Source of the DNA: Hydrogenophaga sp.
GTDB lineage: Bacteria > Pseudomonadota > Gammaproteobacteria > Burkholderiales > Burkholderiaceae_C
Direction: 5' to 3'
DNA: 64,000 bases
Assembly (NCBI GenBank): GCA_030653975.1
Contig: JAURYH010000029.1
Location: 62,001-126,000 of the forward strand
Positions 1-64,000 of the stretch are shown piece by piece (within the stretch, counting starts at the first letter, position 1; every line of letters starts with the position of its first letter). Made by a program: the position numbers and the translations under genes. Below the pieces are notes generated by a model that saw only the letters and a list, made by a program, of their open reading frames with translations, was not told the DNA's origin and did no database searches.

Positions 1-194
1 AGCGCGATCTGGGCGTGCCCTTGCACCTGCCGCCGGACCTGGCGCACCGGGTCGTGGTGGCGCTGGCCCGGCCTGAGGCCGATGTCCAGGAAGCGGCTGG
101 TCAGACGCTGCCCACCGCCGACGTGGTCTGGCGCAGCCCGCCGCGCGCACCGCGGGATTACTGCAGCGAGATGAAGCGCAGCCTGGGCCGCTGA
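1..194 (+). CDS. C-terminal end of an unidentified protein (partial)
   Basis: An open frame enters from the left edge and ends at a TGA at 192-194. It gives about 63 residues ending in DYCSEMKRSLGR. Codon use (G/C at third positions) fits a real coding sequence. It converges on the zinc-ribbon gene with an 8-bp gap. No family-specific motif is visible in the fragment, so no function is assigned. Confidence 0.55.
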   Translation, partial: RDLGVPLHLPPDLAHRVVVALARPEADVQEAAGQTLPTADVVWRSPPRAPRDYCSEMKRSLGR

Positions 195-202
195 GACCCC
201 GG

Positions 203-1291
203 CTACTGCTCCAGCGAAACAAACACCGCCAGCAGCACCAGCCCGAGCAAGACCGCCAGCGCGATCTTGACCCAGCTCTTGGGGTACTCGCCAGCCACCT
301 GCCCCGAATAGCCGTTGACCACCGCCTGGAAGGTCTTGGCGCCGTACTGGTAGCTCACCAGCCAGACCGGCAGCAGCACATGCTTGAAGGTCTGTTCGTC
401 AAAGCGGGCGTCCAGTTGCAGGTTGCGGTGGGTGTCGGCGGCGATGTCCTGCGCGCAAAGCTGGCGCAGGCCCTGCAGCATGCGCTCGCGCCCCTGCTGC
501 GCGGCGCCCGCGAGGTCGAGGGCGTAACGTTCGACGGTCCAGCCGCTGAGGTAACTCGCGTCGTAGGCCTGCAGCTCGCGGGTGGTGGGAAAGGGTTCGA
601 TGGCGCGCACCAGCGCCGGGTGCACGCCGCGCGAGCCGCAGACCAGGGTGTCGTCGAAACGGTGCGCCACCTGGCCGCTGACCGGGCGCCAGCGCACCTG
701 CTGCTTGTTCTGGCTGTCGCGGTAGTAGGTGCCGGCCTCGGCGGTGTAGTGCGCCGTGCCGTGCGCGTCAAAGGTCCAGTAGGGCAGGTAGACGCCTTGC
801 AGGGTGTCGGTCAGCGCGCGGTTCTTCAGCGCGTTCGGCGCCCAGAAACGGCTGCCGTACCACTGACGCAGGCGGTTGCGTGCTTCGGGCTCGGCCACCT
901 TGAAGGGCAGCAGGCTCTGCGGCCGGATCACGTCCAGCCCCTCGTCGAAAGGCAACAGGGCGGTGGAGCCGCAGAAGTCGCAGCGCCGCCCCTGCTGTTC
1001 GGCGCTGAAAAAGCTGATGGCCTGGCAGTGCTGGCAACGCACCTGGCGGCGCTCCAGCAGGCCGCGCGCGCTCTGCGGCACCGCCTTGAGCGCGGCCACG
1101 AGGTCGTGCTCCACGATCTCGCCAGCGGCCTCGATGCGGTGGGGCGACTCGGTGCCGCAGTAGGCGCAAATCAGCGCTTGCTTGCCCGGGTGCCACTGGG
1201 CTTCGCCGCCACAGGCCGGACAGACGAATTTCCGTTGCGCGCGGCGCTCGGCCCCGGGCGCTGCGGCGAGGGTGTCGGGAAGGCCGGTCAC
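203..1291 (-). CDS. Membrane-anchored double zinc-ribbon protein (TFIIB-type zinc finger family)
   Basis: The product is 362 aa. Near the N-terminus it carries two Cys4 zinc ribbons: CPACGG paired with CAYCGTE at about residues 24-47, and CQHCQ paired with CDFCGS at about 86-110. A single hydrophobic helix near the C-terminus (IALAVLLGLVLLAVFVSL) would anchor it in the inner membrane with the ribbons facing the cytoplasm. Similar proteins are often annotated 'primosomal protein N'-like' because of the ribbon, but there is no helicase core here. It starts 27 bp after the SPFH gene on the same strand. SPFH protein plus zinc-ribbon membrane protein is a recurring pair, so joint action at the membrane is likely. 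The biochemical role is unknown. Confidence 0.75.
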   Translation of the reverse strand: MTGLPDTLAAAPGAERRAQRKFVCPACGGEAQWHPGKQALICAYCGTESPHRIEAAGEIVEHDLVAALKAVPQSARGLLERRQVRCQHCQAISFFSAEQQGRRCDFCGSTALLPFDEGLDVIRPQSLLPFKVAEPEARNRLRQWYGSRFWAPNALKNRALTDTLQGVYLPYWTFDAHGTAHYTAEAGTYYRDSQNKQQVRWRPVSGQVAHRFDDTLVCGSRGVHPALVRAIEPFPTTRELQAYDASYLSGWTVERYALDLAGAAQQGRERMLQGLRQLCAQDIAADTHRNLQLDARFDEQTFKHVLLPVWLVSYQYGAKTFQAVVNGYSGQVAGEYPKSWVKIALAVLLGLVLLAVFVSLEQ

Positions 1292-1318
1292 AGGCGGGAT
1301 CGCGCGGCGTCGGAGCGC

Positions 1319-2398
1319 TCAGCCTTGCATGAACGTGTCCAGCGCCGGGCGGCCGATGCGCCACTGGCTGCCGATCTTGCGGCCCTTGAGGTTACCGGCT
1401 TCGAGCTCCACCAAGACGTCCTCTACCGACACCGACAGCGCCTGCGCCACCTGCTCGGGTGTGAGCAGTTCGGGCACGGCGGCCGCCGTGGCTGGTGCAG
1501 CGGCAGCCGCTCCAGGCACGAAGCCGGGCATCGACGGAGCCGCGGCCGCGCCCATGCCGCCCTGCATCATCGACTGCCCCATGGCCAGGCCGGCCGCCAG
1601 CTCGGCGCCGATGCCGGCCGTGCCGGCCTTGCCCTCGGCCAGCGCGTTGCCCATGTTGTATTTGACGTAGTCGTTGAGGTTGCCGATCGCGGTCATGGCG
1701 CCGCGCTTGTCGATGGCCTGCTCCAGTTCGGGTGGCACCGACACGTTCTCGACCACGAACGAAGTCATTTCCAGACCGTACTTGCTGCGCATCGCGGCGT
1801 TGAGCGGTTCCAGCAGGGCCGCGCCAAGTTCGCCGTAGCGCGTGGCCACGTCCAGCGCCGGCACCTTGGCCGCCGCCAGGGTTTCGCTGAACACGCTGAC
1901 GATGCGCGAGCGCATCACGTCGGTGAACTCGTCGAGCCGGAACTGGTGGTCGGTACCCGCGACTTCCTTGAGGAACAGCACCGGGTCCACGATCTTGAAA
2001 TCGTAGGTGCCGAAGGCGCGCATGCGCACCACGCCGAAGTCGGCGTCGCGCATCATCACCGGGTTGGCCGTGCCCCACTTGTTGCCCGGAAAAACGCGGG
2101 TGGTGACGTAATAGACATCTGCCTTGAACGGCGTCTGGAACTTGTATTTCCAGCCCAGCAGGTCACCCAGGATGGGGATGTTTTCGGTCTTGAGGGTGTG
2201 CTTGCCCGGCCCCAGCGTGTCGGCGAACTGGCCCACGTAGACGAACTGCGCCACCTGGCTCTCGCGCACGATGAGCTGGGCCTCGTTCTTGATCTGCTTG
2301 TCGTCGTCCGGGAAGCGGAACGACAGCGTGTCTCGCGAGTCGTCCACCCACTCGATGACGTCGATGAACTGGCGGTTCAGGAAATCCATGATGGCCAT
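1319..2398 (-). CDS. SPFH/Band-7 domain protein ('virion core protein' type) with C-terminal excisionase-like HTH
   Basis: The product is 359 aa, starting at MAIMDFLNRQF behind an AGGGAG ribosome site; a further in-frame ATG 24 bp upstream lacks one. Residues from about 15 to 235 form an SPFH/Band-7 domain of the family annotated as virion core protein. A low-complexity Gly/Ala/Met/Pro segment follows (about 240-305). The last 50 residues (LLTPEQVAQALSVSVEDVLV ... SQWRIGRPALDTFM) look like an excisionase/MerR-type helix-turn-helix. SPFH proteins usually form membrane-microdomain oligomers; the tail may bind DNA or serve as an interaction module. It lies between the aminotransferase (32 bp upstream) and the zinc-ribbon gene (27 bp downstream), all on the minus strand. 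Confidence 0.8.
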   Translation of the reverse strand: MAIMDFLNRQFIDVIEWVDDSRDTLSFRFPDDDKQIKNEAQLIVRESQVAQFVYVGQFADTLGPGKHTLKTENIPILGDLLGWKYKFQTPFKADVYYVTTRVFPGNKWGTANPVMMRDADFGVVRMRAFGTYDFKIVDPVLFLKEVAGTDHQFRLDEFTDVMRSRIVSVFSETLAAAKVPALDVATRYGELGAALLEPLNAAMRSKYGLEMTSFVVENVSVPPELEQAIDKRGAMTAIGNLNDYVKYNMGNALAEGKAGTAGIGAELAAGLAMGQSMMQGGMGAAAAPSMPGFVPGAAAAAPATAAAVPELLTPEQVAQALSVSVEDVLVELEAGNLKGRKIGSQWRIGRPALDTFMQG

Positions 2399-2430
2399 GC
2401 GGGGCTCCCTTGGGTGGTGCAAAAAAAACT

Positions 2431-3771
2431 TCAGGCGTGGCGCTTGATCGCGTCGGCCAGCACGTTGACCATGGTATCGATGTGCGACTTTTCCACAATA
2501 TATGGCGGCGCGAACACCAGGTTTTCGCCCGCGTTGCGCACCAGCACGCCGTGTTTGTAGCAGTCCATGAAGATGTCGAAGGCCCGCTTGCCCGGCAGGC
2601 CGGGCATGGACGACAGCTCCACCGCCGCCGCCAGCCCCAGGCTGCGGATGCTGATCACGTTGGGCAGGCCCTTGAGCGCACTGTGCATCGCGTCGCCCAG
2701 CACCGGCGCCATCTCGCCCGCGCGCTCAAACAGCTGCTCTTCGCGGAACAGGTCGAGCGTGGCGATGGCCGCGGCGCAGGCCACCGGGTGGCCCGAGTAG
2801 GTGTAGCCATGGAAGAACTCGATGGCGTGCTCCGGCGCGCTGCCGTGCGCGCCCATCATGGCGTCGTAGATGCGGTCGGTGCAGACCACGCCGCCGAGCG
2901 GGATCACGCCGTTGGTGACGGCCTTGGCGAAGTTCAGCATGTCGGGCTGTACGCCGTAGTGGTCTGACGCGAAAGGCGTGCCCAGGCGGCCGAAGCCGGT
3001 GATCACTTCATCAAAGATCAGCAGGATGCCGTGCTTGTCGCAGATCTCGCGCAAGCGTTTCAGGTAACCCTGCGGCGGGATGTACCAGCCCGCGCTGCCA
3101 GCGATGGGCTCCACGATCACGGCCGCCACGTTGCTGGCGTCGTGCAGCGGCAGGATGCGGTTTTCCAGCTCCAGCAGCAGGTCTTCGTTCCACACCGGTT
3201 CCTGGTTGTGGATGTAGGCGTGGTTCACCGGATCGTGGATGAAGCGCAGGTGGTCCACGCGCGGCAGCAGGGCCGAGCCATACATCTTGCGGTTGGCCGG
3301 GATGCCCCCCACGCTCATGCCACCAAAGTTGACACCGTGGTAACCGCGCTCGCGGCCGATGAAGAGGTTGCGGTGGCCTTCGCCGCGCGCACGGTGGTAG
3401 GCCAGCGCTACCTTCAGCGAGGTGTCGGCCGCTTCCGAGCCCGAGTTGCAGAACAGCACCTTGTTCAGGTCGCCCGGCGCCATGGCCGCGATCATCTCGG
3501 CGGCGCGGAAGGCCTTGTCGTTGCTCACGCTGAAGGCGGTGGCGTAGTCCAGCGTGTCGAGCTGCTTCTTGATGGCTTCGTTGATCGGTTTCCGGTTGTG
3601 GCCCGCGCCCACGCACCAGAGGCTGGAGATGCCGTCGATCACCTGTTTGCCATCGTGCGTGGTGAAGTGCATGCCGTCGGCGGCGACGAAGATGCGCGGG
3701 TCCTTCTGGAAGCTGCGGTTGGGCGTGAAGGGCAACCACTGGTTGTCCATGCGGAATTCGTTGTAGGCCAT
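2431..3771 (-). CDS. Class III (omega) aminotransferase, beta-alanine/amine:pyruvate type
   Basis: The product is 446 aa, full length for fold-type I class III PLP transaminases. The N-terminal block NQWLPFTPNRSFQKDPRI and the SLWCVGAGHN motif are typical of the omega-amino acid:pyruvate (beta-alanine:pyruvate) group. The PLP phosphate region CNSGSEAADTSLK, the aspartate in IFDEVITGFGR, and Schiff-base lysine K283 in NFAKAVTNG are all present. It would move the amino group of beta-alanine or another omega-amine to pyruvate in the cytosol. The start follows AGGAG. It is first in a minus-strand run followed by the SPFH gene, though the functional link is not obvious. Exact substrate cannot be read from sequence. 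Confidence 0.88.
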   Translation of the reverse strand: MAYNEFRMDNQWLPFTPNRSFQKDPRIFVAADGMHFTTHDGKQVIDGISSLWCVGAGHNRKPINEAIKKQLDTLDYATAFSVSNDKAFRAAEMIAAMAPGDLNKVLFCNSGSEAADTSLKVALAYHRARGEGHRNLFIGRERGYHGVNFGGMSVGGIPANRKMYGSALLPRVDHLRFIHDPVNHAYIHNQEPVWNEDLLLELENRILPLHDASNVAAVIVEPIAGSAGWYIPPQGYLKRLREICDKHGILLIFDEVITGFGRLGTPFASDHYGVQPDMLNFAKAVTNGVIPLGGVVCTDRIYDAMMGAHGSAPEHAIEFFHGYTYSGHPVACAAAIATLDLFREEQLFERAGEMAPVLGDAMHSALKGLPNVISIRSLGLAAAVELSSMPGLPGKRAFDIFMDCYKHGVLVRNAGENLVFAPPYIVEKSHIDTMVNVLADAIKRHA

Positions 3772-3914
3772 GGGGGAGTCTCCTGGGGCGCGCCGGGTCG
3801 GCGCGATCGGTGGTCAAGTGGCTGGATTCTGGCACCGGAATGCCCCGACCGGAGGCTCCACTGCCGCGGCCATGGTCGGGCCCACCCCGGGCGGCCTGCG
3901 ACAATGCGGGCGCC

Positions 3915-4763
3915 ATGAACCACACCTACGTCCTCACCCTGTCCTGCCAGGATCGCCCCGGCATCGTGCACGCCGTCTCGGGTTTCCTGCTGGAGCGCGG
4001 CGGCAACATCGAAGAAGCCGCCCAGTACAACGACCACGGCACCGGCCTGTTTTTCATGCGGGTGCAGTTCACCTGCAGCCAGCTCACGCAGGACGACCTG
4101 CGTTTGCACCTGAAGCTGTTCGCCGAGCCGTTTGCGATGCAGTGGAGCCTGCACCCGCTGGCCGAGCCGATGAAAACCGTGATCTTCGTCAGCAAGGAAG
4201 GCCACTGCCTGAACGACCTGATGTTCCGCTGGAAAAGCGGCCTGCTGCGACTCGACATCCGCGCCATCGTGAGCAACCACCGCGATTTCTACCAGCTCGC
4301 CGCCGGCTACAACGTGCCCTTCCACCACATCCCGGTGACGGGCGCGACCAAGGCCCAGGCCGAGGCGAAACAGCTGGAGGTGATCCGCAGCGAAGGCGCC
4401 GAACTGGTGGTGCTGGCGCGCTACATGCAGATCCTGAGCAATGACCTGTGCCGCGAACTCTCGGGCAAGGCGATCAACATCCACCACAGCTTCCTGCCCA
4501 GCTTCAAGGGCGCCAAGCCTTACTACCAGGCGCACGACCGCGGCGTGAAGCTGATCGGCGCCACCGCGCACTACGTGACGGCCGACCTGGACGAGGGCCC
4601 GATCATCGAGCAGGACGTGGCCCGCGTGGACCACACCGACGACGTGGAAGACCTGACCGCGCGGGGCCGGGACACCGAAAGCCAGGTGCTGGCGCGCGCG
4701 GTGAAGTGGCACAGCGAACACCGCGTGCTGCTCAACGGACACAAGACGGTTGTATTTAAATGA
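3915..4763 (+). CDS. purU: Formyltetrahydrofolate deformylase
   Basis: The product is 282 aa, the usual PurU length. Residues 1 to about 80 form an ACT-type domain (LSCQDRPGIVHAVSGFLLER). The remainder is a formyltransferase-like hydrolase domain with the NIHHSFLPSF motif and the ADLDEGPIIEQDV stretch that holds the catalytic aspartate. PurU hydrolyses 10-formyl-THF to formate and THF, balancing one-carbon pools. The start at 3915 is chosen because the ACT domain begins there; the frame stays open to 3810 but that part has no family match. The stop overlaps the start of the LysR gene (ATGA), so the two are translationally coupled. Confidence 0.93.
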   Translation: MNHTYVLTLSCQDRPGIVHAVSGFLLERGGNIEEAAQYNDHGTGLFFMRVQFTCSQLTQDDLRLHLKLFAEPFAMQWSLHPLAEPMKTVIFVSKEGHCLNDLMFRWKSGLLRLDIRAIVSNHRDFYQLAAGYNVPFHHIPVTGATKAQAEAKQLEVIRSEGAELVVLARYMQILSNDLCRELSGKAINIHHSFLPSFKGAKPYYQAHDRGVKLIGATAHYVTADLDEGPIIEQDVARVDHTDDVEDLTARGRDTESQVLARAVKWHSEHRVLLNGHKTVVFK

Positions 4764-5629
4764 CCATCCGCATCCCGCCAATCCAGTGTCTGCTGACGTT
4801 TGAAGCGCTGGCCCGCCTGCGCAGCGTGACGCAGACCAGCGAGGAGCTGTGTGTCACGCCCAGCGCGGTGAGCCACCGCATCAAGCAGCTGGAGCAGATC
4901 CTCGGCACCAAGCTGTTTGGCCGGGCCGATTTTTCGCTCACCACCGAAGGCAGCGAATACCTGGCGCATGTGCGAGAGGGTCTGGCGATCCTGCAGAAAT
5001 TTCCCAGCAACACCGTCACGCCCGGGCGGCGCAAGCTGCGCCTGGCGGTCACGCCCACGTTTGCGCGCTCCATCCTGCTGCCGCGCCTGAAGCAGTTCAG
5101 CGAGGCCTACCCGGAGATCGACCTGACGCTGCAGGTCAGCATCCCGCTGCTGGACGTGGTGGCCGAAGACGCCGACCTGATGATCCGTTTCGGCACCGGC
5201 CGCTACGCCGACGTGGAACACGTCTGCCTGATGAAGGACGACGTCACGCCGCTGGCCTCACCGGCGTTTGCGCGCGAGCACGGTCCGTTCGACGCCCCCG
5301 AGGACCTGGAAGGTGTTCCCCTGTTGCGCAGCCCGCTGGAGCCCTGGCGCACCTGGTTCGCCGCGCACGATCTGGACTGGCCCGAGCCGGTGGACGGTTC
5401 CCAGTTCAACGACATCGGCCTCATGTGCGACGGCGCCGCCGCCGGCATGGGCGTGGCGCTGGTGCGCATCAAGCTGGCCACGCCCTGGCTGGAGCACGGC
5501 ACGCTGGTGCCGCTGTACGAACGCCACGTGCCCAGCCCGCACGCGCACTACCTGTGCTGGCGCACCGGCACCATGGACCGCTGGGAGTGCGTGGCGTTTG
5601 CCGAGTGGCTCAAGAAGAGCCTGAGCTGA
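4760..5629 (+). CDS. LysR-family transcriptional regulator (GcvA-like)
   Basis: The product is 289 aa. The N-terminal winged HTH (about 5-65, with LRSVTQTSEELCVTPSAVSH and IKQLEQILGTKLFGR) is of the GcvA/AmpR subgroup. A periplasmic-binding-protein-like effector domain occupies about 90-285. Coupling to purU through an ATGA overlap is unusual, since LysR genes are more often divergent from their targets, and suggests a target in one-carbon or glycine metabolism. That is an inference from GcvA relatives and the neighbour. It ends flush with the convergent hsp20 gene, with no base between the stop codons. Confidence 0.88.
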   Translation: MTIRIPPIQCLLTFEALARLRSVTQTSEELCVTPSAVSHRIKQLEQILGTKLFGRADFSLTTEGSEYLAHVREGLAILQKFPSNTVTPGRRKLRLAVTPTFARSILLPRLKQFSEAYPEIDLTLQVSIPLLDVVAEDADLMIRFGTGRYADVEHVCLMKDDVTPLASPAFAREHGPFDAPEDLEGVPLLRSPLEPWRTWFAAHDLDWPEPVDGSQFNDIGLMCDGAAAGMGVALVRIKLATPWLEHGTLVPLYERHVPSPHAHYLCWRTGTMDRWECVAFAEWLKKSLS

Positions 5630-6058
5630 TCACTCGATATTCAAGCGCTGGCCTGCGAGGGCCACCTTCTTGGGCAAGGTCAGCGTCAGCACCCCGTTTT
5701 CGTACTTCGCCTTGGCGCGCTCGTTGTCGATGTCGGTCGCCAGCTGGAGGCTGCGGGACACCGCGCCGTAGTAGCGCTCGGTGCGCAGCACCTTCTCGTC
5801 CTGGCTCTGGCTGTCCTCCTGCTGGATCTCGGCGCGCAAGGTCACCACACCGCCTTCCACGGTGACGTGAATGTCTTCCTTGGCCACACCCGGCACCTCG
5901 GCCACCACGGTGTAGACCGACGGGGTTTCCTTCACATCGATCTTGATCTGGGACGGTGACGGCAAGGAATCGCCGTGCAGGGGACGGACATAAAAACCCG
6001 GTGCGACGTCCTTGAAGAAGTCGTCGAACAAACCGGAACGGGCGATCAGATGGTTCAT
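5630..6058 (-). CDS. Small heat-shock protein, Hsp20/alpha-crystallin family
   Basis: The product is 142 aa, starting at MNHLIARSGLFDDFF behind AAAGGAGCA. The alpha-crystallin domain spans about 40-140, beginning with IKIDVKETPSVYTVVAEVPG and ending with the KYENGVLTLTLPK block that includes the conserved G-x-L. As an ATP-independent holdase it would bind unfolding cytosolic proteins. The C-terminal I-x-I tail is reduced to RLNIE. A sigma-32-like promoter lies about 75-100 bp upstream (separate entry). The gene is monocistronic, convergent with the LysR gene and divergent from the FAD-oxidase gene. Confidence 0.92.
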   Translation of the reverse strand: MNHLIARSGLFDDFFKDVAPGFYVRPLHGDSLPSPSQIKIDVKETPSVYTVVAEVPGVAKEDIHVTVEGGVVTLRAEIQQEDSQSQDEKVLRTERYYGAVSRSLQLATDIDNERAKAKYENGVLTLTLPKKVALAGQRLNIE

Positions 6059-6132
6059 GGCATGTGCTCCTTTGACAATGGACGGGGTCGGTGGACCCGG
6101 ACTGGACGGTCGCTGTGCCGTCCATGGCCAGT

Positions 6133-6161
6133 ACATAGCGGCACCCCCCGGCGGTTTCAAG
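6133..6161 (-). promoter_or_regulatory. Candidate sigma-32 (heat-shock) promoter of the hsp20 gene
   Basis: Reading the minus strand, CTTGAAA (6161-6155) matches the sigma-32 -35 consensus exactly. After a 13-bp spacer comes CCGCTATGT (6141-6133), an imperfect match to CCCCATnT. The spacing is at the short end of the known range. The implied transcript start is roughly 65-70 nt before the hsp20 ATG. The family downstream makes heat-shock control likely. Confidence 0.5.
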
Positions 6162-6255
6162 ACCCCGGCGTTTGAGCTGCGTCAAACCGCCGTCTCACAG
6201 GTTCTTGCAAGTTTCTTCAACCCACGGTGAGGCACGCTGTCCTAAACTGGCGCGC

Positions 6256-7758
6256 ATGAACGCCCCCACCGCCCCCGCCGAAGTCACCCGCGCCGAGCGC
6301 GCCGCCCGCCAGGCCGAGGTGGTGCGCGCCCTGCAGGCGCTGCTGCCGGCGCACGCCCTGCTCTGGCAGGCCGAAGACACCGTGCCCTACGAATGCGACG
6401 GCCTGACCGCCTACCGCGAACGCCCGCTGGTGGTGGCCTTGCCCGAAACCGAAGCCCAGGTGGCCGACGTGCTCAAGGCCTGCCACGCACTGAACGTTCC
6501 GGTGGTCGCGCGCGGCGCCGGTACCGGCCTCTCGGGCGGCGCCATGCCCCACGCGCTGGGCGTCACGCTCTCGCTGGCCAAGTTCAACAAGATCCTGTCG
6601 ATCGACCCGCGCTCGCGCACCGCCGTGGTCCAGTCCGGCGTGCGCAACCTGGCCATCAGCGAGGCCGCCGCGCCGCACGGCCTGTACTACGCACCCGACC
6701 CGAGCAGCCAGATCGCCTGCACCATCGGCGGCAACGTGGCCGAAAACTCGGGCGGCGTGCACTGCCTGAAATACGGCCTGACGGTGCACAACGTGCTGCA
6801 GGTGCGTGGCTTCACCATCGAGGGCAAACCCGTCACCTTCGGCGGCGAAGCGCTGGACACGCCGGGTCTGGACCTGCTCTCGCTGGTGATCGGCAGCGAG
6901 GGCATGCTGGCCGTCACCACCGAGGTCACGGTGAAGCTGGTGCCCAAACCCCTGCTGGCGCGCTGCATCATGGCCAGCTTCGACGACATCCAGAAGGCCG
7001 GGGACGCCGTGGCCTCGGTGATCGCGGCCGGCATCATCCCGGCCGGGCTGGAGATGATGGACAAACCCATGACCGCCGCGGTGGAAGACTTCGTGCACGC
7101 AGGTTACGACCTGAATGCCGCCGCCATCCTGCTCTGCGAGAGCGACGGCACGCCGGAAGAAGTGGAAGAAGAAATCGGCCGCATGAGCGCGGTGCTGAGG
7201 CGTTGCGGCGCCACCGCCATCGCTGTCAGCAAGGACGAGGACGAGCGCCTGCGCTTCTGGAGCGGGCGCAAGAACGCCTTCCCGGCTTCGGGCCGCATCA
7301 GCCCCGACTACATGTGCATGGACTCGACCATCCCGCGCAAGCGCCTGGCCGACATCCTGATCGCCATCGGCGAGATGGAACAGAAGTACGGCCTGCGCTG
7401 CGCCAACGTGTTCCACGCCGGTGACGGCAACCTGCACCCGCTGATCCTGTTCGACGCCAACGACCCCGACCAGCTGCACCGCTGTGAGCTGTTTGGCGCC
7501 GACATCCTGGAGACCAGCGTCGCCATGGGCGGCACCGTGACCGGCGAACACGGCGTGGGCGTGGAGAAGCTCAACAGCATGTGCGTGCAGTTCTCGCCAG
7601 GGGAGAACGCGCTCATGTTCGGCGTCAAGCGGGCCTTTGATGCCAAAGAGCTGCTGAATCCCGGCAAGGTCATTCCCACGCTGCAACGCTGTGCCGAGTA
7701 CGGCAAGATGCTGGTGCGCGGTGGCCGGCTGTCGTTCCCCGAACTGCCCCGGTTCTGA
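6256..7758 (+). CDS. glcD: FAD-linked oxidase, glycolate/D-lactate oxidase subunit GlcD family
   Basis: The product is 500 aa from the ATG at 6256. It has the PCMH-type FAD-binding fold (VVARGAGTGLSGGAMPH; CTIGGNVAENSGGVHCLKYG) over about 50-235, and a C-terminal FAD-oxidase cap with NVFHAGDGNLHPLILFD and VTGEHGVGVEKL, as in GlcD and related D-2-hydroxyacid dehydrogenases. It oxidises glycolate, D-lactate or a similar 2-hydroxyacid, normally as a membrane-associated complex with GlcE and GlcF. Neither partner gene is adjacent, so it may act alone or with distant partners. Substrate is uncertain. Confidence 0.85.
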   Translation: MNAPTAPAEVTRAERAARQAEVVRALQALLPAHALLWQAEDTVPYECDGLTAYRERPLVVALPETEAQVADVLKACHALNVPVVARGAGTGLSGGAMPHALGVTLSLAKFNKILSIDPRSRTAVVQSGVRNLAISEAAAPHGLYYAPDPSSQIACTIGGNVAENSGGVHCLKYGLTVHNVLQVRGFTIEGKPVTFGGEALDTPGLDLLSLVIGSEGMLAVTTEVTVKLVPKPLLARCIMASFDDIQKAGDAVASVIAAGIIPAGLEMMDKPMTAAVEDFVHAGYDLNAAAILLCESDGTPEEVEEEIGRMSAVLRRCGATAIAVSKDEDERLRFWSGRKNAFPASGRISPDYMCMDSTIPRKRLADILIAIGEMEQKYGLRCANVFHAGDGNLHPLILFDANDPDQLHRCELFGADILETSVAMGGTVTGEHGVGVEKLNSMCVQFSPGENALMFGVKRAFDAKELLNPGKVIPTLQRCAEYGKMLVRGGRLSFPELPRF

Positions 7759-7810
7759 CGGTCAAATCTCGCCGTCTGCGTCCCGGGCGCCTCGGGTACA
7801 GTAGCGTGCG

Positions 7811-10800
7811 ATGAGTGCATCCCCCCCCGAATCCGGCAACGGCGCCGTGGCCGAGACCGGCCGCGGGCCCCGGTCGGCACGCGAGCTCGAGTTGCTCCTG
7901 GAGATCGAGGCACTGCGAAGCGAAAACCAGCATCTGCGCCAGTTTTATGCACGGCACCTCAGCACGCCCCAGGATCTGCCCGACGGGCAGCCCGGCCTGC
8001 CACTGCCGCTGCACCCCCCAGGACACACCCTGCGCGGGTCGGACGGGCCCCGCACGGCCCAGCTGGAATACGAAGCCTTGTTCGCCGCCCTGGCCAGTGC
8101 GTTCCCGATCGGCATCTTCCGCACCGACGCCACCGGCGTGCTCACCCATGTGGACGAATCCCTGCAACAGATCTTTGGTCTGCAAGCGCAGGACTTTCCC
8201 AACTTCGGCTGGCTCAAACGCGTGCACCCGGATGACCTGGAGAGGGTCCGGAACGACTGGATGACCAGCGTTCTGCACGGCGACGCCCGCAGCGTGGAGC
8301 TGCGTCTCCTGCGCCCCGGAGCGGGACTCGTGCACGTGCTGGTGCGCAACACACCGATGTTCGACGACGGTGGGCGGATCACGGGACAGCTCGGCTTCGT
8401 GCAGGACATCACGCCGCTGCGCGAACTGCAGGCCGACGCGCGGATCAAGGCCGAATTCAACCGGCAGATCATCGCCAGCAGCCCGGACTGCACCAAGGTG
8501 CTGGATCTCGACGGCCGCGTGGTGCAGATGACCGCCCAGGGTTGCCGGCTGGTCGAAGTGGACGACTTCGAGCAGGTGCGTGGCAGCGACTGGACGCAGT
8601 GGTGGACCAGCGAGAGCGCCGTGCTGGCCCGCCAGGCCGTGACCAGCGCTGCCCGGGGCGAAAACTCGCGCTTCATGGCCTTCGGCCTGACCTTCAAGCA
8701 GACCCCCAAGTGGTGGGACACCATGGTCTCGCCGATCAACGACGAGCATGGCCAGCCCGTGATGCTGCTGGTGGTCTCGCGCGACATCACCGAGCAGCAC
8801 CAGCAGCAGGAAGAAATCCGCCAGCTCAACGCCCGGCTGGAAAGCCGTGTGCGCGAACGCACGGACGAACTGGCCCAGGCCAACGCACGGCTGCGGCAGA
8901 CGCTCCAGGAAGCCCAGGCGCTCTACAACCAGGCGCCCTGTGGCTACTACTCGCTGGACCGGGATGGCACCATCCAGATGATCAACCAGACCGCCCTGAA
9001 CTGGCTGGGCCGCAAGCGCGCTGACGTGGTCGGCCACCTGAACTTCCGCGATCTGGTCGATCCCTCGCAACTGACCCAACAGAACGCGCGTCGGCTGCAG
9101 CTGGAAGCAAGCGGCCATCTCGAACCTGAAGAAGTGACACTGCGACTGCCAGACGGCCACCCCTTCGTCGGTCTGGCCTCCAGCACCGTCGTGACGGACG
9201 AACAGGGCCGATTTGTGCGCACCAACAGCACCCTGATCGACATCACCGAGCGCAAGGCCGGCGAAGACCAGGTGAAGCGTGCCAACCGGCAGCTTCAGGA
9301 GGCGCTGGAACGGTCGCAAGACCTGTACAACCAGGCGCCCTGCGGCTACCACTCGCTGGACATCAACGGCATCTATGTCTCGATCAACGACACGGAGTTG
9401 AAGTGGCTGGGCTATGCGCGTGAAGAAGTGGTCGGCATCAAGAGTTTCCGCGACTTCATCCTGCCCAGCCGGATCGAGCTCCTGGAAGACCGCCTGCAAC
9501 GCCTGATCCAGGACGGCGTGCTGGAAGGCGTGGAATACGAAATGCGCCGCCGTGATGGCACGGTCTTTCACGCGCTGCTCTCGTCCTCGGCCGTGCGCGA
9601 TGCCCGCGGCCAGTTTCTGCGCAGCAACACCACGGTGGTGGACATCACCCCGCGCAAGGCCGCCGAGATCGCCCTGCTCGAAAGCCAGCGCTTCCTGCAG
9701 ACCATCACCGACCACGTGCCCGGCCTGATCGCCTACCTGGACGCGATGCTGTGCCTGCGTTTTGTCAACGCCGAGCACCAGCGCGTGTTCGGCCTCGACC
9801 CCGACAAGATCCTCGGACTGCACATCAGCGAGTGCCTGCCCCCGACCGAATGGGTCGAGATCGGCCCCCGCCTGCAGGCCGCCCTGGACGGGCAGACCCA
9901 GACCTTCGAGTCCAGGCGCAGGACGGTCCACGGTGACCCTATCGTTGTCAGCACCACCTACCTGCCCGACATCCACGAAGGCCAGGTGCAGGGGGTGTTT
10001 GTACAGACCATCGACATCACGGACCACAAGCGCATCGAACAGCGCGTCAGCCAGCTCAATGACGAACTGGAGCAGCGCATCCGCGAACGCTCCCTGGAAT
10101 TGCTCGAGAGCGAGCAGCGCTTCCGCCTGATGGTGGACAACCTGCGGGAATACTGCATCTTTTTCCTGGATGCTCAAGGCCGCATCACCGACTGGACCGA
10201 CAGTGCCCAGCGCCTGGAGGGCTACTCACCGTCCGAGATGCTGGGACGGCACTACGCCGTGCTGTTCCGCGACCCCGATGCCGACGCGGCCCTGGCGAGC
10301 GCCAAGCTCATGCTGCGCCTGGCCGCCTCGCGCGGGCAGCACGAACGGCACAGCTGGAACGTGCGCAAGGATGGCTCGAAGTACTGGTCGCATTCGCTCC
10401 TGATCGCCCTGCGCGATGACGGTGGCGAGCTGCGCGGTTTTGCCAAGATCAACCGCGACATGACCGACGCCAAGCGGCTGGACGACCTGATGCGCAACAT
10501 CAACGACGAGCTGGAAAACCGGGTCGCCGAACGCACCGAGCAGCTGCTGGCCGCGAACAAGGACCTGGAGTCGTTCTCGTACTCGGTGTCACACGACCTG
10601 CGCTCCCCGCTGCGCCACATTTCCAGTTTTGTCAGCCTGCTGGAAGAACACCTGGGCGAAGGCAGCGACCACACCACGCAACGCTATCTGAATACCATCG
10701 GCAATTCGGCGCGCCACATGAGCCAGCTCATCGATGGGCTGCTCGCGTTTTCACATCTCGGGCGCTCGGCGGTCAAACTCACCGCGGTGGACTTCGCCAT

Positions 10801-11287
10801 GCTCGTGGAAGCCGTGGTCAACCAGCTCGCACACGACACCGACGGACGCGTGGTCGACTGGGTCGTTCCGCCGGATCTGCCGGTGGTCCAGGGGGATGCC
10901 CTGTTGCTGCGCGAAGTCTGGGCCAACCTCCTGGGCAACGCTTTCAAGTACACCCGCCCGCGTGAACGTGCCTGCATCGAAATCCGCTGGAGCGTCGATC
11001 CCGCCGTGGGCTACACCTTTGGCGTGCATGACAACGGCGTGGGTTTCGACACCCGATACGCCCAGAAGCTGTTTGGCGTTTTCCAGCGGCTGCACCGCGC
11101 TTCCGAGTTTGAAGGCACCGGCATCGGTCTGGCGCTCACGCGCCGCATCCTGGAGCGCCACGGTGGTAGCATCTGGGCGGAGAGTCAGGTGGGGGAAGGC
11201 AGCGTGTTCCACTTCTCGCTACCGTTTGAAGGGATCAGTCCCACAGACCTCGTGCGAGACTCCATCCCTTCCGCCCTGGAACCATGA
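7811..11287 (+). CDS. Multi-PAS sensor histidine kinase (soluble, phytochrome-like HK core)
   Basis: The product is 1158 aa. After a short coiled coil (about 22-46) I count six PAS/PAC units: roughly 85-205, 215-335, 365-490, 500-620, 625-750 and 770-895. Units three and four share the motif YNQAPCGYxSLD and look like a tandem duplication. The HisKA helix carries the phospho-acceptor H928 (YSVSHDLRSPLRH). The HATPase domain has the N box (NLLGNAFKYT), G1 (DNGVGFD) and G2 (GTGIGLAL). No transmembrane helix is apparent, so it probably senses a cytoplasmic redox, light or small-ligand cue. Its stop overlaps the start of the response regulator (ATGA), a phytochrome/Rcp-like arrangement. The ligand is unknown. 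Confidence 0.9.
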   Translation: MSASPPESGNGAVAETGRGPRSARELELLLEIEALRSENQHLRQFYARHLSTPQDLPDGQPGLPLPLHPPGHTLRGSDGPRTAQLEYEALFAALASAFPIGIFRTDATGVLTHVDESLQQIFGLQAQDFPNFGWLKRVHPDDLERVRNDWMTSVLHGDARSVELRLLRPGAGLVHVLVRNTPMFDDGGRITGQLGFVQDITPLRELQADARIKAEFNRQIIASSPDCTKVLDLDGRVVQMTAQGCRLVEVDDFEQVRGSDWTQWWTSESAVLARQAVTSAARGENSRFMAFGLTFKQTPKWWDTMVSPINDEHGQPVMLLVVSRDITEQHQQQEEIRQLNARLESRVRERTDELAQANARLRQTLQEAQALYNQAPCGYYSLDRDGTIQMINQTALNWLGRKRADVVGHLNFRDLVDPSQLTQQNARRLQLEASGHLEPEEVTLRLPDGHPFVGLASSTVVTDEQGRFVRTNSTLIDITERKAGEDQVKRANRQLQEALERSQDLYNQAPCGYHSLDINGIYVSINDTELKWLGYAREEVVGIKSFRDFILPSRIELLEDRLQRLIQDGVLEGVEYEMRRRDGTVFHALLSSSAVRDARGQFLRSNTTVVDITPRKAAEIALLESQRFLQTITDHVPGLIAYLDAMLCLRFVNAEHQRVFGLDPDKILGLHISECLPPTEWVEIGPRLQAALDGQTQTFESRRRTVHGDPIVVSTTYLPDIHEGQVQGVFVQTIDITDHKRIEQRVSQLNDELEQRIRERSLELLESEQRFRLMVDNLREYCIFFLDAQGRITDWTDSAQRLEGYSPSEMLGRHYAVLFRDPDADAALASAKLMLRLAASRGQHERHSWNVRKDGSKYWSHSLLIALRDDGGELRGFAKINRDMTDAKRLDDLMRNINDELENRVAERTEQLLAANKDLESFSYSVSHDLRSPLRHISSFVSLLEEHLGEGSDHTTQRYLNTIGNSARHMSQLIDGLLAFSHLGRSAVKLTAVDFAMLVEAVVNQLAHDTDGRVVDWVVPPDLPVVQGDALLLREVWANLLGNAFKYTRPRERACIEIRWSVDPAVGYTFGVHDNGVGFDTRYAQKLFGVFQRLHRASEFEGTGIGLALTRRILERHGGSIWAESQVGEGSVFHFSLPFEGISPTDLVRDSIPSALEP

Positions 11288-11769
11288 ACAAGAACGCCGA
11301 AGCCATTCTTCTCGTCGAAGACAATCCGGACGATGCCGAGCTGACCAAGCTGGCGCTGGCGCGTCATGGACTGGACGGACGCGTCACCCATGTCTCCGAC
11401 GGCATGCAGGCGCTGGACTACCTCTACCGCCGCAACGGTTTCAGCGATCGCTCGGGTGGCAACCCGATCCTGGTCCTGCTGGACCTGAAGATGCCCCTGC
11501 TGGATGGCATTGGCGTGCTCAAGGAAATCAAGAGTTCCGAGCACCTGCGCAAAATTCCGGTGGTGGTGCTGACTTCATCCACCGAGCCGAGCGACCTGCA
11601 GCGCGCCTACGATGCCGGCACCAACGCCTACATCGCCAAGCCCACCGAGTTCGCGCAGTTCCTCCGCGCCATGAAACACGTGTGCGAATTCTGGATCAAC
11701 ATCAACCAGCCCGCGCCCCAGAGCGCTGACGCTGGCGTTCGGACCACCAACTTCGGCGAACTCGCCTGA
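11284..11769 (+). CDS. Single-domain response regulator, Rcp/CheY type
   Basis: The product is 161 aa, a receiver domain only. Acidic pocket residues lie in LVEDNPDDAEL, the phospho-acceptor is D67 (VLLDLKMP), and K119 is in YIAKPT. The long beta3-alpha3 region and the motif EDNPDDAEL are typical of Rcp1-like regulators that partner phytochrome-type kinases. It has no output domain, so it acts by protein contact or as a phosphorelay intermediate. It is translationally coupled to the upstream kinase by a 4-bp overlap, making it the cognate partner with high likelihood. Confidence 0.9.
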   Translation: MNKNAEAILLVEDNPDDAELTKLALARHGLDGRVTHVSDGMQALDYLYRRNGFSDRSGGNPILVLLDLKMPLLDGIGVLKEIKSSEHLRKIPVVVLTSSTEPSDLQRAYDAGTNAYIAKPTEFAQFLRAMKHVCEFWININQPAPQSADAGVRTTNFGELA

Positions 11770-11775
11770 ACGACG

Positions 11776-11799
11776 CGTCCGCCCGTTCTGCGGCGGACG
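11776..11799. terminator. Hairpin between convergent genes (possible bidirectional terminator)
   Basis: CGTCCGCC and GGCGGACG form a perfect 8-bp stem with an 8-nt loop in the 39-bp gap between the convergent response-regulator and carboxyltransferase genes. No T-tract follows on either strand, so an intrinsic terminator is plausible but not certain. Confidence 0.4.
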
Positions 11800-11808
11800 G
11801 CTCCCTGC

Positions 11809-13638
11809 TCACCAGGTATCGATGAAGCGCGAGGGCGCGGACGTTTCCTTGCGCGCGCTGACCAACCCCTGTGCCAGCCAGTGGCGGGTGTCTGCGGGGT
11901 CGATCACGGCATCGATCTCCAGGGTGGTCGCCATCTGGATGGCCGAACCGTTGTCCACCTGACGCGCCAGCAATTCTTCGAACAGCGCCTGCCGCTGAGC
12001 CCCTTCCGGCAAGGCCGCCAGCTCCTTGCGGTAGCCCAGGCGCACCGCGCCCTCCAGCCCCATGGCGCCGAACTCGCCGCTGGGCCAGGCCACGGTGAAC
12101 ACCGGCGCATGAAAACCCCCGGCGGTCATGCCCATGGCCCCCAGGCCATAGCCTTTGCGCAGCACCACGCTGAAAAACGGCACCCGCAGGCTGGCCGCGG
12201 TCACGAACAGTCGGCTCACGTGCCGCACCTGGGCACGGGCTTCCATGGCAGGACCGACCATGAAACCCGGCGTGTCGACCAGGCTGACGACGGGCAGGCC
12301 GTGCGCGTTGCACAGCTGCATGAAACGCGCCGCCTTGTCGGCCGCGTCGGCGTCGATGGCGCCGCCCAGGTGCAGCGGGTTGTTGGCCATCAGGCCCACG
12401 GGCCGGCCTTCGATGCGTGCCAGCGCGGTGTGGATGCCGACGCCGAAGCCCGTGCGCAGCATCAGCAGACTGCCCTGGTCCACCAGCCCGGCCATCACCG
12501 AGCGGGTGTCGTACACGCGCAAGCGGTTCTCGGGCACCAGGTCGCGCAGCGCCTCAGCTTCGGGTGCGATCCAGTCCTTCACGCGCCCCTGGAAAAACGA
12601 CAGGTAGTGGCGCGCCGCGGCCACGGCCTGCGCCTCGTCGTCCACCAGCAGGTCGATCACACCATTGGCGTGCTGCACGTCGGCCGGACCGATGTCCTCC
12701 GGCCGGAACACGCCGAGGCCACCGCCTTCGACCATGGCCGGGCCGCCCATGCCGATGTTGCTCTGGCGGGTGGCGATGATCACGTCGCTGCACCCGAGCA
12801 GGGCCGCGTTGCCGGCAAAACAGCGACCCGCCGCGATGCCCACCACAGGCACCTGACCCGACAGGCGCGCAAAGGCGGCGAAGGTGCCCACATGCAGGCC
12901 GGCCACGATGGGCATGTCGGTGTCGCCCGGGCGCCCGCCACCGCCTTCGGCGAACAGCACGACCGGCAACTTCTGGGCCAGCGCGATGCCCAGCAGGCGG
13001 TCGGTCTTGGCGTGGTTGCGCAGGCCCTGCGTGCCGGCCAGCACGGTGGCGTCGTAGGCCATGACCACGGTGCGCGTGCGCTCGGCACCGAAGATGAGGC
13101 CGTTGACCGAGCCGATGCCGGTCACCAAGCCGTCGGCCGGTGTGTTCGCGATCAGGTCTTCTTCCGAACGGCGGCTGCGCTGCGCGGCCACCGCGAGCGC
13201 GCCGTATTCGATGAAGCTGTCGTCGTCGCACAGGTCGGCGATGTTCTCGCGCGCCGTGCGCAGACCGAGGGCATGGCGCCTGGCCACTGCCTCGGGGCGG
13301 GCCGCGTCAAGGGTCCGGGCCGTGCGTTGGACGAGCCGCTGCAGATCGGCCCGCTGGCGGGCGGCTGGCGTCGCCCTCTCCGGTGCGGGGGCGATCGCAT
13401 CGGCAGCCGGTTGCGCCGGCACCATGGGCGCCAGGCGCAGCAGACCGGCGCCCTCGTCCACCGTCTCGCCTTCGCTGAAGAAACGTTCGACCACCCGCCC
13501 GGCCGCTTCGGCGCGCAGCTCGTGCTCCATCTTCATGGCTTCCAGGATCACCAGCGGGTCACCGGCACGCACCGTGTCGCCGGGGTCGACGAGCCATTGC
13601 ACGAGCTGGGCCTGCAGGGGAGAGCGCACGGTGGTCAT
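11809..13638 (-). CDS. Biotinyl-domain/carboxyltransferase fusion (acyl-CoA carboxylase family)
   Basis: The product is 609 aa. The N-terminal 75 residues form a biotinyl domain with the biotinylation motif EAMKMEH (K36). From about 95 to 600 there is a complete acyl-CoA carboxyltransferase pair, with N- and C-type crotonase-like domains (GLVTGIGSVNG; VSLVDTPGFMVGPAME; SVVLRKGYGLGAMGM). The enzyme would carry carboxybiotin and transfer CO2 to an acyl-CoA. The biotin carboxylase domain needed to charge the biotin is neither in the polypeptide nor next door. It lies 64 bp downstream of putA on the same strand. Substrate is not determinable; long-chain or 3-methylcrotonyl-type acyl-CoAs are possible. 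Confidence 0.8.
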   Translation of the reverse strand: MTTVRSPLQAQLVQWLVDPGDTVRAGDPLVILEAMKMEHELRAEAAGRVVERFFSEGETVDEGAGLLRLAPMVPAQPAADAIAPAPERATPAARQRADLQRLVQRTARTLDAARPEAVARRHALGLRTARENIADLCDDDSFIEYGALAVAAQRSRRSEEDLIANTPADGLVTGIGSVNGLIFGAERTRTVVMAYDATVLAGTQGLRNHAKTDRLLGIALAQKLPVVLFAEGGGGRPGDTDMPIVAGLHVGTFAAFARLSGQVPVVGIAAGRCFAGNAALLGCSDVIIATRQSNIGMGGPAMVEGGGLGVFRPEDIGPADVQHANGVIDLLVDDEAQAVAAARHYLSFFQGRVKDWIAPEAEALRDLVPENRLRVYDTRSVMAGLVDQGSLLMLRTGFGVGIHTALARIEGRPVGLMANNPLHLGGAIDADAADKAARFMQLCNAHGLPVVSLVDTPGFMVGPAMEARAQVRHVSRLFVTAASLRVPFFSVVLRKGYGLGAMGMTAGGFHAPVFTVAWPSGEFGAMGLEGAVRLGYRKELAALPEGAQRQALFEELLARQVDNGSAIQMATTLEIDAVIDPADTRHWLAQGLVSARKETSAPSRFIDTW

Positions 13639-13702
13639 GCGCGCATTGTGGCGATCGAAAGGTCGCTGGCGGTCATGCGGGCGACACCCGGTCGACTCAA
13701 GG

Positions 13703-16678
13703 TCAGTGGAGAGCCGGTCCCGCAAACAGGGCCACGTTGCCACCGGCCGCGGTGGTGTTGATGGTCAGGGTCTGCTCGGCGCAGAAGCGTTGCAGGTAGT
13801 TCGGTCCACCCGCCTTCGGACCGGTGCCGGAGAGGCCTTCGCCGCCGAAGGGCTGCACACCCACCACGGCGCCGATCATGTTGCGGTTCACGTAGACGTT
13901 GCCCACGCGCGCCGCCGTGGCCAGCGCCTGGGCGCGGCTGTCGATGCGGGTCTGTATGCCCAGCGTGAGGCCATAGCCCAGCGCGTTGATCTGGCGGATC
14001 ACGTCCGTCGGGTCGCCGCCCCAGCGCACCACCTGCAGCACCGGGCCGAAGATTTCGGCCTTCACATCGGCAATGGCGCCCACCTCGAACATCTGCGGCG
14101 GGATCAGGTTGGGCAGCGTGGTGGCCGGCTCGGCCGCGGGCAACAGCGGTTTGGCTTCGGCATGCAGGCGCTGCAGGTGGCGGCCGATGCCGTCAAACGC
14201 TTCGGCGTCGATCACCGGGCCCAGGTCGGTCGCCAGCTCGGCCGGTTGGCCGGCCACCAGTTCCTTCGCCGCACCCTGGATCATGGCGATCACGTGGTCG
14301 GCAATGCCTTCGTGCAGGCAGAGCAGGCGCAGCGCCGAACAACGCTGACCCGCGCTGCGGAAGGCACTCTGCACCACCGCGTCGGCCACCTGCTCGGGCA
14401 GGGCCGTGCTGTCCACCAGCATGGCGTTGATGCCGCCGGTCTCGGCGATCAGCGGCACGATGGCGCCGTCCTTCGCGGCCAGCGCGCGCTGGATGATCTT
14501 GGCCACCTGCGTCGAGCCGGTGAACACCACACCGGCGATGCCCGGCTGTGCCACCAGCGACGCACCCACGGTCTCGCCCGGGCCGTGCAGCAGCTGCAGG
14601 GCCTTGGCCGGCACGCCGGCGGCGTGCAGCAGCTTCACCGCTTCGAGCGCCACCGCCGGGGTCTGCTCGGCGGGTTTGGCCAGCACGGTGTTGCCGGTGG
14701 CCAGCGCCGCGGCCACCTGACCCATGAAGATGGCCAGCGGGAAGTTCCAGGGGCTGATGCAGACCCACGCGCCCCGGCCTTCCAACCGCAGCGTGTTGCT
14801 CTCGCCGGTGGGGCCAGGCAGGATTTGCGGCGCCATCACGCGCTCGGCATCGTTGGCATAAAAGCGCAGGAAGTCCACCGCCTCGCGCACCTCGGACACG
14901 GCGTCGCCCCAGGTCTTGTGCGCCTCTTTCACCAGCAGGGCGCAGAAGCGCGGCAGCTGCTGTTGCAAGGCGTCGGCAGCGCGCCTCAGCGTGGCGGCGC
15001 GCTCGGCCACCGGCGTGTGGTTCCAGCCGGCGAAGGCGGCCACGGCTTGGGCGCACGCGGCTTCGGTCTCGGCGGTGCTGGCCTCTGGAACCGACGGCAC
15101 CAGCGTACTGGCCAGCGCGGCCAGCAGCGGTTCGCGCATCGAGGCCACTGCGAGGTCCAGGCCCTGGCTGTTGGCGCGCCTGGCACCGTACAGCTCGGCC
15201 GGCAGCGGCAGCGAAGGCTGGGGCTCCAGGCGCAGCGGGGAGATCAGCAGCTCGTCCATGCCCACCGACTCGTCGGCCAGCTGGTGCACAAAGGACGAGT
15301 TGGCGCCGTTCTCCAGCAGGCGGCGCACCAGATAAGCCAGCAGGTCGCGGTGCGCGCCCACCGGGGCGTACACGCGGCAGGCCACCAGCGGGTTCTTCAG
15401 CACCTCGCGGTAGATGCCTTCGCCCATGCCGTGCAGGCGCTGCAGTTCAAACGGCACACCATGGCGCGAGGCCATCTGGAGGATGGCGGAAATGGTCCCG
15501 GCGTTGTGCGTGGCGAACTGCGGAAAGATCGCGTCGGGCGCGTCCAGCAGCGCACGGGCGCAGGCCAGGTAACTCACATCGGTGTGGTGCTTGTGGGTGA
15601 ACACCGGGTAGGTGGCTAAGCCCAGCTCCTGCGCGCGCTTGATCTCGGCGTCCCAGTAGGCGCCCTTGACCAGGCGGCACATGAACCGGATCTTGTACTG
15701 CCGGGCCAGTGCGGCCACGTGTTCGATCAACTCGACGGCGCGGGTCTGGTAGGCCTGCATCGCCAGGCCCAGGCCGGCCCATTGCGGGCAGTGTTCGGCC
15801 ACCAGCTGCGCCAGCGCCTCGAACACGTCGAGCGAGAGCTCCAGCCGGTCCACCTCCTCGGCGTCGATGGTGAGGTTGAGGTTGGCCTCGGCGGCCGCGC
15901 GGCACAGCGTCCACACGCGCGGCACCAGTTCTTCCATCACGCGCCCGTGCTGCACGTCTTCGTAGCGCGGGTGCAGGGCGCTGAGCTTGATGGAGATGCC
16001 GTCGTTGTGCGCGGGCGAACGTTTCGGGTCCGCGGTGCGCGCGATCGCGGCGATGGCGCTCTGGTAGCTCGCCAGGTAACGCAGCGCGTCGGCATCGGTG
16101 CGTGCGCCCTCACCCAGCATGTCGAAACTGAAACGCAGCTGGTCCAGCTTCTTGCGCGCCGAGGCGGCTTCCTTCATGCCTTCTTCGATCGTCTGGCCGA
16201 GCACGAACTGGCGGCCCAGCAATTGCACCGCGCGCAGCGTGGCCGCCACCACGGTCCTGGCGCCGAGCTTGACCATCAGGCCGGGCTGGTTGCCGGCTTC
16301 GGGCAGGAAGTGTTTGGACATCGCGATGGCGGAGGACGACAACCGCGCCAGCGTCGAATCGGCCGCGCCGTCGAAATCGGCACGCCCCAACTGATCCGCC
16401 GTGAGCGCGATGGCGGTTTCGGCATCGGGCACACGCAGCAGGGCCTCGGCCAGGCGCATCAGGGCCAGGCCCTCGGCGCTGGAGATCGGGTATTCCCTGA
16501 GCAGGCTTTCCATGGCCCAGAACGGCGGCGGGTTCTCGCGCACGGCGCGCACCCAGGGCGCGGCCACGGTGGCGGCGGCGGCCCAGTCCAGCGCACCCTG
16601 CAGCGCGGCCAGGCGCTGGGCGACGATGGTGGTCTCAGGCCGGTAGGGGAAGGGCAGGCGGTCGGTGGTGCGGGGCAT
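13703..16678 (-). CDS. putA: Bifunctional proline dehydrogenase / delta-1-pyrroline-5-carboxylate dehydrogenase
   Basis: The product is 991 aa, starting at MPRTTDRLPFPYRP after CTCCGGAGA. The proline dehydrogenase barrel covers about 60-450 (FMCRLVKGAYWD; YAPVGAHRDLLAYLVRRLLE). The P5C dehydrogenase domain covers about 500-970 (WNFPLAIFMGQVAAALATGN; the ETGG motif; catalytic Cys in AGQRCSALR). It oxidises proline to glutamate using FAD and NAD+. It lacks the N-terminal ribbon-helix-helix DNA-binding domain of E. coli PutA, so it is the short, non-autoregulating type. Control is expected from the divergent Lrp-family gene 105 bp away, with three shared boxes between them. Confidence 0.95.
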   Translation of the reverse strand: MPRTTDRLPFPYRPETTIVAQRLAALQGALDWAAAATVAAPWVRAVRENPPPFWAMESLLREYPISSAEGLALMRLAEALLRVPDAETAIALTADQLGRADFDGAADSTLARLSSSAIAMSKHFLPEAGNQPGLMVKLGARTVVAATLRAVQLLGRQFVLGQTIEEGMKEAASARKKLDQLRFSFDMLGEGARTDADALRYLASYQSAIAAIARTADPKRSPAHNDGISIKLSALHPRYEDVQHGRVMEELVPRVWTLCRAAAEANLNLTIDAEEVDRLELSLDVFEALAQLVAEHCPQWAGLGLAMQAYQTRAVELIEHVAALARQYKIRFMCRLVKGAYWDAEIKRAQELGLATYPVFTHKHHTDVSYLACARALLDAPDAIFPQFATHNAGTISAILQMASRHGVPFELQRLHGMGEGIYREVLKNPLVACRVYAPVGAHRDLLAYLVRRLLENGANSSFVHQLADESVGMDELLISPLRLEPQPSLPLPAELYGARRANSQGLDLAVASMREPLLAALASTLVPSVPEASTAETEAACAQAVAAFAGWNHTPVAERAATLRRAADALQQQLPRFCALLVKEAHKTWGDAVSEVREAVDFLRFYANDAERVMAPQILPGPTGESNTLRLEGRGAWVCISPWNFPLAIFMGQVAAALATGNTVLAKPAEQTPAVALEAVKLLHAAGVPAKALQLLHGPGETVGASLVAQPGIAGVVFTGSTQVAKIIQRALAAKDGAIVPLIAETGGINAMLVDSTALPEQVADAVVQSAFRSAGQRCSALRLLCLHEGIADHVIAMIQGAAKELVAGQPAELATDLGPVIDAEAFDGIGRHLQRLHAEAKPLLPAAEPATTLPNLIPPQMFEVGAIADVKAEIFGPVLQVVRWGGDPTDVIRQINALGYGLTLGIQTRIDSRAQALATAARVGNVYVNRNMIGAVVGVQPFGGEGLSGTGPKAGGPNYLQRFCAEQTLTINTTAAGGNVALFAGPALH

Positions 16679-16703
16679 GGAAATCTCCGGAGAGTCACAA
16701 GGT

Positions 16704-16780
16704 TGGTGAATTCCGTGATGATGCCGGCCCATATGGTGAATTTATGACTGTTTTTTACCGTTTTACCGGATAATTCACCA
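16704..16780. promoter_or_regulatory. Three TGGTGAATT boxes: candidate PutR/Lrp operator between putA and its regulator
   Basis: The 105-bp divergent intergenic region holds TGGTGAATT at 16704-16712 and again at 16734-16742 (exactly 30 bp apart, about three helical turns), plus its inverted copy AATTCACCA at 16772-16780, four bases before the lrp-family start codon. Multiple helically phased half-sites are typical of Lrp/AsnC octamer binding. I infer that the downstream regulator binds here to activate putA in response to proline and to control itself. Confidence 0.65.
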
Positions 16781-16783
16781 CCC

Positions 16784-17257
16784 ATGACCGAAACTACCCA
16801 CGAACTCGACCGCATCGACCTGCGCATCCTGAAGGTGCTGCAGGAAGACGGCCGCATCGCCAACCTGAAGCTGGCCGAAGCCGTGGCGCTTTCGCCCACC
16901 GCCGTGCTGGCGCGCACCCAACGGCTGCAGCGCGACGGCTACATCCTGGGCTTTGAAGCGCGGCTGAACCCGCTCAAGCTCGGCCGCGGAATGATGGTGT
17001 TCGTCGAGGTGCTGCTGGACCGCACCACGCCCAACGTCTTCAATGAGTTCAAGGCCGCGGTGCAGGTGCGCGACGAGATCATGGAATGCCACATGGTGGC
17101 CGGCGGCTTCGACTACCTGCTCAAGACCCGCATGGCCGACATGGTCGCCTACCGCGACTTCGCCGGCAGCGTGCTCTGGCAACTGCCCGGCGTGCGCGAG
17201 ACGCGAACCTACGCGGTGATGGAAGAGGTCAAGAACAGCAGCCGGCTGCCGCTGTGA
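16784..17257 (+). CDS. Lrp/AsnC-family transcriptional regulator, probable proline-responsive PutR
   Basis: The product is 157 aa. The N-terminal HTH (about 8-65: LDRIDLRILKVLQEDGRIAN; ALSPTAVLARTQRLQRDGYI) is followed by a RAM/AsnC ligand domain (about 75-150: CHMVAGGFDYLLKTRMADMV). It is divergent from putA, whose product has no DNA-binding domain, and the shared intergenic region carries three matching boxes. That is the arrangement of putR/putA activators in other proteobacteria. The specific proline role is therefore inferred from context and not from a ligand motif. Confidence 0.88.
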   Translation: MTETTHELDRIDLRILKVLQEDGRIANLKLAEAVALSPTAVLARTQRLQRDGYILGFEARLNPLKLGRGMMVFVEVLLDRTTPNVFNEFKAAVQVRDEIMECHMVAGGFDYLLKTRMADMVAYRDFAGSVLWQLPGVRETRTYAVMEEVKNSSRLPL

Positions 17258-17315
17258 GGCTTTGACAAAGTCCCGCCCGCAAGGACAATGAACCCACCAC
17301 GCACGGAGTCTGCCC

Positions 17316-17873
17316 ATGTCGAAACCCCTCGTCACCGTTCTTTCCGCCACCCTGCTCCTGGGTTCGGGTGCTGCACTGGCCCAGACCACCCGCCCCGGCC
17401 TGTGGGACATCCAGCACAAGATGGGGGGCGACCCGGAAATGGACCGGGCGATGGCCGAGATGCAGAAGCAGCTCGCGGCCATGCCACCGGCGCAGCGCAA
17501 GCAGATGGAAGCCATGCTGGGCCAGCAGGGCGTGAGCATGGCACCCGGTGCGAAAGGCGGCATGGCCCTGAAGATCTGCATCACACCGGAAATGGCGGCG
17601 CGCCAGGAAATGCCCAGCCAGACCGAGGGCGACTGCACCACCACCATCCACTCGCGCAGCGCCAGCATGCTGAAGATGAGTTACGTCTGCAAGAACCCGC
17701 CGTCGTCCGGCGAAGGCACCTACACCTTCAGCGGTGACACCGCCTACACCATGAAAATGGTCATGAAAACGACCCGCCAGGGCAAGCCCGCAGCCATGAC
17801 CATGGAAGGCCAGGGCAAATGGCTGTCGTCGGACTGCGGCACCGTCAAGCCGATGGCGCCGCCCAAGCGCTGA
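17316..17873 (+). CDS. Exported DUF3617 family protein
   Basis: The product is 185 aa, beginning with a Sec signal peptide (SKPLVTVLSATLLLGSGAALA, cleavage after ALA-Q near residue 23). The mature part starts with the family hallmark RPGLWDI, contains the paired cysteines KICITPEMAAR and GDCTTT, and ends in a beta-rich segment. DUF3617 proteins are small periplasmic proteins of unknown function in proteobacteria. The gene stands alone after the Lrp-family gene and converges on the ABC-phosphatase fusion. I do not see a regulatory element of its own. Confidence 0.85.
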   Translation: MSKPLVTVLSATLLLGSGAALAQTTRPGLWDIQHKMGGDPEMDRAMAEMQKQLAAMPPAQRKQMEAMLGQQGVSMAPGAKGGMALKICITPEMAARQEMPSQTEGDCTTTIHSRSASMLKMSYVCKNPPSSGEGTYTFSGDTAYTMKMVMKTTRQGKPAAMTMEGQGKWLSSDCGTVKPMAPPKR

Positions 17874-17929
17874 ACCCCATCGGCGGAGCCAGAGGCTGCG
17901 CGTTCTTCGGACGGGCAAGGCTCAGCCGC

Positions 17930-19474
17930 TCAGAGCAGCCGTCGCATCAGATCGTCTTCGAATTGCTGCAGGAAAGCCTCCTGCACCTCGGTCTGCACGT
18001 AGGCCGGGTCGATGCGGCGCAGGCGTTCGATGGCGGTGGCCGCACTCAGGCCGCCATCGCGCACCAGCCAGGCCGCCAACACCAGCCCTGTGCGACCCAG
18101 CCCGGCCAGGCAATGCACGGCCAGCACCTCGCCCGCCTGCAGCAGGCGCTGCATGCGCACGAGCAGCATCTGCATCTGCCCGGTGGACGGGGCTTCCCGG
18201 TCAAAGATCGGCAGGTGCGTGTTGGCCAGGCCGTGTATGCGCAGCAGGTCCTGTGGCAGGTCCCGCTCGGTCAGGGTGATGAGGTGGGTGACGCCCACCG
18301 CCCCCAGCAGGTCGAGGTCGTATTCGATCGGAGCCACCACGCCGGGCTGCGGACAACCCGCCAGCACACCCGGCACGATCCAGCGAAAGCGCCGGGGCCC
18401 CTGTCCGCCACTGAGGACGGCCTGTCCCACCATGGAGGCCAGCTCCACTCCCGCGGGCAAGGTCGGCGGCAGCGCGGCAAGACGACGCACCGGCTCCGCA
18501 GGCGGGTTGACCATGGCGCGCTCCGTGACAACGGGTGGCGCCATCGCCTCTGGCATGGCCGCCTGGGAGGCGCGGGCCTCCGGCGTCGGTTCGGGCTGCT
18601 GCTGGGCGGCCTCTTCCCGCGAAGCCGCCACGGCGGCCAGCGCCGCAGGGGGCAGCGGGGCCGGTGGCACCGCGTCGGCGTCCAGATCTTCCGCACGCGC
18701 ATCGGGCGACGACAGATCCAGGCTGCCGCTGCGAAGGAACTGTTCAACCCATTCGTTGGCCGGATGATCGAAAAACCGCTCCGTGGGCTGGTGCGCCAGC
18801 ACCCGCCCGCCACCGAGCAGTACCACCGAGTCGGCCAACAGGCGTGCCTGCTGCTGGTTGTGCAAGGTCACCAGCAGCTTCAGCCCCGTGCCCACATAGC
18901 GCAGCCAGTCCAGCAGACTGGCGCTTTCACGAGCATCCAGCCCGAAGGTGGGTTCGTCCACCAGGAGCATCTCGGGGCCTGCCGCCGCCAAGGCCAGCAC
19001 ACGCACACGCCGCTGCTGCGAGGATGGCAATTCCATCAATGGCTGGTCCAACGACCCCGCCAGATCCACCGCCTGGTAGCGTTCCAGGCACTCCTGTGCC
19101 CAGACACGCCATTGCACACCACTGCGATGCCCGTCTGCGGGCTGCGCCTCCCGCAGCACCTCGAACACGGTGCGCGCCGGGCTGCGAACGTGCTGGGCGA
19201 CCAGCTGGGGGCGATGTCCCGGCTGCAGCGCACGTCCCCGGAGCCAGGCATGGCCCCAACTGCGGTGCACGGTGTGGCCATCGAACTGCCCCGCCAGACT
19301 GCGCAGCAGGCTGGACTTGCCGGTTTTGACCGGCCCCATCAGCACATCGATCCCCGTCTGCGCCAGCGCCAGATCGCAATCGGCCAGGATCACCCGGGAC
19401 CCGAAGGCGAGGCCAAAACCCTGCAGGCACAGACCGGCGTCATGCAGCGGCTGCCCCGGTGAGTCCGACGCCAT
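17930..19474 (-). CDS. ABC-type ATPase fused to a dual-specificity/tyrosine phosphatase
   Basis: The product is 514 aa from MASDSPGQPL. Residues 10-230 are an ABC nucleotide-binding domain: Walker A GPVKTGKSS (47-55), Walker B LLVDEP (D173, E174), and H-loop H205 (LVTLHNQ). The signature motif is degenerate, LPSSQQRR in place of LSGGQ. Residues about 250-335 are a Pro/Ala/Glu-rich linker. Residues 345-514 are a cysteine phosphatase with possible general acid D425 (LPIFDRE) and the P-loop HCLAGLGRTG (C455, R461; HCX5R intact). There is no membrane segment and no permease gene nearby, so it is unlikely to be a transporter. An 8-bp gap separates it from the upstream Roadblock-like gene, so the two are co-transcribed. 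The function is unknown; nucleotide-controlled protein dephosphorylation is a reasonable guess. Confidence 0.82.
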   Translation of the reverse strand: MASDSPGQPLHDAGLCLQGFGLAFGSRVILADCDLALAQTGIDVLMGPVKTGKSSLLRSLAGQFDGHTVHRSWGHAWLRGRALQPGHRPQLVAQHVRSPARTVFEVLREAQPADGHRSGVQWRVWAQECLERYQAVDLAGSLDQPLMELPSSQQRRVRVLALAAAGPEMLLVDEPTFGLDARESASLLDWLRYVGTGLKLLVTLHNQQQARLLADSVVLLGGGRVLAHQPTERFFDHPANEWVEQFLRSGSLDLSSPDARAEDLDADAVPPAPLPPAALAAVAASREEAAQQQPEPTPEARASQAAMPEAMAPPVVTERAMVNPPAEPVRRLAALPPTLPAGVELASMVGQAVLSGGQGPRRFRWIVPGVLAGCPQPGVVAPIEYDLDLLGAVGVTHLITLTERDLPQDLLRIHGLANTHLPIFDREAPSTGQMQMLLVRMQRLLQAGEVLAVHCLAGLGRTGLVLAAWLVRDGGLSAATAIERLRRIDPAYVQTEVQEAFLQQFEDDLMRRLL

Positions 19475-19482
19475 GGGCCGGC

Positions 19483-19890
19483 TCAGACCTTGGACTCCAG
19501 CTCGGGCATGGCCATGCGCGCCTTGGTCAGCACCATGCCCAGGTTGGCGGATTTGCGGCACACGAACACCGCCACATAGTTCGAATAGCGCTTGCCGCGC
19601 AGGAACACGTGGATCAGGTTGTCGCTGTTGACGATGATTTCCTGGAAATAGTGGTGGTCGCTGCTGGCCAGGCCACGGGATTTGTTGAACATCTGTTCGA
19701 TGGCCGTCACGTTGCTGCCCGCGAACAGGTCGCCGGTGGCGGCGGCCACCAGGTCGATCACCTCGCTCGGATGGGAGTCCACCGTCTTGATCGCCAGCAG
19801 CATGCCGGACTGAATGTCGACGTAACCCGCCGCGACGCACTCGGGGATGCCGCCGGATGCCGTGGCCAGTTGCTGATCCAATGTGGACAT
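19483..19890 (-). CDS. Roadblock/LC7-like small protein
   Basis: The product is 135 aa, starting at MSTLDQQLATASGG behind AAGGAAT (nine bases before the ATG); two in-frame ATGs upstream lack a ribosome site. The alternating strand/helix pattern (GYVDIQSGMLLAI; NLIHVFLRGK; VAVFVCRKSANLGMVLTKAR) resembles the Roadblock/LC7 fold of MglB-like proteins. These are dimeric regulators of small GTPases in bacterial polarity and motility. No MglA-type GTPase is nearby. Instead the next gene, 8 bp downstream, encodes the ABC-ATPase/phosphatase fusion, which may be its nucleotide-binding partner. The fold call is by pattern and is not certain. Confidence 0.6.
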   Translation of the reverse strand: MSTLDQQLATASGGIPECVAAGYVDIQSGMLLAIKTVDSHPSEVIDLVAAATGDLFAGSNVTAIEQMFNKSRGLASSDHHYFQEIIVNSDNLIHVFLRGKRYSNYVAVFVCRKSANLGMVLTKARMAMPELESKV

Positions 19891-19961
19891 GAAAGAAATT
19901 CCTTGCATAAGAATAGACAGAATCAAGTAGGATATCTGTTCATGCTGGTGCTCTCCACGCG

Positions 19962-19987
19962 CGATTTTGGGAAACGCCCCAAAATCG
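19962..19987. terminator. Perfect 10-bp hairpin downstream of yggS
   Basis: CGATTTTGGG and CCCAAAATCG pair around a six-base loop, 14 bp after the yggS stop and about 70 bp before the Roadblock-like start. No T-run follows on the minus strand. It could end yggS transcription, or it could be an operator for the Roadblock/ABC-phosphatase unit. Confidence 0.45.
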
Positions 19988-20000
19988 ATACAAGGTATAA

Positions 20001-20729
20001 CTAAACGGATGGACGGTTCGGCGGTTCTGGCGGCGCGGTGCGGCTACCGAACACCGCCCGCCCCACGCGCACCATCGTCGAGCCGGCGGCAATGGCAGCG
20101 TCGAGATCGTCGCTCATGCCCATGGACAGCGTGTCCAGCCCCAGACCGCGCGCATTCAGTTCGTCAAACAGTGCTCGGGCCTGAAGAAACACGGCGCGCT
20201 GGGCTTCAAAACTGTCGGCCGGCTCGGGGATGCACATCAGCCCACGCAACCGCAGGTGCGGCAATTGCGCCACGGCGATGGCCAGGCCGGGCAACTCGGC
20301 TGGCGTGACGCCCGATTTGTTGGCGCCGCCATCCACATTCACCTGCAGGCACACCTGCAACGGCGCCCGGTCCACCGGCCGCTGCTCGCTCAGTCGCTGC
20401 GCGATCTTGAGCCGGTCCACCGACTGCACCCAGTCGAAGTGGGTGGCCACCAGCCGGGTCTTGTTGCTCTGCAGCGGGCCGATGCAATGCCACTCGATCG
20501 CGGCGTCCGGCCGGATTTCGCGCAGGGCCAGGATTTTCTCCACCCCCTCCTGGACGTAGTTTTCGCCAAACGCCCGCTGCCCTCCCGCCAGCGCCTGGGC
20601 CACCGCATCCGGACCAAAGGTCTTGGACACCGCCAGCAGCGTGACGGCGGCCACCTCCCGGTCGGCCCGGGCACACGCTGTGGCGATGCGGCCTCGTACC
20701 TGCTGGAGATTGTCTTCAATCGTCGTCAT
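20001..20729 (-). CDS. yggS: Pyridoxal-phosphate homeostasis protein YggS/PLPBP
   Basis: The product is 242 aa, typical for this family, starting at MTTIEDNLQQV. The PLP lysine is K36 in LLAVSKTFG. FGENYVQEG, WHCIGPLQSNK, VNVDGGANKSG and LSMGMSDDLDAAI are the standard family blocks, the last binding the PLP phosphate. It buffers free PLP in the cytosol and has no enzymatic activity. The divergent neighbour 38 bp away is pilT; yggS-pilT is a conserved proteobacterial pairing. Confidence 0.95.
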   Translation of the reverse strand: MTTIEDNLQQVRGRIATACARADREVAAVTLLAVSKTFGPDAVAQALAGGQRAFGENYVQEGVEKILALREIRPDAAIEWHCIGPLQSNKTRLVATHFDWVQSVDRLKIAQRLSEQRPVDRAPLQVCLQVNVDGGANKSGVTPAELPGLAIAVAQLPHLRLRGLMCIPEPADSFEAQRAVFLQARALFDELNARGLGLDTLSMGMSDDLDAAIAAGSTMVRVGRAVFGSRTAPPEPPNRPSV

Positions 20730-20767
20730 AATCAGTCTGCAACACCAACACTGCACGGGACCCCGGG

Positions 20768-21811
20768 ATGGACATCACCCAACTGCTCGCTTTCAGCGTC
20801 AAGAACAAGGCATCCGATCTTCACCTCTCGGCAGGGCTCCCACCCATGATACGGGTGCACGGCGACGTGCGCCGCATCAACGTCGAGCCGCTGGACCACA
20901 AGATGGTGCACAGCATGGTGTACGACATCATGAACGACAGCCAGCGCAAGCAGTACGAGGAGTTCCTGGAGTGCGACTTCTCGTTCGAGATCGAAGGCCT
21001 GTCGCGTTTTCGCGTCAATGCCTTCAACCACAACCGCGGTGCGGGTGCGGTGTTCCGGACCATTCCCAGCAAGATCCTGACGCTGGAACAGCTCAACGCA
21101 CCCAAGATCTTTGGCGACCTGGCCTTGCGCCCGCGCGGCCTGGTTCTGGTGACCGGTCCCACCGGCTCGGGCAAGTCCACCACGCTCGCGGGCATGGTCA
21201 ACCACCTCAACGAAACCGAGTACGGCCACATCCTGACGGTGGAAGACCCGGTGGAATTCGTGCACGAGTCCAAGAAATGCCTGATCAACCAGCGCGAAGT
21301 GGGCCCCCACACCCTGAGCTTCGCCAACGCCCTGCGCTCAGCCCTGCGCGAAGACCCGGACGCCATTCTGGTGGGCGAGATGCGCGACCTGGAAACCATT
21401 CGCCTGGCCATGACGGCGGCCGAGACCGGTCACCTGGTGTTCGGCACGCTGCACACCTCGAGTGCGGCCAAGACCATCGACCGGATCATCGACGTGTTCC
21501 CGGCGGAAGAAAAAGACATGGTGCGCGCCATGCTGTCGGAATCGCTGGTGGCGGTGATCTCGCAGACGCTGTGCAAGCTCAAGGACGGCAGCGGCCGCGT
21601 GGCGGCGCACGAGATCATGCTGGGCACCAGCGCCATCCGCAACCTGATCCGCGAAGCCAAGGTGGCCCAGATGTATTCGGCCATCCAGACCGGCAGCGGC
21701 GTGGGCATGCAGACACTGGACCAGAACCTGTCCGAACTGGTCAAGCGCCACGTCATCAGCCCGGCCGAAGCGCGAAGCAAGGCCAAGATCCCGGAAAACT
21801 TCCCAGGCTGA
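20768..21811 (+). CDS. pilT: Type IV pilus retraction ATPase PilT
   Basis: The product is 347 aa, standard PilT length. An N-terminal PAS-like domain (KASDLHLSAGLPPMIRVHG) is followed by the secretion ATPase core: Walker A GPTGSGKSTT, Asp box and Walker B in LREDPDAILVGEMRD, a His box (FGTLHTSSAAKTIDR), and the retraction motif AIRNLIRE near the C-terminus. It hexamerises at the pilus base and powers retraction. The start follows a weak purine-rich site (GGGACCCCGGG). pilU follows after a 199-bp gap that contains a dispersed repeat. Confidence 0.97.
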   Translation: MDITQLLAFSVKNKASDLHLSAGLPPMIRVHGDVRRINVEPLDHKMVHSMVYDIMNDSQRKQYEEFLECDFSFEIEGLSRFRVNAFNHNRGAGAVFRTIPSKILTLEQLNAPKIFGDLALRPRGLVLVTGPTGSGKSTTLAGMVNHLNETEYGHILTVEDPVEFVHESKKCLINQREVGPHTLSFANALRSALREDPDAILVGEMRDLETIRLAMTAAETGHLVFGTLHTSSAAKTIDRIIDVFPAEEKDMVRAMLSESLVAVISQTLCKLKDGSGRVAAHEIMLGTSAIRNLIREAKVAQMYSAIQTGSGVGMQTLDQNLSELVKRHVISPAEARSKAKIPENFPG

Positions 21812-21884
21812 ATATGCTCTCCCCCGTTGCTTGCTCGCTGCGCCCCGGATTGCCGCGTCAAGCGGCAATACGCTCAGCCGCATA

Positions 21885-21936
21885 CCCCCAGGGGGCTTTG
21901 CTCCCGGCCCGGCAGAGCCGGTGCCGCCGCGTTCTG
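21885..21936 (+). repeat. Dispersed intergenic repeat, copy 1 (after pilT)
   Basis: A CCCCCA/GGGGG palindrome is followed by CTTTGCTCCCGGCCCGGC, then AGCCGGTGCCGCCGCGTTCTG. The same layout occurs at 23176-23230 and 31578-31630. Each copy starts within about 75 bp of a stop codon. The GGCCCGGC...GCCGG segment can fold into a small stem. A CTC(T)CCGG motif also recurs about 30 bp after each copy. Confidence 0.7.
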
Positions 21937-22010
21937 CGCTGGCGTTTCCGCGTCCAACATCTCTCGCTCTCCGGAGCAAGGATCTCGAATTTCTAACAAG
22001 GTAACTCTTC

Positions 22011-23147
22011 ATGGAACGCGACCAGGCATCCAAGTTCATCAACGACCTGCTCAAGCTCATGTTGAGCCGGGCCGGCAGCGACCTGTTCATCACGGCCGAC
22101 TTTCCACCCGCGATCAAGGTGGATGGCAAGGTCGTGAAGGTGTCGCCGCAGCCGCTCAACGCGGTGCACACCCTGTCCCTGGCGCGCGCCATCATGAACG
22201 ACAAGCAGGCGGCCGAGTTCGAGCGCACCAAGGAATGCAACTTCGCCATTTCGCCACCCGCCATCGGTCGTTTCCGCGTCAGCGCCTTCATCCAGCAGGG
22301 CAAGGTGGGCATGGTGATGCGGACCATCCCGGCGGTGCTGCCCACTATCGACAAGCTCGGTCTGCCCCAGGTGATGAAGGACGTCAGCCTGTCCAAGCGC
22401 GGCCTGTGCATCCTCGTAGGCGCCACGGGTTCGGGCAAGTCCACCTCGCTGGCCGCCATGGTGGACTGGCGCAACGAGAACACCTTCGGCCACATCATCA
22501 CCATCGAAGACCCGATCGAGTTCGTGCACCCGCACAAGAACTGCGTGGTCACGCAGCGCGAAGTGGGGCTGGACACCGACACCTGGGATGCCGCCCTCAA
22601 AAACACGCTTCGCCAGGCCCCCGACGTGATCCTCATGGGCGAAATCCGCTCGCGCGAGACCATGGAACACGCGATCCAGTTCTCGGAAACCGGTCACCTG
22701 TGCATGGCCACCCTGCACGCCAACAGCGCCAACCAGGCGCTGGACCGGATCATCAACTTTTTCCCCGAAGAGCGTCGCACTCAGCTGCTGATGGACCTGT
22801 CGCTCAACCTGCGCGCCATGATCTCGCAGCGCCTGGTGCCGCGCCAGGACAACAAGGGCCGTTTTGCCGCGGTGGAGGTTCTGCTCAACTCACCACTGAT
22901 TTCCGACCTGATCTTCAAGGGCGATGTCGCCGAGATCAAGGAGATCATGAAAAAAAGCAACCAGATGGGCATGCAGACCTTCGATCAGGCCCTGTTCAAC
23001 GCTTTCGAGGCCAACCTCATCACACTCGAAGACGCCCTGCGCAACGCCGACTCGCTCAACGACCTGCGGCTGCAGATCAAACTCAACAGCCAGCGCGCCA
23101 AGACGGTGGACCTGGCCGCGGGGACCGAGCACATGATGATTGTGTAG
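22011..23147 (+). CDS. pilU: Type IV pilus twitching-motility ATPase PilU
   Basis: The product is 378 aa. It is a PilT paralogue with Walker A GATGSGKSTS, Walker B LRQAPDVILMGEIRS and His box CMATLHANSANQALDR. GATGSGKSTSLAAMVDWRN and the C-terminal DLAAGTEHMM tail are typical of PilU and not PilT. It is an accessory retraction motor that works with PilT. The upstream 199 bp separate it from pilT and carry a repeat element, so it may have its own promoter even though the two genes form a conserved pair. Confidence 0.95.
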   Translation: MERDQASKFINDLLKLMLSRAGSDLFITADFPPAIKVDGKVVKVSPQPLNAVHTLSLARAIMNDKQAAEFERTKECNFAISPPAIGRFRVSAFIQQGKVGMVMRTIPAVLPTIDKLGLPQVMKDVSLSKRGLCILVGATGSGKSTSLAAMVDWRNENTFGHIITIEDPIEFVHPHKNCVVTQREVGLDTDTWDAALKNTLRQAPDVILMGEIRSRETMEHAIQFSETGHLCMATLHANSANQALDRIINFFPEERRTQLLMDLSLNLRAMISQRLVPRQDNKGRFAAVEVLLNSPLISDLIFKGDVAEIKEIMKKSNQMGMQTFDQALFNAFEANLITLEDALRNADSLNDLRLQIKLNSQRAKTVDLAAGTEHMMIV

Positions 23148-23175
23148 AGAAACACCCCCGCCGGGCTTCGCCCGA

Positions 23176-23230
23176 CCCCCTCAAGGGGGCAACGCGAGTG
23201 GCCCGGCAAAGCCGGTTCCACCGCGTTCTG
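23176..23230 (+). repeat. Dispersed intergenic repeat, copy 2 (after pilU)
   Basis: CCCCCTCAAGGGGG is followed by a diverged spacer and then GGCCCGGCAAAGCCGGTTCC and ACCGCGTTCTGGGT. It begins 28 bp after the pilU stop. It matches the copies at 21885 and 31578 over the GGCCCGGC(A/G)(A/G)AGCCGGT core and the CCGCGTTCTG end. Confidence 0.7.
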
Positions 23231-23307
23231 GGTCGTTCATCTCGCTCCGGCTGCACCTGTGACGCCGCACTTCTGGTTTTCCTTTCCCTTTATTGCAGGA
23301 CACTCTC

Positions 23308-24210
23308 ATGAGCAGCATTGCCTCGAAAACCTACGAAACCGTTGCACCCAAGAAGGTTGCGTTTCTCGGCCTCGGCGTCATGGGTTTCCCCATGGCTGGG
23401 CATCTGGCCCGCGCCGGGCATTCGGTGACGGTCTACAACCGGTCGCCAGCCAAGGCGCAGGCCTGGGTGGCTGAGTTCGGAGGCACCGCCAAGGCGACGC
23501 CGCGCGAAGCGGCGATGGATGCCGACATCGTGTTTTCGTGCGTGGGCAACGACGATGATTTGCGCGCGGTCACGCTGGGGGCCGATGGTGCTTTTGCCGG
23601 CATGGCGCCGGGCGCGGTGCTGGTGGACCACACGACCGCCTCGGCCGATGTGGCGCGCGAGCTGTATGGCGCTGCGAAGAACCTGGGGCTCGCGTTTGTC
23701 GATGCGCCTGTTTCCGGTGGCCAGGCGGGCGCCCAGAACGGCCTGCTGACGGTGATGTGCGGCGGTGATGCCGCCGCGTTCGAGAAGGTCCAGCCCGTGG
23801 CCATGGCCTTCTCGCGCGCCTTCACGCTCCTGGGCGCCAGCGGTGCCGGCCAGCTCGCCAAGATGGTCAACCAGATCTGCATCGCGGGCCTGGTGCAAGG
23901 CCTGGCCGAAGCCATCGCCTTCGGCCAGAAGGCCGGTCTGAACATGACCCAGGTGCTCGAGGTGATCGGCAAGGGGGCCGCGCAAAGCTGGCAGCTCGAC
24001 AACCGCGGAAAAACCATGGTCGCCGACCAGTTCGACTTCGGTTTCGCCGTGGACTGGATGCGCAAGGACCTGGGGCTGGTGCTGGACGAGGCCCGGCGCA
24101 ACGGCGCGCGCCTGCCGGTGACCGCCCTGGTGGACCAGTTTTACGCCGACCTGCAGGCCGCGGGCGGCAACCGGCTGGACACCTCCAGCCTGATCAAGCG
24201 CTTGAGGTAG
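23308..24210 (+). CDS. NAD(P)-dependent beta-hydroxyacid dehydrogenase (3-hydroxyisobutyrate dehydrogenase family)
   Basis: The product is 300 aa from the ATG at 23308 (AGGA site 8 nt upstream). The Rossmann motif FLGLGVMGFPMAGHLARAGH and the family sequence VDAPVSGGQAGAQNG are clear. The catalytic lysine sits in GQLAKMVNQ. Such enzymes oxidise 3-hydroxyisobutyrate, tartronate semialdehyde-type or related beta-hydroxyacids. No pathway neighbours help choose the substrate. An upstream in-frame TTG at 23293 is a weaker alternative start. Confidence 0.87.
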   Translation: MSSIASKTYETVAPKKVAFLGLGVMGFPMAGHLARAGHSVTVYNRSPAKAQAWVAEFGGTAKATPREAAMDADIVFSCVGNDDDLRAVTLGADGAFAGMAPGAVLVDHTTASADVARELYGAAKNLGLAFVDAPVSGGQAGAQNGLLTVMCGGDAAAFEKVQPVAMAFSRAFTLLGASGAGQLAKMVNQICIAGLVQGLAEAIAFGQKAGLNMTQVLEVIGKGAAQSWQLDNRGKTMVADQFDFGFAVDWMRKDLGLVLDEARRNGARLPVTALVDQFYADLQAAGGNRLDTSSLIKRLR

Positions 24211-24238
24211 AGGCTCCCCCCGCGCCGCAGGACGGGGC

Positions 24239-24853
24239 TCACTTCATCCGGGCCAGCTCTTCTTCGCTGATGATTTCGAACAAACGGACCACGCGTTGCG
24301 CGCCCTTGGTCGTGCGTGCCACTTCGGTGGCCTGATCGGCTTCGCGCTGGGTCACACGGCCCATCAGGAACACCGAACCACGTTCGCTCACCACCTTGAA
24401 AGAGTTGGTCGAGAGGTTCTTGGCATCCACCAGACCGGCCTTCACACGCCCCGTCAGCAGCGTGTCTTCGGCCTTTTCCCTGAACGTGGGACTGTTGGTG
24501 ATCTCCAGCTCGTTGAACACCGACGCCACGTTGTCCGTCTTGCTGACAATCTCGCTCGCCAGCGCCTTGTCGCGTTCGTTGGCGACCTCGCCGGTCAGCA
24601 GCGCGCGGCGGTTGTAGCTCGTCACGCTGATCCGGGCGCGACTGCCCATCTGCTCGCGCAACCGGTTGGCGGCGCGCAGTTCGATGCCCTGATCGTCCAG
24701 TTGTGCCCCGGAACTGCGCCGGTCGGTGGCCACGACGGCGCCGGTCAAGGCCCCGCCCACCATCAGTGGTGCGCACGCGGACACGGTGGCCGCCAGCGCG
24801 GCCACACCCAGGATGCTGGCCGCCAGACGGCCGGTCGACGGGAAACGTTTCAT
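24239..24853 (-). CDS. dolP: Outer-membrane BON-domain lipoprotein (DolP/YraP family)
   Basis: The product is 204 aa. A lipoprotein signal ends in the lipobox VSAC (Cys near residue 27). Two BON domains follow, at about 57-120 (RISVTSYNRRALLTGEVANE) and 130-195 (GSVFLMGRVTQREAD). DolP binds anionic phospholipid at the outer membrane and supports envelope integrity. Its start overlaps the diaA stop by four bases, and the yraN-diaA-dolP order matches that of enterobacteria without lpoA. Confidence 0.88.
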   Translation of the reverse strand: MKRFPSTGRLAASILGVAALAATVSACAPLMVGGALTGAVVATDRRSSGAQLDDQGIELRAANRLREQMGSRARISVTSYNRRALLTGEVANERDKALASEIVSKTDNVASVFNELEITNSPTFREKAEDTLLTGRVKAGLVDAKNLSTNSFKVVSERGSVFLMGRVTQREADQATEVARTTKGAQRVVRLFEIISEEELARMK

Positions 24854-25470
24854 GCGAGGTTCTCCTGTTCGTTGGTCAAGGTGTCAGGCAGGCCCAGCAA
24901 CTGGGCGTCCACGCCGTCACAAATGCAGTGCAACACCAGATGCTGCACTTCCAGAATCCGGGCCGGCAGCTCATGGGGCACACACACGTGCACATCGGTA
25001 TCGCGCAACAGCTGCGCCAGGCGACCACCGCGCGCGCCCGTGAGCGCCACCACCGACATGTCGCGTTCGTGCGCCGCTTCAATGGCCGCGATCATGTTGG
25101 CCGAATTGCCGGTGGTGGACAGGGCCAGCAGCACATCCCCCGCATGGCCCAGGGCCCGCACCTGGCGGGCAAAGATCGCGCGGGCATCAAAATCGTTGGC
25201 GATGCCGGTCAGCACCGCCGCATCGGCCGACAGCGAAAACGCCGCCAGCTCGGGGCGCTCGCGGTCGTACCGACCCACAAAACTCGCCGCAAAATGCTGG
25301 GCCGCCGCGGCCGAAGGCCCGTTGCCGCAACTCAGCACCTTGCCCCCGCCGGTCACGCACGCCAGCACCGCGCCGATGGCCGCCTCCACCACCGGCGAGA
25401 GCGACTGCGCGCACTGGTATTTCAGGTCGGCGCTGTCGATGAACTGTTGTTGTATCCGTTGCAAGAGCAT
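24850..25470 (-). CDS. diaA: SIS-domain protein, DiaA/GmhA (phosphoheptose isomerase) family
   Basis: The product is 206 aa, a single SIS domain (GGGKVLSCGNGPSAAAAQHFAA; ALSTTGNSANMIAAIEAAHE; VALTGARGGRLAQLL). The family includes the DnaA-binding replication regulator DiaA and heptose-7-phosphate isomerase GmhA. The neighbours (rsmI, yraN, dolP) favour DiaA, since E. coli has yraL-lpoA-yraN-diaA-dolP. It overlaps dolP by 4 bp. It lies 27 bp from yraN on the same strand. Confidence 0.85.
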   Translation of the reverse strand: MLLQRIQQQFIDSADLKYQCAQSLSPVVEAAIGAVLACVTGGGKVLSCGNGPSAAAAQHFAASFVGRYDRERPELAAFSLSADAAVLTGIANDFDARAIFARQVRALGHAGDVLLALSTTGNSANMIAAIEAAHERDMSVVALTGARGGRLAQLLRDTDVHVCVPHELPARILEVQHLVLHCICDGVDAQLLGLPDTLTNEQENLA

Positions 25471-25497
25471 GAGGGGATCATAGCGGTGGGTGAAGTA

Positions 25498-25971
25498 TCA
25501 AAAGGTTGCGCTCGCATCAAATGCTGCGCGATGCCATTCGATGTGCACCGACGCGGCGCCGTCGCCTTCCGGGACACCCTTGCGCCCCTGGATCAGCACC
25601 ACATCGAAGCGGCATGGGGGTTCTGAGCCGAGCCGCAGCAAAAAGTGCCGCGCCGCGAAAACGATGCGGCGCTGCTTGAGCGCCGTGATGCTGCCGCCGG
25701 CCCCGCCGCGGGATGCGCTGGCACGCTGCCGCACCTCGACAAACACCAGCGTGCCATCGCGGTCGCGCATAATCAAATCGACCTCCCCACCACCGCGCCC
25801 GGGTGTCCTGAAGTTGCGCTGCACCAGGCGCAGGCCTTGGCGCTGCAGGTGCTCCAGTGCAGCATCTTCGGCGGCATCGCCGCGCTGTTTGGTGGTGACG
25901 GGCGGGCCGCTTACGGCCGGGCCTGATGGACCCTGTTTTCTGGAAAACCACATTGTCTGCAAGCACTCCAT
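25498..25971 (-). CDS. yraN: YraN family (UPF0102) predicted endonuclease
   Basis: The product is up to 157 aa. The conserved core starts at about residue 26 (TTKQRGDAAEDAALEHLQRQ) and contains the nuclease-like motif GGEVDLIMRD followed by LVFVEVRQR, a PD-(D/E)xK-like arrangement. Function in vivo is unknown. The start is uncertain: the two in-frame ATGs (25971 and 25953) both place the 5' end inside the divergent rsmI gene, and no good ribosome site is seen. It is first in the yraN-diaA-dolP unit. Confidence 0.85.
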   Translation of the reverse strand: MECLQTMWFSRKQGPSGPAVSGPPVTTKQRGDAAEDAALEHLQRQGLRLVQRNFRTPGRGGGEVDLIMRDRDGTLVFVEVRQRASASRGGAGGSITALKQRRIVFAARHFLLRLGSEPPCRFDVVLIQGRKGVPEGDGAASVHIEWHRAAFDASATF

Positions 25972-26897
25972 CCCTGTTGGCCGCCGCGCGTGAAGCGGCC
26001 GCTCACCAGCATTATCCGCAGGGCGCGCTCTACATGGTCGCCACGCCGATCGGCAACCTGGCCGACATCGGCCTGCGCGCGCTGCAGGTGCTGTCGCTGG
26101 TCGACACCGTGGCCTGCGAGGACAAACGCCACACCGCCGCCCTGCTGCAGGGCTATGGTTTGCACAAACCGCTGCTGGCGCTGCACGAGCACAACGAGTC
26201 CGAGGCGGCGCAGACCGTGCTGCAACGCCTGCAGGAAGGCCAGCGCGTGGCCTACGTGAGCGATGCCGGCACGCCGGGCGTGAGCGACCCGGGCGCGCGG
26301 CTCGCCGCGGCCGTGACCGCGGCGGGGCTTCGCTGCGTGCCGATCCCCGGCGCCAGCAGCATCACGGCGCTGCTCAGCGTGGCGGGTTTCACCCACCAGG
26401 CGGGGGGCTGGAACGGACGCTTCGTGTTCGCCGGCTTCCTTTCGCCCAAGGCGACCGAGCGCCAGCGTGAGGTGCAGCAGATCGGCGCCGACGCACGCGC
26501 CTGCGTGCTGCTGGAAGCGCCGCACCGCATCGAAGCCCTGGCCAGGGACCTGGCCGTGCTGGGAGAACGCGCGCTCACCGTGGGCCGCGAGCTGACCAAA
26601 CAATTCGAAGAAGTGGCGCAGTTGCCCGCTCGCGAGTTCCCGGCCTGGCTGCAGGCCGGTGCGCACCGCACCCGCGGTGAATTCGTGCTGATGGTGCACC
26701 CGCAGGCCGCTGCCAGCGGCGAGGAAACGGCCCTGGATGCCACGACCTTGCGCACGCTCGACCTGCTGATGACCGAGCTGCCGGTGAAAACCGCCGTGCG
26801 CCTGTGTGCCGAGATCACCGGCCAGCCGCGCAACGCGCTCTACGACGCGGCCCTGGCCCGGCGCAAGTGCGCTTCCGACGACACGGACAACGACTGA
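25926..26897 (+). CDS. rsmI: 16S rRNA (cytidine1402-2'-O)-methyltransferase RsmI
   Basis: The product is 323 aa. The tetrapyrrole-methylase fold is marked by LYMVATPIGNLADIGLRALQ, EDKRHTAALL, YVSDAGTPGVSDPGARL and PIPGASSITALLSVAG. It 2'-O-methylates C1402 in the ribosomal P site. The ATG at 25926 would overlap the 5' end of divergent yraN by up to 46 bp. Either both starts are slightly too long, or the two genes share an overlapping head-to-head region. The C-terminus carries the RsmI HTH-like segment (AVRLCAEITGQPRNALYDAAL). Confidence 0.95.
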   Translation: MDPVFWKTTLSASTPSLLAAAREAAAHQHYPQGALYMVATPIGNLADIGLRALQVLSLVDTVACEDKRHTAALLQGYGLHKPLLALHEHNESEAAQTVLQRLQEGQRVAYVSDAGTPGVSDPGARLAAAVTAAGLRCVPIPGASSITALLSVAGFTHQAGGWNGRFVFAGFLSPKATERQREVQQIGADARACVLLEAPHRIEALARDLAVLGERALTVGRELTKQFEEVAQLPAREFPAWLQAGAHRTRGEFVLMVHPQAAASGEETALDATTLRTLDLLMTELPVKTAVRLCAEITGQPRNALYDAALARRKCASDDTDND

Positions 26898-26928
26898 GCC
26901 GGGCGAACCGCCGCCAGAACCCCGGTTT

Positions 26929-27279
26929 TCAGCGCAGGGGGCGGTCCGGCGCGGAAGCTGCCGCATCGCCCGCCGGGCCGCCGACCGGTGCATCAGTCAC
27001 CTCGGTGGCCTGTACATCCACCACATCGCCCGCCGCAGCACCACCGTCCTGGCCGGGCCACACCCCGCGGGTGTAGCGCTGCGACTGCTCGCGCATGCGG
27101 CTGAACATCACCACCGGTGCCGGTTTGCGCCCGGTGACCAGCGACCACAGCGAAACCGCCACCACCACCACGAAGGCAGCCAGCAGGAAGCTGACCACGA
27201 ACACCAGCGCGGCCAGCACCAGGGCAAGCTTGAGGAGACCGCGCATCGCGCGACCCAGGAAATCAGAAAGTCCGTTCAT
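26929..27279 (-). CDS. Small single-span membrane protein of unknown function
   Basis: The product is 116 aa from MNGLSDFLGRAMRGLLK. A long hydrophobic helix (about 14-44) is followed by a polar, Ala/Gly/Asp-rich C-terminal half (GVWPGQDGGAAAGD). No family is recognised. No clear ribosome site precedes this ATG; in-frame ATGs at 27321 and 27420 are alternatives. It converges on rsmI (31-bp gap) and is divergent from the DUF502 gene. Codon use fits a real gene. Confidence 0.6.
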   Translation of the reverse strand: MNGLSDFLGRAMRGLLKLALVLAALVFVVSFLLAAFVVVVAVSLWSLVTGRKPAPVVMFSRMREQSQRYTRGVWPGQDGGAAAGDVVDVQATEVTDAPVGGPAGDAAASAPDRPLR

Positions 27280-27507
27280 GAGGGAGAGAGCCCATCGGGC
27301 GGTTGGGAGTTCCGGGCGCATGAAGCGCCGCGGCGCGCGGGTCACACCCCGGCGCCGGGAGTGAAACAGCTTGGCACAAGAAAAACACAAATGGGGGGGG
27401 TTTCCCGTTTTGCAAGCCACACCAGGCGCGTTCCCTGATGCACCGGCCGGCCATCAAACCAGCGCCGGTGTCACCCGGTTCCGCATGCCGGCTGCTATGC
27501 TGGAAAC

Positions 27508-28146
27508 ATGATCCCTCCAGCCCCCCCCGAACCCACCACGAAGCGCCTGTCGCAGTACTTCTTTCGCGGCCTCATCACCTTCCTGCCGCTGGCCATCACG
27601 GTGTATGTGCTGGTGCTGTTCGTCACCTGGACCGAGCGCACCGCCCTGTGGCTGCTGAGCCCCTTCATCGGCGACTTTTACCTGCCCGGGCTGGGCATTG
27701 CGCTGGGGGCCGGGTTGATCGTCGCACTGGGCTTTTTCATGTCGCTGGGTACCGCCAGCAAGCTGCTCTCGTACATCGAACTGCCGTTCACCAACCTGCC
27801 GGTCATCAAGAGCATCTACTCGTCGCTGAAGAACTTCGCCGACTACTTCGCGCCGCACGAGCAGGATGCGCAGCAGGTCGTGCTGCTGAAAATGCCCGGC
27901 CACGAGCTGAGCATCGTGGGCCTGGTCACGCGCCAGAGCATGAAAGGCCTGCCCAAGGGCATCGGCGAACTGGAGGACCAGGTCGCTGTCTACCTGCCCA
28001 TGGGCTACATGATCGGCGGCTACACCGTGTTCGTACCGCGCAGCTGGACGGTGCCGGTGGACATGTCGGTCGAAGAAGCCATGCGCATGGCGCTGATCGC
28101 GTTCATGTCTTCAAACAAGAACGGAAAATCCGAGACCACCCCATGA
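27508..28146 (+). CDS. DUF502 family inner-membrane protein
   Basis: The product is 212 aa. Two membrane helices (about 20-45 and 62-85) enclose a short loop. They are followed by the family signature LPFTNLPVIKSIYSSLKNFA and a cytoplasmic beta-rich domain ending in GYTVFVPRSW. DUF502 proteins are widespread and uncharacterised. The stop overlaps the start of the acyl-CoA synthetase gene (ATGA), so the two are translationally coupled here. Confidence 0.85.
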   Translation: MIPPAPPEPTTKRLSQYFFRGLITFLPLAITVYVLVLFVTWTERTALWLLSPFIGDFYLPGLGIALGAGLIVALGFFMSLGTASKLLSYIELPFTNLPVIKSIYSSLKNFADYFAPHEQDAQQVVLLKMPGHELSIVGLVTRQSMKGLPKGIGELEDQVAVYLPMGYMIGGYTVFVPRSWTVPVDMSVEEAMRMALIAFMSSNKNGKSETTP

Positions 28147-30836
28147 GCATCCGCCACCTCGACGCGCTCTTCGCCCCCGCCTCGGTGGCGGTGTTCGGCG
28201 CATCGCAGCGCCCGTCCAGTGTGGGCGCCACGGTCTGGCGCAACCTGCACGGCAGCTTCCCCGGCCGGCTCTACCCGGTCAACCCCAAACACGCCGCGCT
28301 CGATGGCGTGGTGTGCTACCGCCATGTGGCGGCCCTGCCCGAGGCGCCCGATCTGGCCGTGATCTGCACGCCGTCCAGCGCCGTGGTGCCGCTGATCACC
28401 GAACTCGGCGAGCGCGGCACGCGCGCGGCCATCGTCGTCACCGCCGGGCTGGACAAGGCCACCAAACAGGCCATGCTCGACGCCGCGAAGGTTCACACGC
28501 TGCGCATCCTCGGCCCCAACTGCATCGGCCTGCTGGTGCCGCACCTGGGGCTGAACGCCAGCTTCGCGCACATCGGCGCACTGCCGGGCGATCTGGCCTT
28601 TGTGTCGCAGTCGGGCGCCCTCGTCACCGCCATGCTCGACTGGGCCGGCTCACGCGGCATCGGCTTCTCGAACTTCGTTTCGCTCGGCGAACGCGCCGAC
28701 GTGGACTTTGGCGACATGCTGGACTACCTCGGCAGCGATCCCAAAACCCGCGCCATCCTGCTCTACATCGAGAGCGTGGACGAGAGCCACAAATTCATGT
28801 CGGCCGCGCGCGCCGCGGCACGCAACAAGCCGGTGATCGTGGTCAAGGCCGGGCGTTCGGCCGCGGGCCAGGCGGCTGCGGCCTCTCACACCGGTGCGCT
28901 CGCGGGCTCCGACGCGGTGTTCGACGCGGCCATCGCCCGCGCCGGCATGCTGCGCGTGGACACGCTGCACGACCTGTTCCTCGCCGCCGAAACGCTGTCC
29001 CGGTTCCGCGACGGTCCCTCGGGCCCGCTCATCGTGCTCACCAACGGCGGCGGCGCTGGGGTGATGGCGGCCGACGCCGCGGCGGCCGAAGGCGTGCCGC
29101 TGGCCGTGCTGGACGACGCCCTGCGCGCGCGGCTCGACGCCGTGCTGCCCGCCAACTGGTCGCACGCCAACCCGGTGGACATCATCGGCGACGCACCCGC
29201 CGAGCGCTACGTGGCCGCGCTCGAAGCGCTGTCGCACGACCGGGCCAACGCCGTGCTCTTCATCCACGCGCCGACCGCCATCGTGCCGAGCCGCGAGATC
29301 GCACAGGCCATGTTGCAGCAGGTGACGGCCGAACCCCGGCGCGTGCTGGGCTGCTGGCTGGGCGACGGCGCCGTGGCGCAGGCGCGCCAGACCTTTCGCC
29401 AAGCCGGTGTGCCCGACTACAACACGCCCGAAGAAGCGGTGCGCGCCTTCAACTTCCTGCGCACCTACCGCCTGCACCAGGCCGAGCTGTTGCAGACGCC
29501 ACCCGCGCGCAGCACCGCGCACGCCCCCGACCTGCCCGCCATCCGAGCCATCGTGCACGCCGTGCTGGCCGATGGCCGCGAGCTGCTCACCGAGCCGGAG
29601 GCCAAGGCCCTGCTCGGCGCCGCCGGCCTGCCGGTGGTGCCCACGCGCGTGGTCGGCGCGAGCGCGGAAGCGGCGCAGGCCGCGGCCGACGCCCTGGGCT
29701 ATCCGGTGGTGGTCAAGATCCTGTCGCACGCCATCAGCCACAAGAGCGACGTCGGCGGCGTGCGCCTGAACATCGGCAGCCCCAGCGAGTTGCGCGAGGT
29801 CTGCACCAGCATGCTGGCGCGCGTGCGCGAGTTGCGGCCCGACGCCGACGTGCAGGGCTTCACCGTGCAGCCCATGGTGCGCAAGCAACACGCGCACGAA
29901 CTCATCATCGGCGCCAGCGTCGACCCGGTGTTCGGCCCGGTCATCCTGTTTGGTGCTGGCGGCACCGCGGTGGAAGTGCTGGCGGACCGCGCGCTGTCGC
30001 TGCCGCCGCTCAACACGCCGCTGGCGCTGGCGCAGATGCAGCGCACCCGCATCGCGAAGCTGCTCAAGGGCTACCGCGACGAACCGGCCGCCGACATGGA
30101 CGCCATCGCCCAGGTGCTGGTGAGCGTGTCGCAGTTGCTGGCCGACGTGCCCGAACTGGCCGAGCTCGACATCAACCCGCTGCTCGCCAACCACGAGGGC
30201 GCGGTCGCACTCGATGCGCGCGTTCGCGTGTCGGCCAGCCAGCCGGCCGGCGCAGCCAACTTCGCCATCCGGCCCTACCCGGCCGAGCTGATCGAGCCCT
30301 GGGACTGGAACGGCCAATCGGTCACGCTGCGCCCCATCCGCCCGGAAGACGAGCCGCAGCACCGAGCCTTCCTGGAACAGCTCGACCCGGAAGACATCCG
30401 CCTGCGCGTGTTCTACAGCCGGCGCAGCATCGAACACAGCGAGCTCGCGCGGCTCACGCAGATCGACTACGCGCGCGAGATGGCCTTCATCGCCACGCGC
30501 CACATCGAAGGCAACGGCGAAGAAACCCTGGGCACCGTGCGCGCCACGGTGGACCCGGACAACCACACCGCCGAGTTCGGCGTCATCGTGCGCTCCGACC
30601 TCAAGGGCTCGGGTCTGGGCCACCGGCTCATGGAAAAGATGATCCTGCACCTGCGCGCGCGTGGCACGCAGCGGCTGGTGGGCACGGTGCTGCGCATCAA
30701 CCGCGGCATGCTGGAACTTGCGGCCAACCTGGGCTTCCAAGAAACGGACAACCCCGGCGACCCGGATGACCACGGCACCCGTTTCGTGTCGCTGGAGCTG
30801 CAGCCCACCACCAGCCCCGACGCCCGCCCGGGCTGA
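28143..30836 (+). CDS. ADP-forming acyl-CoA synthetase / GNAT acetyltransferase fusion (Pat-type protein acetyltransferase)
   Basis: The product is 897 aa from the ATG overlapping the DUF502 stop. The domains are CoA-binding (about 1-130, ASVAVFGASQRPSSVG), succinyl-CoA-synthetase-like (about 150-460, AFVSQSGALVTAMLDWAG; AASHTGALAGSDAVFDAA), ATP-grasp (about 470-690, GYPVVVKILSHAISHKSDVG) and C-terminal GNAT (about 720-880, GVIVRSDLKGSGLGHRLMEK). This is the architecture of Pat/Pka lysine acetyltransferases, which silence acetyl-CoA synthetase and other enzymes. The synthetase half is usually inactive in Pat; whether the key histidine is kept cannot be judged by eye. Confidence 0.88.
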   Translation: MSIRHLDALFAPASVAVFGASQRPSSVGATVWRNLHGSFPGRLYPVNPKHAALDGVVCYRHVAALPEAPDLAVICTPSSAVVPLITELGERGTRAAIVVTAGLDKATKQAMLDAAKVHTLRILGPNCIGLLVPHLGLNASFAHIGALPGDLAFVSQSGALVTAMLDWAGSRGIGFSNFVSLGERADVDFGDMLDYLGSDPKTRAILLYIESVDESHKFMSAARAAARNKPVIVVKAGRSAAGQAAAASHTGALAGSDAVFDAAIARAGMLRVDTLHDLFLAAETLSRFRDGPSGPLIVLTNGGGAGVMAADAAAAEGVPLAVLDDALRARLDAVLPANWSHANPVDIIGDAPAERYVAALEALSHDRANAVLFIHAPTAIVPSREIAQAMLQQVTAEPRRVLGCWLGDGAVAQARQTFRQAGVPDYNTPEEAVRAFNFLRTYRLHQAELLQTPPARSTAHAPDLPAIRAIVHAVLADGRELLTEPEAKALLGAAGLPVVPTRVVGASAEAAQAAADALGYPVVVKILSHAISHKSDVGGVRLNIGSPSELREVCTSMLARVRELRPDADVQGFTVQPMVRKQHAHELIIGASVDPVFGPVILFGAGGTAVEVLADRALSLPPLNTPLALAQMQRTRIAKLLKGYRDEPAADMDAIAQVLVSVSQLLADVPELAELDINPLLANHEGAVALDARVRVSASQPAGAANFAIRPYPAELIEPWDWNGQSVTLRPIRPEDEPQHRAFLEQLDPEDIRLRVFYSRRSIEHSELARLTQIDYAREMAFIATRHIEGNGEETLGTVRATVDPDNHTAEFGVIVRSDLKGSGLGHRLMEKMILHLRARGTQRLVGTVLRINRGMLELAANLGFQETDNPGDPDDHGTRFVSLELQPTTSPDARPG

Positions 30837-30914
30837 ACCGGTCGTCGCCGCTTGCGTCAGGGCAACGGCCGGTGCAGTCTGAACGGCCAACTTCCCCCGC
30901 TCAAGGAGCCCGCC

Positions 30915-31553
30915 ATGTCGTCGAACCTCCCGCCCTCGCGCCGCGCCCTGCTGATCCGCAGCGCCTCGGTGCTCGCCGCCACCGCCGCCCCGGCCTGGCT
31001 CACGCCCGCGCAGGCACAGCAAAACCTGCGCCCCACCCCGAGCCAGACCGAAGGCCCGTACTACCCGGTGGCCCTGCCGGCCGACACCGACTTCGACCTG
31101 CTGCGCACCGGCAGCGTGGCCTACGGCAAAGGCCAGCCGGCCTGGGTCGAAGGCGTGGTGACCGACACGCGCGGCGTGCCGGTGTCGGGCGCGGTGGTCG
31201 AGATCTGGCAGTGCGACCAGGCCGGCCACTACCACCACCCGGGCGACGGCGGCAAGGCAGACCCGGCTTTCCAGGGCTTCGGCCAGGTCACCGTGGGACG
31301 CGACGGACGCTACCGCTTCCGCACCCTCAGGCCCGCGCCCTACAGCGGCCGCACGCCGCACATCCATGTGAAAGTGAAACTCGACCGCCAGGAACTGCTG
31401 ACCACGCAGATGTACGTGGCGGGCGATCCGGGCAATGAGCGCGATTTCCTGTGGCGGCGTCTGGGGGAGCAAGGCCAGGCCGCGCTGACCCGACCCTTTG
31501 TGGCCGGCGCCGACGGCCTGCGCGCCGAGTTCCCCATCGTGGTGATGGCGTAA
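30915..31553 (+). CDS. Exported intradiol ring-cleavage dioxygenase-like protein
   Basis: The product is 212 aa from the ATG at 30915 behind AAGGAG. The N-terminus has a Tat-like signal (SRRALLIRSASVLAATAAPA, signal end near AQAQ). The fold is protocatechuate 3,4-dioxygenase-like, with candidate Fe(III) ligands Tyr in AGHYHHP, Tyr in RPAPYSGRTP and the two His of PHIHVKV. TEGPYYP is the family's N-terminal mark. Cleavage of a catechol outside the cytoplasm is inferred. The substrate is unknown and no catabolic genes flank it. A dispersed repeat follows the stop codon. Confidence 0.85.
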   Translation: MSSNLPPSRRALLIRSASVLAATAAPAWLTPAQAQQNLRPTPSQTEGPYYPVALPADTDFDLLRTGSVAYGKGQPAWVEGVVTDTRGVPVSGAVVEIWQCDQAGHYHHPGDGGKADPAFQGFGQVTVGRDGRYRFRTLRPAPYSGRTPHIHVKVKLDRQELLTTQMYVAGDPGNERDFLWRRLGEQGQAALTRPFVAGADGLRAEFPIVVMA

Positions 31554-31577
31554 CCCCCCGCGCCGCCTGCGGCGTCA

Positions 31578-31630
31578 CCCCCCAAGGGGCTTTGCTCCTG
31601 GCCCGGCGGAGCCGGTTCCACCGCGTTCTG
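31578..31630 (+). repeat. Dispersed intergenic repeat, copy 3 (after the dioxygenase gene)
   Basis: CCCCCCAAGGGG is followed by CTTTGCTCCTGGCCCGGCGG, then AGCCGGTTCCACCGCGTTCTG. It lies 25 bp after the stop codon of the dioxygenase gene. It is nearly identical to copy 1 over the first half and to copy 2 over the second half. Confidence 0.72.
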
Positions 31631-31702
31631 GGTTCGGGCATTGCTCTCCGGCGATATGCCCCTCAACACAGACTGCTTCCCTCCAGCCACTATGCTCCCC
31701 GC

Positions 31703-32737
31703 ATGGATTCCTTGACCCAGATCGCCCTCGGCTCCGCCGTCGGCGTGGCCGTGATGGGCCGCCGCACCGCTGTGTGGAAGGCCGCGTTGTGGGGCGCTGT
31801 CGCCGGCACTCTGCCCGACCTCGATGCCTTCATCGACCACGGCGACCCCATCCTCAACATGACGCGCCACCGCGCCGAGAGCCACGCGCTGTTTTTCCTG
31901 ACGCTGGTCGCGCCACTTCTGGCCTGGGTCGTCTCGCGACTGCATGGCGAAGCCGCACTGTTCAAAAGATGGACACTCGCGCTCTGGCTGGTGCTCATCA
32001 CCCACCCACTGCTCGACGCCATGACGGTCTACGGCACGCAGTTGCTGCAGCCCTTCACCGACCACCCTTACGGCGTGGGCAGCGTCTTCATCATCGATCC
32101 GGCCTACACCGTACCGCTGATCGTGGGTGTGGTCGCGGCGCTGCGGCTGAGGAATGAGCGGGGCCAGCACTGGAACGCTGCGGGTCTCGCGCTCAGCACG
32201 CTCTACCTCGTCTGGAGCTTCGGCGCGCAGCAATACGTGGAACGCATCGCCCGCGCCTCGCTGGAACAGGCCGGCGTCGAAGCGCAAGGCCTGCTCGTCA
32301 CCCCGTCGCCGTTCAACACCGTGCTCTGGCGCCTGGTGGCCATCACGCCCACGCAGTACCTGGAGGGCCACCATTCGCTGCTGGATGCGCAGCCCAGCAT
32401 CCGCTGGACGGCGCACGACCGCGGCGCCGAGCTGATCGCCGCACACGGTGACGAACCCGGGGTGGCGCGCATGGCCACGTTCACCCACGGCTTCTACAGC
32501 CTCACGGAAAGCGACGGCCGCCTCTTCGTGACCGACCTGCGCATGGGCCAGGAACCGGCCTACACCTTCCGCTTCAACCTTGGCAGCGCGGCGGCGCGGG
32601 CCAACGGTGGCCATGCACCCACGCTCGAAGGCCTGCGCCCCGACGTGGGCATCGCCCTGCCCTGGTTGTGGCAACGCCTGCTCGGCAACGACATCCCGCC
32701 GCCCTGGCGGGCGACGCAGGGCGGCCGCGCCCGGTAG
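31703..32737 (+). CDS. YdjM/DUF457-type membrane-bound metal-dependent hydrolase family protein
   Basis: The product is 344 aa. MDSLTQIALGSAVGVAVMG, PDLDAFIDHGDP and HRAESHALFF are the metal-ligand-rich blocks of this family. About four membrane helices lie in the first 170 residues, and a soluble C-terminal half follows. The in-frame region upstream of 31703 is the tail of the repeat area and not part of the gene. Activity is unproven for most members. Confidence 0.82.
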   Translation: MDSLTQIALGSAVGVAVMGRRTAVWKAALWGAVAGTLPDLDAFIDHGDPILNMTRHRAESHALFFLTLVAPLLAWVVSRLHGEAALFKRWTLALWLVLITHPLLDAMTVYGTQLLQPFTDHPYGVGSVFIIDPAYTVPLIVGVVAALRLRNERGQHWNAAGLALSTLYLVWSFGAQQYVERIARASLEQAGVEAQGLLVTPSPFNTVLWRLVAITPTQYLEGHHSLLDAQPSIRWTAHDRGAELIAAHGDEPGVARMATFTHGFYSLTESDGRLFVTDLRMGQEPAYTFRFNLGSAAARANGGHAPTLEGLRPDVGIALPWLWQRLLGNDIPPPWRATQGGRAR

Positions 32738-32837
32738 GTCCGCCGCGCCGGACCGGCGGCGTGCTTGCCGGAAACGGCACGCTGGTGCACCATGCACCTC
32801 GCTTCCGCATTTCCACCGCCCCATCAGGAGACAAACC

Positions 32838-33158
32838 ATGATCAAGGTCAGCGTGATGTACCCCAACGACCCCGGCACGCATTTCAACCACGACTACTAC
32901 CGCGACAAGCACATGCCGCTGGTGAAAGCGCGCCTGGGGGCGCCGCTCAAGTACTACACCGTGGACAAGGGCCTGGGCGGCGGCGCGCCCGGCTCGGCGC
33001 CGACCTACGCCGCCAGCGGCCACCTGTTTTTCGACAGCGTCGAAGACTTCCAGGCCTCGTTCGGGCCCCACACCAAAGAGATCATGGGCGACATCCCGAA
33101 CTACACCGACATCACACCGGTGATCCAGATCAGCGAGGTGGTGGTCGGCCAGCCCTGA
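32838..33158 (+). CDS. EthD family small protein
   Basis: The product is 106 aa. It is a ferredoxin-like dimeric alpha/beta barrel protein with the family start MIKVSVMYPNDPGTHFNHDY and the YRDKHMPLV motif. It follows a CAGGAG ribosome site. EthD proteins accompany various oxidative degradation pathways, with unclear chemistry. There is no obvious partner here beyond the hydrolase-like gene 100 bp upstream. Confidence 0.85.
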   Translation: MIKVSVMYPNDPGTHFNHDYYRDKHMPLVKARLGAPLKYYTVDKGLGGGAPGSAPTYAASGHLFFDSVEDFQASFGPHTKEIMGDIPNYTDITPVIQISEVVVGQP

Positions 33159-33162
33159 CGGT

Positions 33163-33633
33163 TCAGACCATCAGCAACGTCAACACGATGATCGCCACGC
33201 CGATCACGAGGTTGATGCCCACCCAGGTGCGGATGGACGCCAGCGCCGCGCCGCCAGCCGGCCAGTCGCTCGCCGCCACGGCCTTGCCCAGGCGCTTGAA
33301 CAGCGCAAAACGGATGTGGCCAAAGATGGCCATCATCACGATGCCGAGCGTGGCCATGATGGTCCAGTCCAGCGGCATGTTGAAGCTCAGGCCAGCCTGC
33401 ACGGTTTCCTTGGCCAGGCGGCCGATCATCCACAGTCCGCTGACGAGCACGACCCCGATCGACACCAGCACCGCGCTGAAAAAGCGCTGCAGGGCAGCGT
33501 GCATCAGGCGGATGCGTTGCGGTGGCTCCAGCTGCATGGCGGCCGGTCGCAGGAAGAAGTGGGCGAAGACCATGCCGCCGATCCACACGACGATGGCGAG
33601 GATGTGCAGCAGCTTGAGGATGGCGTAGATCAT
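33163..33633 (-). CDS. CopD-like four-helix membrane protein
   Basis: The product is 156 aa with four predicted membrane helices. The N-terminal LLHILAIVVWIGGMVFAHFF carries the His typical of CopD/DUF2269-like proteins, possibly a heme or copper ligand. WMIGRLAKE and GHIRFALFKRLGKAV follow. It is a monocistronic inner-membrane protein, converging on the EthD gene with a 4-bp gap. Function (copper, heme or electron transport) is inferred only from family resemblance. Confidence 0.75.
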   Translation of the reverse strand: MIYAILKLLHILAIVVWIGGMVFAHFFLRPAAMQLEPPQRIRLMHAALQRFFSAVLVSIGVVLVSGLWMIGRLAKETVQAGLSFNMPLDWTIMATLGIVMMAIFGHIRFALFKRLGKAVAASDWPAGGAALASIRTWVGINLVIGVAIIVLTLLMV

Positions 33634-33667
33634 GGGCGGGGTCTCGTTGAAGGAGGACAGGTGGTGG

Positions 33668-33693
33668 TTTCGACAGGCTCAGCCCGAACGGAG
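33668..33693 (+). repeat. Short dispersed repeat TTCGACAGGCTCAGCCCGAA
   Basis: This sequence, between the CopD-like gene and the helicase gene, is a well-known short intergenic repeat in Burkholderiales and Xanthomonadales. A diverged relative (CCTCGACAGGCTCAACCCGA) occurs at 48741-48762 inside the decayed restriction-gene remnant. Confidence 0.6.
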
Positions 33694-33708
33694 CGTGGGT
33701 CTTGAACC

Positions 33709-36051
33709 TCAGGCGCTCACATCGGTGAGCACCGCACCCACGCGGCGCTGCAGCCGGTAAGGCGGCAAGCCCTTGAGCATGCGCCGCCCGTACGACTGGC
33801 GCAGCAGCCGGGCATCGTAGCAAACCACCACCGCTTCGTCGGTCTCGCTGCGCAAGGCCCTGCCGGTCCACTGGAGAAGGCGCGCGCCGGTGGCGGGCAC
33901 CACGAGTTCGCTGAACGGGTCGCGCCCCTGCGCCTTCAGCCAGTCCGCGCGCGCCTGGCCCACCGGGTCGCTCGGCGAGGCGAACGGCAGCTTGGTGATG
34001 AACACCCACTCGCAGAGCTCGCCCGGCAAATCCAGCCCCTCGCCGAACGACTGCAGTCCGAACAGGATGGACGCGCCGCCCGCTGCCACGCGCTCGGCGT
34101 GCTGGCGCAGCAGCTGCGTGCGCGAGGCCTCGCCCTGCGCCAGCACCTTGTCGCGCAGCTCGCGGTGCAGGCCGCGCTCCAGCAGCTCCTGCGCGCGCCG
34201 CATCAGCGCCTTGGAAGTGAACAGCACCAGCGCGCCGCGCTGCACGCTGGCCAGGTCGTCCATCAGGGCGTCGAGCATTTCGCGGCTGTAGGCCTCCACG
34301 TCTTTCGGGTCGGCCTGGGTCTGCACCACGATCAGCCGGCCCTGGCGCGCATGGTCGAACGGGCTTTGCACTTCGCGCGCCACCACCGCGTCGTCAAACG
34401 CCAGGCCGGATTCGTGCAGAAAGTGATCGAAGCCGCCGCAGGTCACGAGCGAGGCCGAGGTAACCACCGCTGCGCGCACCTTGCTCCAGAGCTGGTGGCG
34501 CAGCAGGCTGCCGGGTTGCAGCGGGCAGGCATTCGCCGTGAGCGTCACCAGGCCGTGCTGGATACCGGCTTCGAGCCACTTGGCCAACGGCGGCTGGCCG
34601 GCGGCCGGGTCCTGCAGCCAGAGTTCGGCCGTGGCCTGCGCGTGCTGCAGGCGCGGCGCCAGCACGCCCAGGCGGCTGTAGAGCCGGGCGCAGCGCGCGG
34701 CGTCGCCCGGGTTGTCGCGCGCGTTGGCCTTGAGCTGCGTGGCCAGGGTTTCCATCACCTTCAGCAAGGCGCTGGCGCGGCTGTGCAGTTGGGCCACGGT
34801 TTCCATCCACTCGGGCGGCAGCGCGCCGCCTTCGAAGCGATCCACCACCGGCGCGCCCGCGGCGTCAAAACCGCCGCGCGCGGGTGTGCGGCTGGGCGCG
34901 CGGCCGGTGAGCGCCGCCCACGCCGGCAGCGCGCCGATGCGCGCCATCGCCAGCCGCGCCAGCTCGCCCTGTGCGCTCTTCATCTCGCGCGCCAGCGCAG
35001 CCACGTCCACGCCCGGCGTGTGTTGCATCGCGCCGGCCACTTCGTCCACCGCGCGCGGCAGGCGGTCCAGCCACTGGCTGCGCATCAGGTCCATGCTTTC
35101 GCTGAACTGGCCTTGCGCCACGGCGCCGAGGTGGTGCGCCTCGTCGAACACCAGATAACAGTCTTCGGGCGCGGGCAGCGCGTGCAGGCCCAGCGTGGAC
35201 AGCAGCAAATCGTGGTTCACCACGATCACCTGCGACTGCGCCAGCCTCGCGCGCGCCTGGTAGTAGCTGCAGCTGTTGTAGCTTGGGCAGTGGCGCGCGG
35301 TGCAGCTGTGGCGCTCGGCCGCCACCGGGCTCCAGAGTTCGCCCTCGGGCGGCTCGTCGAGCCGGTCGCGGTCGCCGTCCCAGGCGCCGCTGTCGAGCTG
35401 CACGGTCCACTGCATGTATTGCTTGGCGCGCTCGCCCCAGCGTTCGGCCGCGCGCGCGCTGGCCGCGGCCGAGGCCACGGTGTGTGCCGCGATGCCGGCC
35501 GCCGAGGCGTCGGGGGTTTCGCTGGCGTCGTCGCTTTCAAACAGGTCGGCGCTCGCCGCGTCGCCGCCGCTGAGCTGGTCCAGCTTCAGGCGGCAGACGT
35601 AACGACCACGGCCCTTGGCCAGCGCATAGGTGAACGGCTCGGGCAGCGCCGCGGCCAGCGCCGGCAGGTCTTTCGCGATCAGCTGCTCCTGCAGCGCCAC
35701 CGTGGCGGTGGAAATGACCACGCGCTTCTGCTGCGCCAGCGCGAGCGGGATCACGGTGGACACATAGGCCGCCGATTTGCCCACGCCCGTGCCGGCCTGC
35801 ACCACCGCGATGCCGCGCTCGGGCAAACCGGCTTCACCACTGACCGAACCGTCACCGAGCGACACGCCGCTGAGCGTGTGCGCGATCAGCGCCGCCATCT
35901 CGCGCTGGCCGGGGCGCGCGCGAAAGCCCGCGGCGTGCGACACCACGTGGTCGAAGGCGGCCAGGGCCAGCGCCTCGCGAGCGAGCGGGCCCGCCGGAAG
36001 AGCCTCGGTAACAGCGGCGGGAGCGTCGGGGGAGTCGGAGGGAGTGGACAT
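33709..36051 (-). CDS. DinG/XPD-type ATP-dependent DNA helicase
   Basis: The product is 780 aa. The superfamily 2 helicase motifs are Walker A GTGVGKSAAY, motif Ia SATVALQEQL, DEAHH, and motif VI LLQWTGRALRSETDE. Between motifs Ia and II there are at least four cysteines (in GRYVCRL, RHSCTARHC and YNSCSYY) that fit the Fe-S cluster of the XPD/DinG family. NHDLLLSTLG follows. It would unwind 5'-3' duplexes or R-loops in the nucleoid. Several DinG paralogues exist in this lineage, so I give no symbol. Confidence 0.9.
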   Translation of the reverse strand: MSTPSDSPDAPAAVTEALPAGPLAREALALAAFDHVVSHAAGFRARPGQREMAALIAHTLSGVSLGDGSVSGEAGLPERGIAVVQAGTGVGKSAAYVSTVIPLALAQQKRVVISTATVALQEQLIAKDLPALAAALPEPFTYALAKGRGRYVCRLKLDQLSGGDAASADLFESDDASETPDASAAGIAAHTVASAAASARAAERWGERAKQYMQWTVQLDSGAWDGDRDRLDEPPEGELWSPVAAERHSCTARHCPSYNSCSYYQARARLAQSQVIVVNHDLLLSTLGLHALPAPEDCYLVFDEAHHLGAVAQGQFSESMDLMRSQWLDRLPRAVDEVAGAMQHTPGVDVAALAREMKSAQGELARLAMARIGALPAWAALTGRAPSRTPARGGFDAAGAPVVDRFEGGALPPEWMETVAQLHSRASALLKVMETLATQLKANARDNPGDAARCARLYSRLGVLAPRLQHAQATAELWLQDPAAGQPPLAKWLEAGIQHGLVTLTANACPLQPGSLLRHQLWSKVRAAVVTSASLVTCGGFDHFLHESGLAFDDAVVAREVQSPFDHARQGRLIVVQTQADPKDVEAYSREMLDALMDDLASVQRGALVLFTSKALMRRAQELLERGLHRELRDKVLAQGEASRTQLLRQHAERVAAGGASILFGLQSFGEGLDLPGELCEWVFITKLPFASPSDPVGQARADWLKAQGRDPFSELVVPATGARLLQWTGRALRSETDEAVVVCYDARLLRQSYGRRMLKGLPPYRLQRRVGAVLTDVSA

Positions 36052-36161
36052 GCGGGGCCGGGGTCAAAAACCGATTGTCCCAGACGGTCTCGTGCGGGCG
36101 GTGGCCGTGCACGCAACTTGTGCACTGCACAATGCACCACAACGACATCCGAGAGCATTCC

Positions 36162-37271
36162 ATGGCCACCCGACGCAAGCCCGCCACCCGCCCGAACCGG
36201 CGCCCCGCCCGCCCCACCGGCGACCACCAGCTGATCGACCTCGCCCTGCAGGGCGGCGGCTCGCACGGCGCCTTCACCTGGGGCGTGCTGGACCGCCTGC
36301 TGGACGACGAGACGCTGGAAATCGCCGCCATCAGCGGCACCAGCGCCGGCGCCATGAACGCCGTGGCACTGGCCGCGGGCCTGATGGACGGCGGGCGCGC
36401 CGGTGCGCAACGCGTGTTGCGGCGCTTCTGGCAACGCGTGGCCGAAGCCTCGCCCTTCCACCACCTGGAAAACAACCCCTTCAACGCCCTGCTGGGCAGC
36501 CACACGCCCTGGATGCAGGCGCTGCTGGCGCCCTGGCAACAGGCGGCGCAGCTGGCGGTCAGCCCGTATTCACCCTACCAGCTCAACCCGCTGAACCTCA
36601 ACCCGCTGCGCGACATCCTGGTGGAGACGGTGGACTTCGAACGCGTCTGCGCCTGCCACAAAACCCGCCTGTACATCGCCGCCACGCAGGTGCGCACCGG
36701 GGCGCTGCGCGTGTTCGATCAGAGCCAGCTCACGCCCGACATGGTGCTCGCCTCGGCCTGCCTGCCGCGGCTGTTTCAGGCGGTGGAGATCGACGGCGAG
36801 GCCTACTGGGACGGCGGCTACGCCGGCAACCCCTCGCTCATGCCCCTGATCACCGACAGCCCGGCCGACGACCTGCTGCTGGTGCAGATCAACCCGCGCG
36901 AACGCGCGAGGGCCCCCACCCGCACCAGCGACATCCTCGACCGCATCGACGAAGTGACCTTCAACGCCAGCCTGCTGAAAGAGCTGCGCTCCATCGCGCT
37001 GCTCAAGCGCCTGATCGAAGAAGAAGGCCGCCCCGGCCACCATTACCGCAACCCGCTGTTCCAGCGCGTCGAGGCGCTGCGCCTGCACCTGATCGATGGC
37101 GGCGCCTCGCTCAGCACCCTGGGCGCGGGCAGCAAGACCCAGACCTCGCTGACTTTCCTGAACCGACTGCACGACCTGGGCCATGCCGCCGCCGACCAGT
37201 GGCTCGGCGAGCACCGGGCCGACATTGGCCAGCGCAGCAGCCACGACATCTTTCAGGCGCTTGACCAGTGA
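36162..37271 (+). CDS. Patatin-like phospholipase family protein
   Basis: The product is 369 aa from MATRRKPATRPNRRP. The oxyanion motif GGGSHG, nucleophile elbow GTSAGA and catalytic aspartate in DGGYAGNP give the patatin Ser-Asp dyad. The N-terminal 25 residues are very basic (Arg-rich), a possible membrane or RNA interaction patch. Its stop overlaps the GTG start of the permease gene. That coupled patatin-permease-hydrolase trio suggests lipid or hydroxy-acid ester processing. An in-frame ATG at 36075 is a less likely start. Confidence 0.88.
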   Translation: MATRRKPATRPNRRPARPTGDHQLIDLALQGGGSHGAFTWGVLDRLLDDETLEIAAISGTSAGAMNAVALAAGLMDGGRAGAQRVLRRFWQRVAEASPFHHLENNPFNALLGSHTPWMQALLAPWQQAAQLAVSPYSPYQLNPLNLNPLRDILVETVDFERVCACHKTRLYIAATQVRTGALRVFDQSQLTPDMVLASACLPRLFQAVEIDGEAYWDGGYAGNPSLMPLITDSPADDLLLVQINPRERARAPTRTSDILDRIDEVTFNASLLKELRSIALLKRLIEEEGRPGHHYRNPLFQRVEALRLHLIDGGASLSTLGAGSKTQTSLTFLNRLHDLGHAAADQWLGEHRADIGQRSSHDIFQALDQ

Positions 37272-38707
37272 CCAGCATCCTCGGCATCCTCATCGCGCTG
37301 GTGCTGCTCATGGCGCTGGCCTACCGCGGCGTGAGCGTGCTCATCCTCGCACCGCTCATGGCCCTGCTCGCAACGCTGTTCAGCCCCGGTGCACCACTGC
37401 TCGCCAGCTACACGCAGATCTTCATGCCCGCGCTGGGCGGCTTCGTGATCGCCTTCTTCCCGCTGTTCCTGCTCGGCGCCGTGTTCGGCAAACTCATGGA
37501 AGACTCGGGCGCCGCCACCGTGATCGCGCAGGCCATCGTGAAAACGCTGGGCGTGCAGCGCGCCATCCTGGCCATCGTGCTTGCCTGCGCGGTGCTGACC
37601 TACGGCGGCGTCTCGCTCTTCGTGGTGGCCTTTGCCGTGTACCCGATCGCGGCCGCGCTGTTCCGCCGCGCCGACGTGCCGCAGCGCCTCATTCCCGGCA
37701 CCATCGCGCTCGGCGCCTTCACCTTCACCATGACCGCGCTGCCCGGCACGCCCGCGATCCAGAACGCCATCCCCATGCCCTTCTTCGGCACCACGCCCTT
37801 CGCCGCGCCCGGCCTGGGCCTGATCGGCGGCGCGGTGATGCTGGTGCTGGGCACGCTGTGGCTGATGCGCCGCGCGGCCAGCGCCAAGGCCCGCGGCGAA
37901 GGCTATGGCGAGTCCTCGGCGCCCTCGGCCTTGAACGACCCGGCCAACGCCACGACCGCACGCGCCAGCACCACAACCCACCCGCCGCCCGATGCCCTGA
38001 GCGGCAACGCCTTCGCGCGCGCCATCGCCCCGGTGGTGCTGGTGATCGTGCTCAACTACCTGCTCGCCACCTGGCTGCTGCCCGCGCTCGACACCGGCTA
38101 CCTGTCCGAACCGCGCTACGGCAGCACCCGCATCGAGAACCTGCGCGGCATCTGGGCCGTGATCGCCGCGCTCGCCGCCGCCACCGTGCTGCTGGTGCTG
38201 CTGCAGCGCCCGCGCCTGCCCACCCTGGGCCAGACCCTGGAGACCGGTGCCACCAGCTCGGTGCTGCCGCTGCTCAACACCGCCTCGCAGGTGGGTTTTG
38301 GCGCCGTCATCGCCTCGCTCGCCGGCTTTGCGCTGATCCGCGACGCTGTGCTCGGCATCGCGCCCGGCAACCCGCTGGTCAGCATGTCCATCGCGGTCAA
38401 CATCCTGGCCGGCATCACCGGCTCCGCCTCGGGCGGCATGAGCATCGCGCTGCAGACCCTGGGCGAGACCTGGCTCGCCATGGGCCAGGCCGCCGGCATC
38501 GCGCCCGATCTGCTGCACCGCGTCACCGCCATCGCCACCGGCGGGCTCGACGCCCTGCCGCACAACGGCGCCGTCATCACCCTGCTGGGCATCTGCGGCC
38601 TCAGCCACCGCCAGGCTTATGCCGACATCTTCGTGGTCGCGGTGGCCATTCCCGTGCTCTCGCTGGTGGTCGTGGTGCTGCTGGGCACGGCCTTCGGATC
38701 CTTCTGA
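37268..38707 (+). CDS. GntP-family permease (gluconate/hydroxyacid:H+ symporter type)
   Basis: The product is 479 aa with a GTG start inside the patatin stop region. It has about 12 hydrophobic helices. The GntP-like blocks LLGAVFGKLMEDSGAATVIA, PGTPAIQNAIP and GLDALPHNGAVITLLGICGL are present. An extra hydrophilic loop (about 205-245, Ala/Ser/Thr-rich) interrupts the middle. It probably imports a hydroxy- or keto-acid. The stop overlaps the next ATG by one base (TGATG). Confidence 0.85.
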   Translation: MTSILGILIALVLLMALAYRGVSVLILAPLMALLATLFSPGAPLLASYTQIFMPALGGFVIAFFPLFLLGAVFGKLMEDSGAATVIAQAIVKTLGVQRAILAIVLACAVLTYGGVSLFVVAFAVYPIAAALFRRADVPQRLIPGTIALGAFTFTMTALPGTPAIQNAIPMPFFGTTPFAAPGLGLIGGAVMLVLGTLWLMRRAASAKARGEGYGESSAPSALNDPANATTARASTTTHPPPDALSGNAFARAIAPVVLVIVLNYLLATWLLPALDTGYLSEPRYGSTRIENLRGIWAVIAALAAATVLLVLLQRPRLPTLGQTLETGATSSVLPLLNTASQVGFGAVIASLAGFALIRDAVLGIAPGNPLVSMSIAVNILAGITGSASGGMSIALQTLGETWLAMGQAAGIAPDLLHRVTAIATGGLDALPHNGAVITLLGICGLSHRQAYADIFVVAVAIPVLSLVVVVLLGTAFGSF

Positions 38708-39579
38708 TGGCGCCCCTGCTGATCGGTCTCGGTCTGCTCGGCGCCGCCCTGTTCGGCGCCCGCCACGTGCTGCACCGCAGCCTGGCGCCCGAAGCCAGCA
38801 CCGATGGCCCGACCCCCGCCGAACTCGGCCTGCGAGCGCACGACGTGCAGATTCCCGGCGCGGCCGGCCAGCGCCTGTTCGCCTGGTACCTGCCCGCGCC
38901 CGCATCGGCCCCGCACCCCGCGCCCGCCGTGGTGCTGCTGCACGGCTGGGGCGGCAACGCCAGCACCCTGCTGCCCGCGGCGCAGGCGCTGCACAGCGCG
39001 GGCTTCGCCGTGCTGCTGCCCGAATCGCGCAACCACGGCCGCAGCAGCCGCACCGGCCACAGCTCGCTGCCCCGCTTCGCCGAAGACCTGGAAGCCGCGC
39101 TCGACTGGCTCGCCGCACAACCCGGTGTGGACCCGCAACGCCTCGCCGCGCTCGGTCATTCGGTGGGCGCTGCCGCGGTGTTGCTGGTGGCCTCGCGCCG
39201 TCCGGGGCTGGCCGCTGCGGTGAGCGTGAGCGCCTTCGCGCATCCCGAATGGGTCATGCGCCGCTGGCTCGCGCTGCGCCGCGTTCCCTACTGGCCGCTG
39301 GGCTGGCTGGTGAACCGCTACGTGGAATCGGTGATCGGTGCGCGTTTTGATCGCATCGCTCCGCTGGCCACGCTGGGCCAGGCCCTGTGCCCGGTGTTGC
39401 TGCTGCACGGCACTGAAGACCGCACCGTGCCGCTCGCCGATGCGCAGCAGCTCATCCAGCACAAAGGCAGCGCACGCGCCACCCTGCTGGCGCTGCAGGG
39501 CACCCACGAAGGTTTTGCCGATCCGTCCACCGCGACGCAGGCCGTGCTGGCGTTTCTGGCGCAGAGTGGCGCGGACTGA
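38707..39579 (+). CDS. Alpha/beta hydrolase with N-terminal membrane segment
   Basis: The product is 290 aa. A hydrophobic N-terminus (LLIGLGLLGAALFGARH) precedes a serine hydrolase domain: oxyanion loop LLHGWGGNAST, nucleophile GHSVGA, acid in HGTEDRTVP and histidine in GTHEGFAD. It is the third gene of the coupled patatin-permease-hydrolase operon. An esterase or lipase acting near the membrane is plausible. Confidence 0.85.
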   Translation: MAPLLIGLGLLGAALFGARHVLHRSLAPEASTDGPTPAELGLRAHDVQIPGAAGQRLFAWYLPAPASAPHPAPAVVLLHGWGGNASTLLPAAQALHSAGFAVLLPESRNHGRSSRTGHSSLPRFAEDLEAALDWLAAQPGVDPQRLAALGHSVGAAAVLLVASRRPGLAAAVSVSAFAHPEWVMRRWLALRRVPYWPLGWLVNRYVESVIGARFDRIAPLATLGQALCPVLLLHGTEDRTVPLADAQQLIQHKGSARATLLALQGTHEGFADPSTATQAVLAFLAQSGAD

Positions 39580-39582
39580 CCC

Positions 39583-39717
39583 GCTCACCCCGTCCCCCAC
39601 GATCTGCACGCCCAGGCAGAGCAGGATGAACGCCGACAGGCGCAGGAAGATCACCGTACCCGCCTCGCCCAAGGGCCGCAGCAGGCGCCGCTGATCATGG
39701 GAAACGGGTGTGCTCAA
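39583..39717 (-). pseudogene. C-terminal remnant of a MarC/NAAT-family membrane protein gene
   Basis: Between the hydrolase and BCCT genes, the minus-strand frame directly behind the BCCT stop reads about 43 residues that include GEAGTVIFLRLSAFILLCLG and QIVGDGV. This is the last transmembrane helix and C-terminal signature of MarC family proteins. The fragment has no ATG, lacks all upstream helices, and has lost its stop (the frame runs on antisense into the hydrolase gene). It is most likely the stump of a deleted marC-type gene. Confidence 0.5.
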
Positions 39718-41243
39718 GCGGCGGGCGGACGGTCCACCATGTCGCGGATGCGCCGGCGCAACGCGCGGTCGCGCCGCTGCTCCTCGTTCCAGTCTTCGCG
39801 CACGCCGCGCCAGAGCGCCAGCGCCATGAGCAGGATCACCAGCGTGAACGGCAGCGCGAACACGATGGTTGCCGTCTGCACCGCCTTCACGCCGCCGGCC
39901 AGCAGCAGGCTGATGGCGATGCCCGAGACCAGCAGGCCCCAGACGACCTTCACCCGGGGCCCCGGGTTTTCGTCGCCGCCGGTGCTCATCATGCCCAGCA
40001 CGAGCGTGGCCGAGTCCCCAGAGGTCACGAAGAACACCAGCACCAGCACGGTGGCCACGCCCGTCATCAGCCCGCCCAGCGGCAGCTGGTCGAACATGGC
40101 AAACAGCGCAGTGGACACATCGGCGTTCACCGCCTCGCTGATCGGCAGGCCCTGCATGATCTGCAGGTGCAGCGCCGTGCCGCCGAACACCGAGAACCAG
40201 ACAAACGCCGCCAGCGTGGGCGCCAGCACCGTGCCCAGGATGAACTCACGGATGGTCCGGCCGCGCGAAACGCGCGCGATGAACAGGCCCACGAAAGGCG
40301 ACCAGCTCACCCACCAGGCCCAGTAAAACACCGTCCAGCCGCCCACCCAGCCGCTGTCGCGGAAGGGCGTCATGCGCAGGCTCATGCGCACGAAGTCGCT
40401 CAGGTAGCTGCCCAGGGTGTTGGTGAAGGTGTCGATGATCGCCACCGTCGGACCCACCACAAACACCGTCAGCGCCAGCAAGCCCGCCACGATCAGGTTA
40501 AAGGTGGACAACCACTTGATGCCCCTGGTCACACCGGTCACGGCCGAAGTCAGGAAGAGAATCGTCGTCACCACGATGATGCCCACCTGCGATGCACCGC
40601 TCACCGGCAGCCCCACCACCGCGGCCAGGCCGCTGTTGATCTGCAACGCGCCCATGCCCAGCGAAGCCGCCACGCCAAAGGCCGTGGCGATCACCGCCAG
40701 CACGTTCACCAGCGGGCCGAGCTTCTTCATCGGGGCCCAGGGCAGCGCCTCCACCGCCGTGCTCACCAGCGCCGAGCCGCCCCGGCGGAACTGGAAAAAC
40801 GCAATCGCCAGCGCCACGATGCTGTACACCGCCCAGGGGTGCAGACCCCAGTGGAAAAAGCTGTAGCGCATGGCAGCGTTGGCCGCTTCGGGCGTGTGGG
40901 GTGCGATGCCCGGAGGCGGCGCGCCATAGTGCGAGATCGGCTCGGCCACGCCCCAGAACACCAGGCCGATGCCCATGCCGGCGGCAAAGAGCATGGCGAA
41001 CCAGGCCCCGATGGAAAACTCCGGCTCGTCGTCCTCGCCGCCGAGCTTGAGGTCGCCATAGCGGCTGACCGCCAGGATCAGCGCCATCACCACCAGGCCC
41101 AGCACCACCCACAGGTAGAACCAGCCGAAGTTGCGCGTGATGCCCGCCAGCGCGGTGTCGAACACCCCGCCCAGCGACGCCGGGGCGATCACGCCCCACA
41201 GAACAATGGCCAGGATCAGACCGGCCGACACGATGAGTTGCAT
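39714..41243 (-). CDS. BCCT-family betaine/choline/carnitine transporter
   Basis: The product is 509 aa, starting at MQLIVSAGLILAI behind GGAGGA. It has twelve membrane helices with the BCCT signatures GMGIGLVFWGVAEPISHYG, WGLHPWAVYSIVALAIAFF and, at the substrate site, FYWAWWVSWSPFVGLFIARV. It imports quaternary ammonium solutes (betaine, choline or related) with Na+ or H+. The short C-terminal tail is rich in Arg/Asp and lacks the long osmosensor tail seen in BetP. It is monocistronic. Confidence 0.92.
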   Translation of the reverse strand: MQLIVSAGLILAIVLWGVIAPASLGGVFDTALAGITRNFGWFYLWVVLGLVVMALILAVSRYGDLKLGGEDDEPEFSIGAWFAMLFAAGMGIGLVFWGVAEPISHYGAPPPGIAPHTPEAANAAMRYSFFHWGLHPWAVYSIVALAIAFFQFRRGGSALVSTAVEALPWAPMKKLGPLVNVLAVIATAFGVAASLGMGALQINSGLAAVVGLPVSGASQVGIIVVTTILFLTSAVTGVTRGIKWLSTFNLIVAGLLALTVFVVGPTVAIIDTFTNTLGSYLSDFVRMSLRMTPFRDSGWVGGWTVFYWAWWVSWSPFVGLFIARVSRGRTIREFILGTVLAPTLAAFVWFSVFGGTALHLQIMQGLPISEAVNADVSTALFAMFDQLPLGGLMTGVATVLVLVFFVTSGDSATLVLGMMSTGGDENPGPRVKVVWGLLVSGIAISLLLAGGVKAVQTATIVFALPFTLVILLMALALWRGVREDWNEEQRRDRALRRRIRDMVDRPPAA

Positions 41244-41695
41244 GAGAGTCCTCCTCCAGGAAAAGAGCCGTCCCGTCGACCGCGACGCAGGAAACAAGGC
41301 ACTCCGCCGCTCAGGGGCGAGCCTGGGCGATGCGGGTACCGGCGCAGCCGGGGAATCAAGCCAGAAGACGGCGGCGGTCCGGTCCGATGTAACGGTGAAT
41401 CCCGGCCCGCCGGGCCCATGCAGGGCGCTTCAGGGGGTGGCAGCGACGCCATTAAAGCGCGCTGAGCCGGGGCTGTCAGCAAGGACCGGCACCGCCAGCG
41501 CAGGGGGTGCGCCGGCCATGCCGTCATGAACGAAGGCGACATTGTGCCCGGATGAGCCTCGCCCCGTGAGCCTGTGCTCACATACCTGACTGACTGGCGC
41601 GGAGATGGTGCTCCTGACGGGGCACAGAACACCCCGCCGAGCGGCAAGTCCACCCTGACGGTTTGGGTCTTGCGCCGCTCAGCGCGACCAGATGC
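41244..41695. other. 452-bp stretch without a recognisable gene
   Basis: This is the BCCT leader and the space before the toxin-antitoxin pair. It contains a GC hairpin (CCCGGCCCGCCGGG, about 41402-41415) but no frame with convincing codon use, no riboswitch I recognise and no repeat copy. It marks the left edge of the accessory island. Confidence 0.5.
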
Positions 41696-41962
41696 TCAGC
41701 GCTCGGCCAGCCGCCCCGTCACGTATTTGTGCAGCACACTGGCAATGAGCGTCTGGTAGGGCATGCCCTGCTCCAGCGCCTTCACCTGAATATCCTGCAA
41801 GTCACCGGACGACAGGCGGATGTTCACTCGCTTGTCTTTCAAGGCGGTGGCGCGTGCCGCCGCCTTGAACTTCGCCAGCTCGGCTTTGCTGGCCACCGAC
41901 TTCAACGCGCCCTTGTCGAACGCGGCCAGCAGGTCGGTTTCGTATGCGTCAGTCTTGGGCAT
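41696..41962 (-). CDS. Antitoxin, BrnA/CopG-like
   Basis: The product is 88 aa. The C-terminal half (LKDKRVNIRLSSGDLQDIQV; ALEQGMPYQTLIASVLHKYV) is a ribbon-helix-helix-like DNA-binding antitoxin domain. It overlaps the upstream BrnT-like toxin gene by 14 bp, giving a toxin-first type II toxin-antitoxin operon. It would neutralise the toxin and repress the pair. Confidence 0.8.
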   Translation of the reverse strand: MPKTDAYETDLLAAFDKGALKSVASKAELAKFKAAARATALKDKRVNIRLSSGDLQDIQVKALEQGMPYQTLIASVLHKYVTGRLAER

Positions 41963-42242
41963 GGGGATCGTCCTGTTTCAAGTATTCGCGGGTCGCCTTG
42001 CGGCTAGGAATGACGGTTTTGAGGAAATAGTGATCGGCTTGTTCCACAAACGGCACCAGATACGCATACCCCTCAAACGCCACCACCAGCACCCGCTGAT
42101 TCGGGTACTTCGCCGGGTTCGGGTGGGCCAGTATGTCGAGCAAGCCACCGGCCTCCACCGCCACCACCATCTGCTCGAACGAAATGCCCCGCTCGCGCTG
42201 AAGCTGATCGTTTTTCTCCGGACCCCAGCGAAACGGTTTCAT
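41949..42242 (-). CDS. BrnT-like toxin (DUF497 family)
   Basis: The product is 97 aa. The pattern FRWGPEKNDQLQRERGISFE followed by NQRVLVVAFEGYAYLVPFVE resembles BrnT ribonuclease toxins, which share the RelE-like fold. It lies upstream of, and overlaps, its cognate antitoxin gene. The pair sits beside a fused restriction-methylation gene, a typical defence/stability island context. RNA cleavage is inferred from the family. Confidence 0.78.
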   Translation of the reverse strand: MKPFRWGPEKNDQLQRERGISFEQMVVAVEAGGLLDILAHPNPAKYPNQRVLVVAFEGYAYLVPFVEQADHYFLKTVIPSRKATREYLKQDDPHAQD

Positions 42243-42310
42243 GGGTCGGCAGTTTAAATCAGTGTGTGCCTTTTGTCACCAGATGGAGGGCGATCAACGG
42301 TCCAAAGGCC

Positions 42311-42337
42311 GAGGTGGTCGCAAACTGCGACCACCTC
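42311..42337. terminator. Strong hairpin after the restriction-methylation gene
   Basis: GAGGTGGTCGC and GCGACCACCTC form a perfect 11-bp stem with a 5-nt loop (AAACT), ten bases after the stop codon of the fused restriction enzyme gene. It lacks a T-tract on either side. It probably protects or terminates that transcript and separates it from the toxin-antitoxin operon. Confidence 0.5.
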
Positions 42338-42346
42338 CCAAGCCCC

Positions 42347-45300
42347 TCACCCCCGCCAGCCGCCGCCCACCCGCTGCGCGCGGCCCAGGGCTTCCAGCGT
42401 TTCCAGGATGCGGGGCAGGCCTTTCTTCCACGGGCCTTTGCCTTTGAAGCTGGCTTCGATGGCGGGCAGCGGCAGCGGCGCGGGGCTGGCGGACAGCAGC
42501 TGCGCCACGGCGCGCACCTGCTCGGGCAGGGTGGATGGCCACGGCTGGGCGGTGGCTGCGGAGGCGTTGACCGGGGTCTGGACGCCGTCGCTGGCGGCGT
42601 CAGTGCGGGCTTCGGCTTCGGCCTCGCTCTCCACACCGTCAATGCCCGCCTGCTCACCCACCGGTTCGGGCTGCGGCGCAACAGAAGCCGCCGCAGCCCG
42701 CCGCGCCGGGTCCTGGAACTCGGGGCGCAGCCAGCGCACCGTGCCCGCGGCTTCTTCGGCGGCGCGTTTCGCGTTCAGCGCCACCAGCCGCTCCAGCAGG
42801 GTTTCGGTCCACGCGGCGCGGGCCGCTTCATCGGCCCACGGCACGGCGCCCAGGTCGCTCCAGCCGTAGGCCTGCAGCACCGCAGCGTCCAGCTCGTCGT
42901 GCAGGCTCTGCAACACGCTCACCAGGCCCTGCTCGTGCAGCGCCTTGTCCTTTGCGCTGAGCGGTTCGCCGCGGCGCAGTTTGTCGAGCACGTTGTAGAG
43001 CCCCGTGAGCGTGACGCTCTCGTGTGCCGCCTGCCGCGCCTTGCGGTGTGCGTCCAGCTGCTTGGCCAGTTGGCGGATGCGCTCGGTGAGCGCGGGCGTG
43101 AGGCCGGTGTCGTCGTGTGGGAAGGGGAAGGGCTCGAAGCAGCGGGACTTGTTGTAGCGCGGGTCGTTGCCGACGCCGAGCCGCCCGCCTGCGGCGAGCG
43201 CCCATTCGACGTGTACCTGACTCGACAGCACGCCGAGGTGCAGCGCATCGGGGCTGGCGATGGCGATGAGCATGTTGTCCGGCAACACGCTCGCATCGAG
43301 AAACTGGAACGTGCGGTGCTTTGCGGTTTCGACCGTGGCGATGTAGCGCCGTAAGCCATGAAGTGCCGGTCGCAGGTCCTTGCGTGGCTCGCCAAACAAC
43401 CACCAATTGTTGCGATAGGTGTCCCGATTGTTCTGATCGCGCTCAGGCTTCACCCGTTCCACCAGCCACTGAAACACTGAAGGGAAGCGCTCGCGCAGTT
43501 GCACGGCGCTGAGGCCGAAGGCGTCGATCACCAGCACGTCGCGCGGCGAGGCCATGAGGTCGCGGCCGTTGCGGTATTCGCGGATGAGCGGCACCTGAGC
43601 GGGAGAGCCCTCACCCCCGCCCTCTCCCAGCGGGAGAGGGAGTAAGGCAGCGGCCTCTTCGCGCGTGACGATGAAGCCCGCGCCGTGCAGTTTCACGCCG
43701 GGTGATGACACACCCCCGTTGGCTTGCAGCGCACGGGCACCCGCCACGTTGGCGCCCAAACGCAGGTCGGCGTGCAGCAGGCCGCGCTTTTCGGCGAGTT
43801 GCACCTCCACCTCGTCGGTGTCGGTGGTGCGTTCGGCGGTCACGGTGAGCAAGCGCCCCTCTTCTTCGGCCAGCGTGCCCACGCTCATGGCAATGCGCAC
43901 GGCAGCGCCCTGCGCGCTGTCCACCCACGGGTGGTCGGGCAGCGCGAAGGCCAATGTGAGCGGGTTCTTGCTGGCGCTCAGGTGGGCCTCGATCACGCGG
44001 CGGTTGAAGGTCTGGCGCAGGCTGTTGGTGGTGATGAAGCCGAAGCGCCGCGCGCTGCCCGCGCGCACCTGGGCGGCGGCGTGGTGCCACCAGTACATGA
44101 CGAAGTCCGCGCTCTCGGGCACCTCGGGCCAGGTGGCGCGCAGGGTCTGTGCGTAGCCGTCTCCCAGCGCGGCGCGCAGGGCGCCCGCGCCAATGAATGG
44201 CGGATTGCCCACGATGAACTCCGCCGCCGGCCACTCGGCGGGGCGCGGGTTCACATAGGCCCACTGCACCACTTGCGCAGCCTCGTCGGGCACGTTTTCG
44301 CCCGTCACCGGGTGTTTCTTGAAGCTCACACCGTCCCAGCGCGTGATGGTCTTGCCGCTCGCGTCGAGCGCGGGCTCGGCTCGGTCGTAGGCGAGCACGG
44401 CGTCGCGGTTTTCAATATTCCCGTAGTCGTGCACCACGGGCTCGGCCACGCTGGCCAGGCCGCGGGTGCGCACGTGCCATTGCAGCCAGCCGATCCACAA
44501 CACGAGTTCGGCCAGGGCGGCGGCGCGTTGATTCAATTCAATGCCGCGCAGCTGCTGCAGCGTGACGGTTTCGCCTTCGAGGCCGAGGCGGTCCTGCGTT
44601 TCGCCCAGCGCTTCGAGCTGGTTCATCACCTCGCCTTCGAGGCGCTTCAGATGTTCGAGCGTGACGTACAGAAAATTGCCGCTGCCGCAGGCCGGGTCGA
44701 GCACGCGGGTGGTGCAGAGCTGGTGGTGGAAGCGGCGGATTTCTGCGCGGGCTTCTTCGAGCTTGGCTTCGCGCTTTTTGCCGTCGAGTTCATCGGCCTC
44801 GCGCGCCAGCACCACGGCGGCTGCCTGGGCGTTGGCCCAGTCGGTGCGCAACGGCTCCACCACGGTGGGCAACACCAAGCGCTCCACGTAGGCGCGGGGT
44901 GTGTAGTGGGCGCCGAGGGCGTGGCGCTCGGTGGGGTCGAGCGCGCGCTCCAGCAGGGTGCCGAAGATGGCGGGCTCGACCTCTTGCCAGTTGGCCTGGG
45001 CGGCGCGCAGCAGGCCGTCGATCTGCGCGGTGCTGAGCGGCAGCACGTAGCCATCGCCCCCTGCGCCTTTGAAGAGCTTGCCGTTGAAGCGCAGCACGTC
45101 GCGCGCGATGGCGGCGTTGAAGCCGCCCACGTCCATGCCCTGCCAGAAGACCTTGAGCATCTGCACCAGGGTGGCGGGCTGTTCGCGGTATGCCTTGAGC
45201 AGGTGCACGAAGCTGCCGCTGCCGTCCGCATGGGCGGGCAGCAGGCCCACGTCTTCGGCAAACATGCTGAAGAGGCAGCGGGTGAGGAAGGCGGCCACGG

Positions 45301-46051
45301 GCTGGGGCGCGTGGCCGGCGGCCTCCAGGCTCCGGGCCAGCTCGGCCAGCTCGGCGGCCACGGCGCGCGTGACCTTGGCGCTGATGCGCGAGGGGTCGAG
45401 GCTGAGCGGGTCGGTCCAGAGCGCCTTGAGCCGCGCGCGGATGGCTGGCTGGGCCAGCTGCTCCAGGCGGATGCGGTGGCTGCGCGGATCGGGGAAGGGC
45501 GTGTAGGTGGCGCCGGAGCGGGTGAACTCGGCGTAGAGCTCGATCACGTGGCCGACATCGACCACCACCACAAAGGGCGGGCGGCCTTCTGCTGCGGGCA
45601 GGGCGCGGGCGTAGTTTTCGGCCTGGGTGCGGGCCTTGAGCAGCGCATCGTCAAAGGCTTTGGTGGTGACTGGCGGGGTGTTTGGGGTCTGCTGCGCCTG
45701 CACGCCGGCCGTCTTTCCAAGCTTGAGCTTCTTGCTCTCCCACACGAAGTGGCCTCGGCGGTAACAGTCCACCCGGCCGGCGCTGGTGGAGCCGTCTCCG
45801 TGCTGGAAGGTAATGGGGCGCTCGAACATGTAGCTCTGTTCGGGCGTGGGATGCGGCGCGTCGACGCCCAGCAGCTCGCACAGCTGGATGACGAAGCTCT
45901 GCGAAGTGGACAGCTCGGAAGCGGTGACGCCCTTCCACCGGTTGATGAAGGCCTGGGCGGTGGCTGTGGTGGCTTCGTCGGCTTCGGCAGCGGTGACAGT
46001 GCTGGAAGCCGTAGCGGTGGCGGGATTCCCCGGGGTTTTGTTGTGCAGCAT
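42347..46051 (-). CDS. MmeI-like fused restriction endonuclease / DNA methyltransferase (type IIG/IIL)
   Basis: The product is 1234 aa from MLHNKTPGNPA. An N-terminal PD-(D/E)xK nuclease is marked by D95 and E105-S-K107 (DCYRRGHFVWESKK). A helical region follows (about 150-440). The N6-adenine methyltransferase core has motif I DPACGSGNF (D452) and motif IV NPPF (N616). After this come a target-recognition domain and a C-terminal helical tail with a winged-helix-like end (residues about 1170-1234). Such single-chain enzymes modify one strand and cut about 20 bp away. It is last in a minus-strand run after a StbD-like antitoxin and a TonB-like gene. A short repeat encoding LPLPLGEGGGEG interrupts the recognition half without breaking the frame. 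Confidence 0.88.
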   Translation of the reverse strand: MLHNKTPGNPATATASSTVTAAEADEATTATAQAFINRWKGVTASELSTSQSFVIQLCELLGVDAPHPTPEQSYMFERPITFQHGDGSTSAGRVDCYRRGHFVWESKKLKLGKTAGVQAQQTPNTPPVTTKAFDDALLKARTQAENYARALPAAEGRPPFVVVVDVGHVIELYAEFTRSGATYTPFPDPRSHRIRLEQLAQPAIRARLKALWTDPLSLDPSRISAKVTRAVAAELAELARSLEAAGHAPQPVAAFLTRCLFSMFAEDVGLLPAHADGSGSFVHLLKAYREQPATLVQMLKVFWQGMDVGGFNAAIARDVLRFNGKLFKGAGGDGYVLPLSTAQIDGLLRAAQANWQEVEPAIFGTLLERALDPTERHALGAHYTPRAYVERLVLPTVVEPLRTDWANAQAAAVVLAREADELDGKKREAKLEEARAEIRRFHHQLCTTRVLDPACGSGNFLYVTLEHLKRLEGEVMNQLEALGETQDRLGLEGETVTLQQLRGIELNQRAAALAELVLWIGWLQWHVRTRGLASVAEPVVHDYGNIENRDAVLAYDRAEPALDASGKTITRWDGVSFKKHPVTGENVPDEAAQVVQWAYVNPRPAEWPAAEFIVGNPPFIGAGALRAALGDGYAQTLRATWPEVPESADFVMYWWHHAAAQVRAGSARRFGFITTNSLRQTFNRRVIEAHLSASKNPLTLAFALPDHPWVDSAQGAAVRIAMSVGTLAEEEGRLLTVTAERTTDTDEVEVQLAEKRGLLHADLRLGANVAGARALQANGGVSSPGVKLHGAGFIVTREEAAALLPLPLGEGGGEGSPAQVPLIREYRNGRDLMASPRDVLVIDAFGLSAVQLRERFPSVFQWLVERVKPERDQNNRDTYRNNWWLFGEPRKDLRPALHGLRRYIATVETAKHRTFQFLDASVLPDNMLIAIASPDALHLGVLSSQVHVEWALAAGGRLGVGNDPRYNKSRCFEPFPFPHDDTGLTPALTERIRQLAKQLDAHRKARQAAHESVTLTGLYNVLDKLRRGEPLSAKDKALHEQGLVSVLQSLHDELDAAVLQAYGWSDLGAVPWADEAARAAWTETLLERLVALNAKRAAEEAAGTVRWLRPEFQDPARRAAAASVAPQPEPVGEQAGIDGVESEAEAEARTDAASDGVQTPVNASAATAQPWPSTLPEQVRAVAQLLSASPAPLPLPAIEASFKGKGPWKKGLPRILETLEALGRAQRVGGGWRG
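43620..43640 (+). repeat. Palindromic repeat CCCTCTCCC/GGGAGAGGG inside the coding sequence
   Basis: A 9-bp perfect stem with a 3-nt loop encodes LPLPLGEG on the minus strand, within the target-recognition half of the fused restriction enzyme (about residue 805). The same short repeat is common in proteobacterial intergenic DNA. Here it has inserted in frame. Confidence 0.65.
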
Positions 46052-46073
46052 GCCCTGGATGATAGAAGCGCCC

Positions 46074-46958
46074 TCAGCGCCCCAGCTTTTGCGATCCCCA
46101 TTGTTCCTGCTGGCGCTGGTCGTCGGCGGCTTCGGCTTCGATGCTGTCCTGGGGCAGTTGCTTGAGGCAGTCGGCCAGGGCCTGGGGGTCCGGCTTTTCA
46201 GGCTCGGGCTCGTCCGCTGGCGGGCCTTGCGGGGAACGGCCGTCCCACACGAAGCGGTTGCCGCGCTGCGGCGGATCGGGCAGGCAGTCGTTTTTGTAGA
46301 GCGGCGGCGCCTCGGCGGTCCAGGCGTTGAAGACGATGGTCTTCTCAAAAATCAGGGGCTTGCCATTGGGCGTGGGCGGCAGCGGCGGCATCTGCTTGAT
46401 GGCGGTGCGGGCGCGTTGTTCGACCTCTGCGGAGGTGGTCCACAGGGTATCCAGCCGGGCCAGCGTTCCGCTGGGTGCGATCTCGATGCGGAAGCGCACG
46501 ATGCCTTGCTCGGGGCCCTCGTGGGCGGTGCCCATCAGGCTGCGGACCTGTTGCCCCCAGTTGTGGCGGTAGCGCTTGCTGTTCTTGAGGGTGTAGGTGG
46601 CGGCCAGGGCCCATTCCTCGGCCGTGGGGGCCGGCGGCGCTGCCATGAAGGCCCGTCCGGGCGGGGGCGTGGTGTCGGGTGGCGCGGCGGCGGGCTCGGG
46701 CTCGCGGGGCGTGGGCAGGTCGGACTTGGGGATGGGCGCCGGGGGCGGGGTGCTGGCGGGCGGCGCAGGTGCCGGCTCGGCGGGCCGGATGTCTGCCAGG
46801 AAGACGACCGCTTCCCTGGGCGGTGCGCGATCGCGCATGGTCTGGTTGGAGGCCTGAATGATCAGCCCCGCGGCGGCGAGGTGCAGCGCCACCGACAAGC
46901 CCACGGCCCAGCGGCGGTGCTTGTGCGGGTGGGCGGGCGGGCTTTCAGAGGGGGTCAA
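46074..46958 (-). CDS. TonB-like energy-transducer protein
   Basis: The product is 294 aa. It has an N-terminal membrane helix (AVGLSVALHLAAAGLIIQA), a Pro-rich periplasmic spacer (about 55-105) and a TonB/TolA-type C-terminal domain (about 112-225, ending PPTPNGKPLIFEKTIVF). An unusual acidic, Pro-rich tail (about 240-294) ends QQEQWGSQKLGR. No ExbB/ExbD genes are nearby. Its start overlaps the antitoxin gene by 14 bp, and its stop is 22 bp before the restriction gene. Real TonB function is uncertain; a periplasm-spanning role is likely. Confidence 0.7.
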   Translation of the reverse strand: MTPSESPPAHPHKHRRWAVGLSVALHLAAAGLIIQASNQTMRDRAPPREAVVFLADIRPAEPAPAPPASTPPPAPIPKSDLPTPREPEPAAAPPDTTPPPGRAFMAAPPAPTAEEWALAATYTLKNSKRYRHNWGQQVRSLMGTAHEGPEQGIVRFRIEIAPSGTLARLDTLWTTSAEVEQRARTAIKQMPPLPPTPNGKPLIFEKTIVFNAWTAEAPPLYKNDCLPDPPQRGNRFVWDGRSPQGPPADEPEPEKPDPQALADCLKQLPQDSIEAEAADDQRQQEQWGSQKLGR

Positions 46959-47196
46959 GACGCACCTCGACCGCGCGCGAGGGGTCAGCGAGGCGGGCCG
47001 CCACCTGGCGATAGCGATCGTTGTCGGCGAGCGCGTCCATCATGGCCTCGAACAACGGCGGCTCCACCATGTAGAAAGCGGGGCGGTTGTGGTTGAGCAC
47101 GGCCACAGGGCGGTTGTGCGACTCGCGCAGCACGGCGGCCGGGTTCTTCTTGAACTCGGACATGCTCACGGACAGACTGGCGTGGACGGATTCCAT
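46945..47196 (-). CDS. StbD/Phd-YefM-family antitoxin without a recognisable toxin
   Basis: The product is 83 aa from the ATG at 47196 (MESVHASLSVSMSEFKKNP); an in-frame TTG at 47208 is a poorer start. The motif SMSEFKKNPAAVLRES plus VAVLNHNRPAFYMVEP is typical of StbD-type Phd antitoxins. The next gene downstream, where the StbE/RelE toxin normally sits, encodes a TonB-like protein that overlaps it by 14 bp. A 30-bp near-palindrome touches the start, suggesting autoregulation. The toxin may have been lost, or the partner has changed. Confidence 0.82.
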   Translation of the reverse strand: MESVHASLSVSMSEFKKNPAAVLRESHNRPVAVLNHNRPAFYMVEPPLFEAMMDALADNDRYRQVAARLADPSRAVEVRLDPL

Positions 47197-47200
47197 TTTC

Positions 47201-47230
47201 GGCTCCAAATACAGCGCTGAATTTAGAGCC
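47201..47230. promoter_or_regulatory. 30-bp near-perfect palindrome at the antitoxin start: candidate autoregulatory operator
   Basis: GGCTCCAAAT-ACAGCGCTGA-ATTTAGAGCC is self-complementary at 13 of 15 pairs, centred on AGCGCT. It ends four bases before the antitoxin ATG and contains its GGAG ribosome site, so protein bound here could block both transcription and translation. Phd/YefM proteins bind palindromes in just this position. Confidence 0.65.
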
Positions 47231-47394
47231 AGCAGGACTCGGCGTCAAACCACAGGGGTCGGTACGCTGGATCGATGTGGCGGGCACTGCGGCTTGGCTC
47301 CACCCGAACAGGGGTGTCGCTGGCATGATCTTGGTGGCGAAGGGCGTGCTTGCGCTCCTGCCACGTGCCAACAGACCGTTCGGTCCCCATTGCC

Positions 47395-48573
47395 ATGAAC
47401 ATGCCCCGTGTTTCCGCACCCCGGCTGCCCGCCGCCATCTGGGTGCTGGGCTTCGTGAGCCTGCTGATGGACATTTCGTCCGAGATGGTGCACAGCCTGC
47501 TGCCGCTGTTCATGGTGGGCACGCTGGGCGCGAGCGCGCTGGTGGTCGGCCTGATCGAGGGGCTGGCCGAGGCGACGGCACTGATCGTCAAGGTGTTCTC
47601 GGGCGTGTTGAGCGACTGGTGGGGGAAACGCAAGTGGCTGGCCGTGTTCGGCTACGCCCTGGGCGCGCTGACCAAACCGCTGTTCGCGCTGGCGCCGGGC
47701 ATTGGCACCGTGCTGACGGCGCGCCTGCTCGACCGCGTGGGCAAGGGCGTGCGCGGTGCGCCGCGCGACGCGCTGGTGGCCGACATCGCGCCGCCCGACA
47801 TGCGCGGCGCCGCCTTCGGCCTGCGTCAGTCGCTCGACACGGTGGGCGCCTTCGTTGGCCCGCTGCTGGCGGTGGGCCTGATGCTGCTCTGGGCCAACGA
47901 CTTCCGGGCGGTGTTCTGGGTGGCGGTGGTGCCGGGGCTGCTGGCGGTGGGGCTGCTGGTGCTGGGCGTGCGCGAACCCGACCGCCCGGTTGGCCAGCGG
48001 CGCAGCAACCCGATCCGGCGCGAGAACCTGCGCCGCCTGGGTAGCGCCTACTGGTGGGTGGTGGGCCTGGGCGCGGTGTTCACGCTGGCGCGCTTCAGCG
48101 AAGCCTTTCTGGTGCTGCGCGCCGAGCAGAGCGGGGTGCCGCTGGCGCTGGTGCCGCTGGTGATGGTGGCGATGAACCTGGTGTACGCGGCATCGGCCTA
48201 CCCCTTTGGGCGCTTGTCCGACCGCATGAACCACCGGACGCTGCTGGCGCTGGGTCTGGCGGTGCTGATCGCGGCCGACCTGGTGCTGGCAGCCAACGCG
48301 CACTGGACCACGCTGCTGGCCGGTGTGGCTTTGTGGGGCCTGCACATGGGCATGACGCAGGGCCTGCTGGCGACCATGGTGGCCGACACGGCGCCGGCCG
48401 ACCTGCGCGGCACGGCCTTCGGCTTCTTCAACCTGGTCAGCGGTGTGGCGTTGCTGCTGTCCAGCGCCATCGCGGGCCTGCTGTGGGACCGGCTGGGTGC
48501 CTCGTTCACGTTCTACGCCGGGGCAGGGTTCAGTGGCCTGGCCTTGCTGGGGCTGGCGCTGCGACGGGGCTGA
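47395..48573 (+). CDS. Major facilitator superfamily transporter
   Basis: The product is 392 aa (ATG 47395; 47401 is an alternative). It has twelve membrane helices with the MFS loop motif between helices 2 and 3 (VFSGVLSDWWGKRKWL) and DRVGKGVRGAPRDALVADI between helices 4 and 5. Substrate unknown. It is divergent from the antitoxin-TonB-restriction unit and stands between the two halves of the island. Confidence 0.82.
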   Translation: MNMPRVSAPRLPAAIWVLGFVSLLMDISSEMVHSLLPLFMVGTLGASALVVGLIEGLAEATALIVKVFSGVLSDWWGKRKWLAVFGYALGALTKPLFALAPGIGTVLTARLLDRVGKGVRGAPRDALVADIAPPDMRGAAFGLRQSLDTVGAFVGPLLAVGLMLLWANDFRAVFWVAVVPGLLAVGLLVLGVREPDRPVGQRRSNPIRRENLRRLGSAYWWVVGLGAVFTLARFSEAFLVLRAEQSGVPLALVPLVMVAMNLVYAASAYPFGRLSDRMNHRTLLALGLAVLIAADLVLAANAHWTTLLAGVALWGLHMGMTQGLLATMVADTAPADLRGTAFGFFNLVSGVALLLSSAIAGLLWDRLGASFTFYAGAGFSGLALLGLALRRG

Positions 48574-48602
48574 GCGCCCTCGGAGCGGCCGGGCGGCGCT
48601 CA
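48571..48602 (+). terminator. Hairpin at the end of the MFS gene
   Basis: TGAGCGCC and GGCGCTCA form an 8-bp stem that begins on the stop codon itself, with a 16-nt loop holding CGGCCG. There is no T-tract. It is a possible transcript end. Confidence 0.35.
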
Positions 48603-48649
48603 CTGCGGTTCCGCCTTCAACCATGCAACGGCGTTGGTTCGCCTTGCCG

Positions 48650-48808
48650 TGCATGGCGCGCCAGAACACCGTGAGCATCTGCACCCGGGTGGCGGGCTGT
48701 TCGCGGTAGGTCTTGCGCAACTGGGCGAAGCTGGCATGGGCCTCGACAGGCTCAACCCGAGCTCTGCGAGGTGGACAGCTCGGAAGCGGTGACGCCCTTC
48801 CATCGGTC
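48650..48808 (-). pseudogene. Fragments of a second MmeI-like restriction gene
   Basis: Bases 48650-48734 match 45138-45215 of the intact restriction gene closely (REQPATxVQML and VFW residues are kept). Bases 48763-48808 match 45898-45943 almost exactly (the WKGVTASELSTSQS segment). The roughly 680 bp that separate these parts in the intact gene are gone, the two parts are now in different frames, and a short dispersed repeat lies at the junction. It is a decayed, internally deleted copy. Confidence 0.8.
48741..48762 (+). repeat. Diverged copy of the GACAGGCTCA repeat at the deletion junction
   Basis: CCTCGACAGGCTCAACCCGA resembles the repeat at 33668-33693. It lies exactly between the two retained pieces of the decayed restriction gene. 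Confidence 0.5.
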
Positions 48809-49262
48809 AGGCCATCTGCGGGGGCCAGTTGTGCGTCTCTGCCTGGCAGGTCTTGCACCAGGCGTACAGCGCGTCGTACACCACCATGCCGTGGCGCAGC
48901 ATCTCGTGGTCGTCTTTGAACACCTGGGACAGGCCCAGCGACACGGCGTACAGCCCGGCCGACTGGGGCGCCAGGTCCAGGCGCGAGGTGTCGGCCCCGC
49001 GCACGATGGTGGCGAGCTGTTGCAGCGCCGGTTCGCGCAGCGCGTGTCTGGCGAGAAAGGCATCGAAGCTGCACCGCTCGCCCACGTGCGTCATTTCCAC
49101 GCCCGGAATGTCGTAGGGCGTGGCGCCGGTTTCGGCGGCGATCTTCAACACATCGGACGCCGGCACGTACAGGAATTCAGCGGCCGGGTCGATGAAGCGG
49201 CGGATCAGCCAGGGGCAAGCGATGCGGTCAATCTTCGGGCGTTCGCGGGTGATCCATTTCAT
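48807..49262 (-). CDS. ChrB C-terminal-domain protein (chromate resistance)
   Basis: The product is 151 aa. It corresponds only to the C-terminal domain of full ChrB: PWLIRRFIDPAAEFLYVP aligns with the same motif in the 318-aa ChrB encoded upstream. It lacks the N-terminal regulatory part, so it may act catalytically or in sensing and not as a DNA-binding regulator. It is last in the chr operon and overlaps the SOD/rhodanese gene by 4 bp (ATGA). Its 3' end abuts the decayed restriction-gene fragment. Confidence 0.82.
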   Translation of the reverse strand: MKWITRERPKIDRIACPWLIRRFIDPAAEFLYVPASDVLKIAAETGATPYDIPGVEMTHVGERCSFDAFLARHALREPALQQLATIVRGADTSRLDLAPQSAGLYAVSLGLSQVFKDDHEMLRHGMVVYDALYAWCKTCQAETHNWPPQMA

Positions 49263-50020
49263 GGCGTGTCTCCTTTGGCCTGGGTCGGGCGGCCAGCGGC
49301 TTGCCAGCCGTCGATGCCGCCGCACAGGTAGCGCGCGTTCAGGCCCGCCGCGCGCAGCCGCATCGCGGTGGAACGGCTCACCTCATGCCCATAGACGCAG
49401 TAGACGACCATGGCGCGGTCCGTGGGCAGCTCGGCAGCCCAGGTGCCCACGGCGGCGGGGTCGCGCCAGCGGGCGCCGGGGATCACCGTGCCGGCCTGCT
49501 CGAACACACCGGCCCGGCGCACATCGATCACCAGCGCATCGGCAATCTCATCGGCCGCCAGGCCATGGGGTTCGCTCGCGGCGTGCACCGCGCGCTGGTA
49601 GCGCGCGTACACCGCCGCCCAATCGATGTGGGCCATGAAGGCATCCACAAAGGCCGCGGCGGCGGCGCCAAAGTCAAGGTGGTGGGCGTGTTCGTACATG
49701 TCCAGCGCAAGGATGGGCACGCCGCCGGCCAGTGTGTGCGTGTGGTCGGTGGCCCACTGGTTGACCAGCGTGCCTTCTCGCGGCTGGAACACCAGCAGCA
49801 CCCAGCCCGAGCCGCCACCCAGGGCCTTGGCGCAGGCGGTGAATTCTTCGCGCCAGCGTTCGACACTGCCGAAGCTGGCGCTCAGGGCCAGGGCGCAGGC
49901 GGGCTCCATGGTCTGCCCGTTCCCGTCCAGGCTGGCGAAGTACAGCTCGTTCAGCAGCCTCGCGGAGAGGCCGCTCAGGGCATCGGCGTCAAGAGGCAGG
50001 GGTTGGGGGTGTGCGTTCAT
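49259..50020 (-). CDS. chrC: Truncated Fe/Mn superoxide dismutase domain fused to rhodanese (ChrC-like)
   Basis: The product is 253 aa. Residues 18-145 match the C-terminal domain of Fe/Mn SOD (NELYFASLDGNG; GWVLLVFQPREG; metal-ligand block DMYEHAHH, D107 and H111). The usual N-terminal helical hairpin that supplies the first two histidine ligands is absent, and there is no room for it before the chrA stop 18 bp upstream. Residues 155-248 form a rhodanese domain with C208 in VYCVYGHEVSRSTA. ChrC SODs accompany chromate operons, where they relieve oxidative stress. Here full metal binding is doubtful, and the rhodanese part may be the working half. Confidence 0.8.
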   Translation of the reverse strand: MNAHPQPLPLDADALSGLSARLLNELYFASLDGNGQTMEPACALALSASFGSVERWREEFTACAKALGGGSGWVLLVFQPREGTLVNQWATDHTHTLAGGVPILALDMYEHAHHLDFGAAAAAFVDAFMAHIDWAAVYARYQRAVHAASEPHGLAADEIADALVIDVRRAGVFEQAGTVIPGARWRDPAAVGTWAAELPTDRAMVVYCVYGHEVSRSTAMRLRAAGLNARYLCGGIDGWQAAGRPTQAKGDTP

Positions 50021-50038
50021 GCGGGCTCCTGCGGTGTG

Positions 50039-51405
<1,367 letters not shown>

Positions 51406-51409
<4 letters not shown>

Positions 51410-52362
51410 GGTCCGGCTCCAGTCGAAGGCAAAGGCGCGGCGTAAAAGGCATCGAAAACGGCTGCCGCAGCCGCCGCCAGTGCGTCGTCGTTGGCGTGCA
51501 GTTCGCGCAGCCCGCCGAGCACGCTTTCCAGCCCTGCCGCCTCCGGCACGGGGATGCCGCCCGCGTCCAGGTAGTGCACGGCGCCGGCCATGCGCTGCAA
51601 GCGGGTGTCGCGATCCAGGCCGAACGCCGCCATCAGCACCTCGAAGCTGACGCGCGTGCCGACGTGGGTGAAGCGGGCGCTGTCGAAGTCGAAGCCGAGC
51701 GCGCCGCGCGGCGCGGGCGTGGTACCCGCCGGATCGGGCAGCCAGACGAAACGGGCCTGCGGATCAATGAAGCGGCGGATCAGCCAGGCGCAGGCCAGGC
51801 GGTCCACCCAGGGGCGAGCTCGCGTGGCCCAGCGCTTGCCCTGGAACTTGCGCGCATCGAGCCGTTCGATGCCGTGGTCCTGCTGGGCCCGGGGTTCGCC
51901 GCGCGAGAACCGGGCATCCAGAGCCAGCCGCAGCGCGTCCATCTCGGACTGCGCCTGTTCGGCGGCAGCGCCAGGATAGTAGTCAATCCGGCGCAGCGCC
52001 TGCAGCGCGTCGGCCACCGCCCGGCCACGCCTGCGCGCCTCGGTCTCGCCCAGCGCGGGCAGCTCCGCCTGCAAGGCGGTGGCGGTGTCGCGCCACTGCG
52101 CATAGGCCTCGGTGCGGTCGAACAGCGCCAGCAGCTCGTCGCGCTGGGCATCGCCTTGCGGCGACAGCGACAGCACCATGGCCGAGCCGCCGTGCTCGCG
52201 CACCTCGGCTGCGAGCGGCTCAAACAGCGCCGCGTGTTCCGCGGGGAGCAGGTAGGCCCCGTCGCGCAAAGCGCCACAGCCCAGCGTCTTGAGTGCGCGC
52301 CAGACGCGCACCCGTACCGCATTGGGTTGGGTCGGAAGGGTGAGGATCAGGATGGCCAACAT
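51406..52362 (-). CDS. chrB: Chromate-responsive regulator/resistance protein ChrB
   Basis: The product is 318 aa. The N-terminal region (about 1-160) contains the ChrB regulatory segment (LKTLGCGALRDGAYLLP). The C-terminal ChrB domain (about 175-300) has RLACAWLIRRFIDPQARF and DFDSARFTHVG. ChrB senses chromate and controls chrA expression. It is first in the operon, with a compact AT-rich palindrome immediately upstream of its start. No clear ribosome site is seen before the ATG, so the transcript may start close to it. Confidence 0.93.
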
Positions 52363-52370
52363 TCTATGAA

Positions 52371-52399
52371 ATATACATCACATAATGAGTTATGTATAT
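52371..52399. promoter_or_regulatory. AT-rich nested palindromes upstream of chrB: candidate ChrB operator/promoter
   Basis: Two palindromes are nested: ATATACAT/ATGTATAT (8-bp arms, 52371-52378 and 52392-52399) and ACATAA/TTATGT (6-bp arms, 52380-52395, centre TGAG). This is a sharp AT island in GC-rich DNA, starting 9 bp from the chrB ATG. A -35-like TTGTTG and a -10-like TATGTG on the minus strand flank and overlap it with 17-bp spacing. ChrB is the likely binder. Confidence 0.6.
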
Positions 52400-52469
52400 A
52401 ACAACAAAAAGTGGGGATGCGACCATGGGTAAAGCACCCTGTTCGCGTTTCCCGCGCGGGTGCGCCGCT

Positions 52470-53528
52470 TCAGTGCCGGTGCACGTGGTGCGCGTCGGGC
52501 GCGTGCGGGTGGCGGTGTTGCAGCGGGCTGTGGTGGTGCGGGTGGCTGTGCGGGCCGGCGGGCATGGGGTTGTGGCTGTGCAGGTGGTGGCCGTCGTCGT
52601 GGGTGTGGGCGTGTTCGTGGTCGAGCGCCTCGTGGCGGTGTTCGTGGGCGTGGTTTTCCACCAGATGCAGCACGATGCCGGCGGCCATGAGCAGACCGCC
52701 CAGCAACAGGAGCGCGCTGGCCGATCGCTCGCCCAGGGCAAAGGCGCCCAGCGCCCCCACGAAGGGCGCAAACGCGAACACCGAGCCGGTGCGAGCGGCG
52801 CCAAAGCTGCGCTGCGCGAGCAGGTAGAAGCGCAGGCTCAACCCGTAGCCGGTGGCGCCCACGGCCAGCAGCGCCAGCGCCGCCCACAGCGCGGGCAACG
52901 GTTCGCCCCAGGCCAGCGCCAGCGCGCCGGTGATGCTGGCGCCCAGCGCGGTCTTCGCGAGCACGACCTGCCCGGGGTCGCGCTCGGCCACGCCGCGCGA
53001 GAGGGTGTTGTCCACCCCCCAGGCGACGGTGGCCACGGCCACGGCGAGCAGGCCGAGCAACTGCACCTGGCCCGAGAGGCCCTGGTCGATCACCAGCAGC
53101 GCGCCACCGGCGAGCAACAGCGCCACCGCGGTCTTGACCCGCCCGTCCAGCACCTCGCCGTACCAGCGCCAGGCCAGCACCGCCGTGAACACGGCCTCGA
53201 GCGTGAGCAGCAGCGAGGCGCTGGCACCACTGGTGCGCTGCAGGCCCCAGGCCAGCGCCACCGGGCCGATCACCGCGCCCGCCGCCACCATGGCCAGCAG
53301 GCGCGGTGCGTCGCTGCGGCGCAACGGCGCTTCGTCCCCCGCGCCCCGACGCTGGAACAGGGCCACCAGCGCCGCGCCGGCGTAGAGCAGCGCGGCGGTG
53401 CTGAAGGGCCCAAGGCCCTGACCGAAGCGCTGCACCAGCGGCGTGCTCAGGCCAAACAGGGCGGCGGCGAGCAAGGCGAGCGCGCCACCGCGCAAGACGG
53501 GGTTCCCGGAGGCGGGTTTGTGCTGCAT
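52470..53528 (-). CDS. EamA/DMT-family exporter with a histidine-rich tail
   Basis: The product is 352 aa with about ten membrane helices in two EamA repeats (LLAAALFGLSTPLVQRFGQG; ASASLLLTLEAVFTAVLAW; FAPFVGALGAFALGERSAS). The last 65 residues hold about 25 histidines (HEHRHEALDHEHAHTH), a likely divalent-metal-binding tail on the cytoplasmic side. It is on the same strand as the chr operon, which starts 108 bp after its stop. Metal export or metal-controlled activity is inferred from the tail; the transported substrate is unknown. Confidence 0.85.
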   Translation of the reverse strand: MQHKPASGNPVLRGGALALLAAALFGLSTPLVQRFGQGLGPFSTAALLYAGAALVALFQRRGAGDEAPLRRSDAPRLLAMVAAGAVIGPVALAWGLQRTSGASASLLLTLEAVFTAVLAWRWYGEVLDGRVKTAVALLLAGGALLVIDQGLSGQVQLLGLLAVAVATVAWGVDNTLSRGVAERDPGQVVLAKTALGASITGALALAWGEPLPALWAALALLAVGATGYGLSLRFYLLAQRSFGAARTGSVFAFAPFVGALGAFALGERSASALLLLGGLLMAAGIVLHLVENHAHEHRHEALDHEHAHTHDDGHHLHSHNPMPAGPHSHPHHHSPLQHRHPHAPDAHHVHRH

Positions 53529-53707
53529 GGCCCGGATGGTAGACGCCGGGGCAGCCCGCCGCCGCGAACGTAGCCGCCTGGCGAGCAGTTTCTTGAGGGG
53601 ACTCGCACGGCGTCATTCAGCGCCTGCGTCAAGATCCCTCCTCGGACTCTGGATCGCCCATCAACCCACCGCATTCCGGACAGCGTCGGATGCTTCGCTT
53701 GAATATA

Positions 53708-53724
53708 AGTAATTACTCAATTAC
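53708..53724. promoter_or_regulatory. Candidate TetR operator upstream of the export operon
   Basis: AGTAATTACT (53708-53717) is a perfect 10-bp palindrome followed by another AATTAC (53719-53724), all inside an AT-rich patch 12-28 bp before the tetR ATG. It would overlap the promoter, fitting autorepression by the TetR protein. Confidence 0.6.
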
Positions 53725-53735
53725 ATTAGTTCCCC

Positions 53736-54368
53736 ATGTCCACCAAACAACCCACCCACACCCGCCAGGCCGAGCTGGTGGCCGCGGCACTGGCGCTGGC
53801 CGCCGAGCGCAGCCCGGCCGAGGTGACCACGGCGGCGCTGGCGCAGGCTGTGGGTATCACGCAGGGTGCGGTGTTCCGCCATTTCGAGAGCAAGGAAGCG
53901 ATCTGGCTCGCGGTGATCGACTTCGCGCACCAGGACCTGCTGGCCCGTCTGCAGGCCGCGGCCGCCGCGCAGGCCTTGCCGCTGGCGGCGCTGCGCGCGG
54001 TGTTCATGGCGCACGTGGATTTCGTGGTGGAGCAGCCGGGCGTGCCGCGGGTGATCTTTCAGGAGCTGCAGCACCCCGAGGACACGCCGCTGAAGGCGCG
54101 CGTGCGCGGGCTGATGCAGGCCTACCGCAGCTTGCTCACCGGCTTGCTGCAGCGGGCGCAGGCGGCGCAGCTGCTGGCGCCGGGCGCCGATCTGCAGGCA
54201 GCGGCTGTGCTGTTCATCGGCTCGGTGCAGGGGCTGGTGATGCAGTCGCTGCTGAGCGGACAGGTGGGCGCGATGCGCCAGATGGCGCCCGCCGTGTTTG
54301 ACCTTTTTCAACAAGCGATTGCCGCGCCGACCGCAAAGGCCCGGCGCACCCAGGAGACCCCCGCATGA
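53736..54368 (+). CDS. TetR/AcrR-family transcriptional repressor
   Basis: The product is 210 aa. The N-terminal HTH (about 10-55: VTTAALAQAVGITQGAVFRH, FESKEAIW) is followed by a ligand-binding helical domain. It is first in the four-gene exporter operon and overlaps the adaptor gene by 4 bp. The palindromic AT-rich site just upstream is a likely operator. The inducing ligand is unknown. Confidence 0.9.
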   Translation: MSTKQPTHTRQAELVAAALALAAERSPAEVTTAALAQAVGITQGAVFRHFESKEAIWLAVIDFAHQDLLARLQAAAAAQALPLAALRAVFMAHVDFVVEQPGVPRVIFQELQHPEDTPLKARVRGLMQAYRSLLTGLLQRAQAAQLLAPGADLQAAAVLFIGSVQGLVMQSLLSGQVGAMRQMAPAVFDLFQQAIAAPTAKARRTQETPA

Positions 54369-55561
54369 AGATGACACCCCAATACTCGCGCCGCCTGCTG
54401 CTGGGCGGGATGGCGCTGGCGCTGGTGGCCGCGCTGGCCTATGTGGCGCTGCGCACCGGGCCGCTGGCGCCAGTGAAGGTGCAGGTGACCGAGGTGAAAA
54501 AGGGCAGCGTGGTGCCCGAGATCTTTGGCATCGGCCAGGTGGAGGCGCGGCGCAGCTGGCTGGTCGGGCCGACGGTGGCCGGGCGCGTGCTGGGCGTGCA
54601 GGTGGACGTGGGCGAGGTGGTGCAACCCGGCCAGGCACTCGCCGAGATGGACCCGGTGGACCTGGACCAGCGGCTGGCGGCGCTGGACGCCTCAATCGCC
54701 CGCGCACAGAGCACGCAGCAGGCGGCGGGCGCGCAGGTGAGCGACGCACAGGCGCGGCGCGCGCTGGCGGCGGCGAACCTGAAGCGCAACCAGGACCTGG
54801 CGAACCAGAACTTCATCAGTGCGGGCGCGCTGGAGGCGCGGGCACAGGACATGGCTTCGGCCAACGCCGGACTGCAGACGGCACAGGCCAACCTGGGCGG
54901 CAGCGCGATGGACATCGCGCGCCTGCGCGCCGAACGCGCGGCGCTGGCGCAGCAGCGTGGCAATTTGAAACTGGTGGCGCCCGCGGCGGCGGTGGTGACC
55001 GCGCGCGACGCCGAGGCCGGCACCACGGTGGTGGCGGGCCAGGCGGTGCTGCGGCTGATGGACCCGGCCAGCCTGTGGGTGAAGCTGCGCGTGGACCAGG
55101 GGCGTTCGGCCGGGCTGGCGCCGGGGCTGGTGGCGCGCATCGTCCTGCGTTCGCGCCCGGGCGAAGCGCTGGCGGGCCAGGTGGCGCGCGTGGAAGCGCT
55201 GGCCGACAGCGTGACCGAAGAGCGGCTGGCGATGGTGGCGTTTGACGCACTGCCCAGCGGCGTTTCCGTGGGTGAGATGGCGGAAGTGACTTTGCAGTTG
55301 CCGGCCACGGCCGAGAGCCTGCTGTTGCCGAACGCGGCGGTGGTGCAGCACGAAGGGGCCACCGGCGTCTGGCGCCTGAAGGACGGCGGGCTGGAATTTG
55401 TTCCGGTGAAACTGGGCGTGCAGGGGCTGGACGGAACGGTGCAGGCGCTGGACGGATTGAATGAAGGCGACACCGTGGTGCTGTACAGCCAGAGCGCGCT
55501 CAAACCCGACGCGCGCATCGCGGTGGTGGAGCAGCTGGCGCCGGCGGGAGGCGCGAAGTGA
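54365..55561 (+). CDS. Periplasmic adaptor (membrane-fusion) subunit of an ABC exporter
   Basis: The product is 398 aa. One N-terminal membrane helix (LLLGGMALALVAALAYVAL) is followed by a lipoyl/barrel-sandwich domain (VGPTVAGRVLGVQVDVGEVV) split by a coiled-coil hairpin (about 95-195), then beta-barrel and proximal domains (LLPNAAVVQHEGATGVWRL). It links the inner-membrane permease to the outer membrane. Both its ends overlap neighbouring genes by 4 bp. Confidence 0.88.
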   Translation: MKMTPQYSRRLLLGGMALALVAALAYVALRTGPLAPVKVQVTEVKKGSVVPEIFGIGQVEARRSWLVGPTVAGRVLGVQVDVGEVVQPGQALAEMDPVDLDQRLAALDASIARAQSTQQAAGAQVSDAQARRALAAANLKRNQDLANQNFISAGALEARAQDMASANAGLQTAQANLGGSAMDIARLRAERAALAQQRGNLKLVAPAAAVVTARDAEAGTTVVAGQAVLRLMDPASLWVKLRVDQGRSAGLAPGLVARIVLRSRPGEALAGQVARVEALADSVTEERLAMVAFDALPSGVSVGEMAEVTLQLPATAESLLLPNAAVVQHEGATGVWRLKDGGLEFVPVKLGVQGLDGTVQALDGLNEGDTVVLYSQSALKPDARIAVVEQLAPAGGAK

Positions 55562-56748
55562 TCAGCCTGGCCGGGCGCGACATCCTGCACGGCTGGAGCA
55601 AGTACGTGCTGACCGGGCTGGGGCTGGGTCTGCTGATCGGCGTGACGCTCTCGATGGCGGGCATCTACCGCGGCATGGTGGACGACGCGCACGCGCTGCT
55701 GGCCAACAGCCGCGCCGACCTGTGGGTGGTGCAGAAGGACACGCAGGGGCCGTACGCCGAATCGTCCAGCATCAAGGACGACGTGGTGCGCAGTGTGCGC
55801 GGCATGCCCGGCGTGGCGGCGGCAGCGAACGTGACCTACCTGACCATGCAGGTGGCGCGCGAGGGTCAGGACAACCGCGTGATGGTGGTGGGCATTGAGC
55901 CCGGCATGCCGGGTGCGCCCGGCTACCTGGTGGCCGGGCGACACCTGACGCGCAGCCATTACGAGGCCGTGGCCGATGTGAAAACCGGCTTCCAGCTCGG
56001 CGAGACGGTGCGCATCCGCCGCCACGACTACACGGTGGTGGGGCTGACGCGGCGCATGGTGTCGTCCGGCGGTGACCCGATGCTGTTCGTGCCGCTCAAA
56101 GACGCGCAGGAAACGCAGTTTTTGAAAGACAACGACGCCATCGTCAACGACCGCGCGCGAACCGCCGCCAACCCGGCCTTCAACCGCCCGGGCAGCCCCG
56201 GCCTGCTGGACGCGGTGCAAAACCTGCAGACCAGCAGCCGCAGCGTGAACGCGGTGCTGGTGCAGATCGCGCCGGGCTTCACGCCCGAGCAGGTGGCCGG
56301 GCCGATACGGCGCTGGAAACACCTGAGCGTGTACACGCGCGACGGCATGGAAGACATCCTGGTGGTGAAGCTGATCGCGAATTCGGCCAAGCAGATCGGC
56401 ATGTTCCTGGCCATCCTCACCGTGGTGAGCGCGGCCATCGTCGCTTTCATCATCTACACCATGACCATGGGCAAACTGCGCGAGATCGCGGTGCTCAAGC
56501 TCATCGGCACGCGCGACCGCACCATCGCCGGCATGATCCTGCAGCAGGCGCTGGGCCTGGGCCTGATCGGCTTTGCGGTGGGCAAACTGGCCGCCACGCT
56601 GTGGGCGCCGGCGTTTCCCAAATACGTGCTGCTGCTGCCCGGCGACTCGGTGGTCGGCCTGGTGGCCACGCTGGTGATGTGCGCGCTGGCCAGCACGCTG
56701 GCGATCCGCGTGGCGCTCAAGGTGGACCCGGGCGAGGCGATCGGATGA
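55558..56748 (+). CDS. FtsX/DevC-type ABC transporter permease
   Basis: The product is 396 aa. It has an N-terminal helix, a large periplasmic MacB-like core domain (about 45-260) and three C-terminal helices with the FtsX signature (REIAVLKLIGTRDRTIAGMI). It pairs with the adaptor and ATPase as a tripartite, DevBCA-like exporter. It overlaps both flanking genes by 4 bp. Confidence 0.88.
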   Translation: MISLAGRDILHGWSKYVLTGLGLGLLIGVTLSMAGIYRGMVDDAHALLANSRADLWVVQKDTQGPYAESSSIKDDVVRSVRGMPGVAAAANVTYLTMQVAREGQDNRVMVVGIEPGMPGAPGYLVAGRHLTRSHYEAVADVKTGFQLGETVRIRRHDYTVVGLTRRMVSSGGDPMLFVPLKDAQETQFLKDNDAIVNDRARTAANPAFNRPGSPGLLDAVQNLQTSSRSVNAVLVQIAPGFTPEQVAGPIRRWKHLSVYTRDGMEDILVVKLIANSAKQIGMFLAILTVVSAAIVAFIIYTMTMGKLREIAVLKLIGTRDRTIAGMILQQALGLGLIGFAVGKLAATLWAPAFPKYVLLLPGDSVVGLVATLVMCALASTLAIRVALKVDPGEAIG

Positions 56749-57470
56749 ACCCCATGAACACACCCCAACCCGGCGGCATCCTGATCGAAGGCCTGCGCAA
56801 GGTCTACGGCGACGGCGACACGGCCGTGGAAGCGCTGAAACACGTGAACATGCAGGTGGCGCCCGGCGAGGTGGTGGGCCTGGTCGGTCCCTCGGGCTCG
56901 GGCAAGAGCACGCTGCTGAAATGCCTGGGCGCCATCATCGAACCCACCAGCGGCAAGATGACCCTGGGCGACGATGTGATCTACGACAACGGCTGGAAAG
57001 TGAAAGACCTGCGCGCGCTGCGGCGCGACCGCATCGGCTTCGTGTTCCAGGCGCCATACCTCATCCCCTTCCTTGACGTGACGGACAACGTGGCCCTGCT
57101 GCCGATGCTGGCGGGCGTGCCGAATGCCGACGCGCGCGAGCGCGCGCTGGCGCTGCTGACGGCGCTGGACGTCCAGCACCGCGCCAGGGCCGAACCCTCG
57201 CAGCTCTCGGGCGGTGAACAGCAGCGCGTGTCCATCGCGCGGGCGCTGGCCAACAAGCCGCCGGTGATCCTGGCCGACGAACCCACCGCGCCGCTGGACA
57301 GCGAGCGCGCGCTGGGCGTGATGCGCATCCTGAACCAGATGGCGCAGCAGGCGCAGACCGCCATCATCGTGGTGACGCACGACGAAAAGATCATCCCGAC
57401 CTTCAAGCGGATTTATCACATCCGCGACGGGCAGACGGTGGAAGAAGCCGGCGAAGGGCGCAGCCTGTAA
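56745..57470 (+). CDS. ABC transporter ATPase, LolD/MacB/DevA type
   Basis: The product is 241 aa from MNPMNTPQPGG. Walker A GPSGSGKST, Q-loop FQAPYLIPFL, signature LSGGEQQR, Walker B VILADEPTAPLD (Pro replaces the usual Asn of TANLD) and H-loop VVTHDEK are all present. It energises the upstream permease. It is last gene in the tetR-MFP-permease-ATPase operon. Confidence 0.92.
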   Translation: MNPMNTPQPGGILIEGLRKVYGDGDTAVEALKHVNMQVAPGEVVGLVGPSGSGKSTLLKCLGAIIEPTSGKMTLGDDVIYDNGWKVKDLRALRRDRIGFVFQAPYLIPFLDVTDNVALLPMLAGVPNADARERALALLTALDVQHRARAEPSQLSGGEQQRVSIARALANKPPVILADEPTAPLDSERALGVMRILNQMAQQAQTAIIVVTHDEKIIPTFKRIYHIRDGQTVEEAGEGRSL

Positions 57471-57531
57471 GGCGCCACGACCGCACCCTCCCTGCGTGCT
57501 CAGGGGAAAACCACATCACCCATATGGGCTA

Positions 57532-57562
57532 CCCGTCATCACCCTTTGCGGTGATAGACGGG
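57532..57562 (+). promoter_or_regulatory. Stem-loop upstream of tusA
   Basis: CCCGTCATCACC pairs with GGTGAT-A-GACGGG: a 12-bp stem with one bulged A and the loop CTTTGC. A perfect palindrome CCCATATGGG lies just before it (57519-57528) and a smaller inverted repeat CTTGA/TCAAG after it (57574-57587). No T-run follows. It could end the ABC operon transcript or be a control element for the sulfur genes. Confidence 0.5.
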
Positions 57563-57632
57563 CCGTGCGTCCTCTTGAAGAATCAAGCTCCATGCGGTGC
57601 GAGAACGCCGTCAAAAAACACTGGAGACAAAG

Positions 57633-57860
57633 ATGGAATTCAACAAGGAATTTGACGCCTCGGGCCTGGCCTGCCCCATGCCGATCGTCAAGACCAAGAA
57701 GGCGCTGGCGGACATGGCCAGCGGACAGATCCTGCGCGTGGTGGCGACCGACCCCGGCTCGGTGTGCGACATGGCCGCGTTTGCCGAGGCGACCGGCAAC
57801 GCCCTGCTGGAGCAGAGCAGCGAGAACAGCAAGTTCGTGTTCTACCTGAAGAAGGCCTGA
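57633..57860 (+). CDS. tusA: TusA-family sulfur carrier protein
   Basis: The product is 75 aa, starting behind GGAGA. The family motif LACPMPIVKTKKAL places the sulfur-carrying cysteine at C14 (CPxP). In sulfur oxidisers TusA hands persulfide sulfur between rhodanese, DsrE-type proteins and downstream enzymes. It is the first of the tusA-dsrE2-yeeE run. Confidence 0.92.
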   Translation: MEFNKEFDASGLACPMPIVKTKKALADMASGQILRVVATDPGSVCDMAAFAEATGNALLEQSSENSKFVFYLKKA

Positions 57861-57899
57861 AGCCCCTCTCGCCTTTATCCCTCGCAGGAGACACGCAAC

Positions 57900-58370
57900 G
57901 TGGCAAGCAAAAAAATGGCGTTGATCGCCACCAAGGGCACGCTGGACATGGCCTACCCGCCGTTCATCCTGGCGTCCACCGCGGCGTCCCTGGGCTGGGA
58001 CGTGCAGATCTTCTTCACCTTCTACGGCCTGCAGCTGCTGCGCAAGAGCCTGGATGGCGTCCAGATCAGCCCGCTGGCCAACCCCGCCATGCCGATGCCC
58101 GTGCCCATGCCGGTGATGGTGCAGATGCTGCCGGGCATGGAAGCGATGGCCACGATGATGATGAAGAAGAAGATGAAGTCCAAGGGCGTGGCCTCGCTGC
58201 AGGAACTGCGCGACGTCTGCCTGGAACTGGACGTCAAGTTCGTCGCCTGCCAGATGACCGTGGACCTGTTCGAGTTCGAGACCAGCGAGTTCATCAAGGA
58301 AGTCGAATACGGCGGCGCCGCGACCTTCATGAAGTTCGCCGGCGAATCGGACGTCTGCCTGTTCATCTGA
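57900..58370 (+). CDS. DsrE2-type sulfur-trafficking protein
   Basis: The product is 156 aa from a GTG start behind CAGGAG. The DsrE/DsrF-like fold is shown by MALIATKGTLDMAYPPFILA and the candidate sulfur-binding cysteine in KFVACQMTVDLF. A Met/Pro-rich hydrophobic loop (about 60-95) is characteristic of membrane-associated DsrE2. It acts with TusA as persulfide donor or acceptor and lies 39 bp after tusA. Confidence 0.88.
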   Translation: MASKKMALIATKGTLDMAYPPFILASTAASLGWDVQIFFTFYGLQLLRKSLDGVQISPLANPAMPMPVPMPVMVQMLPGMEAMATMMMKKKMKSKGVASLQELRDVCLELDVKFVACQMTVDLFEFETSEFIKEVEYGGAATFMKFAGESDVCLFI

Positions 58371-58464
58371 AGCCCCTGCCGGCAAGGCAGCAGACACGGC
58401 GCGTGTGGTCGCCCGCCATGCGCTGCCGCGCCGGGTGATCTTTTCCTGAAATGGAGCCCTGCAT

Positions 58465-59568
58465 ATGAGCGAAGGAATGAACCCGTCGATGCTGGTGGTC
58501 TGGGGCGGTTTTGTCCTGGCCTTCATCTTTGGCGCTGTCGCCAACAAGACCAACTTCTGCACCATGGGCGCGATCTCGGACGTGGTCAACATGGAGCACT
58601 GGGGCCGCATGCGCATGTGGCTGCTGACCATCGCCGTGGCGGTGATCGGGGCCAACCTGCTCTATTACTTCGGCCTGATCGACCTGTCCAGATCGGTTTA
58701 CCAGCGGCCGGTGCTGCCCTGGCTGTCGTTGCTGCTGGGCGGCACCCTGTTCGGCATCGGCATGACCATCGCCGCCGGCTGCACCAACAAGAACCTGGTG
58801 CGTGTGGGCGGTGGCAGCCTGCGGTCGGTGGTGGTGCTGACGGTGCTGGCGATCTCGGCCTACATGACACTCAAAGGCCTGTTTGGCCAGTGGCGCGCCA
58901 GCTACCTGGACCCGGTCTCGGTGGACCTCTCGCAGTGGGGTTTCAGCGCCCAGGGCCTGCCGCAGGTGCTGGCCAGGCTGACCGGCCTGCCGGACAAGAC
59001 GGCGCTGCTGATCACGCTGAGCGTGGTGGGGCTGGGCCTGCTGGCGTTCGTGTTCAAGGACAAGCGCTTCCGCGCCAACCTGTCGCACGTGTTCGGCTCG
59101 GTGGTGCTGGGTCTGGTGGTCGTGGCCGCCTGGTACCTGACCGGTCATCTCGGCTACGGTGAAGATCCCGAGACGCTCGAAACGGTGTACTTCGCCACCA
59201 ACACCCGCACGCTGGAGTCCATGAGCTTCGTCGCGCCAGTGGCCTACAACCTGGAAATGCTCATGATGTGGACCGACAAGTCGCTGCGCATGACCTTCGG
59301 CATCGCGTCGGCCATCGGCGTGGTGCTCGGCTCCTTCGCCTACGCCATCAGCACGCGGCAGTTCCGCTGGGAAGGCTTTGCCTCGATGGAGGATCTGCGC
59401 ACCCAGCTCATCGGCGCGGTGCTGATGGGCTTTGGCGGCGTCACGGCCATGGGCTGCACGATCGGCCAGGGCCTGTCGGGCGTGTCCACCCTGGCGGTTG
59501 GCTCTTTCATCGCGCTGGCCGGCATTGTGGGCGGTGCCGTGGCCACGATGAAGTGGCAACAGCGCTGA
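58465..59568 (+). CDS. YeeE/YedE (TsuA-like) sulfur-compound transporter
   Basis: The product is 367 aa with about nine membrane helices. Two conserved half-repeats contain the Cys motifs AAGCTNKNLVRVGGGSLRS and MGCTIGQGLSGVSTLAVGSF, as in thiosulfate-uptake TsuA. NKTNFCTMGAISD near the N-terminus is a third family motif. It would bring in thiosulfate or another sulfur species, supplying TusA and DsrE2 encoded just upstream. Confidence 0.9.
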   Translation: MSEGMNPSMLVVWGGFVLAFIFGAVANKTNFCTMGAISDVVNMEHWGRMRMWLLTIAVAVIGANLLYYFGLIDLSRSVYQRPVLPWLSLLLGGTLFGIGMTIAAGCTNKNLVRVGGGSLRSVVVLTVLAISAYMTLKGLFGQWRASYLDPVSVDLSQWGFSAQGLPQVLARLTGLPDKTALLITLSVVGLGLLAFVFKDKRFRANLSHVFGSVVLGLVVVAAWYLTGHLGYGEDPETLETVYFATNTRTLESMSFVAPVAYNLEMLMMWTDKSLRMTFGIASAIGVVLGSFAYAISTRQFRWEGFASMEDLRTQLIGAVLMGFGGVTAMGCTIGQGLSGVSTLAVGSFIALAGIVGGAVATMKWQQR

Positions 59569-59579
59569 CCACCGGCGCC

Positions 59580-59798
59580 CTATTCTTCGCCCGTTGGTCC
59601 GGCTTCGCGCACCTGGCACAGCAGCTCTTCGGCCTGCCACTCGGTCTCGGCAAAGATCACTTTCACCTTGTCGGGGGTGCCTGACGGCAGGGCGGCGCGC
59701 AGCGTCTTGGCCTGGCTGGACGCGGCGGCGAAGGCACCGTGTTCCTCCAGCTTGTCGAGCTGACCAAAGGGTTTGACGCGGTAGATGTAGTACGGCAC
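59580..59798 (-). CDS. 72-residue conserved-looking protein of the sulfur cluster (unknown)
   Basis: The product is 72 aa, beginning MPYYIYRVKPFGQLDKLEEH and ending with an acidic tail. It is predicted soluble with no cysteine except one in ELLCQVRE. Codon use and an AGGAACC ribosome site support a real gene. It converges on yeeE (11-bp gap) and is last in the minus-strand set. No function is known to me. Confidence 0.65.
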   Translation of the reverse strand: MPYYIYRVKPFGQLDKLEEHGAFAAASSQAKTLRAALPSGTPDKVKVIFAETEWQAEELLCQVREAGPTGEE

Positions 59799-59823
59799 GG
59801 AGGTTCCTCGGAAGGGGTGGTTT

Positions 59824-60156
59824 TCAGATGTAGCGTTTGCTGGCCTGGCGCCGCCCGGGCAGCGCCTTCTGGATGATCACACCGCGCACAGCCGACAGAT
59901 CGGCCAGCGGCCGGTCGGCGAAGGCCGGGTTCAGCGCGTGCAATATCCAGCCGTTCGCCTGCTGGCAGAGCTGGCGGAAGATCCACTCACCGGCGTGCTG
60001 GGCCAGCACGAAACTGCCGTCGCGCACCAGGCCCTCGGGCTCGATGACGATGATCTCGCCCTCCATGAACTCGGGTTCCATGCTGGTGCCGAGCACGCGC
60101 AGGGCGAAGGCTTCGCTTCCGCTGCAGGCCGACGCCGCGGGCAATGACTCACTCAT
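59824..60156 (-). CDS. LexA/S24-fold protein lacking the catalytic lysine
   Basis: The product is 110 aa. VLGTSMEPEFMEGEIIVIEP matches the S24 (LexA/CI C-terminal) fold with the nucleophile S25 in GTSM. The position where LexA has its catalytic lysine (GEVTVKRL-type block) reads GEWIFRQL here, with R61 in place of Lys, so self-cleavage is unlikely. There is no DNA-binding domain. It overlaps the HTH/Fe-S reductase gene by 4 bp (ATGA), so the two are coupled and perhaps form a two-part sensor. Confidence 0.75.
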   Translation of the reverse strand: MSESLPAASACSGSEAFALRVLGTSMEPEFMEGEIIVIEPEGLVRDGSFVLAQHAGEWIFRQLCQQANGWILHALNPAFADRPLADLSAVRGVIIQKALPGRRQASKRYI

Positions 60157-61652
60157 GCCATCTCCCCCACCGGCTCGGCCAGCATCAGGCTGTGGATCTG
60201 CGCCGCTGGCACGCCCGCGGCGCGCAGCTCGGCGTCGAGCGCCTCCACGAAAGCCTCCGGACCGGCGAGGTAGAAGTCGCAGTCGATCTCGAACAGATCG
60301 GCGCGCATGCCACGCGCGAGCTGCAGCGCGCCAAAGGTCACGTCGGGTTCGGCCAGCAGTTCGTACTCGAACAGGTCCAGCGCCTCCGACCAGGCCCGGC
60401 ACTGGTTGGCGAGGAAGTGGCCGTCCGGCCGGGTGGCGAGCCAGAAGAGCGAGAGCGAGGGCGCGTTGTCCAGCGACAGGGCATGTTCGATCAGGCTCTT
60501 GACCGGGCCAAAACCGGTGTCGCAGGCGGCGAAGACCAGCGGCCGGGCGCTGTCGGCCAGCACGAAGTCCCCCACCGGCCCCCACACCGTGACGGCGTCG
60601 CCGGCCTGGATGCCGTCGGAAAACAGCTGGCGCGCAAAAGGGTCCCGGGCATGGCGCTCGACGAAGAAGTGCAGGTTGCGGTCGTCGCACGGGCAGCTGG
60701 CAATCGGGTACAGGGCGTGCACGTCGCTGCCGTCGGGGCGGTTCAGGCCCAGCGTGACCGACTGACCGGCCAGGAAGCGCAGGCGGTGGCTGCGCGGCGT
60801 CTGCAGGTGCAGCAGCCGGGTGCCCGGCGCGAGTGGCGTGACGGCGCGCACGGTGGTCACGATCTGCTGCTGCGGGATGTCCTGCGGGCCGCTGGCCTCC
60901 AGCAGTTCCAGCGTCAGCTCGCTGCTGGCCGCGGTGTGCGCGCACGCCAGCGTGTAGCCCTGGGCACGCTCGGCCTCGGACAGCGGGTAGTCGCAGGGCT
61001 GGGTGCGTGCCACCTCGCCCGAAATCACGCGCACCTTGCACATGCCGCAGGTGCCGTTGCCGCAACCGTAGTTGAGCTTGAGTCCGGCGCGCAGGCCGGC
61101 CTGCAACAGGGTGTCGTGCCCCTCGACGCAGAACTGGTGTCCGCTGGGGCGCACCGTCACCTGGGCTGTCATGACTTTGAGCATGTCGTCCATCACCGTG
61201 AGCAGGTCGGCCTGTTCGGTCGCGAGCGCCTGCGCCAGACCCTGGTCGACAAAATCCTGCAGTTCGGACAGAGCCAGCGGCGTGGCGCCGTCGTCTTGCA
61301 GGGCATGGATACGCGTCTGCAGCGCAATCACCAGCGTGTGATAACGCTGCAGCCAGCGCCGCACATCGGCCAGCTCCTGCGTCTGGTGGAAGAGCCGCTG
61401 CGCCAGCACCTCCTGGCTGGGCAGCAGCCGCTCGCGCAGGCGCTTGCCGAAGGCCTCGTCGCGGATGTGGGCCACCCGCTCCAGCAGGCCGGTTTCTTCC
61501 AGCTTCACATCGGGGTAGAGCCGCAGCAGCTCGTCGGTGGTGACCAGTCCGTCGGTGAGCACCAGCGCGCCGCTGCGCACCTGCTGCTGCAACACGCCAC
61601 GGGGCACGCCGACCAGCTGGGCGGCGCGCCAGATCGTCAGCCAGTGGCTCAT
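60153..61652 (-). CDS. HTH-[2Fe-2S]-flavin reductase fusion protein
   Basis: The product is 499 aa from MSHWLTIWRAAQ. Residues 5-50 look like an excisionase/MerR-type HTH (RAAQLVGVPRGVLQQQVRSG), and 60-130 are helical. Residues 160-250 form a plant-type ferredoxin domain with C197, C202, C205 (YGCGNGTCGMC) and C237. Residues 260-495 are an FNR-like FAD/NAD domain (ALYPIASCPC; GPVGDFVL; CDTGFGPVKSLIEHA; FYLAGPEAF). The redox part resembles oxygenase reductases. The N-terminal HTH is unexpected and suggests redox-dependent DNA or protein binding. No convincing ribosome site precedes the ATG. Confidence 0.82.
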   Translation of the reverse strand: MSHWLTIWRAAQLVGVPRGVLQQQVRSGALVLTDGLVTTDELLRLYPDVKLEETGLLERVAHIRDEAFGKRLRERLLPSQEVLAQRLFHQTQELADVRRWLQRYHTLVIALQTRIHALQDDGATPLALSELQDFVDQGLAQALATEQADLLTVMDDMLKVMTAQVTVRPSGHQFCVEGHDTLLQAGLRAGLKLNYGCGNGTCGMCKVRVISGEVARTQPCDYPLSEAERAQGYTLACAHTAASSELTLELLEASGPQDIPQQQIVTTVRAVTPLAPGTRLLHLQTPRSHRLRFLAGQSVTLGLNRPDGSDVHALYPIASCPCDDRNLHFFVERHARDPFARQLFSDGIQAGDAVTVWGPVGDFVLADSARPLVFAACDTGFGPVKSLIEHALSLDNAPSLSLFWLATRPDGHFLANQCRAWSEALDLFEYELLAEPDVTFGALQLARGMRADLFEIDCDFYLAGPEAFVEALDAELRAAGVPAAQIHSLMLAEPVGEMA

Positions 61653-61713
61653 CGGAATACATCGCCCTGCGGGCAACGGTGCGCGCTGGCTTGGGAGCGG
61701 CCCGGCGCTGCGC

Positions 61714-62667
61714 TCACACCCACAGCTCCGGCTGGGCCGCCTGAGGCGCGTGGCGATGCGGCGCTGGCGGTGCACCGACACGGTCGAGGTAACGCGCCCG
61801 GTACAGCAGGCGCGGGCGCTGCGGGTGGTCGATGAAGCCGCTGCGCTCGTGCGGCACGTTGTTGCAGACGAGACCCATGCCGGGCTGCAGTTGTACGTGG
61901 TAAATCCAGGGCACGTCGCTGGACAGCAGCTGCTCCAGAAAGGCGACGGCTGCGCGCGTGTCAGCGTCATCCTGCCAGGCGATGCTGCGCGTGCGCGCGG
62001 TGTAGCGCATGTGCAGCGCGTGGCCGCCGTCGGGGCCTGCCAGCACGCTGAACACCGGGCCGCTCTGCGCCGGGCGGGCCACGCCGTTTTCGTCGGTGCG
62101 CTCGGGAATGGTCATGGCGTCGGGCGCCATGAGCGCGCGCACCCAGGCGGGGTTGGCGTCGCGCAGCGCGATGTAGACCCGGTCATGGTCGACCAGCCCG
62201 CTGACACCGCCCTCGCCCGCAGCGCGCACGCAATGCAGGACCATGCCCTCGATGCGGCGCGACTGCGGATGGTAGTAACCGTCGGTGTGCCAGCGGATGG
62301 GTTTGTCGGTGTAGGGGATGAAGTCGGCACGGGCGCCAGGCCGCTGCGTCGACACGGCTATTGGCGAGATGCCGTCTTCGTCGGCCAGCCAGTTGGCGTC
62401 GAGCCGCTGCAGGCCCAGCTGCGCACCCAGCCGGCGCGGCAAAGCCTTGTCCTCCTCGATCACCGGGCTGCGGTAGATGACCATGTTGGTGCGCGCGCAG
62501 GTGTCCAGCAAGGCGGTGCGTTCGGCCGCGAGCAGGCGCCGCGGATCGGCCACGTCGACGACCAGATCTTCAACGCACCGAGGCTGCATCGCCAGCTTGG
62601 CCGCACGCCACCGCGCATACGCCTGCGGCTGGTCCAGGTCGAACGGGCTGGGGGTGTTGGCTGCCAT
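61714..62667 (-). CDS. TauD/TfdA-family Fe(II)/2-oxoglutarate-like dioxygenase
   Basis: The product is 317 aa. The iron facial triad is HTDGYY (H-x-D) plus the distal histidine in NNVPHERSGF. The Arg after it (PRLLYRARYL) would bind 2-oxoglutarate. In sulfonate users TauD releases sulfite from taurine; its place in a sulfur-oxidation cluster suggests an organosulfur substrate, but the sequence does not prove it. It lies 2 bp after the 202-aa unknown gene. Confidence 0.85.
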   Translation of the reverse strand: MAANTPSPFDLDQPQAYARWRAAKLAMQPRCVEDLVVDVADPRRLLAAERTALLDTCARTNMVIYRSPVIEEDKALPRRLGAQLGLQRLDANWLADEDGISPIAVSTQRPGARADFIPYTDKPIRWHTDGYYHPQSRRIEGMVLHCVRAAGEGGVSGLVDHDRVYIALRDANPAWVRALMAPDAMTIPERTDENGVARPAQSGPVFSVLAGPDGGHALHMRYTARTRSIAWQDDADTRAAVAFLEQLLSSDVPWIYHVQLQPGMGLVCNNVPHERSGFIDHPQRPRLLYRARYLDRVGAPPAPHRHAPQAAQPELWV

Positions 62668-62669
62668 GT

Positions 62670-63278
62670 CTAGTCTCCGCTCATCGTGGCGCGGCGTTTG
62701 GGGCGCGGCTCGGTGGACAGGGCGCCGTGCATGCCCCGGCGCACCATCTCCAGCGCCTCTGGCACTTCGACGGCCATCAGCTGGTCTTTGACCCAGTGCT
62801 GGTCCTTGGCCGGCATGACGCTCTCGATGCGGCTGCCCAGGTAGCGCACGAAACCGAAGTCCGGCCCGTCGGGGCCGTGCCCGAAGTCGGCATAGGCCTC
62901 GCCCAGTTCGTTGCAGAAATCGATGAACTGGTTGCGCCAGCTGTCCGCGGCGCCGGCGGGCGGGCCCAGCCATTCCAGCTCACTTTCTTCCAGGATTTCG
63001 GCCGAACGGCGCACCAGCGCAGCGGTGAATTCCGCCCGCTGCTCGCCGGTCATGCGCTCGAACGCCATGCGGTCCACCACCTGGATCAGGAAGCCCAGGA
63101 TCTCCCGCATGAAGGCGAAATACTGCGGGCCGACGTCGATGTCGAAGCGGGCCTCGCGCATCTGCTTGACCATGTTCTGCGTCACGCGCCAGACGATGAA
63201 GGCCAGCACACTGGCGGTCTCCTTCGCGGACTTCGGTCGCCCGTTGTCAAACCACTGGTTCTTGATGCGCAGGGCCAT
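62670..63278 (-). CDS. 202-residue helical protein of the sulfur cluster (unknown)
   Basis: The product is 202 aa, beginning MALRIKNQWFDNGRPKSAKE. It is predicted almost wholly helical with a C-terminal basic tail (EPRPKRRATMSGD). It has one cysteine (FIDFCNELGE). No family is recognised. It lies 11 bp after the DsrC-like gene and 2 bp before the dioxygenase gene, so it belongs to the same transcript. Confidence 0.7.
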   Translation of the reverse strand: MALRIKNQWFDNGRPKSAKETASVLAFIVWRVTQNMVKQMREARFDIDVGPQYFAFMREILGFLIQVVDRMAFERMTGEQRAEFTAALVRRSAEILEESELEWLGPPAGAADSWRNQFIDFCNELGEAYADFGHGPDGPDFGFVRYLGSRIESVMPAKDQHWVKDQLMAVEVPEALEMVRRGMHGALSTEPRPKRRATMSGD

Positions 63279-63289
63279 GGTGAATTCGG

Positions 63290-63619
63290 TCAGTACCCGC
63301 CTTTACCCAAGGGCTGCGGCAGCCCCGCTACCTTCGCTGCCTGCTTGGCCGGCCCGAGCGGAAACAGGTCGTACAGGTACTTGCTGTCCACGCCCTGGCG
63401 GATCTCGCTGTAGCCCTTGAGCATGTTGCGGAAGTTGGGTGTGTGGCCGTGCTCGCGGTACTGGTCGCGCATGTAGCCGATGACTTCCCAGTGCGCATCC
63501 GACAGGACCAGGCCATCGGCCGCCGCGATGACCAGCACCGCCTCTTCGCTGTAGTCGGGTTCGAGCAGATAGCCTTCGGCATCGGTTTCGAGTTCAACGC
63601 CATTGATCTGGTAGCCCAT
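63290..63619 (-). CDS. DsrC/TusE-like protein lacking both conserved cysteines
   Basis: The product is 109 aa behind a GGAGA site. It has the DsrC/TusE fold markers VLSDAHWEVIGYMRDQYREH, TPNFRNMLK and LYDLFPLGPAKQAAKVAGLP. In DsrC and TusE the C-terminal arm ends in a penultimate cysteine (GCV-type), with a second cysteine about ten residues before it in DsrC. Here the arm reads PQPLGKGGY with no cysteine at either site. It cannot carry a persulfide in the usual way and is probably regulatory or structural. Confidence 0.88.
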   Translation of the reverse strand: MGYQINGVELETDAEGYLLEPDYSEEAVLVIAAADGLVLSDAHWEVIGYMRDQYREHGHTPNFRNMLKGYSEIRQGVDSKYLYDLFPLGPAKQAAKVAGLPQPLGKGGY

Positions 63620-63657
63620 GCTGGTGTCTCCGTGTTGGGGGGTTGAGAAAATCGAAG

Positions 63658-64000
63658 CTATTCACCGACCGCCGCGGCCGACTTGTGCGGCACGAAGATG
63701 CCGCAGCCCAGCAAACGGTGACGACCCAGCCCGTGTTCCTGCAGCAGCAGCGAATCCGCCTGGCTGAGTCCGTGCAGCATCAGGCTGAACGTGGTCTGCG
63801 CGCCACCGGGCCAGTCGCGCTGCTGGCGCTTGCCGCAGACCAGCTGCGAGCGCACCTGCAGCGTCTGCAGCTCGTCGTTCATCGCCTGCACGAACGCGAT
63901 CTCGTCATCCGCCTCCGCGGCCACGGCGTAGGCGTACAGGGTGTGGTGCGGCAGCAGTTCGCGCGGGTGCGGCAGGCCCAGGGTGGCGGTCTGCCCGCCC
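63658..64000 (-). CDS. Cas6/Cmx6-like RAMP protein, C-terminal part (runs off the right edge)
   Basis: The frame is open to the window edge and gives about 113 residues. The blocks LVCGKRQQR and FSLMLHGLSQADSLLLQEHG, followed by LGRHRLLGCGIFVPHK, match the C-terminal part of Cas6/Cmx6 (type I-MYXAN) proteins, including the glycine-rich RAMP loop. Cas6 proteins cut CRISPR precursor RNA, but there is no repeat array or other cas gene in the window and the gene stands in a sulfur cluster. The N-terminal part that holds the candidate catalytic residues is outside the window, so RNase activity cannot be judged. Confidence 0.7.
   Translation of the reverse strand, partial: GGQTATLGLPHPRELLPHHTLYAYAVAAEADDEIAFVQAMNDELQTLQVRSQLVCGKRQQRDWPGGAQTTFSLMLHGLSQADSLLLQEHGLGRHRLLGCGIFVPHKSAAAVGE

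Follow-up and report, generated by a model that had tools for sequence, protein, structure and literature searches.

A Roadblock-fold protein paired with an ABC ATPase-phosphatase fusion in Hydrogenophaga: a candidate GTPase-free signalling unit

The 64,000-nucleotide stretch of Hydrogenophaga sp. DNA analysed here, which we call the window, carries a conserved pair of genes on its minus strand. P0001 (17930-19474, stop codon included) encodes an ABC ATPase and a DSP-type phosphatase in one chain, and P0002 (19483-19890), which lies 8 nt upstream of it, encodes a 135-amino-acid protein with a predicted Roadblock/LC7 fold. The initial annotation of this DNA had recognised the fusion, and its architecture stands, but P0001 was read there as a lone protein and the partner gene was missed. 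With moderate confidence, we suggest that the two proteins together make up a cytosolic signalling unit that works without a GTPase and has an ATP-gated phosphatase as its output. What we propose beyond a conserved pair of a roadblock-fold protein and an ABC-phosphatase, including the biochemistry and the substrate of the unit, we infer from the comparisons that follow.

P0001 is a single unbroken frame of 514 amino acids in which Pfam recognises both of the domains that had been proposed. The ABC ATPase domain occupies approximately residues 15-250 (18725-19432, minus strand, as for all parts of the gene), as judged from Pfam, NCBIfam and a motif table, and the DSP/PTP phosphatase domain approximately residues 356-510 (17945-18409), as judged from Pfam and PDB matches. 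Between them lies the expected Pro/Ala-rich linker (approximately residues 256-355; 18410-18709), which is variable in length and under weak constraint. Pfam cut-offs are exceeded by ABC_tran (residues 32-176, 36.5 bits against a cut-off of 25), PTP-SAK (360-500, 72.1 against 27) and DSPc (390-506, 37.0 against 33.5), and ABC_tran and DSP matches were both found in all 18 members of a diverse P0001 alignment. A sequencing error that joined two genes, the objection raised at the outset, can be rejected because single-frame fusions recur at other loci, in other families and across many genomes.

The motifs are also present as first described. In the ABC domain these are the Walker A (GPVKTGKSS, residues 47-55), the Walker B (LLVDEPT, residues 170-176) and a degenerate signature (LPSSQQRR, residues 149-156), together with Q94 of the Q-loop and H205 of the H-loop. 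In the phosphatase, an HCLAGLGRTG loop holds C455 and R461, so that HCX5R is complete, and we take D425 to be the likely general acid, a role assigned from PTP chemistry. The protein was said to be soluble, and a 19-residue Kyte-Doolittle scan of its whole length agrees: it found no transmembrane-looking hydrophobic segment, and the highest mean, 1.67, starts at residue 450 inside the phosphatase core. P0001 passes the Pfam cut-off for ABC_tran and keeps Walker A, Q-loop, Walker B and H-loop, but it lacks an LSGGQ-type signature, and it has neither the transmembrane domain nor the constant adjoining permease of an ABC transporter. Its phosphatase resembles DUSP23-type DSP/PTP enzymes, with PDB sequence matches to a bacterial DSP and to DUSP23 (2img, 4erc; over approximately residues 357-505, E ~2e-21) and the full HCX5R, and differs from them in being fused to an ABC ATPase. 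An AF2 model of P0001 built from 4 sequences had a mean pLDDT of 36.7 and was set aside.

The motif table covers 30 P0001 members, namely the window and 29 loci, with three copies dropped and L048 missing. K53, S54, Q94, D173, E174 and H205 are invariant in 30/30, and R155 is retained in 28 of the 30. None of these aligned members has an intact SGG signature: S is found in 7, the first G in 0 and the second G in 3. C455 and R461 are retained in all 29 members whose sequence reaches them, and D425 in 29/30, the exception being L047; the fusion of genome G066 has Y at the position of the likely general acid. Compared with four close orthologs (L076-L079), dN/dS of P0001 was 0.00-0.13 in the phosphatase domain, 0.16-0.33 in the ABC domain and 0.33-0.63 in the linker, and compared with the farther L080 (P0001 dS 1.3-1.6) it was 0.18, 0.29 and 0.34, respectively. 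P0002 is 91-99% identical to the same four orthologs, with a dN/dS of 0.05-0.10, and of 0.20 against L080. The vertical neighbours gave 0.02-0.05 (pilT), 0.05-0.09 (pilU) and 0.15-0.27 (yggS). The phosphatase and P0002 are thus constrained to about the same degree as pilU, and the ABC domain roughly to the lesser degree seen in yggS.

Matches to P0001 were found in 10 of 60 genomes of the genus and 17 of 200 of the family (one of the latter, G143, a generic ABC match). At E <= 1e-60 the fusion profile matched 5 of 250 genomes of the order, and three of the five belong to the same family as the window. Among five loci compared, Hydrogenophaga taeniospiralis (86% identity) is the only named species with the whole of P0001, and two MAGs are at 87-91%. 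No P0001 match was seen in a plasmid collection at E <= 1e-15. P0002 was likewise matched in 17/200 family genomes, weakly in G006 (E 9e-4), and its profile matched 37 of 398 genomes of the phylum.

We assign P0002 to the Roadblock/LC7 fold from a structure model of moderate confidence and a profile comparison with two controls. The sequence itself matches no Pfam family at E <= 1, Robl_LC7 included, and no PDB sequence at E <= 10. The P0002 profile did give PDB matches, which we rejected as chance-like; they include no roadblock protein and comprise designed armadillo repeats (best E 8e-5), lectins and a sorting nexin. The model (pLDDT 70, pTM 0.67) has a predicted helix-strand-strand-helix-helix-strand-strand-strand-helix topology, and the PDB structure closest to it is the Roadblock/LC7 protein 3kye (E 8e-6, TM ~0.6). 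At E <= 0.001 the model matched 92 PDB structures, and the 50 of these that were listed consist of MglB, MglC, other roadblock proteins and chains of the Ragulator, EGO and Rag/Gtr assemblies, which hold roadblock-type domains. Profile-profile comparison of P0002 with the Robl_LC7 proteins of related loci gave a probability of 89.9 (E 1.7e-6), as against 0.7 and 0.1 for two unrelated control profiles. Of the known systems, the MglA/MglB pairs of Myxococcus and Thermus are called to mind by the likeness of the P0002 model to MglB (1j3w, 3t1r); P0002 differs from MglB in having no Pfam Robl_LC7 match and in its usual neighbour, which is an ABC-DSP protein.

The best evidence that P0001 and P0002 work together is that the pair is kept though the gene order flips. 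P0002 adjoins the fusion on the same strand, at a distance of at most 136 nt, in 23 of 24 loci, lying upstream of it in 10 and downstream in 13. Over the 32 places where we found the fusion (the window and 31 loci, some of them close kin, with the stretches of L044, L085 and L142 short), a P0002 gene accompanies it in 31. The same 10 of the 60 genus genomes hold homologs of both genes (Fisher p 1.3e-11, with kinship ignored), two of them, G200 and G228, with a fusion cut by the contig end. In the 200 family genomes, both genes occur in 15, P0001 alone in G066 and P0002 alone in G121, a count that again ignores kinship and from which the generic ABC match of G143 and the weak P0002 match of G006 were dropped. 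P0002 without a fusion alongside is found in G121 and as second copies in G018 and G126.

The genes around the pair, which we name by reading, look ordinary and chromosomal. On one side, a PutA-like gene (minus strand) is divergent from an Lrp/AsnC-like regulator (16784-17257, plus), an ordinary arrangement that spans 13703-17257, and a small secreted-looking protein (17316-17873, plus) lies between the regulator and P0001; on the other, upstream of the pair, what we take to be a YggS-like gene lies from 20001 onward on the minus strand and is followed by pilT and pilU (20768-23147, plus). GC3 of P0001 and P0002 (0.82 and 0.88) is like that of yggS (0.82), pilT (0.87) and pilU (0.89), so there is no compositional sign of a recent foreign origin of the pair. 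Rfam and tRNA scans of the window returned nothing. The pilT, pilU and YggS-like neighbours are common to the window-like loci L029/L076, L030/L078 and L032/L077; in L031/L079 the YggS-like gene is at the contig end, and the remaining loci have other neighbours. As pilT and pilU are confined to window-like copies, we reject a general link between them and the pair, to which they are probably not functionally tied.

Other neighbourhoods hold several genes that recur. An ArsC-like gene lies near the pair in L038, L040, L041, L042, L043 and L045; five of these six loci also have a gene for an HtrA-like protease, and L041, L042, L043 and L045 have acyltransferase and amidohydrolase genes (Pfam matches were obtained for the L041 copies, including the ArsC-like gene at 5472-5888). 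These six loci are kin in the P0001 tree, and shared descent is therefore inseparable from function. BPD_transp_1 permease and ABC ATPase genes and Yip1-like membrane genes adjoin the pair, or are separated from it by a few genes, in the related loci L042 (7675-10496) and L045 (8201-10973). Genes of a ferredoxin-globin cluster occur near the pair in L044, L080, L081 and L082-L084 (Pfam matches for L081, 4269-5198, and L084, 2223-3332), and at L158 there are a CxxCxxCC protein and a ferredoxin-reductase-globin (8040-9629), the latter with FAD and NAD domains; ferredoxin-globin proteins near roadblock/ABC-DSP genes may provide a redox or oxygen input. Other neighbours turned up a single time: L036 has a release-factor GTPase gene beside it, and close to the lone P0002 of L107 there are genes for an Mla-like permease and ATPase.

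Some relatives of the pair sit in clusters with a small GTPase. A GTPase of the profile that we call A3 lies near the pair in 7 of the 32 fusion places (L048, L082-L084, L147, L157 and L158). At L157, the genes for a small protein, the GTPase (PF03029), the ABC-DSP fusion, a P0002-like protein and a Robl_LC7 protein follow one another in that order on one strand, and L158 includes a receiver-like protein with an HTH, where the HTH scores under the Pfam cut-off and the receiver part is assigned by reading. In the A3 alignment, read by eye, the G5 motif of the linked GTPases is D-x-R in 10 of 10 rows and DAR in 7 of them, and the G4 lysine is absent in five of the six rows from ABC-DSP-linked clusters. 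As described in the accessible part of PMC4316618 (Wuichet and Sogaard-Andersen 2014), Group 3 MglA proteins are almost exclusive to beta- and gamma-Proteobacteria, have a deviant G4 and share the DAR G5 motif with Group 2; their gene partners are a receiver-like/winged-helix protein and either one or two MglB proteins. The seven fusion places, with their D-x-R G5, mostly lysine-free G4 GTPases and roadblock proteins, resemble this group, although the likeness is one of motifs judged by eye. The pair of the window differs in having no GTPase at all in its unit, and the word phosphatase is absent from the accessible text of that paper. The ABC-DSP/P0002 pair would be an undescribed companion of Group 3 MglA-type systems. 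Actinobacterial conservons (CvnA-D; the Mfp system) offer a looser parallel in their operon of small GTPase, roadblock protein and small partner; however, according to the accessible part of PMC13343842, their core is a histidine kinase, CvnA, they have no ABC-phosphatase fusion, and they belong to another phylum.

The window genome, which is 99.8% complete, has no GTPase of this profile at E <= 1e-10 and no Robl_LC7 match, such as 17 of the 29 genomes searched had at E <= 0.001. Of the 29 rows in the P0001 tree, 23 have no GTPase in the stretch read; 21 of these make up a single clade (support 100/99), and the other two, L047 and L049, group with the GTPase-linked L082-L084. The P0002 tree does not bring the GTPase-free rows together in a single clade. 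The midpoint rooting of the P0001 tree leaves the direction of change to inference.

Roadblock proteins commonly dimerise and bind NTPases, and they partner small GTPases in settings as far apart as polarity control in Myxococcus and the Ragulator complex. We suggest that P0001 could be the NTPase partner of P0002: since no GTPase of the kind was found, P0002 most likely binds the ABC domain, which in the window lineage would be the only NTPase of the unit. P0002, presumably as a homodimer like its MglB-type relatives, would bind the ABC domain, which in turn would bind ATP without making the normal LSGGQ contact. Binding or turnover of ATP would then alter the assembly of the two proteins, and the altered assembly could open or close the fused, cysteine-dependent DSP-type phosphatase by way of the flexible linker, the predicted output being removal of phosphate from a protein or small-molecule target. 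Because the residues that bind ATP and polarise water are kept and the dimer-closing contact is lost, the role of ATP may be that of a binding switch; alternatively, P0002 may supply the contact. In the more specific version of this idea, which we put forward only tentatively, P0002 would supply or control the lost LSGGQ contact in trans, and roadblock-dependent ATP turnover on P0001 would switch the phosphatase. If true, P0002 and P0001 would correspond to MglAB but need no GTPase, an ABC ATPase standing in for the Ras-like one. The unit may be derived from the MglA-like GTPase/roadblock clusters that hold the same pair, or be a reduced sister of them, and the window lineage would have lost the GTPase if the direction that we favour is correct.

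A protein target is not the only one that can be envisaged, and P0001 could be a metabolite or nucleotide phosphatase whose ABC domain is only a sensor of ATP levels or a scaffold, with no protein phosphorylation involved. PTP-fold enzymes can use non-protein substrates, P0001 has weak Pfam matches to PTP-NADK and PTPlike_phytase (each below its own cut-off), and by eye no kinase gene was recognised beside the window pair. The roadblock partner and the relatives in GTPase clusters point instead to signalling, as does the company of a Ser/Thr kinase, an FHA protein and a PP2C phosphatase that a P0002 relative keeps on two Ruegeria plasmids; we consider a metabolite phosphatase unlikely.

The distribution of the GTPase bears on whether the pair serves a small GTPase encoded elsewhere, with P0002 as its GAP or adaptor and P0001 as its effector. 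GTPases of this profile are found in 8 of the 15 family genomes that carry the pair, as opposed to 17 of the 185 others (p 7e-5, kinship ignored), and could therefore act in trans in some hosts; the gene is next to the pair only in G086. However, at E <= 1e-10 there is none in the 7 remaining carriers, that is, the window genome and 6 others, and the same holds for 7 of the 10 carriers in the genus (the window among them), four of these genomes being at least 96% complete. A distant GTPase partner appears to us rather improbable.

The case for an ABC transporter, in which P0001 would be the ATPase subunit and its phosphatase would dephosphorylate the cargo or regulate transport, starts from the ABC domain. 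Importer ATPases such as PstB, CysA and MalK match it over its full length (the best NCBIfam ABC model covers residues 20-247), and its top NCBIfam matches are to importer ATPases such as PstB (69.4 bits, well short of the PstB cut-off of 343). In L042, moreover, the gene immediately upstream of the fusion, and on its strand, encodes a BPD_transp_1 permease (Pfam on L042 only), and in L045 a gene of the L042 permease cluster is two genes upstream. Yet in both loci an ABC ATPase gene lies beside the permease, of the TOBE_2 type in L042, and none of the other neighbourhoods that we clustered has this permease cluster. P0001 differs from importer ATPases in the family-wide loss of the SGG signature, in the lack of a recurrent permease and in the phosphatase at its C-terminus, and its recurrent partner is a soluble roadblock protein. 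We regard a transporter role as decidedly improbable. An anti-phage or conflict module is the least probable of all, very much a long shot: the patchy distribution (10/60 and 17/200 genomes), the match of P0001 to the Pfam 'polymorphic toxin system' phosphatase Tc-R-P (67.5 bits) and, in a PADLOC search of 9 proteins, the weak matches of P0001 to mad3 (23.7 bits) and of the Ruegeria dynamins to LeoA/LeoBC are consistent with one, but the mad3 match is limited to residues 144-222 of the ABC domain, the pair is under purifying selection, and no defence or mobile gene was recognised among the neighbour genes searched with Pfam.

Returning to the GTPase-free signalling unit that we propose, we can ask how new it is. 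The initial annotation knew of no described transporter or signalling system with this architecture. In the open-access literature, searched by titles and the openings of abstracts, neither the ABC-DSP fusion nor its pairing with a roadblock protein is described. The statement that it belongs to no known signalling system was nevertheless too strong, because P0001 goes together with a roadblock protein, P0002, and some of its relatives belong to MglA-like GTPase/roadblock clusters. It is better described as an extension, GTPase-free and so far undescribed, of a known class, the Group 3 MglA-like systems as they appear in the accessible part of PMC4316618. Neither domain is new, nor is the roadblock fold; what is undescribed, as far as we have searched, is their combination, the partnership and the GTPase-free state. 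That same part of PMC4316618 cites a prediction of 2000 by Koonin and Aravind that roadblock proteins are general regulators of NTPases, and states that as of 2014 no orphan MglB had been characterised experimentally. We believe that P0001 and P0002 are a natural test of the roadblock-NTPase idea, with a highly conserved roadblock protein, an ABC-ATPase-phosphatase as its usual partner and no detectable cognate GTPase in the genome.

P0002 relatives also occur without the fusion. Sixteen further P0002-like neighbourhoods were read (L146-L161), and the ABC-DSP fusion is present in four of them (L146, L147, L157 and L158). A metallophosphatase related to that of L150 is found in nine, all fusion-free, with the match in L151 cut by the end of the stretch (Pfam Metallophos matches were obtained for L150 and L148). 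L156 has a dynamin-like gene and a weak P0002 match (E ~1e-7), and L159 and L161 have neither fusion nor metallophosphatase relative nor dynamin-like gene. A small GTPase related to that of L084 is found in nine of the 16 (L147, L150-L155, L157 and L158). We suggest that phosphatases, be they DSP, metallophosphatase or PP2C, are recurrent neighbours of P0002-family roadblock genes.

The metallophosphatases are themselves fusions of approximately 500-530 amino acids (L150:4752-6347, L148:6810-8309, L149:4583-6151 and relatives), whose C-terminal part is a calcineurin-like phosphatase and whose N-terminal half is unannotated, and their genes adjoin roadblock and mostly GTPase genes. A kinase reading of the N-terminal half, based on a pattern of invariant K, D, N and DDD, found no support in PDB or Pfam and is at best tentative. 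In the plasmid collection, five Ruegeria plasmids hold P0002 matches at 35-37% identity. On the two of them that were read, the P0002 relative lies among four dynamin-family genes, which are followed by the Ser/Thr kinase, the FHA protein and the PP2C phosphatase; the run, which also includes two hypothetical proteins, spans L105:5898-19162 on a plasmid of Ruegeria sp. SCSIO 43209 and is likewise present in L106, and it is possibly a roadblock-dynamin-phosphorylation system.
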